DNA from: a virus
Strand: one strand, 5' to 3'
Length of the DNA: 32,270 nucleotides
Virus record (IMG/VR): IMGVR_UViG_3300033143_003264
Coordinates: 1 to 32,270 of that record
Positions 1-32,270 of the stretch are shown in pieces. A model generated the notes under the pieces. It did no database searches, was not told the DNA's origin, and was given only the letters and a program-made list of their open reading frames with translations. The number at the start of each line of letters is the position of its first letter. The stretch's first letter is position 1. The position numbers and the translations under genes were made by a program.

Positions 1-1
1 A

Positions 2-295
2 ATTGATGCCGATTACACAGTAAAAGTTGGAACGGGGGCTAATAGTTTTCATGTTGATAGAGTTGTCATAGTTGACGACCCTGCTGCGGATTTGACTATT
101 ACAATACCGGATGGGCTGTATGTTGGGCAGGAATTGCTTATTGTTTTTGAGAGCGATGCTAATAGTAAAACCGTAACAATAGATGGAAATGCTGCTCAAG
201 ACAGCACAATGGAGGACGCAGGCATGTATCAGATTTCGGTATGGACTGGTGCAACAACGGGCTGGGTAGTCCTAAAAGAAAGTGTAACCAGTTAA
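2..295 (+). CDS. Virion-type protein, 3' part only (5' end outside the window)
   Basis: The frame is open from base 2 to the TAA at 293-295, giving at least 97 residues with no start visible upstream. A TTG at 92 could serve as a start but lacks a convincing SD, and the upstream codons read as ordinary protein (for example VDRVVIVDD), so this is most likely the end of a longer gene. The residues alternate hydrophobic and polar, rich in V, I, T, D and G, which suggests a beta-sandwich. A following gene with a strong SD lies 15 bases on, within a run of virion genes. I do not recognise a named family; a small capsid-associated or neck protein is an inference from position. Confidence 0.7.
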   Translation: MDADYTVKVGTGANSFHVDRVVIVDDPAADLTITIPDGLYVGQELLIVFESDANSKTVTIDGNAAQDSTMEDAGMYQISVWTGATTGWVVLKESVTS

Positions 296-310
296 GATTG
301 GAGGTAACTA

Positions 311-655
311 ATGGGTATTTATAGTGGTACAAATACAAATGTTGTGCCTAATCATGGCGGCTCTAATAGAGTTACCATTCCTGGTGATCCATATCAAATT
401 CGTGGTGGTACTGGTACTGATGGAGCTACAAGTGTCCCTTGTAAAGGCTGCAAAATAATTGCTGCAAGCGGAAGTTCAAATGTTAGAGTTAGAATCGATT
501 CTGCCTGTACTGCTACTACCGGTATTCCTGTTCCAGAACATAACTTAGCCAATGGTATTGCGACATATTTATCATTAAATATTGACGATCTGAATCGTTT
601 GTATTTTATTGGCGAAGCTGAAAACGATGTTGTTGATATATTATATTGGGCATAA
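311..655 (+). CDS. Small virion protein, decoration/neck-like (114 aa)
   Basis: The start follows a strong SD (GGAGGT at 300-305). The product is beta-rich, with a glycine/threonine-rich N-terminus. Its C-terminal half reads NVRVRIDSACTATTGIPVP, then a variable stretch, then LYFIGEAENDVVDILYWA. That layout (strand with N-V-R-V, GIPVP turn, then LYF...VVDILY) resembles small phage virion proteins found next to capsid and neck genes. No signal peptide or membrane segment is visible. It lies between the truncated upstream gene and a 40-residue basic gene, probably in one operon. Virion membership is an inference from family resemblance and position; the exact role is unknown. Confidence 0.7.
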   Translation: MGIYSGTNTNVVPNHGGSNRVTIPGDPYQIRGGTGTDGATSVPCKGCKIIAASGSSNVRVRIDSACTATTGIPVPEHNLANGIATYLSLNIDDLNRLYFIGEAENDVVDILYWA

Positions 656-667
656 AGGAAAATCACA

Positions 668-790
668 ATGGCGAGACTGAAAAGGAAAGCATTAAAAGCG
701 CACGTAAGTAAAAATGAAGCGCAGCAAAAGTATGCCGATGAATCGCGGATGAAAGTTGCAGGTACGACGAGAAATAAAAGGAGTAAATGA
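668..790 (+). CDS. Very small basic protein (40 aa)
   Basis: ATG at 668 follows the SD AAAGGA at 654-659. The gene ends with TGA at 788-790, overlapping the next ATG (787) in an ATGA junction, which suggests translational coupling. The product is very rich in lysine and arginine (N-terminus MARLKRKALKAH, C-terminus TRNKRSK), with an A/E/Q/K-rich centre that is probably helical. It could bind nucleic acid or be a short structural peptide. No family is recognised. The SD plus the exact ATGA overlap are the main evidence that it is real. Confidence 0.65.
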   Translation: MARLKRKALKAHVSKNEAQQKYADESRMKVAGTTRNKRSK

Positions 791-1017
791 TGATTGAGAT
801 GACTCCGCCTATTCGCGGCCTGTCTAAAGGCCTGCCGGTGGATAAGGAAGCACCTCTTACCTCCGGCTATATGAATAATGTACGTCCGATTGACGTTCTT
901 GAAAGAAGGCTCAGGCTGGGACAACGGCCTGGGCTGGACAAGTGGGGAAATGGTACCCAGGTTGGTGCAAGTGAGAATCCCATTGTAGCGTTTTGCGTTG
1001 TGGCGGCGGTTAGCTAA
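787..1017 (+). CDS. Tail-associated protein N-terminal module, possibly cut short by an in-frame TAA (76 aa)
   Basis: The start is coupled to the upstream stop (ATGA) and preceded by GGAG at 780-783. The sequence reads PPIRGLSKGLPV, then LTSGYMNNVRPIDVLERRLRLGQRPGLDKWG. This pattern, with conserved MNNVRPID and GQRPGLxKW, resembles the N-terminus of larger phage tail proteins that continue into a beta-propeller. Here it stops at TAA 1015-1017, followed in the same frame by eight sense codons (WQVWFEDI) and TGA 1042-1044. These eight residues match the C-terminal ends of the proteins ending at 2082 and 2488. The gene may therefore be truncated, read through, or split off from a longer ancestor. 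Confidence 0.7.
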   Translation: MMIEMTPPIRGLSKGLPVDKEAPLTSGYMNNVRPIDVLERRLRLGQRPGLDKWGNGTQVGASENPIVAFCVVAAVS

Positions 1018-1119
1018 TGGCAAGTTTGGTTTGAGGATATTTGATGACTATAGGACACAAGGCCATCTATTTTGGAGACTTGTAATGATTAGTGTTATAT
1101 ATTTTAGGACGATGTAGTT
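1018..1119 (+). other. Gap holding an in-frame gene tail and two tiny coupled reading frames
   Basis: Codons 1018-1044 continue the upstream frame beyond its TAA as WQVWFEDI then TGA. GAGG at 1033-1036 precedes an ATG at 1044 (TGATG overlap), which opens a 13-codon frame ending at 1085. Next comes GGAG at 1074-1077 and another ATG at 1085 (TAATG overlap) for a 10-codon frame ending at 1117, three bases before the GTG start at 1120. These tiny frames may be vestiges of a decayed gene, or coupling devices that carry ribosomes to the GTG start. I do not annotate them as genes. Confidence 0.4.
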
Positions 1120-2082
1120 GTGGCAACTAAGTATGAGAGTTACATTGGCGGTGTTCCTGCTACATGGAGTACATTGAAATACAATGGCTACATCTCTGGC
1201 GATTTACCTGCCCAAGGTTTTACTCCTGCAACTACCCATTTACTATCCTCAGTAAAACTGTATGTTAAAAAATTTAATGATGGTATTTATCCTCATCAAG
1301 ATTTGGGTGTAAATATTTATGCTGTTGATGGAAGTGGCTTTCCTACAGGCGCGTCTCTTGCACATGGCTCTATATCTTCTGAGGGAATTTCTCAAGATAA
1401 TTGGGAGTTTCTGGAGATTACCTTAGATGATGAAGTAATGGTGTCAGCAGAAAGTACCTATGCTATTTGTTTTACCACTACAGGCTACAAGGCGGGGGAA
1501 GACGAGGTGTATTGGGCTTATACTGCTGGGAATCCTTATGCTGGTGGTATAGGAAGCCATTATGTTTGGGAACCGCCCGGAGGGATAGGCTCTGCTGAAT
1601 GGAGTGCAATAACTGGGGATCATTATTTTGAAGAGTGGGGAACAGCTGTTCCTGCCAAGGCCAAAAACCCCACACCAACCGATGCCAATAGTGCTGTTAC
1701 ATTAGACCAGGATACTATTGTGTGGGAAGATGGTGGTGGAGCAGACACTTATGACGTGTACTATGGGACAACATCTGGAGATTTAATCCTTGTGTCTTCA
1801 GCACAGACTGAAACAAGTTTTACCGTGTGGGGGATGGCAGACGGTTCTCCTTATGACTATGAGGTCACAAGATATTGGAGAATAGATTCAACTAATGACG
1901 TAGGAACAACAACAGGGGACGAGTGGTCTTTTACTACAATAACATTCGACCCGCCTGTCCCAAGTCCATCAGACCCAGATGGCGACTTTCCACCTGACTA
2001 TGCATTTGACCCCAATTTTATCCGAACAAAAAACAGATTAGTATTAGCGGCAGGGCATCAAGTATGGTACGAAGTGTCTTAA
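1120..2082 (+). CDS. Virion protein with a jelly-roll-like N-domain and a fibronectin type III-like domain (320 aa)
   Basis: The likely start is GTG at 1120, with AGGA at 1106-1109 as a modest SD. Residues about 1-180 form a beta-rich domain with LSSVKLYVKKF, GVNIYAVDGSGFPTG and STYAICFTTTG. This style is seen in secreted or virion surface modules (choice-of-anchor type) that may bind carbohydrate. Residues about 187-275 read as a fibronectin type III-like domain (TIVWEDGGGADTYDVYYG, RYWRIDSTNDVG, EWSFTT). A proline-rich linker leads to the end motif NRLVLAAGHQVWYEVS, which recurs in neighbouring gene products. The last 19 bases overlap the lipoprotein gene. A tail or surface role fits both the context and the domains. 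Confidence 0.75.
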   Translation: MATKYESYIGGVPATWSTLKYNGYISGDLPAQGFTPATTHLLSSVKLYVKKFNDGIYPHQDLGVNIYAVDGSGFPTGASLAHGSISSEGISQDNWEFLEITLDDEVMVSAESTYAICFTTTGYKAGEDEVYWAYTAGNPYAGGIGSHYVWEPPGGIGSAEWSAITGDHYFEEWGTAVPAKAKNPTPTDANSAVTLDQDTIVWEDGGGADTYDVYYGTTSGDLILVSSAQTETSFTVWGMADGSPYDYEVTRYWRIDSTNDVGTTTGDEWSFTTITFDPPVPSPSDPDGDFPPDYAFDPNFIRTKNRLVLAAGHQVWYEVS

Positions 2083-2273
2083 TTATGTTATTGTTAATAG
2101 TCTCTGGTTGTCATTTTATAGCCACAGGAGAGATGGAGCCTGTTGCTAAGGAATCTGTAGAGGACAGAGCTATAATAATTGCTACTATAAAGTACTTTAT
2201 GAGTCCTGAATGGACGATAGAAGATTATAAAAAAGAGATTAGATACCAACAGTATTTGCAGAGGCAGAAGTAA
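2064..2273 (+). CDS. Small predicted lipoprotein (69 aa)
   Basis: The N-terminus MVRSVLIMLLLIVSGC has one arginine, a hydrophobic core and a VSGC lipobox with Cys16, the layout of a signal-peptidase II substrate. The mature part is about 53 residues, charged, and ends in a basic helix (YKKEIRYQQYLQRQK). The gene starts inside the last codons of the upstream tail gene, and its TAA overlaps the next ATG (TAATG at 2271-2275), so it is embedded in the tail operon. The ATG at 2085 would leave no positive N-region and is less likely. Phage lipoproteins can block receptors or act in lysis, but nothing here shows which, if either, applies. Confidence 0.65.
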   Translation: MVRSVLIMLLLIVSGCHFIATGEMEPVAKESVEDRAIIIATIKYFMSPEWTIEDYKKEIRYQQYLQRQK

Positions 2274-2488
2274 TGGCGATAGCGTGGCAACCACCGAGTC
2301 CTACATATTACTATGAAGGAGTGGGATACTATAGACTCCTTGTAATTAATGGAGCATTTGGCAATCCTCCTCCCGATGGAGTAGTTGATGTAGATTATGA
2401 GGTTGTTTCTTTATTGCCCAATCAGTTGTTACAGACTAAAAGATTGGTGTGTGCGGCTTATAATAAGTTTTGGCTTGAGGATATTTAA
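2273..2488 (+). CDS. Small tail-operon protein with the shared C-terminal motif (71 aa)
   Basis: The gene overlaps its upstream neighbour by one base (TAATG) and its downstream neighbour by one base (TAATG at 2486-2490). The N-terminus is rich in tyrosine and proline (WQPPSPTYYYEGVGYY). The C-terminus, LLQTKRLVCAAYNKFWLEDI, resembles the ends of the products ending at 2082 (LVLAAGHQVWYEVS) and, across a stop, at 1044 (VVAAVS-stop-WQVWFEDI). GAGG within the last codons (2474-2477) is the SD of the following gene. No named family is recognised. It may be a module of a tail protein that is a single chain in relatives. Confidence 0.65.
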   Translation: MAIAWQPPSPTYYYEGVGYYRLLVINGAFGNPPPDGVVDVDYEVVSLLPNQLLQTKRLVCAAYNKFWLEDI

Positions 2489-4257
2489 TGGCGGTAGATA
2501 TTTCCAATTATAAAACCTATAAAAGACTAACCGCCGCAGGAAACGATGTTTTTTATTTTGAGGATGTAAACGTGGCAGCAGGAACTTTAATCGAATTGGC
2601 TACGGCCACAGGTGATATAGACACCTCTGACCAATTAAACATGGCAACCGCCTTTCAGAAAGTGTTTATTGCAAATGGAACTAACTTGAAGGTGGCCGAC
2701 TTTATCAACACACGTCTGGCCCATGCCGCATTAGACACAGCCCATGCTCATGGAGATATATTAACACAAGCAGTGACCGGAGCCACTATGGTTGTAGACT
2801 TTACCAATGCAGACAAGACCTATACCTATGGCTATACAACAAGCGGAACATGGACGCCGGCCTCTAATGAAATAACGGGAGATGGTGATGGTTCGGCCTT
2901 TACACCGACTTCTATTGCAGCAGTCTTGACCCATGATGCTTTAACCACCGCCCATGCGGAAGGAGACACTCTTACACAGGCAGTTACAGGTGCTACTATG
3001 GTGGTAGAAGCTGTGGATGCGGCCAAAACACATACCTACGGCAAATGGACTGGTGGAACATTCAACACCACCAATGAAGTTGATTCAGACGGTGCCGGAG
3101 ATGACGGTGTTGTTCCTACGGCCGTAAGTACCCGCCCCCCTATATGGTACGATTGGACAGTCTATCCTGGCGGAGCTTCCGGCACTATGCCGAGTACCTC
3201 CTATTTGATATGTGTGTATAGAGGGCGATTAGTCCTGTCTGGAGACCCTGTGTATCCAAATCAGTGGTATATGAGTAGAGTTGCTAACGCCGTAGCCGGT
3301 AATAACGCAGACGCCGGGCAATGTCCGTCCATACCAAGGGCGCTTATATCATTTCATGATGATTACTTAATATTCGGTTGTACTAATACCATGTGGGTGT
3401 TAAGAGGAGACCCGGTATCCGGCGGCTCCCTTGACAGTCTATCCGATACTACTGGAATATTCGGAGCACAGAGTTGGTGTTTTGACGAACAAAGAAATCT
3501 ATACTTCTGGGGTACTGGTGGTTTATATAAACTTGATGCCGGATTTAGCGGGTTGGATTGTATTAGTAAATTATCTCTGCCGGATTTGGTTAATGACGAA
3601 GCGGCAGATGCCTCTACACATACAATCAACATGGAGTATGATAGAAAAAGATATGGAATTGTAGTTTGTATTACAACCTTAGCTTCCGGAGTTAACTCAA
3701 ACTACTTCTACTCCTTAAAGACAGAAGGATTTTACCCGGAGAGCTACCCGGAAGAATGTGGTGCTTATTCTATGATATACTATGCTGCAAACGACACTGC
3801 TCTTGGAGATTTGTTAATGGGGTGTAAGGACGGCTATGTACGGGTTTTTAAGACTTCGGCCAAGGATGACGACATAGGTGGAAGTGACGAGGCTATTTCG
3901 TCATACGTTACATATCCAATAATACCTCTTGCAAAAGATGTAGATATGTCGGGCAAATTAGTTGAAATGACAATAGAATCCGCAGGCGGGGCTGCCGATG
4001 GTGGTATGAGTGACACTGACGGTCTCTCGTGGGCGTTGTTTAACGGAGACGATGCTGAAACCGTACTTGAGGATATAATGGACGGTGCCGATGCTTTTGC
4101 CTCTGGCACTATAACAGGGGCAGGTAGAAAGAATAAAATAAGGCCGCGTATGCGGGGGGCATATATGGGGTTGAAACTTTATAACTCTACAGCCGCAGAA
4201 ACTTGGGCTATAAATAGAATATTATACGGAACCAGCAAAGCTGGTAGAGTAAGGTAG
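2488..4257 (+). CDS. Propeller-like tail protein with internal duplication (589 aa)
   Basis: The start is coupled to the preceding stop (TAATG) with GAGG 10 bases upstream. The N-terminus continues the theme of the short genes before it (NDVFYFEDV, then TAFQKVFIANGTNLKVADF). Residues about 79-218 are a tandem duplication of some 70 residues. The C-terminal part has strand-turn repeats such as YRGRLVLSGDP, NQWYMSR, FHDDYLIFGCTNTMWVLRG, NLYFWGTGGLYKLD and DGYVRVFK, typical of phage tail proteins with a beta-propeller fold. The resemblance to podovirus nozzle-type proteins is an inference. The position between neck-like genes and the fibre fits a tail-tube or nozzle component. Confidence 0.7.
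   Translation: MAVDISNYKTYKRLTAAGNDVFYFEDVNVAAGTLIELATATGDIDTSDQLNMATAFQKVFIANGTNLKVADFINTRLAHAALDTAHAHGDILTQAVTGATMVVDFTNADKTYTYGYTTSGTWTPASNEITGDGDGSAFTPTSIAAVLTHDALTTAHAEGDTLTQAVTGATMVVEAVDAAKTHTYGKWTGGTFNTTNEVDSDGAGDDGVVPTAVSTRPPIWYDWTVYPGGASGTMPSTSYLICVYRGRLVLSGDPVYPNQWYMSRVANAVAGNNADAGQCPSIPRALISFHDDYLIFGCTNTMWVLRGDPVSGGSLDSLSDTTGIFGAQSWCFDEQRNLYFWGTGGLYKLDAGFSGLDCISKLSLPDLVNDEAADASTHTINMEYDRKRYGIVVCITTLASGVNSNYFYSLKTEGFYPESYPEECGAYSMIYYAANDTALGDLLMGCKDGYVRVFKTSAKDDDIGGSDEAISSYVTYPIIPLAKDVDMSGKLVEMTIESAGGAADGGMSDTDGLSWALFNGDDAETVLEDIMDGADAFASGTITGAGRKNKIRPRMRGAYMGLKLYNSTAAETWAINRILYGTSKAGRVR
2722..3141 (+). repeat. Tandem protein-level duplication, period about 210 bases
   Basis: Codons from His79 and from His149 of the 2488-4257 gene begin two copies of a block of about 70 residues. 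The shared core is TAHAxGDxLTQAVTGATMVV, followed by a KTYTYG/KTHTYG turn and an aspartate/glycine-rich loop. The copies have diverged, most in the second half, so the duplication is not recent. The block reads as a repeated beta module exposed on a tail protein. Confidence 0.75.
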
Positions 4258-4266
4258 GAGAATATA

Positions 4267-5025
4267 ATGGCAAGATCAAGCTGGCGACAACCAATTGGAA
4301 CCACTGGCGGTACTGATTCGCTTCTCAGGATGTTTCAAGAACGAGAGGCCGCTGCCCTTAAAGCCAATGAAGAACGCAAGGCTAAAATTGAGGCAATTTA
4401 TAACGAACTTATTTCTCAATATGAAACAGGAGGGGCTTTCAAAACTGCTGGATTAGCGGATATAGAGAAAGCTAAAGCACAAGCCATAGGCAGCGGAACA
4501 CAACAGATGATTAGTTCCGGTATGTATGGCACGACTACGGCGGCAAGTATACCGATGAGAGCCGAAGCGGAAGCCGGGCAGCAGAGATTAAAGTTAGAGG
4601 ATTTGTTGCAACAGCGGGTGAGTGAGGCCAAATTAGGATTAGCCGGATTTACAGAAAGAATAGATACTCCTTATCCTGATTACAGTATGCTTATGCAGGC
4701 GATGATGGCACAGGGGTCTCAAAGTGGCCAACAGCCGATGAGCTATGGCGGTGGTGGAGGTGCTCCACGACCTCAAAATTATTTCGATTATATGACAATG
4801 AATCGTATGCAACCAGGATCAACGGCAAAAGAACAGGCGAGATACGCATTTGGGCCATCACCAGCAAGGCCAACATATCAGCCGAGCGTAATACAACAAA
4901 TGTATCCGACAAAGTATCCAGCAGGTTATACTAAACCAGAGCCACATTCTTGGGTGGGTTCAGGAGGCCAAACCTCTCCTTATACTACCAAGAAGTTTAT
5001 TCCACATTATTGGCCGGAGGGATAA
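4267..5025 (+). CDS. Alanine/glutamine-rich coiled-coil virion protein (252 aa)
   Basis: A strong SD (AGGAGA at 4256-4261) precedes the ATG. Residues about 20-140 are helical and alanine-rich with many E, K and Q (FQEREAAALKANEERKAKIEAIYNEL), and probably form a coiled coil. The remainder is low-complexity glycine, proline, tyrosine and glutamine (GGGGGAPRPQNYFDYMTMN), ending in an aromatic, lysine-containing tail. The TAA overlaps the ATG of the fibre gene (TAATG at 5023-5027). Such proteins occur among internal or tail-assembly components of phages. No specific family is recognised, and there is no signal peptide or membrane segment. Confidence 0.65.
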   Translation: MARSSWRQPIGTTGGTDSLLRMFQEREAAALKANEERKAKIEAIYNELISQYETGGAFKTAGLADIEKAKAQAIGSGTQQMISSGMYGTTTAASIPMRAEAEAGQQRLKLEDLLQQRVSEAKLGLAGFTERIDTPYPDYSMLMQAMMAQGSQSGQQPMSYGGGGGAPRPQNYFDYMTMNRMQPGSTAKEQARYAFGPSPARPTYQPSVIQQMYPTKYPAGYTKPEPHSWVGSGGQTSPYTTKKFIPHYWPEG

Positions 5026-8000
5026 TGGCCTTAGTAAGTCCGCCCAAAAAAATTGACGATGTATCTGTAAGGCAGGCCATTTCCAAATTGGCTTCAATCA
5101 AACTTGGCCCAACATCTACACCTACGTTTGCCAGTGTCACCACAGACACACTGACTACGGCCACATTAACCGTAAGTGATTTAACAGCGTCGAGACTTGT
5201 TGCTACAAATGGCAGCAAAGCCCTTGCGTCTGTGGGTGATTTAACGTCATGGATAGCGGGAACGGCAAATGAAATTGATGTGGCCGATGATAGTGACGGA
5301 ACAATTACCTTGTCTCTTGGCGGAAATATGGGGGATATATCCGCTCTTACTCCTACCGATGGATATTTTATTGTCGGTGATGGCACTAATTGGGTGACTG
5401 AAAGTGAAAATACGGCCAGAACTTCTCTTGGATTGGGAACTGGAGATAGCCCTACATTTACCGATTTAGTCTTGAGTGATTGGCAGTTAGGCACACCTAC
5501 TTATAATAGCGTCCACGACTGGATGAATACTATACAATCTGCGGGCAGAATTTCCGGTGGAGATTTTACAGATAATGAAGATGGGACTCTAACTGTTGCC
5601 GCCGGAACAGGGATGATAAAAACAACCGACAGCCGAACAGGTGTTACTTTGATGTTCGATTGGGAAGAAAACACGGATGTTCAAACAGATGAAGAAACTC
5701 CAGAGGGATTGACAGACCAGGCTACTAATCATATATATGTCGACTATAAATCAGGAAGTCCGCAAATATTTTGCACCACTTCTATCAGTGATATTAGTTT
5801 TACAGATAAAATAGGGCTTGGCCGTGTGTATAGAGACGGCACTTCTTTACACATGCTTCCGGGTGGAGCACCTACAAACGATGTTATTCAAAGAACACAC
5901 CAGGCTATAGCAGCTACTTTACAATTTCACCGTTCCAGTGGACTTCAAATATCGGAAACAGGGGATTTGGGTATAGCTATTACCGAGGGTGTTTTTTGGA
6001 GAGGACTCAGAGATTTCCCAGTCTTTACCGGCACTGGCTATGACAGTACGGAAACAGATTTTACTCTTTGGTATAATGACGGTGCGTGGCAATCGTCCCA
6101 GACAGGTGTTTTAACTCATCATTACAACGACTATGGAACAGGTCTCGTAGCAACAGGAGCACAAAAATACGGTAATTTTTGGGTTTATATTTGTCACGAT
6201 GGTCATGTTCATGTAGTATATGGATTGGGTAATTATAAATATGCCGAGGCAATTGCTGCTGCTGCCCCTGCCAATTTACCAACTATTGTTTCTGATTTTG
6301 CAATGCTGCTTGCCAGAATAACGGTAAAAACAGAGGAAACCTCTACATTTACAAATATCAGCACTCCCTGGGATTCTGAAATAATTTCCGGAACAGTTAC
6401 TACACATGATAGTCTGTCTAATTTGGATTTTGCCAGTTCCGGGCATACAGGCTTTCAAGAAAATCATGCCAACCTGGATAATCTTTCAGATTTAACTTAT
6501 GCCGCAGCCAGTTTTGTTAAAATGACGGGGGCTAATACCTTTGCGTTGAGAACCATTGGTGAAACTGCTGATGATTTACAGGGGACGATAGACCATGACT
6601 CATTGTTGAACGTCCATCAAGATGTTAATACTGACGCTTTACCTACATTTGCCGGTCTAACAATAAATGGCACAATAGCCACCGGCCTCGATATGAGTGG
6701 AGGAACGTTTGCAACTGCTATACAGAACTGGCCTGCTACGCCTGTTATCAATATCGCTGGCGTTCAGGCGATTAAGTTTGATGATACCAGTTTTAATATA
6801 TTAATTGGTAGTTCAGCATTTATTAATGATAATGGAACATATAATGTAGGAATAGGTTATCAAGCTGGATATTATAATGATACCATTGGTGCGGATTATT
6901 ATGGTGATAATAATGTTTATATAGGTTATCAATCTGGATTTGGAGCAACAGGAGGAAATAATAACACAGGTTATCGCAATGTAGGAATAGGGGAGCAGAC
7001 CCTTTATTATAACACTTCTGGATATGGCAATGTAGCAATAGGTTGGAAAGTTCTTTATTCTAATACTACAGGTTATCGCAATGTAGGAACAGGTCGTGAG
7101 GCTTTATATAATAATACTACAGGACATTCTAATTTTGCATTAGGTTATCGAGCACTTTATAAAAATACTGATGGGCTTGTTAATACAGCAATAGGCATTT
7201 CCGCCCTTGTGAACAACATAGACGGGGATAGTAACATAGGAATAGGTTATCTTGTGGGACAGGGAAATGAAACAGGTAATTATAATGTGTTAATTGGAAC
7301 TTTAGCAGGGGCAAGAGGGCAAGTAGGATTAGATAATTTTAGTAATAATATATTTATTGGTTATAGATCTGGTTATAATATACAAACAGCAAGTAATTCA
7401 ATTTACATAGGTTATAGGTCTGGCTATAACCAAACCACAAACGACAACCTCCTCATTATAGACAACCAAGACAGGACGAGTGCGGCACTCGAAATAACCA
7501 ATTGTCTTATCTATGGAGTCTTTAATGCAACACCTGCAAGTCAAACGTTAAGATTCAATGTTGGTAATCTTTACCTTGGTAATCCGGTTCACAGTGACGC
7601 TGACGGCGGTGGTGCTGTAATACAGTCCTTCATACGAGAAGATGGAGCAGGAACACCAAGCACAGCAGCGACTATCACAGGCTCGCATGATGGAGCAGGG
7701 GCAAACGATACCAAAGGTAAACTTGTCATTGCTACTGATAGCGGGGCGGGACTTGTCACAGCCCTCACCATAGATTCAGCCCAGCTTGCCACGTTCACAG
7801 GAGACATAACAGCTAATAACTTGTCCGGCTCCAACACTGGTGACCAGACCAGTATAGCAGGTATAACCGGAACTAAGGCACAGTTTGATGCAGCATGTAC
7901 TGATGGTGACTTCATGTATGTTGGTGGTGCACCTACAGCCCATCTACATGATGGAGATACTTTAGAGTGTGATGGAATCAATAGTAGTGCCGGGGCTTTT

Positions 8001-9521
8001 GCTTTTGACACAGGTGGGCTGGTTACGTTTAACAATTCAATATTACTTGATACTGGTGCTGATTTACAGGTATCCGGTCATGTTATTTTTAATACAAATC
8101 TTTCATATATTGGTTTTACAAACCCAAGAATAACTTTTGACGATACCAATGATAAACTTGTTGTAACAGGAGGGCTGGAGCTTACAAATGAAATCACAGA
8201 GTTTTCAACCGATGGAACAATGGGAGATAACTCTGATTCTGCATTGCCAACGGAAGCTGCTGTAGTGACTTATACTGCCGCACAATTAGCAACGTTTACC
8301 GGACAGAGTAATATAGTAACAGTTGGTGCAATAGGAACAGGGACATGGGAAGCTACAGATGTTGCCATAGCTCACGGTGGCACAGGACAGTCAACTGCTC
8401 AGGCAGCGATTAACGCCTTGTCTGCTGTAGGTGCAGCTACTAATGAATATGTATTTACAAAAGATACTGGAACAGGTAATGCGATTTGGAAAGAAGCTAT
8501 TTCTGGTGATGAATTTGTAAATAGAGGCGATCCTGGAGCAGCAGATTACACACACGCAACCTTGACATTAGATAATGCTTGGCATGATTTGGACTTAAGT
8601 TCTATTGTTCCAGCGGATGCTACAGCAGTCTTGTTGGCAGTAGTTGTAAAAGATAATGCTGTTGGTTCAAGAATTAAATTTCGTACAAATGGAAATTCCA
8701 ATATATATAATGTTTCTCAGTGTTATACAACAGTAGTTGATGCTTATACAGCAGTTGATTGCGCTGTTGCTTGCGATTCAAATAGAATTATAGAATATGA
8801 TGCTACAACAGATTGTGATTATATAAGCATAGTAGTTAAAGGGTGGTTTGTTCCAGCGAGTACATCTGGTGGTGCATCTAATACGCCTCAATTTGATGCT
8901 TTAGGAATTAAGGTTGCTGCCCCATCTGCATCTCAAGGCGCGTTGAAAATATACGCTTCTACAGTAAACACTGATGAAATTTATTATGGTCTATATAATC
9001 ATCATATAAAAACCGCTGGTGTTACTGATGCAGATGATTGGCAATATGGTTTGTACAATAAAATGGTATATAACCAATCAGGAGGAGTTATTGGGCATCC
9101 TCATGCTTTTAGGAATGAATTTCAACTTGTTGATGGTAATGTAGGAGATGTTTCCAACGAACGAAGTTTGTATTTAAATTATTCTTTTGCTAATCTCGAT
9201 GGCGGAAAGATTTGGGGTAAAGTAAGAGGCTTAGAATCTAAAATACAACAGGAGATTGGTAATGAAGTTACCGGAGATGTTTTTGGTAATTACATTTGGA
9301 TTGGAATGAATGGCACAGTTGGCGGTACGACATATGGTGTATATGTTTATGAAGTTGCTGGGGTAGATTATGGATTTTATCAAAATGGCACAGCCATGAA
9401 TGTTTTAGGTGGGCCTTTGAAAGTTGCCTTGAAATCAGGAACAAATCAAGGAGCAGCGGGCGCCGTAGCAGGGGAATTGTGGCATGATACGACAGATAAT
9501 ACAGTAAAGATGGGAGTTTAA
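5025..9521 (+). CDS. Large tail fibre / receptor-binding protein (1498 aa)
   Basis: ATG at 5025 has a strong SD (GGAGGG at 5016-5021) and a one-base overlap with the upstream stop; the frame runs further upstream to a TTG at 4950 but without an SD. The N-terminus (MALVSPPKKIDD) leads into fibre-like modules such as TLTTATLTVSDLTASRLV and SDGTITLSLGG. Residues about 605-805 hold a 17-residue repeat array. A fibre motif, IAHGGTGQSTAQAAI, lies near residue 1120. The C-terminal 200 residues are aromatic-rich (YGLYNHHIK, YGLYNKMVYNQ, YGVYVYEVAGVDYGFY), probably a shaft or tip, and end in LWHDTTDNTVKMGV. The protein probably trimerises and binds the host surface. No chaperone or peptidase domain is recognised. 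Confidence 0.85.
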   Translation: MALVSPPKKIDDVSVRQAISKLASIKLGPTSTPTFASVTTDTLTTATLTVSDLTASRLVATNGSKALASVGDLTSWIAGTANEIDVADDSDGTITLSLGGNMGDISALTPTDGYFIVGDGTNWVTESENTARTSLGLGTGDSPTFTDLVLSDWQLGTPTYNSVHDWMNTIQSAGRISGGDFTDNEDGTLTVAAGTGMIKTTDSRTGVTLMFDWEENTDVQTDEETPEGLTDQATNHIYVDYKSGSPQIFCTTSISDISFTDKIGLGRVYRDGTSLHMLPGGAPTNDVIQRTHQAIAATLQFHRSSGLQISETGDLGIAITEGVFWRGLRDFPVFTGTGYDSTETDFTLWYNDGAWQSSQTGVLTHHYNDYGTGLVATGAQKYGNFWVYICHDGHVHVVYGLGNYKYAEAIAAAAPANLPTIVSDFAMLLARITVKTEETSTFTNISTPWDSEIISGTVTTHDSLSNLDFASSGHTGFQENHANLDNLSDLTYAAASFVKMTGANTFALRTIGETADDLQGTIDHDSLLNVHQDVNTDALPTFAGLTINGTIATGLDMSGGTFATAIQNWPATPVINIAGVQAIKFDDTSFNILIGSSAFINDNGTYNVGIGYQAGYYNDTIGADYYGDNNVYIGYQSGFGATGGNNNTGYRNVGIGEQTLYYNTSGYGNVAIGWKVLYSNTTGYRNVGTGREALYNNTTGHSNFALGYRALYKNTDGLVNTAIGISALVNNIDGDSNIGIGYLVGQGNETGNYNVLIGTLAGARGQVGLDNFSNNIFIGYRSGYNIQTASNSIYIGYRSGYNQTTNDNLLIIDNQDRTSAALEITNCLIYGVFNATPASQTLRFNVGNLYLGNPVHSDADGGGAVIQSFIREDGAGTPSTAATITGSHDGAGANDTKGKLVIATDSGAGLVTALTIDSAQLATFTGDITANNLSGSNTGDQTSIAGITGTKAQFDAACTDGDFMYVGGAPTAHLHDGDTLECDGINSSAGAFAFDTGGLVTFNNSILLDTGADLQVSGHVIFNTNLSYIGFTNPRITFDDTNDKLVVTGGLELTNEITEFSTDGTMGDNSDSALPTEAAVVTYTAAQLATFTGQSNIVTVGAIGTGTWEATDVAIAHGGTGQSTAQAAINALSAVGAATNEYVFTKDTGTGNAIWKEAISGDEFVNRGDPGAADYTHATLTLDNAWHDLDLSSIVPADATAVLLAVVVKDNAVGSRIKFRTNGNSNIYNVSQCYTTVVDAYTAVDCAVACDSNRIIEYDATTDCDYISIVVKGWFVPASTSGGASNTPQFDALGIKVAAPSASQGALKIYASTVNTDEIYYGLYNHHIKTAGVTDADDWQYGLYNKMVYNQSGGVIGHPHAFRNEFQLVDGNVGDVSNERSLYLNYSFANLDGGKIWGKVRGLESKIQQEIGNEVTGDVFGNYIWIGMNGTVGGTTYGVYVYEVAGVDYGFYQNGTAMNVLGGPLKVALKSGTNQGAAGAVAGELWHDTTDNTVKMGV
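6837..7440 (+). repeat. About 11 imperfect 17-residue adhesin-head-like repeats in the fibre
   Basis: Successive units share the pattern NVGIGxxALYxNTTG, for example NVGIGEQTLYYNTSG, NVAIGWKVLYSNTTG and NFALGYRALYKNTDG. The asparagine and IG positions are kept and the loop varies. This resembles the left-handed beta-roll of trimeric autotransporter heads, which also occurs in phage fibres. The units differ at DNA level, so this is an old repeat and not a recent slippage array. Confidence 0.8.
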
Positions 9522-9522
9522 T

Positions 9523-9633
9523 ATGGAGGCCAAGGTAGAACAGAAGCAGAAGATAGATGGTCAAGTAATTACGGCAATTGGAAACAAATTAGAAAATATT
9601 CTAAATTATGAATGGATGAATGAGGATATATAA
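9523..9633 (+). CDS. Very small protein following the fibre (36 aa)
   Basis: ATG at 9523 lies one base after the fibre stop, with GGGAG at 9512-9516 as SD. The product is helical and charged (N-terminus MEAKVEQKQKIDG) and ends NYEWMNEDI. Its TAA overlaps the next ATG (TAATG at 9631-9635), and the GAGG in its last codons acts as the next SD, the same arrangement as at 1044 and 2488. No family is recognised. It is accepted because of the SD, the tight spacing and the coupling. Confidence 0.6.
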   Translation: MEAKVEQKQKIDGQVITAIGNKLENILNYEWMNEDI

Positions 9634-9830
9634 TGGCAGAGACATACAAAAAGTTACCGGATGGGACACTTCAGATAAGCAGAACAGGAAATACAGTTAT
9701 CTCTACAATGTCACAAGCAGAGATACAGACTATAATAGACCATCTCAATGGTGATATAGCAGAAAAAGAACAAGAAAAAGCAGAATGGATAAGCAAGTTG
9801 GAACTTGTAAAGACAATAGAGATAAAGTAA
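9633..9830 (+). CDS. Small coiled-coil protein (65 aa)
   Basis: The gene is coupled to its upstream neighbour (TAATG) with GAGG 9 bases upstream. The N-terminal third is polar (MAETYKKLPDGTLQIS). Residues about 27-65 form a charged amphipathic helix (AEIQTIIDHLNGDIAEKEQEKAEW) that probably pairs as a coiled coil. Proteins of this size and style are common next to phage fibre genes, but the function is unknown. It could be a small assembly factor; this is an inference from position only. Confidence 0.65.
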   Translation: MAETYKKLPDGTLQISRTGNTVISTMSQAEIQTIIDHLNGDIAEKEQEKAEWISKLELVKTIEIK

Positions 9831-9845
9831 AAACAGGAGAGTACA

Positions 9846-10637
9846 ATGGCAATCCGAATAGAGCAGCCTGGCGGAGCTAAAGCAGCGGCAGCCGCTGGTA
9901 CTATAATAGGCAAAGGCAAAAGAGCAGAAGAAGAGAGAGCCAAGGCAGAACGTGAACAGGCCAGGGCACAACAGATTGCCGCCCAACAGGCCGCAAGACA
10001 GGCCGCGTTGGACTGGGAACAACAGAAAATGTTGCTCAACTCTCAACAGGATTTTGCCCATCAACAAAGAATAAGGCAAGCAGGATTGGATGCCGAAGCC
10101 AGAGCAAGGGAATGGGAAGTTGAGAAAATGGAACTTCATTCCCGAATGGATTTTGAACAAGAGGAAAGAGACAGACTACGTAGAAATGCCGAATACAAGG
10201 CTGGCAAGGAGGCTATAGATAAGAATGAAGGCTTTACCAAATCACAGCGAGATATGGCTCATTTTTATCTATCGACCAAGTTTCCTGATGTACCTGAAGC
10301 GGCCGCAGGATTAGGTTTAAAACCAGAGATAAGAGGTTCGGAGCTTGCTGATACCATTAAACAACTAATGAAACCCGAAATAGTTTCTGAAGAACCACCA
10401 CCACCTTCGTTTTCACAAGGCATACCGAATATTAAACTTGGCTACATAATGGTTAAAGACAGTGCAGGTAAATATTGGCAGCTTCCGGCTGATAGAGCAG
10501 AAGAAGCTGTTCTTGAAGGCGGATTTACATTAGTTAATGAAGCAGATTTGTTTAGAAAAGCTGCAACAAAAAAACACACAATAGGAATGTCTGATGAAGC
10601 GTTTTATTTACATAGCGGTGCATACGGAGCATTTTAA
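9846..10637 (+). CDS. Coiled-coil internal-virion-like protein (263 aa)
   Basis: The SD AGGAGAG (9836-9842) precedes the ATG. After an alanine-rich N-terminus (GGAKAAAAAGTIIGKGKRA), residues about 25-130 form a long highly charged helix rich in A, Q, R and E (ERAKAEREQARAQQIAAQQ). The C-terminal half has a YWQLPADRAEEAVLEGGFTL stretch, then an aromatic end (FYLHSGAYGAF). The stop overlaps the ATG of the giant downstream gene by one base. Alanine/glutamine-rich helices next to a very large ejection-type protein are typical of internal virion proteins, so that role is plausible but not proven. Confidence 0.65.
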   Translation: MAIRIEQPGGAKAAAAAGTIIGKGKRAEEERAKAEREQARAQQIAAQQAARQAALDWEQQKMLLNSQQDFAHQQRIRQAGLDAEARAREWEVEKMELHSRMDFEQEERDRLRRNAEYKAGKEAIDKNEGFTKSQRDMAHFYLSTKFPDVPEAAAGLGLKPEIRGSELADTIKQLMKPEIVSEEPPPPSFSQGIPNIKLGYIMVKDSAGKYWQLPADRAEEAVLEGGFTLVNEADLFRKAATKKHTIGMSDEAFYLHSGAYGAF

Positions 10638-13600
10638 TGGCTAACGAAAACAAATACGGCCTTGAGCCTCTTACCTTCCAACCGACAGTGGCACAAATTA
10701 ATAAATATGGTCTTGAGCCTCTTGGAACATCGCTTACAGGAGTACAAACCAATAAATATGGTCTTGAGCCTTTGCAAGGGCCGGAGCGGGGATTTTTTGA
10801 CAAGATTGCAGAATCCTTCAGACGTGGAAATCGAGGCGCACTTGCCCGTGTAGGTGTTTACCAAGCGTTGAAAAACCCGGAAGAAGATTTACAAGGGGCT
10901 TTATACACCCATAAAAAAATAAGAAGGAATGAAATACTTGACCCGATAGAAGGTCATTTTTTATCTAACCTTGTTTATAAATCAGCGGGAATTACAGGGC
11001 AATTAATTGAATCGGTTAAACGTGCCGGTGTTGTCGGGACTGCTGGTGCTGCCGTAGGTGCTATTGGTGGTGCTGCTGTTGGTGCTGCTATTCCTTCTGT
11101 CGGCGAAGAAGCCCCTTTAATCGGTGCCGGAGCAAAACTTGGATTCAAATTAGGTGCCGCCGAAGCTGCTGCCTTATTCTCTTATCAAGAGGGTGTAGGT
11201 GGAATGTATGCAGATATGATTGAACAGGGGATCGACCATAAGACCGCCGATACAGTGGCACATATTGCAGGAATACCATACTCACTTATCGAGGTGCTGC
11301 AACTAAAAACTCTTACACCGAACATTAAAAAAGGCGCACAAGAGATTATACAAAAAGGTGTAATGAATGTGGTGGGTAAGTTTGCCAAAAAATATGCGGG
11401 TAATTTGACTAAAGAAGTCGTTGAAGAAATGGCACAAGAGGTTACTCAGATTGTCGCCGAAGATACTGCCTCTTACTTAAGTAAACATGATGTACAGGTC
11501 AGCGAAGGATACATAGAAGACCGAATAAAGCGGGTGTTAAACGTAGCCAAAGAAGCTACTCAAGGGTTTGCTTTACTTCCTATTCCCGGTGCGGCAATGG
11601 AAACGTCTTTAGCTGCTGCTAACAGTCAGATTAATGCCGAAATTGAACAAGCTAAAAACGATGCTAATAGTAAAACACAAATTAGGCCGGAGGATTTGAA
11701 TAGTCCCGTTAGTAAATTTACAGCAGCCATTCAAAATTCAATTGATACTTATGAGAGTCAGGAGGAAATACGCAAGAAAGAACGGGGACGGAGATTTGCT
11801 GCCGGTGAGGAAGCTATTAAGACAGAAGCTCCGAAGGCGGCAGTGGTAAAGCGTAACTCTAAACAAATACTCCGTGACCTTAAAATAGCACAGAATAAAG
11901 CAAGGGAGCTTGAAAATAAATATGCCGAAGAGCATGGTGGATTTTTCAAGACTGCAACCTTATATGAAGAGAGTGAAGTTGCTAAATGGGACAATGAAGC
12001 TCTTGTTCGCTTACAGGAATTGGCCGTAGAGCACCCAGAGGTATATGAAAAGCTATATGGCAAGGAAAAACTCCAGGCTATTCTTGAAGAACGAGAATTG
12101 ATGAGACAAGAAATGCCTGAACGTAGAATATACGAACCCACTCCCGCCCAGCCCACAAAGGTTGAAACCAAAACAGAAGGCAGTTGGAGGCAGGATTTCA
12201 AACGAGAGTTGAAAGGCGAGTACACTAAACTCGGCATAGAGCCTTTACAAGAAGTTATCCCAACAGAGTTTTATGAAGCACTTGACCAGGAATTAAAAAC
12301 TACTGATAAAATAAAACGAATGGAGTCTGTAAATTTAGGCGACGCTATCGAAAAGCTATACAAAGAAGGAACTATACTCAGACCGCATGAAATCAAATAC
12401 GCCCGTAAAGTCTGGGGAGACCAGTTCGCCAATACACTTGAGCAACTCAGTGACACTGTAAACAACAAGGGAATGACTTTAGCAGATTATCTGGCATTGC
12501 CTAAAGTTACATCCGCTTCGATGGACTTGTCCCGTACCCTTAGACAAAATGTTCTACTTTCAGTTGGAAAGCCCGGTTTGTGGGCCAAAAGTATGGTGAA
12601 TGATATTAGATTATTTGCCTCCGATGAAAAGGTGGCAAGAACACTTGAGAACAAATTATACATTGAGCTATCCAATGCTGGAGACTTAATTAATAAAACC
12701 GGATTGAGAATAAATAAATGGGGTAAACATGTAGGTTATAAAGAAGGAGCGGAACGATTCGGCTCTAAGCTTGCCAAGTTGGTTCCCGGCATCGCACGTT
12801 CGGAACGGGCGTATTCTGTCGGTGGTAATCTAATACGGATGCAGTATCTAAAAGAAATAGCACAAAGAAGAAAAGGTATGGTGACTACGGATAAACAATG
12901 GGCTGATATAGGCCATGTTCTTGATATTATAACGGGTGAAGGCGATCCAAAAACATTTGGTACACATGCCGCTACTCTTAACGCCGTTTTCTTTGCTCCC
13001 CGATTGCTACAAGCACGTATAAGAACTATCGCCGATTTGTTTAATCCCAATCTATCATGGGTAGCAAGAAAAATGTTAGCATATCATGTAGTTTCGTTCA
13101 TTGCAGGAAATATGGGTATATTAGCTATGATGTCTGCTGTGCCTGGAGTTGAAATTGAGAAAGATTATCGCTCTACCGATTTTGGTAAAATTAAAATTGG
13201 CAAACAAAGATTAGATTTTTGGGGAGGTTATTTACCGTTAGTAAGGTTTGTATTAAGGATGGCCGACCCTACCATCAAAACACAATCGGGAAGGACAATT
13301 GAAGGCGAAAGAGCAGACACAATATGGTCTTTCTTACAAAGTAAGTTAGGCCCGGCCCCTGCATTTCTGCTTGACTTAATGCGGGGACAGACTTTTTACG
13401 GCGACTATGTAGGACTGGAGGCCGACAGCTTAAGTCAACAATTTTATCAAAGATTTACGCCGTTCTTTATTCAAGACATCGCCGATGCCCTGCAATATCA
13501 GGGATTATACGCCGGTATGAGAGCAGCACCATTGGCTTTCTTTGGTGCTGGAGTACAAACATATCCGACCAGTAAGACGACTGAAGTTTTACAGCAAAAG

Positions 13601-14113
13601 AATCTTCTAAGCGAACAGGTGTTGGGCGAAAAATGGGATAAATTGGGGCCGGAAATTCAAGATTATTTGAGAGAAGAATTTCCAGAGATAGAACAGGCCG
13701 AGCGACAAGCCAGTTTTGACAGAAGTAATTTTTCATTTTTGGAAAAAATCGGTGATGAAAGAGATAAGACGGCACAGCGGATGAATAAAGCTTTGCCGTC
13801 CGATGTCAGAGATGAGTTGGAATTATTGAACCTTAAACCAAGCGGTATATCCAGAGTAATTTCCTCCGACTGGTATTTGAATGACAAAAGATATAAGATG
13901 TATGAAGCAAAAGTTACTTTGGCTTACAAAAAAGTTTTGACCAAATTAGTGCGGTCTTCCAAATGGAATATGGTGCCATCACCTATAAAGGTCAAACTAT
14001 TGACAGAAATAATGAATGAAATTAAAAACGCTGTTAGAGCGGATATAGTGGCGGATGCTAATAAAGAAGATATTCTTAGAATACAAAGAACCGCAGGAAC
14101 TTTGAGAAAATAA
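10637..14113 (+). CDS. Giant internal virion / DNA-ejection protein candidate (1158 aa)
   Basis: The gene is coupled to the upstream stop. Residues 5-12, 22-29 and 39-46 are exact NKYGLEPL motifs spaced 17 residues apart; a weaker relative (KLGIEPLQE) occurs near residue 530. Residues about 130-155 are a glycine/alanine-rich hydrophobic segment (VVGTAGAAVGAIGGAAVGAA) that could insert into a membrane. A charged helical region follows, then a C-terminal half with LSRTLRQNVLLSVGKPGLW and FFAPRLLQARIRTIADLFNP. Such segments occur in very large phage polyvalent or internal proteins that are ejected with DNA. I see no lytic transglycosylase or protease motif. The last gene of the rightward virion block apart from the holin-like gene. 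Confidence 0.7.
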   Translation: MANENKYGLEPLTFQPTVAQINKYGLEPLGTSLTGVQTNKYGLEPLQGPERGFFDKIAESFRRGNRGALARVGVYQALKNPEEDLQGALYTHKKIRRNEILDPIEGHFLSNLVYKSAGITGQLIESVKRAGVVGTAGAAVGAIGGAAVGAAIPSVGEEAPLIGAGAKLGFKLGAAEAAALFSYQEGVGGMYADMIEQGIDHKTADTVAHIAGIPYSLIEVLQLKTLTPNIKKGAQEIIQKGVMNVVGKFAKKYAGNLTKEVVEEMAQEVTQIVAEDTASYLSKHDVQVSEGYIEDRIKRVLNVAKEATQGFALLPIPGAAMETSLAAANSQINAEIEQAKNDANSKTQIRPEDLNSPVSKFTAAIQNSIDTYESQEEIRKKERGRRFAAGEEAIKTEAPKAAVVKRNSKQILRDLKIAQNKARELENKYAEEHGGFFKTATLYEESEVAKWDNEALVRLQELAVEHPEVYEKLYGKEKLQAILEERELMRQEMPERRIYEPTPAQPTKVETKTEGSWRQDFKRELKGEYTKLGIEPLQEVIPTEFYEALDQELKTTDKIKRMESVNLGDAIEKLYKEGTILRPHEIKYARKVWGDQFANTLEQLSDTVNNKGMTLADYLALPKVTSASMDLSRTLRQNVLLSVGKPGLWAKSMVNDIRLFASDEKVARTLENKLYIELSNAGDLINKTGLRINKWGKHVGYKEGAERFGSKLAKLVPGIARSERAYSVGGNLIRMQYLKEIAQRRKGMVTTDKQWADIGHVLDIITGEGDPKTFGTHAATLNAVFFAPRLLQARIRTIADLFNPNLSWVARKMLAYHVVSFIAGNMGILAMMSAVPGVEIEKDYRSTDFGKIKIGKQRLDFWGGYLPLVRFVLRMADPTIKTQSGRTIEGERADTIWSFLQSKLGPAPAFLLDLMRGQTFYGDYVGLEADSLSQQFYQRFTPFFIQDIADALQYQGLYAGMRAAPLAFFGAGVQTYPTSKTTEVLQQKNLLSEQVLGEKWDKLGPEIQDYLREEFPEIEQAERQASFDRSNFSFLEKIGDERDKTAQRMNKALPSDVRDELELLNLKPSGISRVISSDWYLNDKRYKMYEAKVTLAYKKVLTKLVRSSKWNMVPSPIKVKLLTEIMNEIKNAVRADIVADANKEDILRIQRTAGTLRK
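10649..10774 (+). repeat. Three NKYGLEPL repeats with an exact 51-base period
   Basis: Copies start at 10649, 10700 and 10751 (24 bases each). Copies two and three are nearly identical in DNA and copy one differs at synonymous sites, so the peptide has been kept while the DNA drifted. The 9-residue linkers differ in sequence. An exposed N-terminal short linear motif used for binding, such as docking to another virion protein, is the simplest reading. Confidence 0.85.
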
Positions 14114-14244
14114 AAAGGCCATAAGCAACATTCTTGTATTTACTGTCAATATATGACAGGAACTGGAAAAATAGACACAAAATAACAGAAACAAAAAGGC
14201 CATAGCCTAATCCATTATAGCTATGACCAATGACAGGTGACTAA
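14114..14244 (+). other. Intergenic region with short repeats and two hairpins before the holin-like gene
   Basis: AAAAAGGCCATA occurs twice (near 14113 and 14194). CTGTCA-ATATA-TGACAG (14143-14159) is a perfect 6-bp hairpin, but no T-run follows it. GGCCATAGC and GCTATGACC (14200-14227) can pair with one mismatch. ATGACAGG also recurs near 14152 and 14230. These may be a processing or attenuation region for the late transcript. No gene is seen here. Confidence 0.45.
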
Positions 14245-14421
14245 ATGAACGGCAACCAAACTGACCACGACTTACTAATTCGTATAGATGAACGGCTGGA
14301 GAATATTGAAATTAGTTTTAACAATCATATAAGTCATCATTTCAAATATTCGTTCTACGCCTGGACAGCCTGTGTTGGATTAATCATTACTTTGGTTATA
14401 CTGTTGTTGAAGCTCCATTAA
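14245..14421 (+). CDS. Holin-like single-span membrane protein (58 aa)
   Basis: ATG at 14245 follows AGGTGA (14235-14240). Residues 1-33 are polar with a short helix (LLIRIDERLENIEISF), and residues about 36-56 form one transmembrane segment (WTACVGLIITLVILLLKLH). An N-terminal coiled-coil-like helix of the form RIDERLENIE followed by a single C-terminal span is the layout of XhlA-type haemolysin/holin accessory proteins. The family call rests on that layout alone. The gene ends the + strand block and its last 26 bases overlap the convergent gene on the - strand. No endolysin lies next to it in this window. Confidence 0.6.
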   Translation: MNGNQTDHDLLIRIDERLENIEISFNNHISHHFKYSFYAWTACVGLIITLVILLLKLH

Positions 14422-14848
14422 CTTGCTTCTCCAGTACCTGTTCTCTTGGGCTCTTGAGATAACGGCCAAGCCCCAAACCCATGAGAGCGGGAAACATCAT
14501 CGCAAGCGGGCCAGCCGGATCGAAAACAGTGTCCTTTATCTGTTGTGCATTTTTCATGTTGATTGTCATATTGTTATTAATATAATCGTAAAACATACTA
14601 TCATCTTCACTTAATCGTTTTGCGGTCTCCTGTTTTGTTAAATGAATGTATTCCATTTTACGCTTTATTCTGTTTCCATCGTGGATTGTTGTCCAGGGAA
14701 CATACATTGTAGGTGGCTCACCGGTATATGTTATGGCATCCTGGTCAATCTCCATTGGCACAACAGCGTCTTGAATGCAACCAATGCCGATGAATACAAT
14801 TAAGAATAGTACCAAAAATCCTGCGAATAGTTTTTGTTTCTTCGTCAT
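14396..14848 (-). CDS. Membrane-anchored protein with a lipoprotein-like N-terminus (150 aa)
   Basis: The start has AAAGG upstream. The N-terminus MTKKQKLFAGFLVLFLIVFIGIGC has a basic region, a hydrophobic core and Cys24; the residue three before the cysteine is glycine, which makes a weak lipobox, so a plain membrane anchor is also possible. The middle is soluble and charged (YVPWTTIHDGNRIKRKMEYIHL). A second short hydrophobic stretch (AGPLAMMFPALMGLGLGRYL) lies near residues 112-131. It is the last gene of the leftward block and converges with the holin-like gene. A role in lysis or in the envelope can only be guessed. Confidence 0.65.
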   Translation of the reverse strand: MTKKQKLFAGFLVLFLIVFIGIGCIQDAVVPMEIDQDAITYTGEPPTMYVPWTTIHDGNRIKRKMEYIHLTKQETAKRLSEDDSMFYDYINNNMTINMKNAQQIKDTVFDPAGPLAMMFPALMGLGLGRYLKSPREQVLEKQVNGASTTV

Positions 14849-14869
14849 TTGTTTTACCTTTCATTAAAG

Positions 14870-14995
14870 TTAATAATGTTTGTTTTTTACTTCCTCTAAC
14901 TTCTTATCCCAATATTCTTTAATTTTTCTTTGTTTTTCATCATACCTTTTTATTGCGTTTTTACAGGCGTGTTTTATCAGGTTTTTGACTTTCAT
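14870..14995 (-). CDS. Very small basic helical protein (41 aa)
   Basis: The ATG at 14993-14995 follows GGAG, which sits across the end of the upstream gene, so the two are closely coupled. The product is highly charged and helical (MKVKNLIKHACKNAIKRYDE, then EYWDKKLEEVKNKHY), with strong lysine enrichment. No family is recognised. It may bind nucleic acid or a partner protein. The evidence for a real gene is the SD, the tight spacing and the even amphipathic pattern. Confidence 0.55.
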   Translation of the reverse strand: MKVKNLIKHACKNAIKRYDEKQRKIKEYWDKKLEEVKNKHY

Positions 14996-14997
14996 TG

Positions 14998-15279
14998 CTA
15001 CTCCATATAAAACCCACTTCTTGTTAAAATAAATTCCAATTGTAGTCCTTTTTTACCATCTTCATTTTCTGTTCTTGTTGCCACAAATCCTCCTGTACCT
15101 ATTGAACAACCTGTGTCCCTTTTTGATGCCTCGTTCAATAATTCCTGAGCACACAATATTAATTCATTAATAGACGGTACTCCGTGTGTACTGCCCCAGC
15201 ACCAATTTACGGCCACCATTGCTCGATGAACTTTTTCAAAATTAAAGTCTTTAATTATTTCATCAATTACTTTTTTCAT
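14998..15279 (-). CDS. Small conserved-looking phage protein (93 aa)
   Basis: The frame is open further upstream to 15387, but the best start is the ATG at 15277-15279, which has an excellent SD (GGAGGTGG) and begins MKKVIDEIIKDFNFEKVH. The centre reads MVAVNWCWG then GVPSINELILCAQELLNEA, and the end LQLEFILTRSGFYME. The W-x-W followed by a P-S-x-x-E-L helix recalls small phage proteins of unknown function. It has three cysteines but no metal-binding spacing. It lies in a chain of overlapping leftward genes of unknown role. Confidence 0.7.
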   Translation of the reverse strand: MKKVIDEIIKDFNFEKVHRAMVAVNWCWGSTHGVPSINELILCAQELLNEASKRDTGCSIGTGGFVATRTENEDGKKGLQLEFILTRSGFYME

Positions 15280-15478
15280 TGCTCCACCTCCAATATTCAA
15301 AGAAACATGTAAAACACAAAAAGCTAAAACTAATTTCTCTGCATCTATTACCCTTTGCATCCGTACTAAACCACCAACTAATTTCAAACGGCAATGCTAT
15401 GTGGCCAAATGCACCTAAGTTGTAATAGACTGTACATGTTAAGTCCCATTTTTTTCTTATGGTTTGAAATAGTATCAT
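15263..15478 (-). CDS. Small aromatic protein of unknown function (71 aa)
   Basis: The ATG at 15476-15478 overlaps the upstream stop as ATGA, and AAGGCGG lies at SD distance. The stop falls 14 bases inside the next gene, just after that gene's start. The product is unusually rich in F, W and C (FEISWWFSTDAKGN, SFSFLCFTCFFEYWRW), which may form a hydrophobic hairpin. No family is recognised. The coupling and SD support it, although the composition is odd enough that it could be a non-coding frame. Confidence 0.5.
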   Translation of the reverse strand: MILFQTIRKKWDLTCTVYYNLGAFGHIALPFEISWWFSTDAKGNRCREISFSFLCFTCFFEYWRWSNEKSN

Positions 15479-15885
15479 TCTTTTACCGCCTTTCCATTCC
15501 TAATTGCCTCGGCAGGATTTATAGGAAATATTAAATCAATTGTTTTTACTTTATATTTTCCATCATACCAAAAGTTAGGATCATGTATTATTTTGCCGTT
15601 CTTGTATATTACAGCATGATTTACATTCTTATCATTTTCAACACATGCCAATAAAATACAGTCTTTTAGGTCATAATCATCCAGTTTTTTGTTGTGGATT
15701 TCTAATGATATACAGCTTAGACCATATTGATTTAACCATTTCACCAATTCTTCATACCATTCATCGTCATATTCATTACAAAAATCAGGTACGATTTCGG
15801 GTTCTAATTCCAATATTGAAGCTAAGGCATATTGAAAGCAGTTTCCGATTCCTTTTCCCCATTTGGTTTGATAATTTGGTTTCAC
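15475..15885 (-). CDS. Papain-like fold cysteine-peptidase-like phage protein (136 aa)
   Basis: The start is GTG (15883-15885), overlapping the upstream stop as GTGA. Near the N-terminus is GIGNCFQYALASILELEPEIV with Cys16. Later come NHAVIYKNGKIIHDP with His90 and Asp102. A Cys in a G-x-C-x-x-A helix, then N-H-A-V and H-D-P, is the Cys-His-Asp order of small papain-like fold proteins common in phages. The role of these proteins is not established and they are not typical endolysins. No signal peptide is present. It could act on host proteins or be non-catalytic. Confidence 0.65.
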   Translation of the reverse strand: MKPNYQTKWGKGIGNCFQYALASILELEPEIVPDFCNEYDDEWYEELVKWLNQYGLSCISLEIHNKKLDDYDLKDCILLACVENDKNVNHAVIYKNGKIIHDPNFWYDGKYKVKTIDLIFPINPAEAIRNGKAVKE

Positions 15886-16043
15886 TGTATCATCTTTCCA
15901 TTTCTAATTATCTTACCTTGTCTCTTCAATTTTTCATACCTCCTCTCAAATTGTTTCAAAGTTATTTTGCCATAAGCGTAATCAAAGCGTAGGCTAAGTT
16001 CCTCTTGTGTTGTCGCCCAGGGCTTTTGAAATTCATTCATCAT
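15882..16043 (-). CDS. Small basic helical protein (53 aa)
   Basis: The gene starts at ATG 16041-16043, overlapping the DUF4326 stop (TAATG) with AGAAGG as SD, and ends overlapping the next GTG (GTGA). The product starts MMNEFQKPWATTQEELSLRF and ends with a basic helix (FERRYEKLKRQGKIIRNGK). The second ATG (16038-16040) is an equally possible start. No family is recognised. Coupling at both ends makes it a firm gene despite its size. Confidence 0.65.
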   Translation of the reverse strand: MMNEFQKPWATTQEELSLRFDYAYGKITLKQFERRYEKLKRQGKIIRNGKMIQ

Positions 16044-16345
16044 TACACCTTCTCGTTATTAAGATACTCAGCATACACATCGCCATGACATTCCATCGGA
16101 TGGCACCAGCATAAAAGTGTTTTTCCTGCAAGTTTTCTAACGGTATTTCTAAACTTAACATCATACTTTACCCTTCTTGTGAAATACCGCTTAAATCTCT
16201 TTATTACATCGTCTCTATTACCATGCCGCCCTATGCTAAATGGGTTTCCAAATATTGTAGTTCTATCTATTAACACACAATGAGACGGAAGGTTATTACA
16301 ATCATAGTTTCTAATATTATCAACTGTCGTTTTTCTTTTGGTCAT
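16043..16345 (-). CDS. DUF4326-type protein (100 aa)
   Basis: The sequence reads CVLIDRTTIFGNPF, then VIKRFKRYFTRRV, then LAGKTLLCWCHPMECHGDVYAEYLN. The V-x-I-D/G-R-x-x-x-x-G-N-P-F, L-x-C-W-C-x-P and C-H-G-D-V-x-A-E elements are the signature of DUF4326, a small family frequent in phages. Its biochemical function is not established; the Cys-x-Cys...Cys-His cluster could bind metal. No SD is obvious before the ATG (the leader is AT-rich), so expression may depend on readthrough of the terminator-like hairpin at 16373-16409 or on an unseen promoter. Confidence 0.85.
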   Translation of the reverse strand: MTKRKTTVDNIRNYDCNNLPSHCVLIDRTTIFGNPFSIGRHGNRDDVIKRFKRYFTRRVKYDVKFRNTVRKLAGKTLLCWCHPMECHGDVYAEYLNNEKV

Positions 16346-16372
16346 ATTTATGATTTCAAAAAAATTAAAAGT

Positions 16373-16409
16373 GATAGACAGCCCCAGTAGTGTACTGAGG
16401 CCATCTATC
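16373..16409 (-). terminator. Rho-independent-type hairpin, 16-bp stem and U-rich tail, reading leftward
   Basis: In the - strand RNA, arms of 16 nt (16394-16409 and 16373-16388) pair completely around a 5-nt ACACU loop. Thirteen pairs are Watson-Crick and three are G-U. After two further bases the RNA continues UUUUAAUUUUUUU. In the opposite RNA the three G-U positions become C-A mismatches, so the structure belongs to leftward transcripts. It sits between the SSB-like gene and the DUF4326 gene and should end or reduce transcription of the recombination operon. Confidence 0.8.
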
Positions 16410-16414
16410 GGAGC

Positions 16415-16461
16415 AAAAGAGATGTGTATCTATGTTGTATCAAATCTCATTAGTCTCTTTT
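16415..16461 (-). repeat. Inverted repeat over the 3' end of the SSB-like gene
   Basis: AAAAGAGA (16415-16422) and TCTCTTTT (16454-16461) are perfect 8-base complements with a 31-base loop. One arm overlaps the stop codon of the SSB-like gene. On the leftward RNA this lies just upstream of the 16-bp terminator hairpin, and may protect the 3' end or help form a compact tail. The long loop keeps confidence modest. Confidence 0.4.
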
Positions 16462-17083
16462 ATAGTTCCAATTGCTCAATAATAAGATCGGCCACTTCAG
16501 TATATGTTGCATAGTCATCCTGAACAATGTCTAACTTATACTCATCAATAATTATTTGAAGTGCCTCTTCGTCCTCTGCTATACCCATTGCTGTTACATC
16601 CTCTGCTGTCAATTCCTCTTCACCGCCGCCTTCGTTTTTCTCGCCACCGTCTTCAGACTGCTCTACTTCTACACCTTCAAGCAAACCAATGAAATCTACA
16701 TTAGTAAACTCCTGTTTGGTACGAACCTTAAAAACAATCGGTAATCCCTCAGTCTGTCCGGCAGCATCGGCAATGTCATCAACATCATCAGGCGGGTCAA
16801 TTCCAAGAACAGCCAAGTCACCCTGAAACCAACACAGATTATCTTCGGTTTCAAGGCCGGCAATCTTGGTTTGCTTCCGGCCTACAAATCCTTCCGGTGC
16901 TGTAACCTCTAATGTCCACACACACTGGAGTCGTTTGGAGTCAGACTTGGATATGCCAACAACAGCGGTTTTGATAACACCCTCATACTCGCCGTCAGGC
17001 AGTCCACCACCTGTTCGTGGTGCAGCATTTTTCCACATTTTCTTTAACGCACGTAACTTACTCGCTACACTTACTGTTGCCAT
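16460..17083 (-). CDS. Single-strand DNA-binding-like protein (DUF669 type, 207 aa)
   Basis: AAAGGG precedes the ATG. Residues about 25-130 look like an OB-fold: DGEYEGVIKTAVVGISKSDSK, VWTLEV, FVGRKQTKIAGL, DNLCWFQGDLAVLGIDPP and GLPIVFKVRTKQ. This order is characteristic of phage DUF669 proteins, thought to bind single-stranded DNA. A very acidic, glutamate-rich linker and tail follow (SEDGGEKNEGGGEEELTAED, ending LIIEQLEL), as in bacterial SSB tails that recruit partners. It directly follows the Sak4-like ATPase gene, and that pairing supports a recombination role. Cytoplasmic. The family assignment is good; the DNA-binding role is inferred from the family. Confidence 0.75.
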   Translation of the reverse strand: MATVSVASKLRALKKMWKNAAPRTGGGLPDGEYEGVIKTAVVGISKSDSKRLQCVWTLEVTAPEGFVGRKQTKIAGLETEDNLCWFQGDLAVLGIDPPDDVDDIADAAGQTEGLPIVFKVRTKQEFTNVDFIGLLEGVEVEQSEDGGEKNEGGGEEELTAEDVTAMGIAEDEEALQIIIDEYKLDIVQDDYATYTEVADLIIEQLEL

Positions 17084-17237
17084 ATATTTATCCCTTTCAA
17101 AAAAAATTAAAAAATAGTACTATTTCTACTACACTATATGATTTTATGTTTGTCGAGCTTACCTCCCTTCTATACATACCGATTAGAGACCACAGCAGCC
17201 TCTGTGAGCGACGATCTCCTTCTTAGGCGACCACAAC
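17084..17237 (-). promoter_or_regulatory. Leader of the SSB-like gene with a 14-bp perfect palindrome and a hairpin
   Basis: AAATAGTACTATTT (17112-17125) is a perfect palindrome 29 bases upstream of the SSB-like ATG, shaped like an operator half-site pair. Further upstream in the leader, CACAG-AGGCTG-CTGTG forms a 5-bp hairpin near 17190-17206, with GAGA/TCTC able to extend it. An AT-rich run separates the palindrome from the SD. I see no acceptable -35/-10 pair here. The palindrome may be an operator or a weak RNA hairpin. Confidence 0.4.
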
Positions 17238-18197
17238 TCACCTGCTTTTTCTGACTACCTTCTTGCTCTTTTTAGCCACCTTTTTATGGGACTTCTTATT
17301 CGGCCCAAAACACCCAAGCAGATTATCAACCGCCTCTCGTTCTGTTCCGAATCTCATTATCCCTTCCGGGTATTTCTTTAACAACACATTCAGATTATCC
17401 TTAGCCTCTTCGCTTTCACTACTCAAACAACTTAGACATCTAATCGGCCTGCTCTTCGCCTTCCTTGTTACATCATTCACCACCCTCATGTGGAGTATCA
17501 TCGAGCAAGCATCGCCTACACTATTGTAGATACTATTTGACAAATCCATACTGGCCTTATTAACCTCCCTGTTATTCTCCGTCCGTTTCCTCTCCCTCTC
17601 ATGTGATAGTATCAAAACACCGGGGCCGAGTGATGCTAATCGTAAAATCTGGTACTCTAATTCAAACCGCAACTCTTGCCAGGCTTCGGCGAACCAGCCA
17701 TCACCGCCTACTTTCCTCGTAGCTTCGCGTAAATCTGCAATTCCCATGTCATGACATATTGTACTAATACCGAGAGGAGCCAAAGCGTCAATGGTATCAA
17801 TACACCACATCTTGACCGTCTTGACCAATTCAGGTGACTTTTCCATCTTATCGACAAACGCTCTGAATGTAGGCCATGTTGGTGTCATTGTTTTGCGGAT
17901 GTTCCAACTGTGGTTGATTCTCTCACACTGGATGAAATACACGCCGGACTGGGATAGATGATATTTCTCCTGTAGGGCAAAGCCCAACTCTTCGGCAAAT
18001 TTACTTTTACCAACACCGGGCATACCGAATACAGCACTTATTGATTCCTCGAAGCATGTGGTAGCAGCAGACGCCTCTGCCTCAAACACAATCTCATGTG
18101 CCGTTTGTTGCTTTTCAATACGTTTTAAGCGAGAGGCAAACTTGCTTGACTTACCACTACCGCCTTTACCTATCTGTCCTCTAATTATTTTTCTCAT
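17238..18197 (-). CDS. Sak4-like RecA-fold ATPase (319 aa)
   Basis: AAAGGAG precedes the ATG, which overlaps the upstream stop (ATGA). Walker A is GMPGVGKSK at residues 58-66 and Walker B is MWCIDTIDAL near 129-138; VLILSHERER is a sensor-like strand. This is the pattern of phage RecA-core ATPases (AAA_24/Sak4 group) that promote strand annealing with an SSB, and the next gene is SSB-like. The N-terminus carries a separate GKGGSGKSS (residues 10-18) that matches the P-loop consensus. The tail is strongly basic (KKSHKKVAKKSKKVVRKSR), probably for DNA contact. Cytoplasmic, acting in recombination or replication fork repair. Confidence 0.75.
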   Translation of the reverse strand: MRKIIRGQIGKGGSGKSSKFASRLKRIEKQQTAHEIVFEAEASAATTCFEESISAVFGMPGVGKSKFAEELGFALQEKYHLSQSGVYFIQCERINHSWNIRKTMTPTWPTFRAFVDKMEKSPELVKTVKMWCIDTIDALAPLGISTICHDMGIADLREATRKVGGDGWFAEAWQELRFELEYQILRLASLGPGVLILSHERERKRTENNREVNKASMDLSNSIYNSVGDACSMILHMRVVNDVTRKAKSRPIRCLSCLSSESEEAKDNLNVLLKKYPEGIMRFGTEREAVDNLLGCFGPNKKSHKKVAKKSKKVVRKSR

Positions 18198-18325
18198 TTC
18201 TCTTGCTCCTTTTCATATTCTTCTTTACAATATGGACATTCATCAGGAAAATCTGGGTGCCCCGCTAAATGGTCAAACCACATATTTTCGCCTTGTTCTA
18301 TATCATAGTCCGCTATTTCACCCAT
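18194..18325 (-). CDS. Very small acidic protein with a CPYC motif (43 aa)
   Basis: The SD GAGGAG precedes the ATG at 18323-18325. The start overlaps the end of the upstream gene by 8 bases, and the stop overlaps the ATPase ATG (ATGA). The product is acidic (MGEIADYDIEQGENMWFDHL) with one CPYC pair and a nearby histidine pair (HLAGH), a possible metal-binding knuckle. The last codons (KEQEK) carry the SD of the ATPase gene. No family is recognised. Coupling at both ends supports a real gene. Confidence 0.65.
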   Translation of the reverse strand: MGEIADYDIEQGENMWFDHLAGHPDFPDECPYCKEEYEKEQEK

Positions 18326-18455
18326 CTTTGTCTCCTCTATGTAAATCGGCTAATACAAGCGCTTCCGTTTCAAATGCAAATCTATTTCCTTCTGCTATGG
18401 CTTTCTCTAATTCTTCAACTGCTAATTCATGTGGATTTATACTTGAGTCAATCAT
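18318..18455 (-). CDS. Very small acidic protein (45 aa)
   Basis: The ATG at 18453-18455 has an excellent SD (AAAGGAG), in the same leader style (AAAGGAGCAAAA) as the genes starting at 23163 and 30087. The product is alanine/glutamate-rich (HELAVEELEKAIAEGNRF) and probably one or two helices, ending DLHRGDKDG. It overlaps the next small gene by 8 bases. It follows the Cas4-like nuclease gene by 17 bases. The function is unknown. Confidence 0.65.
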   Translation of the reverse strand: MIDSSINPHELAVEELEKAIAEGNRFAFETEALVLADLHRGDKDG

Positions 18456-18472
18456 TCTTTTGCTCCTTTATA

Positions 18473-19432
18473 TTATTGTTCCAATTCCTCTTTTTCCAAA
18501 TCGTACAGCATAGTCCTCTGTGTATAAAACCTTAGATACATCTCCCATCCATTCGGATGCAGACACAACGGCAGAAATTCACAACCCGAATAGTCACTAC
18601 ATTTAGTTTCCATTTCCGGCCAATAGTTAGGATCAAGTAATTGTTCTTTTGTCAATCCATCGTAAATCATTTTAAGTATTTCGGCCATCCTCTCAATACT
18701 ATTGCCGACCGAATCGACAAATTGCTTAACCAGTGACAATTGCAACCAAACGTAATACATCTCTGGTCTGTCAATACAATCCTGTCTAATCTCTTTGACA
18801 AACTCATCAACCGTTTGATTTTTCTTCAACCGTTTTTGTGGTTTTTTGAAAATACAATAAGCACATTGGCCATAGTGTTTTTTCTCACTATTCCTATTGG
18901 CCCAACAGTAGGAGTTAATTTGTTTGTCAAGTTTTAATGAATCCAGATACCCTTGATTAACCTTAGAAGCTGTCTTAATCTCGTATAAACTTCTCTTACC
19001 TTCATAAACACCTTCGCCGTCTTCACTACCACAATAAGTGATGCCACATTTGAGTTTGGTATTAACAAGTACTTGTGATTTGATAAGTGACATACCGTGT
19101 TGTTTGGCCAATACTTTCGCCTGTTCTAATATAACTTCAATCAGGCGGTATTGCAAATCAATCTCTTCTGTCAACTTAGATATATCATAGCCTTTCAAAC
19201 TGGCAACACTTTCTTTCTTCATCAATTGTTTCCAGTTTTTCTTGCCCAGGAGAATAGCCTCAAACCCCGCACCCAAGACAGAGCCATACCAAAAGTTCAT
19301 GTTCAAATTCTTGGATTGCAAATTCAAAATGTATCTCCAGAAATATTTTCTGGGGCACGCAAACGCCATCATTTTATGGACACTTACTATTTTTAACTTT
19401 GTACTCGGCATTATTTCATTCTTCATAATCAT
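18473..19432 (-). CDS. PD-(D/E)XK nuclease, Cas4/RecB-like, with four Fe-S-type cysteines (319 aa)
   Basis: Near the N-terminus VSVHKMMAFACPRKYFWRY holds Cys26, and the C-terminal region has CSDYSGCEFLPLC. One N-terminal and three C-terminal cysteines enclosing a RecB-like core is the Fe-S arrangement of Cas4/AddB nucleases. The catalytic (D/E)xK motif is in LYEIKTASK, with acidic residues before it (GSEDGEGVYEG). It should be a single-strand exonuclease or end-processing enzyme, matching the recombination genes beside it. I take the ATG overlapping the HNH stop (TAATG at 19432); the frame extends to an ATG at 19453, and the ATG at residue 8 is also possible because no SD is clear. Confidence 0.8.
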   Translation of the reverse strand: MIMKNEIMPSTKLKIVSVHKMMAFACPRKYFWRYILNLQSKNLNMNFWYGSVLGAGFEAILLGKKNWKQLMKKESVASLKGYDISKLTEEIDLQYRLIEVILEQAKVLAKQHGMSLIKSQVLVNTKLKCGITYCGSEDGEGVYEGKRSLYEIKTASKVNQGYLDSLKLDKQINSYCWANRNSEKKHYGQCAYCIFKKPQKRLKKNQTVDEFVKEIRQDCIDRPEMYYVWLQLSLVKQFVDSVGNSIERMAEILKMIYDGLTKEQLLDPNYWPEMETKCSDYSGCEFLPLCLHPNGWEMYLRFYTQRTMLYDLEKEELEQ

Positions 19433-19962
19433 TAAACCCAAAGATGTTTCCATGTTCTTTTGTGAACAACATCATGTATAGTGCCCGTATTTACACTAAA
19501 ATGTTTTGCTAATTCATCCAGTTCGTAAGCACCATCCCAATATACACCATAAATTAGCCTGACATCCTGTTCTGTTAATTTAGCATCATTATGATTTTCG
19601 CCTCTTCTTACAGTACCGTGCTTTATTTTATCTTGTTCATTTTCATGCCTTGTTCCCCAACACAAATTATCCAAATGATTATTTGCCTTGTTTCCATCAA
19701 GATGTCTGCATACCATGTTTTTTGGACATTTACCTATATAAGTTTCTAAAACAAGACGATGAACAGATTGTGGAAATTTTTTCTTATTTTTACACAAAAC
19801 AACTTGAAAATAATCATTACTTGTTTTGTTCGACTTCAACCATCGACCTGTTGTTGAGCTTCTTCGTTTCGGATATGACCAAACTCTTCCATCTTTAGTA
19901 ATGGCATAATCAGGAAATCCTGATACACAGAGTAATTTGGTACTTGGAATTATATTAGCCAT
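19432..19962 (-). CDS. Free-standing HNH homing endonuclease with NUMOD4-like and HTH regions (176 aa)
   Basis: ATG at 19960-19962 has AAGGA 9 bases upstream; a TTG nine bases earlier is less likely. Residues 10-50 resemble NUMOD4 (FPDYAITKDGRVWSY...GRWLK). Next comes the HNH core: VHRLVLETYIG, CRHLDGNKANNHLDNLCWGT and HENEQDKIKHGT. The C-terminus carries a helix-turn-helix (LDELAKHFSVNTGTIHDVV) that can bind DNA. Such enzymes cut a target site and spread their own gene. The gene sits between two small overlaps (8 bases with the upstream gene, TAATG with the nuclease), as expected for an element inserted with little disruption. The cleavage site is unknown. Confidence 0.85.
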   Translation of the reverse strand: MANIIPSTKLLCVSGFPDYAITKDGRVWSYPKRRSSTTGRWLKSNKTSNDYFQVVLCKNKKKFPQSVHRLVLETYIGKCPKNMVCRHLDGNKANNHLDNLCWGTRHENEQDKIKHGTVRRGENHNDAKLTEQDVRLIYGVYWDGAYELDELAKHFSVNTGTIHDVVHKRTWKHLWV

Positions 19963-20143
19963 CTTGTACAATCCTTACAATCTTATTACAAGCACTTTTT
20001 CTGTTTGACCATATACGAAAACAAACAGGCCCAATCCATGTTTCAAACAAAAATGGAGAAGACCGGCCAAACTTTTTATGTACATGAAATTTCCGTGTTC
20101 TTGACCAAATAGATATGTCCCATCGTCGTTTCTTTAATTTCAT
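19955..20143 (-). CDS. Small basic protein of unknown function (62 aa)
   Basis: AAAGGA precedes the ATG. The product is strongly basic and aromatic (MKLKKRRWDISIWSRTRKFH, FLFETWIGPVCFRIW) and reads as a short beta-rich domain. Its last codons overlap the start of the HNH gene, so the C-terminus may have been changed by that insertion. It follows the phosphoesterase gene by 14 bases. No family is recognised. Confidence 0.55.
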   Translation of the reverse strand: MKLKKRRWDISIWSRTRKFHVHKKFGRSSPFLFETWIGPVCFRIWSNRKSACNKIVRIVQDG

Positions 20144-20157
20144 CTCTTTCCTTTCAA

Positions 20158-21057
20158 TTATATAATCGGATAGTGTCTCAACTCCAACTTAGCCTGCTCA
20201 ATTTTTCCACTATGATAAAACGGCCAAATAACAATCTTCAAAGTCATCATAGCTCTCGCCGGATATGCCTGCATAGACTCATAACTCCCCGGCCCTAATT
20301 TATGACTTAACAACCAACATCCCGGATTGGCCCCCCATCTATTTCTGTAATTAAGCGTAGGGCCGTTTTTAGACTTCATTCCATATATATATGGCGTTGG
20401 TTTGGGTGGCTCTATTCTAAAACTATGGGTATGACCGCTTAAACAAACATCAGCACATTCCCATTCATTGACCAGACGCTCCAGCTTATTGGCTTCGGCA
20501 CCAGGGGTTCTGCCGCCACCATAACCATGGCGGGCGTAAATAGTGACTGTTTGACTGGTCTTTTTACCTCGCTTGAGATGCAGTACAATTAAGCACTCAT
20601 CAGTCAAATTCACGAACCCCATTCTTTGACACATGACCTCATGAACATTTGTATTATTCCTTGTTTTCATTGCCTTTTCGTGATTACCATACATCGCACC
20701 TAATGTTAAGTGTTTAATAGGATCAAACAATTCACAAAAGCGGTCAATCTCCTGCCCACATATATCACTTAGTCTCTCTTTTACATTACTCGCTGAGCCT
20801 TTAACAAACCAATCAGCCAACTCACCGAAGTCAAATCGTTTATCACCGACAGCCTTGATACTGTTCATGTTATCACCGCCGAAAAACGTCCGTACATGAC
20901 GATTAGGCATTTCAGATCGGCGTATTATCTCGGCAATTTGTTTCTTAATAGCATCTTCATCACAGTTGTATTTTCCAATATGGAGATCAAAAAAAGGAAA
21001 TATTTCAATACGGTCTGAGCGTGATTTACAGTTGATAGTTGATTCTAAGATATACAT
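20158..21057 (-). CDS. Calcineurin-like metallophosphoesterase (299 aa)
   Basis: AAAGGA precedes the ATG. All five metal-binding blocks are visible in order: FDLHIG (Asp24, His26), GGDNMN (Asp62), YGNHEK (Asn125, His126), ARHGYGGG (His177) and SGHTHSF (His209, His211). This is the two-metal site of the superfamily that includes SbcD/Mre11 nucleases and cyclic-nucleotide phosphodiesterases. The insert between the GNHE and RHG blocks is short, so it is a single-domain enzyme without an obvious SbcD capping domain. The recombination neighbours (Cas4-like, ERCC4-like, Sak4-like) make a DNA-processing role the best inference, but the substrate cannot be read from the sequence. Confidence 0.9.
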   Translation of the reverse strand: MYILESTINCKSRSDRIEIFPFFDLHIGKYNCDEDAIKKQIAEIIRRSEMPNRHVRTFFGGDNMNSIKAVGDKRFDFGELADWFVKGSASNVKERLSDICGQEIDRFCELFDPIKHLTLGAMYGNHEKAMKTRNNTNVHEVMCQRMGFVNLTDECLIVLHLKRGKKTSQTVTIYARHGYGGGRTPGAEANKLERLVNEWECADVCLSGHTHSFRIEPPKPTPYIYGMKSKNGPTLNYRNRWGANPGCWLLSHKLGPGSYESMQAYPARAMMTLKIVIWPFYHSGKIEQAKLELRHYPII

Positions 21058-21060
21058 TAG

Positions 21061-21249
21061 CTATCCTTTCAGGGCTTGTTCGCTCATCTTTATAATATCA
21101 TGAGTATAGCTGGTATGATACCAACATGTTCTATTTAGTTGAGTGCAGAAATTCCTTATTCTCCGCAAAGCCTTTCTAAGTCTCTTATTCTTGGCTTCGC
21201 ACTCGGCTAATGCGGCATCGATACAGTCTAATCTTGTGTCATCGTTCAT
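21061..21249 (-). CDS. Small helical protein (62 aa)
   Basis: GGAAGG lies upstream of the ATG, and the stop is 3 bases before the phosphoesterase start. The first half is a charged helix (LDCIDAALAECEAKNKRLRK), followed by a basic, Cys/His/Trp-containing segment (FCTQLNRTCWYHTSYTH). Two cysteines and two histidines might bind metal, but the spacing is not a known motif. Function unknown; the tight operon spacing supports it. Confidence 0.6.
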   Translation of the reverse strand: MNDDTRLDCIDAALAECEAKNKRLRKALRRIRNFCTQLNRTCWYHTSYTHDIIKMSEQALKG

Positions 21250-21268
21250 GGCATTTTCCTTCCCATAT

Positions 21269-21859
21269 TTATACTCGCAACCCTTCCACCTGGAAAATAT
21301 TCAAACCAGCTATTTCCCTTACACCATCTCGTATAGCTTTATTCACAGCAGTTCTATCCAAAACAAGATATTCTCTTGGCACTTTATTAACATCTACAAC
21401 TTCAAATGTCCACCGCTTGGCCACTACAGTTTCCTTACTCACTTTCACCTCTGGTTCTGTAATCTCATGTATCTCATGTCCTTTGGCTTCGTGGGCAGCT
21501 TGAATTTTCTGCCGTCTCTCCAATTCCTTTTCCGCTTTTTCCTCCATCGCTTGGCGAAAATCCATAACCTTATCCCGCACTATTCTGTCCGCTTCTATAA
21601 ATGGTGCAGCCAATTTCTTAAACATTGCGTTAGTTGTTTTCAAGCTGGCGTTAAGCGGCTTTGTAATTTCTTTTCTTTTGCTTTCAATGGTCTTAATAGC
21701 TTGTTTGATTTGTATCAAAGCGGTGTAAGCTTGTTCCTCTTGTTCTGTTGTTGTAACCTGAATTGCCTCAGCTTGTTGTGCCATTAAAGCGGCATCACTT
21801 TCAGCTTTTTGAATAACCTCAACAGGGACTATAGAGTTGTTAATTTTTTTCTTGGCCAT
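21269..21859 (-). CDS. Coiled-coil recombination-associated phage protein (196 aa)
   Basis: AAAAGGA precedes the ATG. Residues 15-125 are a long alanine/lysine/glutamate-rich coiled coil (ALIQIKQAIKTIESKRKEIT). The C-terminal domain has KRWTFEVVDVNKVPREYLVL, then VNKAIRDGVREIAGLNIFQ. This two-part layout (coiled coil, then W-x-F-E-V-x-D...VPREYL...G-V-R-x-I-x-G) is a common phage protein encoded next to recombinases and nucleases. Its biochemical role is not established. It lies between the ERCC4-like nuclease and the phosphoesterase genes, which fits a recombination accessory. Confidence 0.65.
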   Translation of the reverse strand: MAKKKINNSIVPVEVIQKAESDAALMAQQAEAIQVTTTEQEEQAYTALIQIKQAIKTIESKRKEITKPLNASLKTTNAMFKKLAAPFIEADRIVRDKVMDFRQAMEEKAEKELERRQKIQAAHEAKGHEIHEITEPEVKVSKETVVAKRWTFEVVDVNKVPREYLVLDRTAVNKAIRDGVREIAGLNIFQVEGLRV

Positions 21860-21876
21860 TCTTTTGTTCCTTTTAA

Positions 21877-22365
21877 TTAAATTTCATTCGCTTTTTCAAA
21901 CGCCGCCCGGAAAATCTCCGGTAAGATTTCAAATTTTGCACGCTTACCTACAAATATGATTGGAATATTGTATTTCAATGCTATGTCACTAACCCAGTAG
22001 TATACCGTTTTGGCTGTCAATCTTGCCCTGCCTCTACTTTTACGTCTTATGTGTGCCAGAGCACGATTGATACTTAATTCACTTAAAGTATCCTCTACGA
22101 CAATAACCTTAACCGGATATTTATTTAGGCGTTTTAGAAATCTCTCAAATGTATTTCTATATCCATTGGCCAAGTCATTTAGCAATTCAATTAATCCACT
22201 TTTCTTTTCGATGGCAACCACCTTCTCGAAGTCTTTGATGGTATAATCTGATGTTTTAAGCCTCTTTTTTTCCATCTTAAAAGGTAAAGACCAAGGTTTC
22301 TTTTCTCTGTCATCATAAATCACTGTAAATTCTCTTGGTGTTTTTTTAGTTTTCAAATACCTCAT
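21877..22365 (-). CDS. ERCC4/XPF-like nuclease (162 aa)
   Basis: The ATG overlaps the upstream stop by four bases. The ERCC4 signature is clear: VIYDDREKKPW (Asp19, Arg20, Glu21), LKTSDYTIKDFEKVVAIEKK (Glu53, Lys55) and then a helical part with RNTFERFLKRL. The G/D-D-R-E...I-E-x-K motif is the metal site of XPF-family nucleases, which cut branched DNA. The protein is just the nuclease domain, without a helix-hairpin-helix partner domain. It likely resolves or trims recombination intermediates made by neighbouring gene products. Cytoplasmic. The fold call is strong; the substrate is inferred. Confidence 0.8.
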   Translation of the reverse strand: MRYLKTKKTPREFTVIYDDREKKPWSLPFKMEKKRLKTSDYTIKDFEKVVAIEKKSGLIELLNDLANGYRNTFERFLKRLNKYPVKVIVVEDTLSELSINRALAHIRRKSRGRARLTAKTVYYWVSDIALKYNIPIIFVGKRAKFEILPEIFRAAFEKANEI

Positions 22366-22766
22366 TGTTGGTCTTTCAATAATTCTGGATTTTCGTGGGT
22401 GTTGCCGATGATTCCACCTACAATTAGATGACTTATATGTAATACCTCTTTTTTATCGTCCATACTTTCGAGATAAAATTCTGCATTACATACAGACCAT
22501 TTAATTTGATAAAGTAGCCGAATTTCACCAAACGACACTTTGTCACAATCATAACCATTTTTGTCGTTCTTATCCTTGAGGCCAATGCTCTGGCCAACGG
22601 TTTCGGGGAGAACTTCGTAAAAAACAGTGCAATCCGCACGGCCAAGATGAGTATATATTCTGTGTTCAATCTTATACCGAGGTGATTCTTCTATTGGTAG
22701 AGTAAATGGAACATACCATCCATACACCCACTTGCCTTCTTTTGTCAGTCCTCTATAAGGTCTCAT
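22362..22766 (-). CDS. YopX-like protein (134 aa)
   Basis: The start overlaps the zinc-ribbon stop (ATGA), and the stop overlaps the next ATG. The family's elements are visible: MRPYRGLTKEGKWVYGWYV at the N-terminus, YEVLPETVGQSIGLKDKN in the middle, and GGIIGNTHENPELLK at the end. The usual EGD-x-V motif of YopX is here DCDKVSF. YopX proteins are common in phages of several phyla and their function is unknown. Length is normal for the family. It is probably an early gene under the 23.2-kb promoter. Confidence 0.85.
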   Translation of the reverse strand: MRPYRGLTKEGKWVYGWYVPFTLPIEESPRYKIEHRIYTHLGRADCTVFYEVLPETVGQSIGLKDKNDKNGYDCDKVSFGEIRLLYQIKWSVCNAEFYLESMDDKKEVLHISHLIVGGIIGNTHENPELLKDQQ

Positions 22767-22927
22767 TCTAAATCTCCTCGCCCATTCTCATTCTCATCAC
22801 TATAGACATCTACACACTCATGTGTATTATCTCGACACCACTTACATATATATTGCCCACATCTACCACATGTGCGAAACTTACTCTCATGTTCGGTTTG
22901 GCCGCAGGTCGGGCAGTCAATATACAT
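22763..22927 (-). CDS. Small zinc-ribbon protein (54 aa)
   Basis: The ATG at 22925-22927 starts MYIDCPTCG, followed by TCGRCGQYICKWCRDNTHEC. The CxxC, CxxC, CxxC and H-x-C pattern is a zinc-binding cluster, probably with two zincs. The acidic tail (VDVYSDENENGRGDLE) ends in TGA, overlapping the next ATG (ATGA). The SD is weak (GAGAG). It may act in nucleic acid or protein binding. It lies between the promoter-proximal gene and the YopX gene, and coupling to YopX supports it. Confidence 0.7.
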   Translation of the reverse strand: MYIDCPTCGQTEHESKFRTCGRCGQYICKWCRDNTHECVDVYSDENENGRGDLE

Positions 22928-22941
22928 AATAGCTTAGCTCT

Positions 22942-23163
22942 CTAATCAATTGATGACATTTTTTCCATAAAATTATCCAAAGTTTTAGCCCACAAATGCC
23001 CGTTTCTTCCAACATATAAAACTGTAATAGGATAATCAGGATTAGCGAATCTTGTGTTTGCTATTCCTACAACAGTATATTTAATGCCATTATTGCTTAT
23101 CCATTGAGAGCCTTTTACTAATAGACCTCTTTCCTTATCTGTCATGATTCTATAATTATACAT
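22942..23163 (-). CDS. Promoter-proximal small beta-barrel-like protein (73 aa)
   Basis: It is the first gene after the consensus promoter at 23218-23246 and has the SD AAAGGAG. The sequence (KGSQWISNNGIKYTVVGIAN, then YPITVLYVGRNGHLWAKTLDNFM) has alternating strands like small SH3-type phage proteins. Neighbouring early genes at 27619 and 29827 have a similar style. No named family or catalytic motif is seen. Confidence 0.7.
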   Translation of the reverse strand: MYNYRIMTDKERGLLVKGSQWISNNGIKYTVVGIANTRFANPDYPITVLYVGRNGHLWAKTLDNFMEKMSSID

Positions 23164-23217
23164 GTTTTGCTCCTTTGTTAATCTCTTTTACTCTTCAACT
23201 CTTTTGCTACTATCAAC

Positions 23218-23246
23218 ATTATACCATACTATTCAAACCATGTCAA
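23218..23246 (-). promoter_or_regulatory. Consensus sigma70 promoter, leftward
   Basis: On the - strand the sequence has TTGACA (23241-23246), a 17-base spacer and TATAAT (23218-23223), a full match to the bacterial consensus in both hexamers and spacing. An AT-rich stretch (ATTTAATTATTTTTC) upstream of -35 may act as an UP element. It should drive the operon from 23163 leftward. It lies between the polymerase stop and the next gene, so it restarts transcription of the distal early block. Confidence 0.9.
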
Positions 23247-23257
23247 GGGAAAAATAA

Positions 23258-25999
23258 TTAAATTTTCAAACTTTCTTTCTCTGCCCAATTAGTCGTGGTT
23301 CTCTTAACATCTATCCTAAACTTCAGCCCAACATCCATCAACTCCGCCACCTCACTCATTGCTTTTATAGTCTCCCGGCAAAACATTTTCTCATCCTTTC
23401 TGATATGCCGCTCTACCATCAATTCATCATACACCGGCAGAATAATCTTGGCATCTTTATACTTCCTCTCATACAATTCATCCACTTGCAGCAACCCCTG
23501 CTTGAACGCCTGGGCGCATCCTCCCTGAACAATAGCATTGACGGTCTTATAAGTCTGTCCATAAGGAACATGATAGCGACGACCAAAGTAATCCTGAACA
23601 TAGCCGTAAATCCCTAACTCATCTTTTAGTCGTTCTTGTAATTCCTGAATAAAAGGAAACTCACGATTGTAAATCTTCATCTCCTTTTTAGCCTGTTCGA
23701 TTGTCAGATTTTGTGAAGCGGCCATTGCCCTGATACCTAATCCATATATTACTCCGAAATTCTGATTTTTAATAATTTTCCTCTTATCCGGTCTACCAAG
23801 CAAATCGGCCATGTGTTGGTGTAAATCTTCACCATCCAGATACGCTTCAAGCATATCATTTGCACCAGCATAACTTAAAAACATAGCCATTTCCTGTTGA
23901 CTGACATCAAAGTAATAAATGGCCTTGCCATCTCTGGGAACAAAACAATCTCTAACGTGATTTTGCCTTCCACGTTGTTTAACATCCTGATTAGGAATAT
24001 TCAATAGATTTGGGTCTCTGCTATTATGTGAAAAGATACCACATTTCAGCAAGTAACTTGGGTTGTTTTCTATCATTAAGTCATATACTGGACGGCTTCC
24101 AGTAAATTTGATTTTCTTAATTGCTGCGAAAGACCGTCCTTCTGCTGCAAGCAATGTATAGTTGGATGTCCTTTGATTGTACACAGCACAAGATTGTCTA
24201 TATCGTTGTTCTTCGGATTGCCATCTATATGATGAACCATCCATCCTTTTGGTATTTTCTTTAGACCTAAATGTTTCATCATAATGACATGATGTAGAAA
24301 TCGCCTTTTTCCTTTGTGTAAAATAGTTAAATAACCATGCCCATCTTCGCAAATACCTTTGTAGTTTGGCATTCGTTTTCCACGTTTTCCATAATGAGGA
24401 TGTTTTGCTCCTTTCTTTGCATGTGACATCCTTATCCACTTTAATGCTTTGTATTCTTCTTTTGGTAAATGGTGGTTCACAACATAATGAACATTTTGAT
24501 ATGTGGTATAAAGTAATTCCGCTATTTCTTCTATTGTGTGGCAATTGGTCGATCTGTATAGACTTATCACATTGTTGATGTTTATTTTCTGTCTTGTCCA
24601 GTCTTTTGACACACTCATTTAATGTCTCCTTTATTGTTATCCACTTACCATTGTAAGCTAAAAATCTATGGTTATAGGTACATTTTATTTTACATCCAGT
24701 ATCAAGTGTTATTTCAAAAACTGGTCTGATTCCATTATACCATTTAGCCAAAACTTTTTCATAAGTTCCAATAGATGTCCTTACAATATGTCCAGGTGAT
24801 ACATTTTTTATGGGCTTAATTCCGTATGTAGTCCATATTTTTGTTAATTCATCCAAACAAGCTGGCCGTCCTGTCCTTGAATCGGTCGGGTTAATAGTTG
24901 TATAAACCGTCCCGCCTGTTCTTTCAGCCTGTTCGGTAAATGGTTTTAGATAGGTATTAGCCACCTTGCTATACGCCCTAAAGTCCAGCAACACTTTAAT
25001 AAATCGTTCCGCTCGCTTGGGCACACCATCTCTAACCGCCTGATTCAATGTATCAACGGCTGTAGTTTCTTTCCCTTTAACTTTAAGCTGTTTTGATTTG
25101 ACGCCTAAAAACCTCAATGCCGCTAAAATCTTTTTAGGCCCAAGCGTAAAATCAGGCGGCGACAATTCATCCAATATTCTTCTCTTTAACTTAATCTTGG
25201 GCAGTAACGCTTTCAATTCAGCCCGCCCTCTTTCAACATCAAAACCCATCCCCGCTTCTTCAATTTTCGTAATAACATGGGTAACAGCCATTTCTCTATC
25301 GAATATATCTGCGTATTCATCAATCATATAAGGTAATAATTTTTGAAGTAATTGCCAAACTACAAATCCATCCGTCATACTATATTCACCTATCATTTCA
25401 TCTGGTAGAAAACTATAATTAACGTATTCTTTCGGATCACCCGTCCAAGCGGGATTCCGCTCGTCTTTCCTCTTACTCCATTGCCTTCTTAATTTGGCCA
25501 ATTCTTTCTTTAAGTCCACCTCCCAATCGCTTATCCCCGGACAGATAAATTCGCTCAACGCCTGCAAACTATGGCTTTTCCTTCTGTCCCAGTATATCCG
25601 TGACATAGTAAGTGTACACAATTGAACACCATTAACCTCGATGTCATTCGTCTTACACACCCGCAAATCGTATTTTGAGTTATGCCACACCTTCATACAA
25701 TCACTGGCAAACACATCCATACAAGCTTTGTACAAATCAGTTCCATACCTCCCCCACACTAAAACTAATTGTCCACGATGAGGAAAGGCAAGGGTAAGAC
25801 CAAATGGAAATGGATTGTCAACTATTCTATCGTGGTCATCATGCAATATACTGGGGCGATGAAACAGCAAGCCAGTTGTTTCAGTGTCCAAACAGACGAT
25901 TTCTTTCTTTTTCTTTAGTAACAATCTGCTCTGTTTGTCATAAGACCAAATCCTTATTGCATTTTTGTGTTGTTTGAGTATATTATTATATTCATTCAT
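23258..25999 (-). CDS. Family A DNA polymerase with an embedded intein (913 codons; 634 aa after splicing)
   Basis: The start overlaps the upstream HNH stop (ATGA). The 3'-5' exonuclease motifs are LDTETTG (Asp38, Glu40), WHNSKYD (Asn107, Asp111) and YSMTD (Tyr206, Asp210). Polymerase motif A is DVSQQE (Asp698), motif B is RKIIKNQNFGVIYG (Lys744, Phe748 at the position of E. coli Phe762) and motif C is VYDE (Tyr857-Asp858-Glu859, where most family members have HDE). The conserved TGRxxSRDPNLLNIP region is interrupted between Ala380 and Ser660 by a 279-residue intein. Splicing would restore TGRPA-SRDPNLLNIP. It is the likely replicative polymerase; no 5' nuclease domain is present. No tyrosine or leucine replaces Phe748. 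Confidence 0.95.
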   Translation of the reverse strand: MNEYNNILKQHKNAIRIWSYDKQSRLLLKKKKEIVCLDTETTGLLFHRPSILHDDHDRIVDNPFPFGLTLAFPHRGQLVLVWGRYGTDLYKACMDVFASDCMKVWHNSKYDLRVCKTNDIEVNGVQLCTLTMSRIYWDRRKSHSLQALSEFICPGISDWEVDLKKELAKLRRQWSKRKDERNPAWTGDPKEYVNYSFLPDEMIGEYSMTDGFVVWQLLQKLLPYMIDEYADIFDREMAVTHVITKIEEAGMGFDVERGRAELKALLPKIKLKRRILDELSPPDFTLGPKKILAALRFLGVKSKQLKVKGKETTAVDTLNQAVRDGVPKRAERFIKVLLDFRAYSKVANTYLKPFTEQAERTGGTVYTTINPTDSRTGRPACLDELTKIWTTYGIKPIKNVSPGHIVRTSIGTYEKVLAKWYNGIRPVFEITLDTGCKIKCTYNHRFLAYNGKWITIKETLNECVKRLDKTENKHQQCDKSIQIDQLPHNRRNSGITLYHISKCSLCCEPPFTKRRIQSIKVDKDVTCKERSKTSSLWKTWKTNAKLQRYLRRWAWLFNYFTQRKKAISTSCHYDETFRSKENTKRMDGSSYRWQSEEQRYRQSCAVYNQRTSNYTLLAAEGRSFAAIKKIKFTGSRPVYDLMIENNPSYLLKCGIFSHNSRDPNLLNIPNQDVKQRGRQNHVRDCFVPRDGKAIYYFDVSQQEMAMFLSYAGANDMLEAYLDGEDLHQHMADLLGRPDKRKIIKNQNFGVIYGLGIRAMAASQNLTIEQAKKEMKIYNREFPFIQELQERLKDELGIYGYVQDYFGRRYHVPYGQTYKTVNAIVQGGCAQAFKQGLLQVDELYERKYKDAKIILPVYDELMVERHIRKDEKMFCRETIKAMSEVAELMDVGLKFRIDVKRTTTNWAEKESLKI
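24076..24618 (-). CDS. HNH endonuclease gene nested out of frame inside the intein (180 aa)
   Basis: The ATG at 24616-24618 has a strong SD, AAAGGAGA (24625-24632), with 7 bases between GGAG and ATG. The frame is shifted by one base from the polymerase frame. An N-terminal HTH-like part (TIEEIAELLYTTYQNVHYVV) is followed by basic linkers and an HNH core: RFLHHVIMMKHLGLKKIP, GWMVHHIDGNPKNNDIDN, LVLCT. The stop (24076-24078) lies inside codons for intein block F. The polymerase frame stays open across all 181 codons. The enzyme presumably promotes homing of the intein; its target and activity are unknown. It is a separate polypeptide, unlike usual intein endonucleases, which are fused in frame. 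Confidence 0.9.
   Translation of the reverse strand: MSVSKDWTRQKININNVISLYRSTNCHTIEEIAELLYTTYQNVHYVVNHHLPKEEYKALKWIRMSHAKKGAKHPHYGKRGKRMPNYKGICEDGHGYLTILHKGKRRFLHHVIMMKHLGLKKIPKGWMVHHIDGNPKNNDIDNLVLCTIKGHPTIHCLQQKDGLSQQLRKSNLLEAVQYMT
24625..24632 (-). promoter_or_regulatory. Internal ribosome binding site of the nested HNH gene
   Basis: AAAGGAGA on the - strand lies within intein codons for Lys-Glu (in ITIKETLN). The 7-base gap to ATG 24618 is optimal. It is the main reason to believe that the nested frame is translated on its own and not by frameshifting. Confidence 0.85.
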
Positions 26000-26325
26000 A
26001 ATGCGTAATGATTAACAAATCGGCCTTTCTTATCTCTATCCTGTGCATTGTCTAATGCTGTGCCAAGAAAAAGATGACCAGGATTAACACACTTTGGATT
26101 ATCACATTTATGCAATACATATAATCCATCAGGGATAGGGCCGTTAAACAACATCCAAGATAAACGATGTGCCTTATGAGTAGTAGAACAATTACGACTT
26201 CCGTGACTTTCTCTTATCAAACCATAGCCGCTTGTATCCAAAGAAGCCAACCAATTCCAACACTTTCCTTTTGGTCGTTTGAATTTAGACCAAAAGCGAT
26301 CTACTAATGATTTTTTCTTTTTCAT
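25996..26325 (-). CDS. Free-standing HNH endonuclease next to the polymerase gene (109 aa)
   Basis: GAGGAA precedes the ATG, which lies directly after the upstream stop. The sequence reads CWNWLASLDTSGYGLI, then AHRLSWMLFNGPIPDG, then VLHKCDNPKCVNPGHLFLGTALDNAQDRDKKGR. H-K-C-D-N-P-x-C-x-N-P-x-H-L is the HNH core with its zinc-binding cysteines. The stop overlaps the polymerase start (ATGA). Free-standing enzymes of this kind often target the neighbouring gene of a related phage, so the polymerase gene is a natural candidate target. That is inference. It is distinct from the nested and the 19.4-kb HNH genes. Confidence 0.85.
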   Translation of the reverse strand: MKKKKSLVDRFWSKFKRPKGKCWNWLASLDTSGYGLIRESHGSRNCSTTHKAHRLSWMLFNGPIPDGLYVLHKCDNPKCVNPGHLFLGTALDNAQDRDKKGRFVNHYAL

Positions 26326-26946
26326 TTATTCCTCAGATTTTCCATCAATCATCTTCGTTATAGAATCGTAATAACTCTTATCTTCTTTCTTTATTTCATC
26401 TTTCAAAATTTCATGTAAAAATCCATCCACATTAAACTTTATACCATTTAACGAATCCTTTAACGTCACCTCACCATGATTATCAAACGATCTGTACCCA
26501 GACTGTATTAGCCAAACGGCCATTGTATGCCTAAGCAATCCATCCATATAAACATCTATTGGTATTCCATTTTTCCAGTTATCCCAGTCTCGTTTACTTC
26601 CATCCGGCATAGTTCTATGTCGCCCAAGATATTTCACATACTCTCTTAATACAATAGGGGACAGGGCTTTGTAATAACTTGGCTTATCGGGATGGTCATT
26701 TGTATCTCTTGTTGCTCCGCTTTCAAATTGTCTCATGGTCTTGGTTGTTGATGCTTTCAAATCCTGTTTTTGTTTATACAAATCAAGTGCTATTTGTGCC
26801 TCGATTTCAGTATCAAAGGCTTGGCAATCATTGCTCGTTGTCCCGTCTCTAAGGATATACTGGGTGGTAGATAAATAATCTCTTCCATCGGCCGCTGCCC
26901 ATGTATTAAAGGTATCGTCTGTCTTACGTACTCTAAATTTATTCAT
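26326..26946 (-). CDS. dATP/dGTP diphosphohydrolase N-terminal-domain protein (206 aa)
   Basis: The start is ATG 26944-26946 with SD AGGAGA; the frame opens earlier at a TTG without SD. Residues 73-150 carry the family pattern: FESGATRDTNDHPDKPSYY, LSPIVLREYVKYLGRHR, DGSKRDWDNWKNGIP, YMDGLLRHTMAVW. The helix ending DGFLHEILKD completes the all-alpha fold. This domain occurs in phages and in dATP/dGTP pyrophosphohydrolases. It may deplete purine dNTPs or shape the dNTP pool. An N-terminal segment of about 70 residues precedes the domain and has no clear match. Confidence 0.8.
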   Translation of the reverse strand: MNKFRVRKTDDTFNTWAAADGRDYLSTTQYILRDGTTSNDCQAFDTEIEAQIALDLYKQKQDLKASTTKTMRQFESGATRDTNDHPDKPSYYKALSPIVLREYVKYLGRHRTMPDGSKRDWDNWKNGIPIDVYMDGLLRHTMAVWLIQSGYRSFDNHGEVTLKDSLNGIKFNVDGFLHEILKDEIKKEDKSYYDSITKMIDGKSEE

Positions 26947-26956
26947 TTCTAATCTC

Positions 26957-27220
26957 CTAAACAAAACAAGCTAATCCTTCTTCGTTTTCATCAATCATCC
27001 AATTCAAACCACGAAGTTTAGCAGCATCCTCTTTTGTAATTCCTGCTTGAACAATATCAGAAACAGAAACAGAGCCAATAATATCGTGTTCTGCATATTC
27101 AATCCCTTCGTCTGGACAATACTTTCTAATTATGTCCAGCCCTCGGCAGGCGTTATTTCCTTTCCAATCTGTTTTAATATCATCGTCATTCATTATTTCT
27201 ACAAATTCTTCTTCGGTCAT
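26957..27220 (-). CDS. Small conserved phage protein of unknown function (87 aa)
   Basis: AGGAGA precedes the ATG. The sequence MTEEEFVEIMNDDDIKTDWKG, GLDIIRKYCPDEGIEYAEHD, DIVQAGITKEDAAKLRGLNW and MIDENEEGLACFV resembles a small acidic, helical protein recurrent in phages and bacteria, with no known function. It is encoded between nucleotide-metabolism genes. No catalytic motif is recognised. Confidence 0.7.
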   Translation of the reverse strand: MTEEEFVEIMNDDDIKTDWKGNNACRGLDIIRKYCPDEGIEYAEHDIIGSVSVSDIVQAGITKEDAAKLRGLNWMIDENEEGLACFV

Positions 27221-27223
27221 TTC

Positions 27224-27616
27224 TTAATCTCCTATAATATCATAATATTTTAGAATGTCATAGAATGTTCCGTCAACTTTTCGATGCGATAAGAACCACC
27301 CATACTCTTTCTTACACCCTTTGGATTTTCCCCAACCTGGAGCAAGTATTGCCCCTGTAAAATCAATTTGTTCAAGAATAGCTATGTCAATATCAATCCA
27401 GAATTGCCACCTATCTTCTATCGACCACTTCAACATTTCAGGACTGGTTGTTTCAATCGGATGACTATGGACAATTGGGCTAAAAACATTATACCCTTTC
27501 AATAGTAACTTAGCCGATCTTCTACAACAAAGTTTATAATTAGCTATTCTACCTTCTTTAGTTTCGGCTGAATACGGATGACATAGGTAATAAAATCCAG
27601 GTCTCATCTTAATCAT
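27224..27616 (-). CDS. DUF1937-type protein, nucleoside deoxyribosyltransferase-like (130 aa)
   Basis: GGGG of the upstream gene end serves as SD for the ATG at 27616. Signature elements are YYLCHPYSAETKEGRIANY, GYNVFSPIVHSHPIE, WIDIDIAILEQIDFTGAILA and PGWGKSKGCKKEYGW. H-P-Y-S, S-P-I-x-H-S-H-P and P-G-W-x-x-S-x-G-C-x-x-E are diagnostic of DUF1937, a group related to nucleoside 2-deoxyribosyltransferases. A role in nucleotide salvage or base exchange is inferred from the fold, and the dNTP-related neighbours agree. Confidence 0.8.
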   Translation of the reverse strand: MIKMRPGFYYLCHPYSAETKEGRIANYKLCCRRSAKLLLKGYNVFSPIVHSHPIETTSPEMLKWSIEDRWQFWIDIDIAILEQIDFTGAILAPGWGKSKGCKKEYGWFLSHRKVDGTFYDILKYYDIIGD

Positions 27617-27618
27617 GC

Positions 27619-27870
27619 TTACACCCCTTCAACTATAACCTCGGTCAATTTACCGAGAATTTTATACGCCGGTTCGTCTTTGAAACCCTCGGCCACATAA
27701 AACCAATCCTCACTACTACCATGAGATAGCAACACTGCTTGTTTATCTTTTAATTTCAACGCAATCGGGCCACCAGAATATTTCGCAACATATACATAAC
27801 CAACCGGAATTTCATCAAACGGTATTTCCTGTCTCTTTTCTGTTTGTTTTGGTTTTACAGTAACTTTCAT
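27619..27870 (-). CDS. Small beta-barrel-like phage protein (83 aa)
   Basis: AGGTAAG precedes the ATG. The sequence IPVGYVYVAKYSGGPIALKL, QAVLLSHGSSEDWFYVAEGF and KILGKLTEVIVEGV alternates strands and turns like small SH3-type phage proteins. It resembles the neighbour at 27874 in style, so the two may be distant paralogues. No catalytic residues are evident. Confidence 0.65.
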   Translation of the reverse strand: MKVTVKPKQTEKRQEIPFDEIPVGYVYVAKYSGGPIALKLKDKQAVLLSHGSSEDWFYVAEGFKDEPAYKILGKLTEVIVEGV

Positions 27871-27873
27871 TTC

Positions 27874-28116
27874 TTACCTCTCTATAGCTTTAATTTCAAT
27901 ATCGACAAAACGATTCACGGTAATGTTGGCACTATCATTCCAAGTCATCTTTGGATCGAAAGCCAAAACAATGCCTTCATAGGTAATAAGATAAAGCGAG
28001 TCTTCCGGGCCACCCCCACATTTACCAATAAAGGCTGTCTCCTTACAACTTTTACACAAATTCCCTACAGTGTATTTCTTTGAACTAACTTTTGTGCCTT
28101 TAATTACTTTATTCAT
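27874..28116 (-). CDS. Small beta-rich protein (80 aa)
   Basis: The ATG overlaps the glycosylase stop (ATGA). The N-terminal part is basic (MNKVIKGTKVSSKKYTVGN) and has a CKSCKE pair; a further cysteine is in FIGKCGGGPED. The rest is strand-rich (SLYLITYEGIVLAFDP, ANITVNRFVDIEIKAIE). The cysteines may bind metal, but four canonical ligands are not seen. Similar in layout to the 27619 product. Function unknown. Confidence 0.65.
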   Translation of the reverse strand: MNKVIKGTKVSSKKYTVGNLCKSCKETAFIGKCGGGPEDSLYLITYEGIVLAFDPKMTWNDSANITVNRFVDIEIKAIER

Positions 28117-28760
28117 TTTTCATTTTCCAAAATTTTATCAATATCCAAACTCATTTTTACAATATAATTCGGCCTTGCTTCCGGGGCACTATATATCAAA
28201 CTGGCCGGGTGGCTATACTTCAAATACTTAAATCCACACTCCCTTTCATCCATATATCTCTTAACCCCCCATTCAGCATCCTTACCCAATGCCACTACCA
28301 CACGAGGCTGAACAATATCAATCATTTCAGCCAGATATGGCCAGCAATTATTCTTCTCCTCTTCCGTACTGGCTCTATTCCTCTCAGGGTGGCACAGCAC
28401 AACATTAGTCCAGAAGCAATCATGCCGATCAATTCCACTCAATCTTAATACAGCGTCAATAATAAGTCCTGATCCAAGAATAAACGGCACTTGACTATAC
28501 ATTCCAGGCTCATGCAAACTCTGTCCTACAAACATTACATCGGTGTTTAGATTTCCCCATCCCGGACAACATTCTGTCACCCTGCCTATATTCATTCCAG
28601 GGCATTCGTTACACAGCCTTATTCTTTGGCATATTCTATGATACTGTCTACCCTTTTGATATAACAAATCAAAATCGGCGAATTCATTTTTATCTAACTC
28701 CCCTGTTTCGAGATTGCAAAACTTACTTAGATGTTCTAACTTGTCACTTCTTTCACTCAT
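28113..28760 (-). CDS. Uracil-DNA glycosylase superfamily, Fe-S (family 4-like) type (215 aa)
   Basis: The start overlaps the upstream stop (ATGA). Four cysteines fit the 4Fe-4S pattern of family 4 enzymes: Cys50, Cys53, Cys123 and Cys139, with gaps of 3, 70 and 16 residues. Motif 1 is VMFVGQSLHEPG, followed by FWTNVVLCHPERNRASTEEE, VQPRVVVALGKDA and motif 2 HPASLIYS. It should remove uracil or act on deaminated bases in DNA and is placed among nucleotide genes. GQSLHEPG replaces the usual GEAPGxxE, so catalytic detail may differ. A protective or repair role for phage DNA is the simplest reading. Confidence 0.8.
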   Translation of the reverse strand: MSERSDKLEHLSKFCNLETGELDKNEFADFDLLYQKGRQYHRICQRIRLCNECPGMNIGRVTECCPGWGNLNTDVMFVGQSLHEPGMYSQVPFILGSGLIIDAVLRLSGIDRHDCFWTNVVLCHPERNRASTEEEKNNCWPYLAEMIDIVQPRVVVALGKDAEWGVKRYMDERECGFKYLKYSHPASLIYSAPEARPNYIVKMSLDIDKILENEK

Positions 28761-28942
28761 TTAACAGCCCTTTGTAATCGCAACCAACAATCATAAAGTT
28801 GTGTGTATAACTTACAATTAGCGTACTGGGAACATCTATAACACAATTGTTTGAAATGCTTTTGTTGGCACTGTGTATATCTTTTGCGTGTTTTCACATA
28901 GTCTCTGGCCGCATCAACTATTTCATCTCTTTTACTTTTCAT
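28757..28942 (-). CDS. Small cysteine-rich basic protein (61 aa)
   Basis: The stop overlaps the glycosylase ATG (ATGA), which supports the gene. The N-terminal helix (KRDEIVDAARDYVKTRKRY) is followed by TQCQQKHFKQLCYRCSQYANC and KLYTQLYDCW, with six cysteines in 28 residues, including CYRC. A zinc-binding knuckle is likely. The SD is weak. The tRNA-like element at 29019-29110 lies upstream in the same transcript. Confidence 0.65.
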   Translation of the reverse strand: MKSKRDEIVDAARDYVKTRKRYTQCQQKHFKQLCYRCSQYANCKLYTQLYDCWLRLQRAVK

Positions 28943-29018
28943 TTTGTACTTATTTGCGTGTAATTGATTTGGTGCTCGATTTATTTAATCTCTTTCGCTT
29001 TAATTTTCAAAAAACAAA

Positions 29019-29110
29019 GGGACGGGCAGGGATTTGCACCCTGCATGAATTGAACTGGTCGATCGTCAATTCTATTCGACATTAGTGTCTACCTATTCCG
29101 CCACCGCCCC
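29019..29110 (-). tRNA. tRNA-like element with type II tRNA ends and a non-canonical centre (92 nt)
   Basis: On the - strand the 5' part GGGGCGG-TG-GCGGAATAGGTAGACAC matches a type II (leucine-like) tRNA acceptor strand and D-arm. The 3' part GCAGGG-TGCAAAT-CCCTGC resembles a T-arm, and CCGTCCC pairs with the acceptor strand, leaving one extra base between T-stem and acceptor. The middle 40 nt do not fold into a standard 5-bp/7-nt anticodon arm; GTCGA/TCGAC and GAATTGA/TCAATTC can pair instead. No anticodon can be assigned and no CCA is encoded. It begins right after the stop codon at 29111-29113 and is followed by TTTGTTTTTTG. It may be an atypical or decaying tRNA. Confidence 0.5.
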
Positions 29111-29308
29111 TTATTCATTTGTCAAAATAACAATATTGCTTGCACAATCTGTTACAAACCGCTTCTTTCCCGCATCTATTTCATCGATTATCTCATTAGC
29201 AACTTTCTTGTACTCACCAACAGTCTTTAATTTTTTCTCTATACATAAATGAGCAGCAAGTTTCTTAACCGCTTCAAATTGTTCAGATGTTAGATTTCTG
29301 TATGGCAT
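29111..29308 (-). CDS. Small helical protein of unknown function (65 aa)
   Basis: AGGAGA is at good distance from the ATG. The product is helical and lysine-rich (LTSEQFEAVKKLAAHLCIEK, TVGEYKKVANEIIDEIDAGK) with a short strand at the end (NIVILTNE). It stands alone between structured non-coding elements. No family is recognised. Confidence 0.6.
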   Translation of the reverse strand: MPYRNLTSEQFEAVKKLAAHLCIEKKLKTVGEYKKVANEIIDEIDAGKKRFVTDCASNIVILTNE

Positions 29309-29332
29309 TTTCAGTCTCCTAATATATAATAT

Positions 29333-29409
29333 ATAAATGGACAGCCAAATCTGCTTTCTTTAGACGGCTCAATGCCCAGTGCTTAAAGTATTTGCAACTG
29401 TCCATTTAT
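29333..29409 (-). ncRNA. 77-nt structured element closed by a perfect 12-bp stem
   Basis: Arms 29333-29344 (ATAAATGGACAG) and 29398-29409 are exact complements and enclose 53 nt. In the loop AGCC/GGCT and TCT/AGA can form an inner arm on the leftward RNA, so a branched fold is possible. The left end of the leftward RNA lies directly after the stop codon at 29410-29412. It has tRNA-like length but no T-arm. The strand is assigned from the flanking genes. Confidence 0.5.
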
Positions 29410-29667
29410 TCAATTTTCAAAGTATTGTTTTGCTGCTTTTTTACAGATTCTTATAATCCCCGATTTCTGTTGTTCACCAAAGCATTCAAGCCAAATCCCA
29501 CAACCTATAACAATCATGTGCGATCTCCTACACCTTGCATATTCTGGAGAGCCGTCCGGTTTGACATATACTTCTATCTGTTGAGGTTCGCGACTTTTAT
29601 TGATATATACATCATCAATAATAACTAATAAACTTGTAACAATACATTTAGTTTCTTTATATCTCAT
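29410..29667 (-). CDS. Small protein of unknown function with a hairpin-hidden start (85 aa)
   Basis: Two in-frame ATGs lie close together; the second (29665-29667) is 8 bases from the SD AGGAG, while the first (29671-29673) is only 2 bases away, so the second is preferred. The product starts MRYKETKCIVTSLLVIIDDV, continues QIEVYVKPDGSPEYARCRRS and has MIVIGCGIWLECFG. It reads as a small alpha/beta protein with five cysteines. No family is recognised. The SD can be masked by the hairpin at 29676-29689. Confidence 0.6.
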   Translation of the reverse strand: MRYKETKCIVTSLLVIIDDVYINKSREPQQIEVYVKPDGSPEYARCRRSHMIVIGCGIWLECFGEQQKSGIIRICKKAAKQYFEN

Positions 29668-29675
29668 AATCATTT

Positions 29676-29706
29676 CTCCTATAAAGGAGCGGACAGGCCT
29701 TTCCGC
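29676..29706 (-). promoter_or_regulatory. Two adjacent leader hairpins, one able to mask the SD of the 29667 start
   Basis: On the leftward RNA, CUCCU (29689-29685) pairs with AGGAG (29680-29676) around a 4-nt loop, and the AGGAG is the gene's SD. Just upstream, GCGGA and UCCGC (29706-29702 and 29693-29689) form a second 5-bp hairpin around the palindromic AGGCCU. The two share a base, so they could compete. This would make translation depend on RNA folding. Confidence 0.5.
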
Positions 29707-29749
29707 CTTGATTCAAACAAATGACTCAATTTTCACTACAACAAAAAAC

Positions 29750-29810
29750 ACAACAGGGACGGACAAGAATATCTACCTGCTACTATTTGTGCATCCGCCG
29801 TCCCTGTTGT
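29750..29810 (-). terminator. Long-stem element with a 13-bp perfect stem and U-rich tail
   Basis: ACAACAGGGACGG (29750-29762) and CCGTCCCTGTTGT (29798-29810) pair exactly around 35 nt. After the stem the leftward RNA continues GUUUUUUGUUG, which suits termination 17 bases past the stop of the 29827-30087 gene. The loop is long for a simple terminator and contains GGCGGA and AGGTAGA, words also found in the tRNA-like element. It may be a tRNA-derived terminator. Confidence 0.5.
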
Positions 29811-29826
29811 TTATGAAGAAGAAAAG

Positions 29827-30087
29827 CTATGCTACAACCAACATCTCACCTTTTTCGAGCAACCGCACACGACAACCAGAAGACAGTGCGCATTCATCAC
29901 TCAACCACATACGATGCCACGCCGAATCAGAGGTCATTCCAATTGCAATTAAACTATTTTGGTATCTCTGAACAACATGACCAATATACATATTATACAT
30001 CCAAGCAACTATCACACCAATATCGCCATCTTTCATATCACCAACCCAAATTCCTTTTGGCCTATCTTTTTCCGCTAATTTAATCAT
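29827..30087 (-). CDS. Promoter-proximal small beta-barrel-like protein (86 aa)
   Basis: The ATG at 30085-30087 has the SD AAAGGAG and lies 40 bases after a good promoter -10; the frame is open further upstream but that part crosses the promoter. The sequence WVGDMKDGDIGVIVAWMYNM, YIGHVVQRYQNSLIAIG and GCRVRLLEKGEMLVVA has the D-G-D-I-G, G-x-V-x-R and R-V-R-x-L-x-x-G pattern of small phage SH3-like proteins. Probably highly expressed early. The role is unknown. Confidence 0.75.
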   Translation of the reverse strand: MIKLAEKDRPKGIWVGDMKDGDIGVIVAWMYNMYIGHVVQRYQNSLIAIGMTSDSAWHRMWLSDECALSSGCRVRLLEKGEMLVVA

Positions 30088-30126
30088 TATTTTGCTCCTT
30101 TGATTTTGCCTTTGCTCGTCTATTAT

Positions 30127-30154
30127 ATTATACCACATTCTCAGCATAAGTCAA
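30127..30154 (-). promoter_or_regulatory. Strong sigma70 promoter, leftward
   Basis: On the - strand: TTGACT (30149-30154), 16 bases, then TATAAT (30127-30132). Upstream is ATAATTATTTTTCAC, close to the sequence upstream of the 23.2-kb promoter, so both probably share an UP-type element. It drives the gene at 30087 and likely the block through the polymerase. Confidence 0.85.
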
Positions 30155-30199
30155 GTGAAAAATAATTATTTTGCTCAAAAATATTTTCAAATCCATCTA

Positions 30200-30352
30200 C
30201 TAATTATCAAACCAATGATAAGGCAGTTGAAATTGCCAATAACCGCAAGCATCCAACTTTCCATATCCTCTTGTTAAACTTCCACCAATATCTGTGGATA
30301 TTTTATATTTGAATCCAAGACAATACAATATTTTTGCAATTAAATTATTCAT
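30200..30352 (-). CDS. Small phage protein (50 aa)
   Basis: The ATG at 30350-30352 overlaps the end of the AAA+ gene by 8 bases. The sequence MNNLIAKILYCLGFKYKIS followed by LTRGYGKLDACGYWQFQLPY has the G-Y-G-x-L-D-x-x-G-Y-W-x-F-x-L-P ending found in many small phage proteins of unknown function. The SD is weak (GGGAAAACG). The resemblance of the ending makes me accept it. Confidence 0.7.
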   Translation of the reverse strand: MNNLIAKILYCLGFKYKISTDIGGSLTRGYGKLDACGYWQFQLPYHWFDN

Positions 30353-31556
30353 TTTTCGTTTTCCCAAGTTTTCGTAACATTTTCTCCCATTGATCCGCCC
30401 GCTTTAACGTCCACATGGTCTCATCTCTACCTTTCTTTCCGCCAATCGCTTCCGTATTACATATTCCCACCCATTTAAGATTGTCAAGTTTTTCGTGGCA
30501 CGTCTCCGGATGCCATCCATATTTCTCATGTAAATAAGCAATTGTTAACCCTCCTCTTTCCAGGAACAAGTTCAACAGCCTCAATGTATCAAGAGACAGT
30601 GTATGAGCAGCTACATGTCTTACAAACACCACATCTTCTCCCATAACCCTCCTATGCCCCCGTGCCATCGCCACACCTTTAGCCAGACTTATCAGTTGTG
30701 AATACAGCCTTGCTATTCTCTCCGGTCTCGATACACTCGGGCTGCGTCTGTATCTGTCCCGTGTTATCCCCGTCCTTGCAAGGGCAACAACCTCAGTTGC
30801 ATACATAATAGCATCCGCCTGTTTCTTAGTAATACTCGGCTCTTTGGGCTCTCTATCCAGCATTTCATAAGCCGCTTCACACAACACTTCATTCAACACA
30901 CTTTCCTTTGTATTCAGTATGGCATCACATATTGCCCTCTCTTCTTTCAAACTTATCGCGGGCATTCGATATCCAATAAACCTTTGCCCCAATTCCGAAT
31001 CCACTACTCCATGATTATCAATTGCATCGGTCACAGCGGCAATCAGTCCAAATCTGCACTCAATCTCCACCCGCCCAATATTGCCAAAAGCCTTAGCAAA
31101 CTTACCATCATACGCACTTCGTAATATCCCCAGGATCGACTTCAACTCCTTGTAATCTTCGGTCAAAAGTGGCGACAAATCTTTTATAACAAGAATCTTT
31201 CCATCGGCCCTACTCAATACTGAATTTTTAATGGCCATTTTAGTACTCTTTTCACTTGGCCTGCCGGGCTTAACCCCAGGCAACAAACTTGCCTTACTCA
31301 GAGTATCCAGCGATACAATACTCCCATGTCCGTCCATCGGATCAAGTATAGTTGTCTTCCCCGCACTACTCGGCCCAATCAAATACGCCCATATCGGCTT
31401 AACATCCAGGCGATTCGCATACACCACACCGAAAACAAAGTCAATATAGTCGTGGCTCTCATTTAGAACAAGATATTTACGTACCTTTCTCTTATATTCT
31501 TCAACCGGATTGCTTATCTTTTTACATTTAGTTTTTTTCATTTTTGTAATATCCAT
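30345..31556 (-). CDS. AAA+ ATPase, probable replication helicase or loader (403 aa)
   Basis: Walker A is GPSSAGKTT (residues 61-69). Walker B is ILVIKDLSPLL (121-131), with K-D in the family's usual way in place of D-E. Then come LRSAYDGKFAKAFG, a sensor strand FGLIAAVTDAID (169-180) and the arginine-finger-like SELGQRFIGYRMP (Arg192). The C-terminal 90 residues look like a winged helix (LLNLFLERGGLTIAYLHEKY). This set defines a group of phage and element ATPases resembling MCM/superfamily 3-like helicases. As no DnaB-type helicase is visible, it may be the replicative helicase; that is inferred. No SD is clear; the start overlaps the methyltransferase gene by 19 bases and an ATG at residue 6 is an alternative. 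Confidence 0.75.
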   Translation of the reverse strand: MDITKMKKTKCKKISNPVEEYKRKVRKYLVLNESHDYIDFVFGVVYANRLDVKPIWAYLIGPSSAGKTTILDPMDGHGSIVSLDTLSKASLLPGVKPGRPSEKSTKMAIKNSVLSRADGKILVIKDLSPLLTEDYKELKSILGILRSAYDGKFAKAFGNIGRVEIECRFGLIAAVTDAIDNHGVVDSELGQRFIGYRMPAISLKEERAICDAILNTKESVLNEVLCEAAYEMLDREPKEPSITKKQADAIMYATEVVALARTGITRDRYRRSPSVSRPERIARLYSQLISLAKGVAMARGHRRVMGEDVVFVRHVAAHTLSLDTLRLLNLFLERGGLTIAYLHEKYGWHPETCHEKLDNLKWVGICNTEAIGGKKGRDETMWTLKRADQWEKMLRKLGKTKNE

Positions 31557-32161
31557 AAATAACTATGAAATTTTCTTGCGTGTCTTTGTGTTAATTTTGG
31601 ATTATAAATACGCCCACCTTTTGCAACGAGAATAAACAAGTCTTTTGCATAAAATCCAAATGTTTCAGCCCACTGCCATACCAAACAGTGTGTCATAGTG
31701 GTTTTAGAATCAGTGTAATCCTGGCACTTAAATATGAGAATCCCTTTTTTATTAAGTACACGGTGAAATTCTTTCAATGAATCTTGATACATAGTACATA
31801 ATTCAAAAAAAGAATCGAACATTGTAAATCTTTTGTTCATTTTATTATTTTTAGTTTGGCCATGTGTGCCGAACATAAACGGTGGATCAAACACAATTGA
31901 ATTAATTGAATTATCACTTAATGGTAAATTTGTACAATCCGCCTGCTTTACTCCTTCAATTTGGGGATTCAAATCAAACTTCAATCTTGGTTCAAGAACA
32001 TTTTTATAAAATACACCTTTACTATAAGTCGGATCTAAATCAAATCGCTCAATATCATATAGTTGCATAATCCATTGAAATATTTCATCTTGTGAATATG
32101 ATATTGATTTTATTAGCTCCTTACTCTTTGCTCGTTTGGTTTTCTTTTTCTTTATTGCCAT
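31538..32161 (-). CDS. DNA methyltransferase, N4-cytosine/N6-adenine class (207 aa)
   Basis: AAGGAGA precedes the ATG. The N-terminus is basic (MAIKKKKTKRAKSKE). The catalytic motif IV is FDPPF (Asp92-Phe95), preceded by ADCTNLPLSDNSINSIV as the region linking to the SAM site. Later ILIFKCQDYTDS and QRHARKFHSYLWIL match small phage methyltransferases. A classic FxGxG SAM motif is not obvious; its place may be taken by the DLDPTYSKGVFYKN region, as is common in this group. It probably modifies phage DNA to avoid restriction; the target sequence is unknown. No cognate restriction gene is next to it in the window. Confidence 0.8.
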   Translation of the reverse strand: MAIKKKKTKRAKSKELIKSISYSQDEIFQWIMQLYDIERFDLDPTYSKGVFYKNVLEPRLKFDLNPQIEGVKQADCTNLPLSDNSINSIVFDPPFMFGTHGQTKNNKMNKRFTMFDSFFELCTMYQDSLKEFHRVLNKKGILIFKCQDYTDSKTTMTHCLVWQWAETFGFYAKDLFILVAKGGRIYNPKLTQRHARKFHSYLWILQK

Positions 32162-32179
32162 TCTGTCTCCTTTTTTGTT

Positions 32180-32269
32180 TTATCTTTTCAACACCCTCAA
32201 CTCTTGTCCACATTTACATATAAATCTCGTTACATTTTCGTTTGGCCCAAAACCTTTATATTGTGTCAT
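32180..32269 (-). CDS. Very small protein with a CxC knuckle, at the window edge (29 aa or more)
   Basis: An ATG at 32267-32269 gives MTQYKGFGPNENVTRF then ICKCGQELRVLKR and TAA at 32180-32182. The C-x-C-G-Q-E-L pattern is half of a zinc ribbon. The start may be further upstream, beyond the window. The gene lies 18 bases from the methyltransferase start, consistent with an operon. Confidence is limited by length and the missing upstream context. Confidence 0.4.
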   Translation of the reverse strand: MTQYKGFGPNENVTRFICKCGQELRVLKR

Positions 32270-32270
32270 A

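Follow-up and report, generated by a model that had tools for sequence, protein, structure and literature searches.

An intein in a phage polA gene overlapped by an HNH endonuclease gene in a second reading frame, with related arrangements in other phage genes

Background

Fractured genes are those in which a free-standing endonuclease gene lies between the two halves of a split intein; stop codons separate the halves, and splicing proceeds in trans. The nearest published precedent for the locus described here is the hidden HNH of the ShiLan domain (Pacc40 insertion), an out-of-frame HNH in phage methylases that is accompanied by neither a splicing domain nor a ribosome-binding site (Arsenault et al. 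2025, PMC11855218). A further point of reference is I-PfoP3I of the Pf-WMP3 polA group I intron, an enzyme that nicks polA on its coding strand, 4 nt upstream of where the intron is inserted, and has a recognition site extending from -3 to +11 relative to the insertion point (PMC3428280). Searches of the open literature, in which some relevant older papers were not included, turned up no intein whose endonuclease is encoded out of frame, so that priority is not certain.

The window, which is the whole stretch of 32,270 nucleotides analysed here, contains a phage family A DNA polymerase gene interrupted by an intein whose interior overlaps an HNH gene in another frame. Very probably this is a dual-frame intein, a mobile element of composite make-up that also encodes a separately initiated HTH-HNH homing enzyme.

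Results

The polymerase gene and its intein

The polymerase gene and the parts of its intein are as follows (a slash marks a junction or insertion point throughout the text).

23258..25999, minus strand: family A DNA polymerase (PolA-like) ORF of 913 aa with an in-frame intein; the spliced product is predicted to have 634 aa
24860..25999, minus strand: N-extein, residues 1-380, last residues ..TGRPA
24023..24859, minus strand: intein, 279 aa, C1 to H278 N279 with Ser at +1, polymerase residues 381-659, identified by the empty site in relatives, Pfam and invariant residues
24596..24859, minus strand: N-terminal splicing half, intein residues 1-88, AF2 pLDDT about 90-95
24134..24595, minus strand: host-frame shadow linker, intein residues 89-242, predicted disordered (pLDDT <50), conserved about as the null model predicts, with little constraint except the absence of stops
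24023..24133, minus strand: C-terminal splicing half, intein residues 243-279, blocks F and G
23258..24022, minus strand: C-extein, S660 onward (SRDPNLLNIP..), stop included

The polymerase ORF is a run of 913 continuous codons and shows no break into separate halves as in a fractured gene or split intein. Residues 381-659 are missing from the polymerases of six close IMG/VR relatives (L001-L006), which possess the exact join GRPA/SRDPNLL or its equivalent. Because these empty alleles define both junctions, the intein is an exact insertion of 279 codons, and because such close relatives lack the element, the window makes its presence and absence visible but not its activity. The preliminary description of this DNA had placed a 279-residue intein at 24023-24859 and predicted a spliced polymerase of 634 residues; length and position are confirmed by the six empty alleles. 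It had also suggested that both frames be compared with intein and HNH families, and Pfam matches were obtained in the window to DNA_pol_A (3.8e-45), Intein_splicing (3.9e-11) and HNH_3 (3e-13).

The window intein begins with Cys, finishes with His-Asn and is followed by Ser. Its catalytic blocks are complete and are invariant in 16 homologues, the invariant residues in the alignment of 16 host-frame inteins being C1, T61, H64, D260, H278 and N279. In the AF2 model of the host-frame intein, pLDDT is about 90-95 for the greater part of residues 1-88 and 243-279, whereas residues 89-242 score below 50. The two ends are modelled as a Hint fold (pLDDT about 93), for which Foldseek returns NpuDnaE (4kl5, TM 0.76) and gp41-1. 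A different, second HNH_3 gene of 109 aa (25996-26325, minus strand) is located directly upstream of polA, overlaps its ATG by 4 bp and is probably a free-standing homing gene adjoining its target.

The nested HNH gene

The following features belong to the nested gene.

24076..24618, minus strand: nested HNH endonuclease gene, 180 aa plus TAA, in the +1 frame relative to the polymerase
24625..24632, minus strand: Shine-Dalgarno sequence AAAGGAGA of the nested gene, within intein codons K-E-T; an AGGAG-like motif is present upstream of most homologous starts
24418..24606, minus strand: helical HTH-like N-terminal part, HNH residues 5-67 (AF2 model; weak HTH_23 and Sigma70_r4 matches in homologues)
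24172..24300, minus strand: HNH_3 catalytic core, HNH residues 107-149, VHHIDGNPKNNDIDNL
24079..24144, minus strand: dual-coded tail, HNH residues 159-180 over intein block F, with host-frame constraint above the level forced by the HNH frame

The ORFs at 23258-25999 and 24076-24618 and the one-base shift between them were found as first described, the HNH start lying at +1 relative to the polymerase frame; the same phase is seen in all nested polA homologues, so that the endonuclease is not in the host frame. The Shine-Dalgarno sequence claimed for the nested gene was also verified: AAAGGAGA precedes the HNH ATG with 7 nt between GGAG and ATG, and the codon immediately 5' of this ATG in the HNH frame is TAA. 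Homologues share the motif (M/L/V)SVSK at the start and an AGGAG-like site, and the start is always situated just 3' of the N-terminal intein half. The Shine-Dalgarno sequence is weak or missing in a few members (L035, L043).

HNH_3 is detected in 17 of 17 HNH-frame members, and the catalytic residues are invariant across them. The AF2 model of the HNH protein (pLDDT 86) has a helical N-terminus, which, together with the HNH_3 match, agrees with the HTH-like part and HNH core proposed earlier. An HNH_3 motif and an N-terminal helical, putatively DNA-binding part are likewise combined in HNH homing endonucleases of the I-PfoP3I type. Foldseek comparison of the model gives a weak similarity to I-HmuI (E 0.08), and a PDB sequence search with the HNH protein returned nothing useful.

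Stop avoidance and constraint in the two frames

Expected stops were computed from the polymerase's own codon usage with the HNH protein held fixed. About 17 would be expected in the host frame under the window HNH protein, but there are none (P about 10^-11.7), against 18 in the third frame. In the +1 phase a host-frame stop is made by T before an AA, AG or GA codon. Such codon pairs number 0 of 860 in the 18 nested polA sequences (the polA dual-frame members after removal of near-duplicates), a pooled count that is not usable as a P value because the sequences are related, the P value being the window's own figure. Elsewhere in the same sequences 560 of 2385 codons (23%) end in T. In 53 control HNHs the proportions are 390/1259 (31%) in stop-making contexts versus 876/2543 (34%) in others. 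These observations support the maintenance of both frames, with the host frame held open by selection, as had been proposed; the window's stop avoidance is joined by about 20 homologous cases in the same phase.

Close pairs have too few differences for substitution rates per frame, and a synonymous-shuffle test was used in their place, in which the codons of the HNH frame were shuffled synonymously with host stops forbidden. In the core, host-frame identity is 0.217 versus 0.212 +/- 0.003 under the null; a small excess of similarity score (z 3.3) may be due to relatedness. In the last 22 codons, which cover intein block F, identity is 0.328 versus 0.180 (z = 10.6). From this test, about 150 codons are shadow and about 22 are truly dual-coded. 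Apart from the last 22 or so codons, conservation of the host-frame linker does not exceed what follows from the HNH frame, and its core, with a pLDDT below 50, thus has the shadow character attributed to it from the outset.

Recurrence in other phage polA genes

Approximately 20 distinct IMG/VR phage polA genes, most of them on metagenomic contigs, contain a homologous intein at the same site, a homologous +1 HNH and a stop-free host frame. A pattern combining the intein end with the polA motif (HN..DPNL[LQ]N.P) yielded ten contigs in IMG/VR, five of which have an HNH ORF nested at +1 within an open polA intein. A similarity search with the HNH is blind to the host frame, openness never having been a selection criterion; nearly all of its 24 best relatives (L032-L055 except L053) are nested at +1, and the host frame is free of stops throughout the matching region. 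Several stops are present in almost every distant HNH. Two further polA dual-frame members are L120 and L121. All of the polA inteins occupy one site, TGRxS/xxPNLQNIP. Direct IMG/VR searches with the window HNH or intein alone, whose 8-residue seeds are too specific, found no relatives, and the genome-contig and plasmid searches found no true member.

Several of these loci have peculiarities of their own. L034, L042 and L055 show an apparent second intein farther downstream, in the polymerase domain of polA. The dual-frame intein of L043 (host residues 395-640) is missing about 30 residues of block A from its N-terminal splicing half and may be inactive or have a different start. In the polA relative L002:5001-6908, the 'KFPKIILPVYDEL..' segment is displaced within the ORF, an apparent rearrangement that is possibly an assembly chimera. 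L007:4039-4554 is a truncated N-terminal polA fragment (residues 1-170) with an internal stop and many stops thereafter, and looks like a decayed or misassembled allele.

Mobility, decay and other alleles at the polA site

Distances between inteins are correlated with those between HNHs (Mantel r 0.68), also after removal of the polymerase (extein) component (partial r 0.61), while the partial correlation of intein with extein distances given HNH is 0.10. As the first correlation extends beyond the extein and the second hardly exists, intein and HNH travel as a unit. L045 and L048 differ at 1/852 intein positions versus 74/1857 extein positions (Fisher 2e-11), with zero differences within about 318 bp upstream and 545 bp downstream of the intein, a pattern as would be expected for a recent conversion (transfer) tract.

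Other alleles are found at the same polA site. L031 has a mini-intein of 155 residues whose +1 frame retains the C-terminal third of the HNH (..NPKNNALDNLAVVTRQGHKTVHFLQVKD..); it is a deletion product that has lost most of the HNH. In L039:2207-2749 the second His of HHID is changed to Arg, silently in the polymerase frame, and this endonuclease is possibly dying. L024 and L028, read by eye, possess in-frame HNH-like inteins. In L025 and L029 (reverse strand) polA is divided into two ORFs with split-intein halves; an unrelated gene of about 317 aa separates them in L025, and in L029 the two ORFs overlap with nothing intervening. Two fates had been suggested for the window element. A stable dual-coding form fits these data, and an intermediate on the way to a split intein is not supported, because the only decay product seen is the mini-intein L031, with its HNH mostly deleted.

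Relationship to HNH genes of polA group I introns

The closest non-nested relatives of the HNH are separate genes in cultured phages, located between two polA pieces in polA group I introns. This accords with the earlier claim of a homing gene of free-standing type, and invasion of a mini-intein by the HNH gene is a plausible direction of events. Readable polA breaks occur at TGRLSSSxP/N or TGRLSSSNPNL/Q, 12-18 nt downstream of the intein-equivalent site. One of these relatives is I-PfoP3I, whose nick aligns about 8 nt from that site. Since the intein would not split the I-PfoP3I recognition site, either the nested enzymes recognise a somewhat different sequence or the alleles that encode them may themselves be cut. 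The HNH tree is poorly resolved, with intein and intron HNHs intermixed and only the window's group of ten well supported, and it fits either one or several origins of nesting in polA. Rfam gave no match in the window or loci; it also missed the proven Pf-WMP3 intron (L114). Judged from the sequences, we infer that a single polA-targeting HNH lineage has been carried both by group I introns and by inteins, with almost identical insertion sites.

A second class in large-terminase inteins

Wider HNH scans identified large-terminase (TerL) inteins with an HNH nested in the +2 frame and zinc-finger-like Cys pairs. This class comprises 22 non-redundant contigs, several of which were called terminases by motif alone, Pfam having been checked on a subset. 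Loci of the class are listed here.

L104, L127, L128, L130, L136, L137, L140, L174, L179, L181, L184, L188 and others
L193 (NC_019930), L194 (OZ038341), L196 (OP947163)

In the 22 contigs, codons ending in TG or TA make up 0 of 1483 before A-starting codons, versus 151/1792 before C- or T-starting codons and 157/1209 before A-starting codons in controls. Equally, none of the 60 Met is followed by an A-starting codon, a combination unavoidable at the protein level in the +2 phase. A few members are weak individually, since their host frame could be open by chance with a probability of up to about 0.3. The class is present in the cultured Tetrasphaera phage TJE1 and Acinetobacter phage Highwayman and in the deposited genome LS06-2018-MD07, all three with terminase and intein Pfam matches and an unannotated HNH. 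Free-standing homologues of the TerL HNH adjoin terS/terL in BP10 and PAE1. The TerL class is apparently independent of the PolA class.

Discussion

Proposed mechanism and alternative explanations

Translation of the polymerase frame would give a precursor protein. Its Hint-type intein, made up of two well-formed halves and an unstructured shadow linker of about 150 residues, would then excise itself to leave the 634-residue polymerase. The internal Shine-Dalgarno sequence and ATG, one base out of step, would give a separate HTH-HNH homing endonuclease of the nicking type. This enzyme would cut intein-free polA near the conserved TGRxS/xxPNLQNIP, and the whole intein would be copied in. Selection on the polymerase would purge all stops from the shadow frame, which in the +1 phase takes only synonymous third-base changes. 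Architecture, empty sites, stop avoidance, recurrence, intein-HNH co-inheritance and the recent transfer tract of one related lineage appear from the sequences themselves; splicing, internal initiation and cleavage of the target are inferred steps.

The HNH protein might alternatively be made as a fusion, through a programmed frameshift from the N-terminal intein half into the HNH frame. The constant position of the HNH start right after that half offers a place for the shift, but the TAA before the window ATG, the mere 1-2 open codons there in L033 and L034, and the conserved (M/L/V)SVSK motif with its AGGAG-like site make this unlikely. It is somewhat less likely again that only one frame matters, either because the HNH ORF is a defunct remnant or because the host frame is open by chance; the HHID change of L039, synonymous in the host frame, and the loss of most of the HNH in L031 point that way, and the invariance of the catalytic residues in 17 members and the very small probability of an open host frame in the window alone argue against it.

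The residence of the nearest non-nested HNHs in polA group I introns could suggest that the insert is an RNA-level element of this kind, a group I intron with an HNH gene, and that protein splicing is absent. Hint blocks and fold are conserved, however, and no room is left for a ribozyme because HNH coding sequence and intein blocks fill the insert, with no spare non-coding sequence; the lack of an Rfam match says little either way, given the missed Pf-WMP3 intron. Such an element is highly improbable. Hardly credible is a sequencing or assembly error that split or shifted the intein of what is truly a classical fractured gene or in-frame endonuclease. The window record is metagenomic, and a split intein with another gene between its halves does exist at this site (L025), but the double open frame is found again in polA on about 20 distinct contigs, and finished phage genomes have it in TerL in the other phase. 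An error of this type, with a frameshift or stop separating the intein halves, had been considered in the preliminary description and is refuted by this recurrence.

Comparison with known systems

Given a dual-frame intein with its own homing enzyme, a homing gene can inhabit a splicing element unfused: the intein would provide invisibility and the overlapping gene mobility, and the host gene would police both through its ban on stops. Alongside in-frame endonuclease fusions and split inteins, dual-frame inteins probably represent a third, general way of building a mobile intein, with at least two independent origins (PolA HTH-HNH at +1 and TerL zinc-finger HNH at +2). They would be stable, mobile and widespread in phages, with a life cycle ending in mini-inteins and, at polA, one HNH lineage carried by two vehicles, group I introns and inteins, to nearly the same site. 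The long natural overlaps, shadow for the most part and dual-coded at the tail, are found across many distinct sequences. Because intein-free, dual-frame, in-frame, mini and split alleles share a single polA site, direct tests become possible of the homing cycle, of how overlapping genes evolve and of the exchange of endonucleases between introns and inteins. Annotation overlooks HNH genes within polA and terL, and cultured phages, Tetrasphaera phage TJE1 among them, are no exception.

Like the ShiLan/Pacc40 insertion, the window element is an open in-frame insert in a phage gene with an HNH in an alternate frame and a disjunct, apparently homing distribution (PMC11855218). ShiLan differs in its methylase host, in having no intein or intron splicing domain and no Shine-Dalgarno sequence, and in the retained loop proposed for it (PMC11855218); the present element has a Hint domain, a gene led by a Shine-Dalgarno sequence, a PolA host and a different HNH. 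An arrangement resembling that of ShiLan was observed at L103:2916-5099, where a C5-methylase lacking a Hint domain contains an HNH in the +2 frame. I-PfoP3I is a related HTH-HNH protein encoded by a separate gene, with its target in the same polA motif; unlike the nested enzyme, it is encoded by a self-splicing RNA intron and its gene does not overlap the host coding frame (PMC3428280). This intron lies 12 nt downstream of the intein-equivalent site. Classical inteins with in-frame endonucleases (L024, L028) share the Hint splicing domain, the insertion site and an HNH endonuclease; in them the endonuclease is translated in frame as a portion of the intein itself, and in the window it is not. 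Fractured genes, which L025 resembles, also have a separate endonuclease gene between intein halves, whereas the window frame is continuous and cis splicing is expected.
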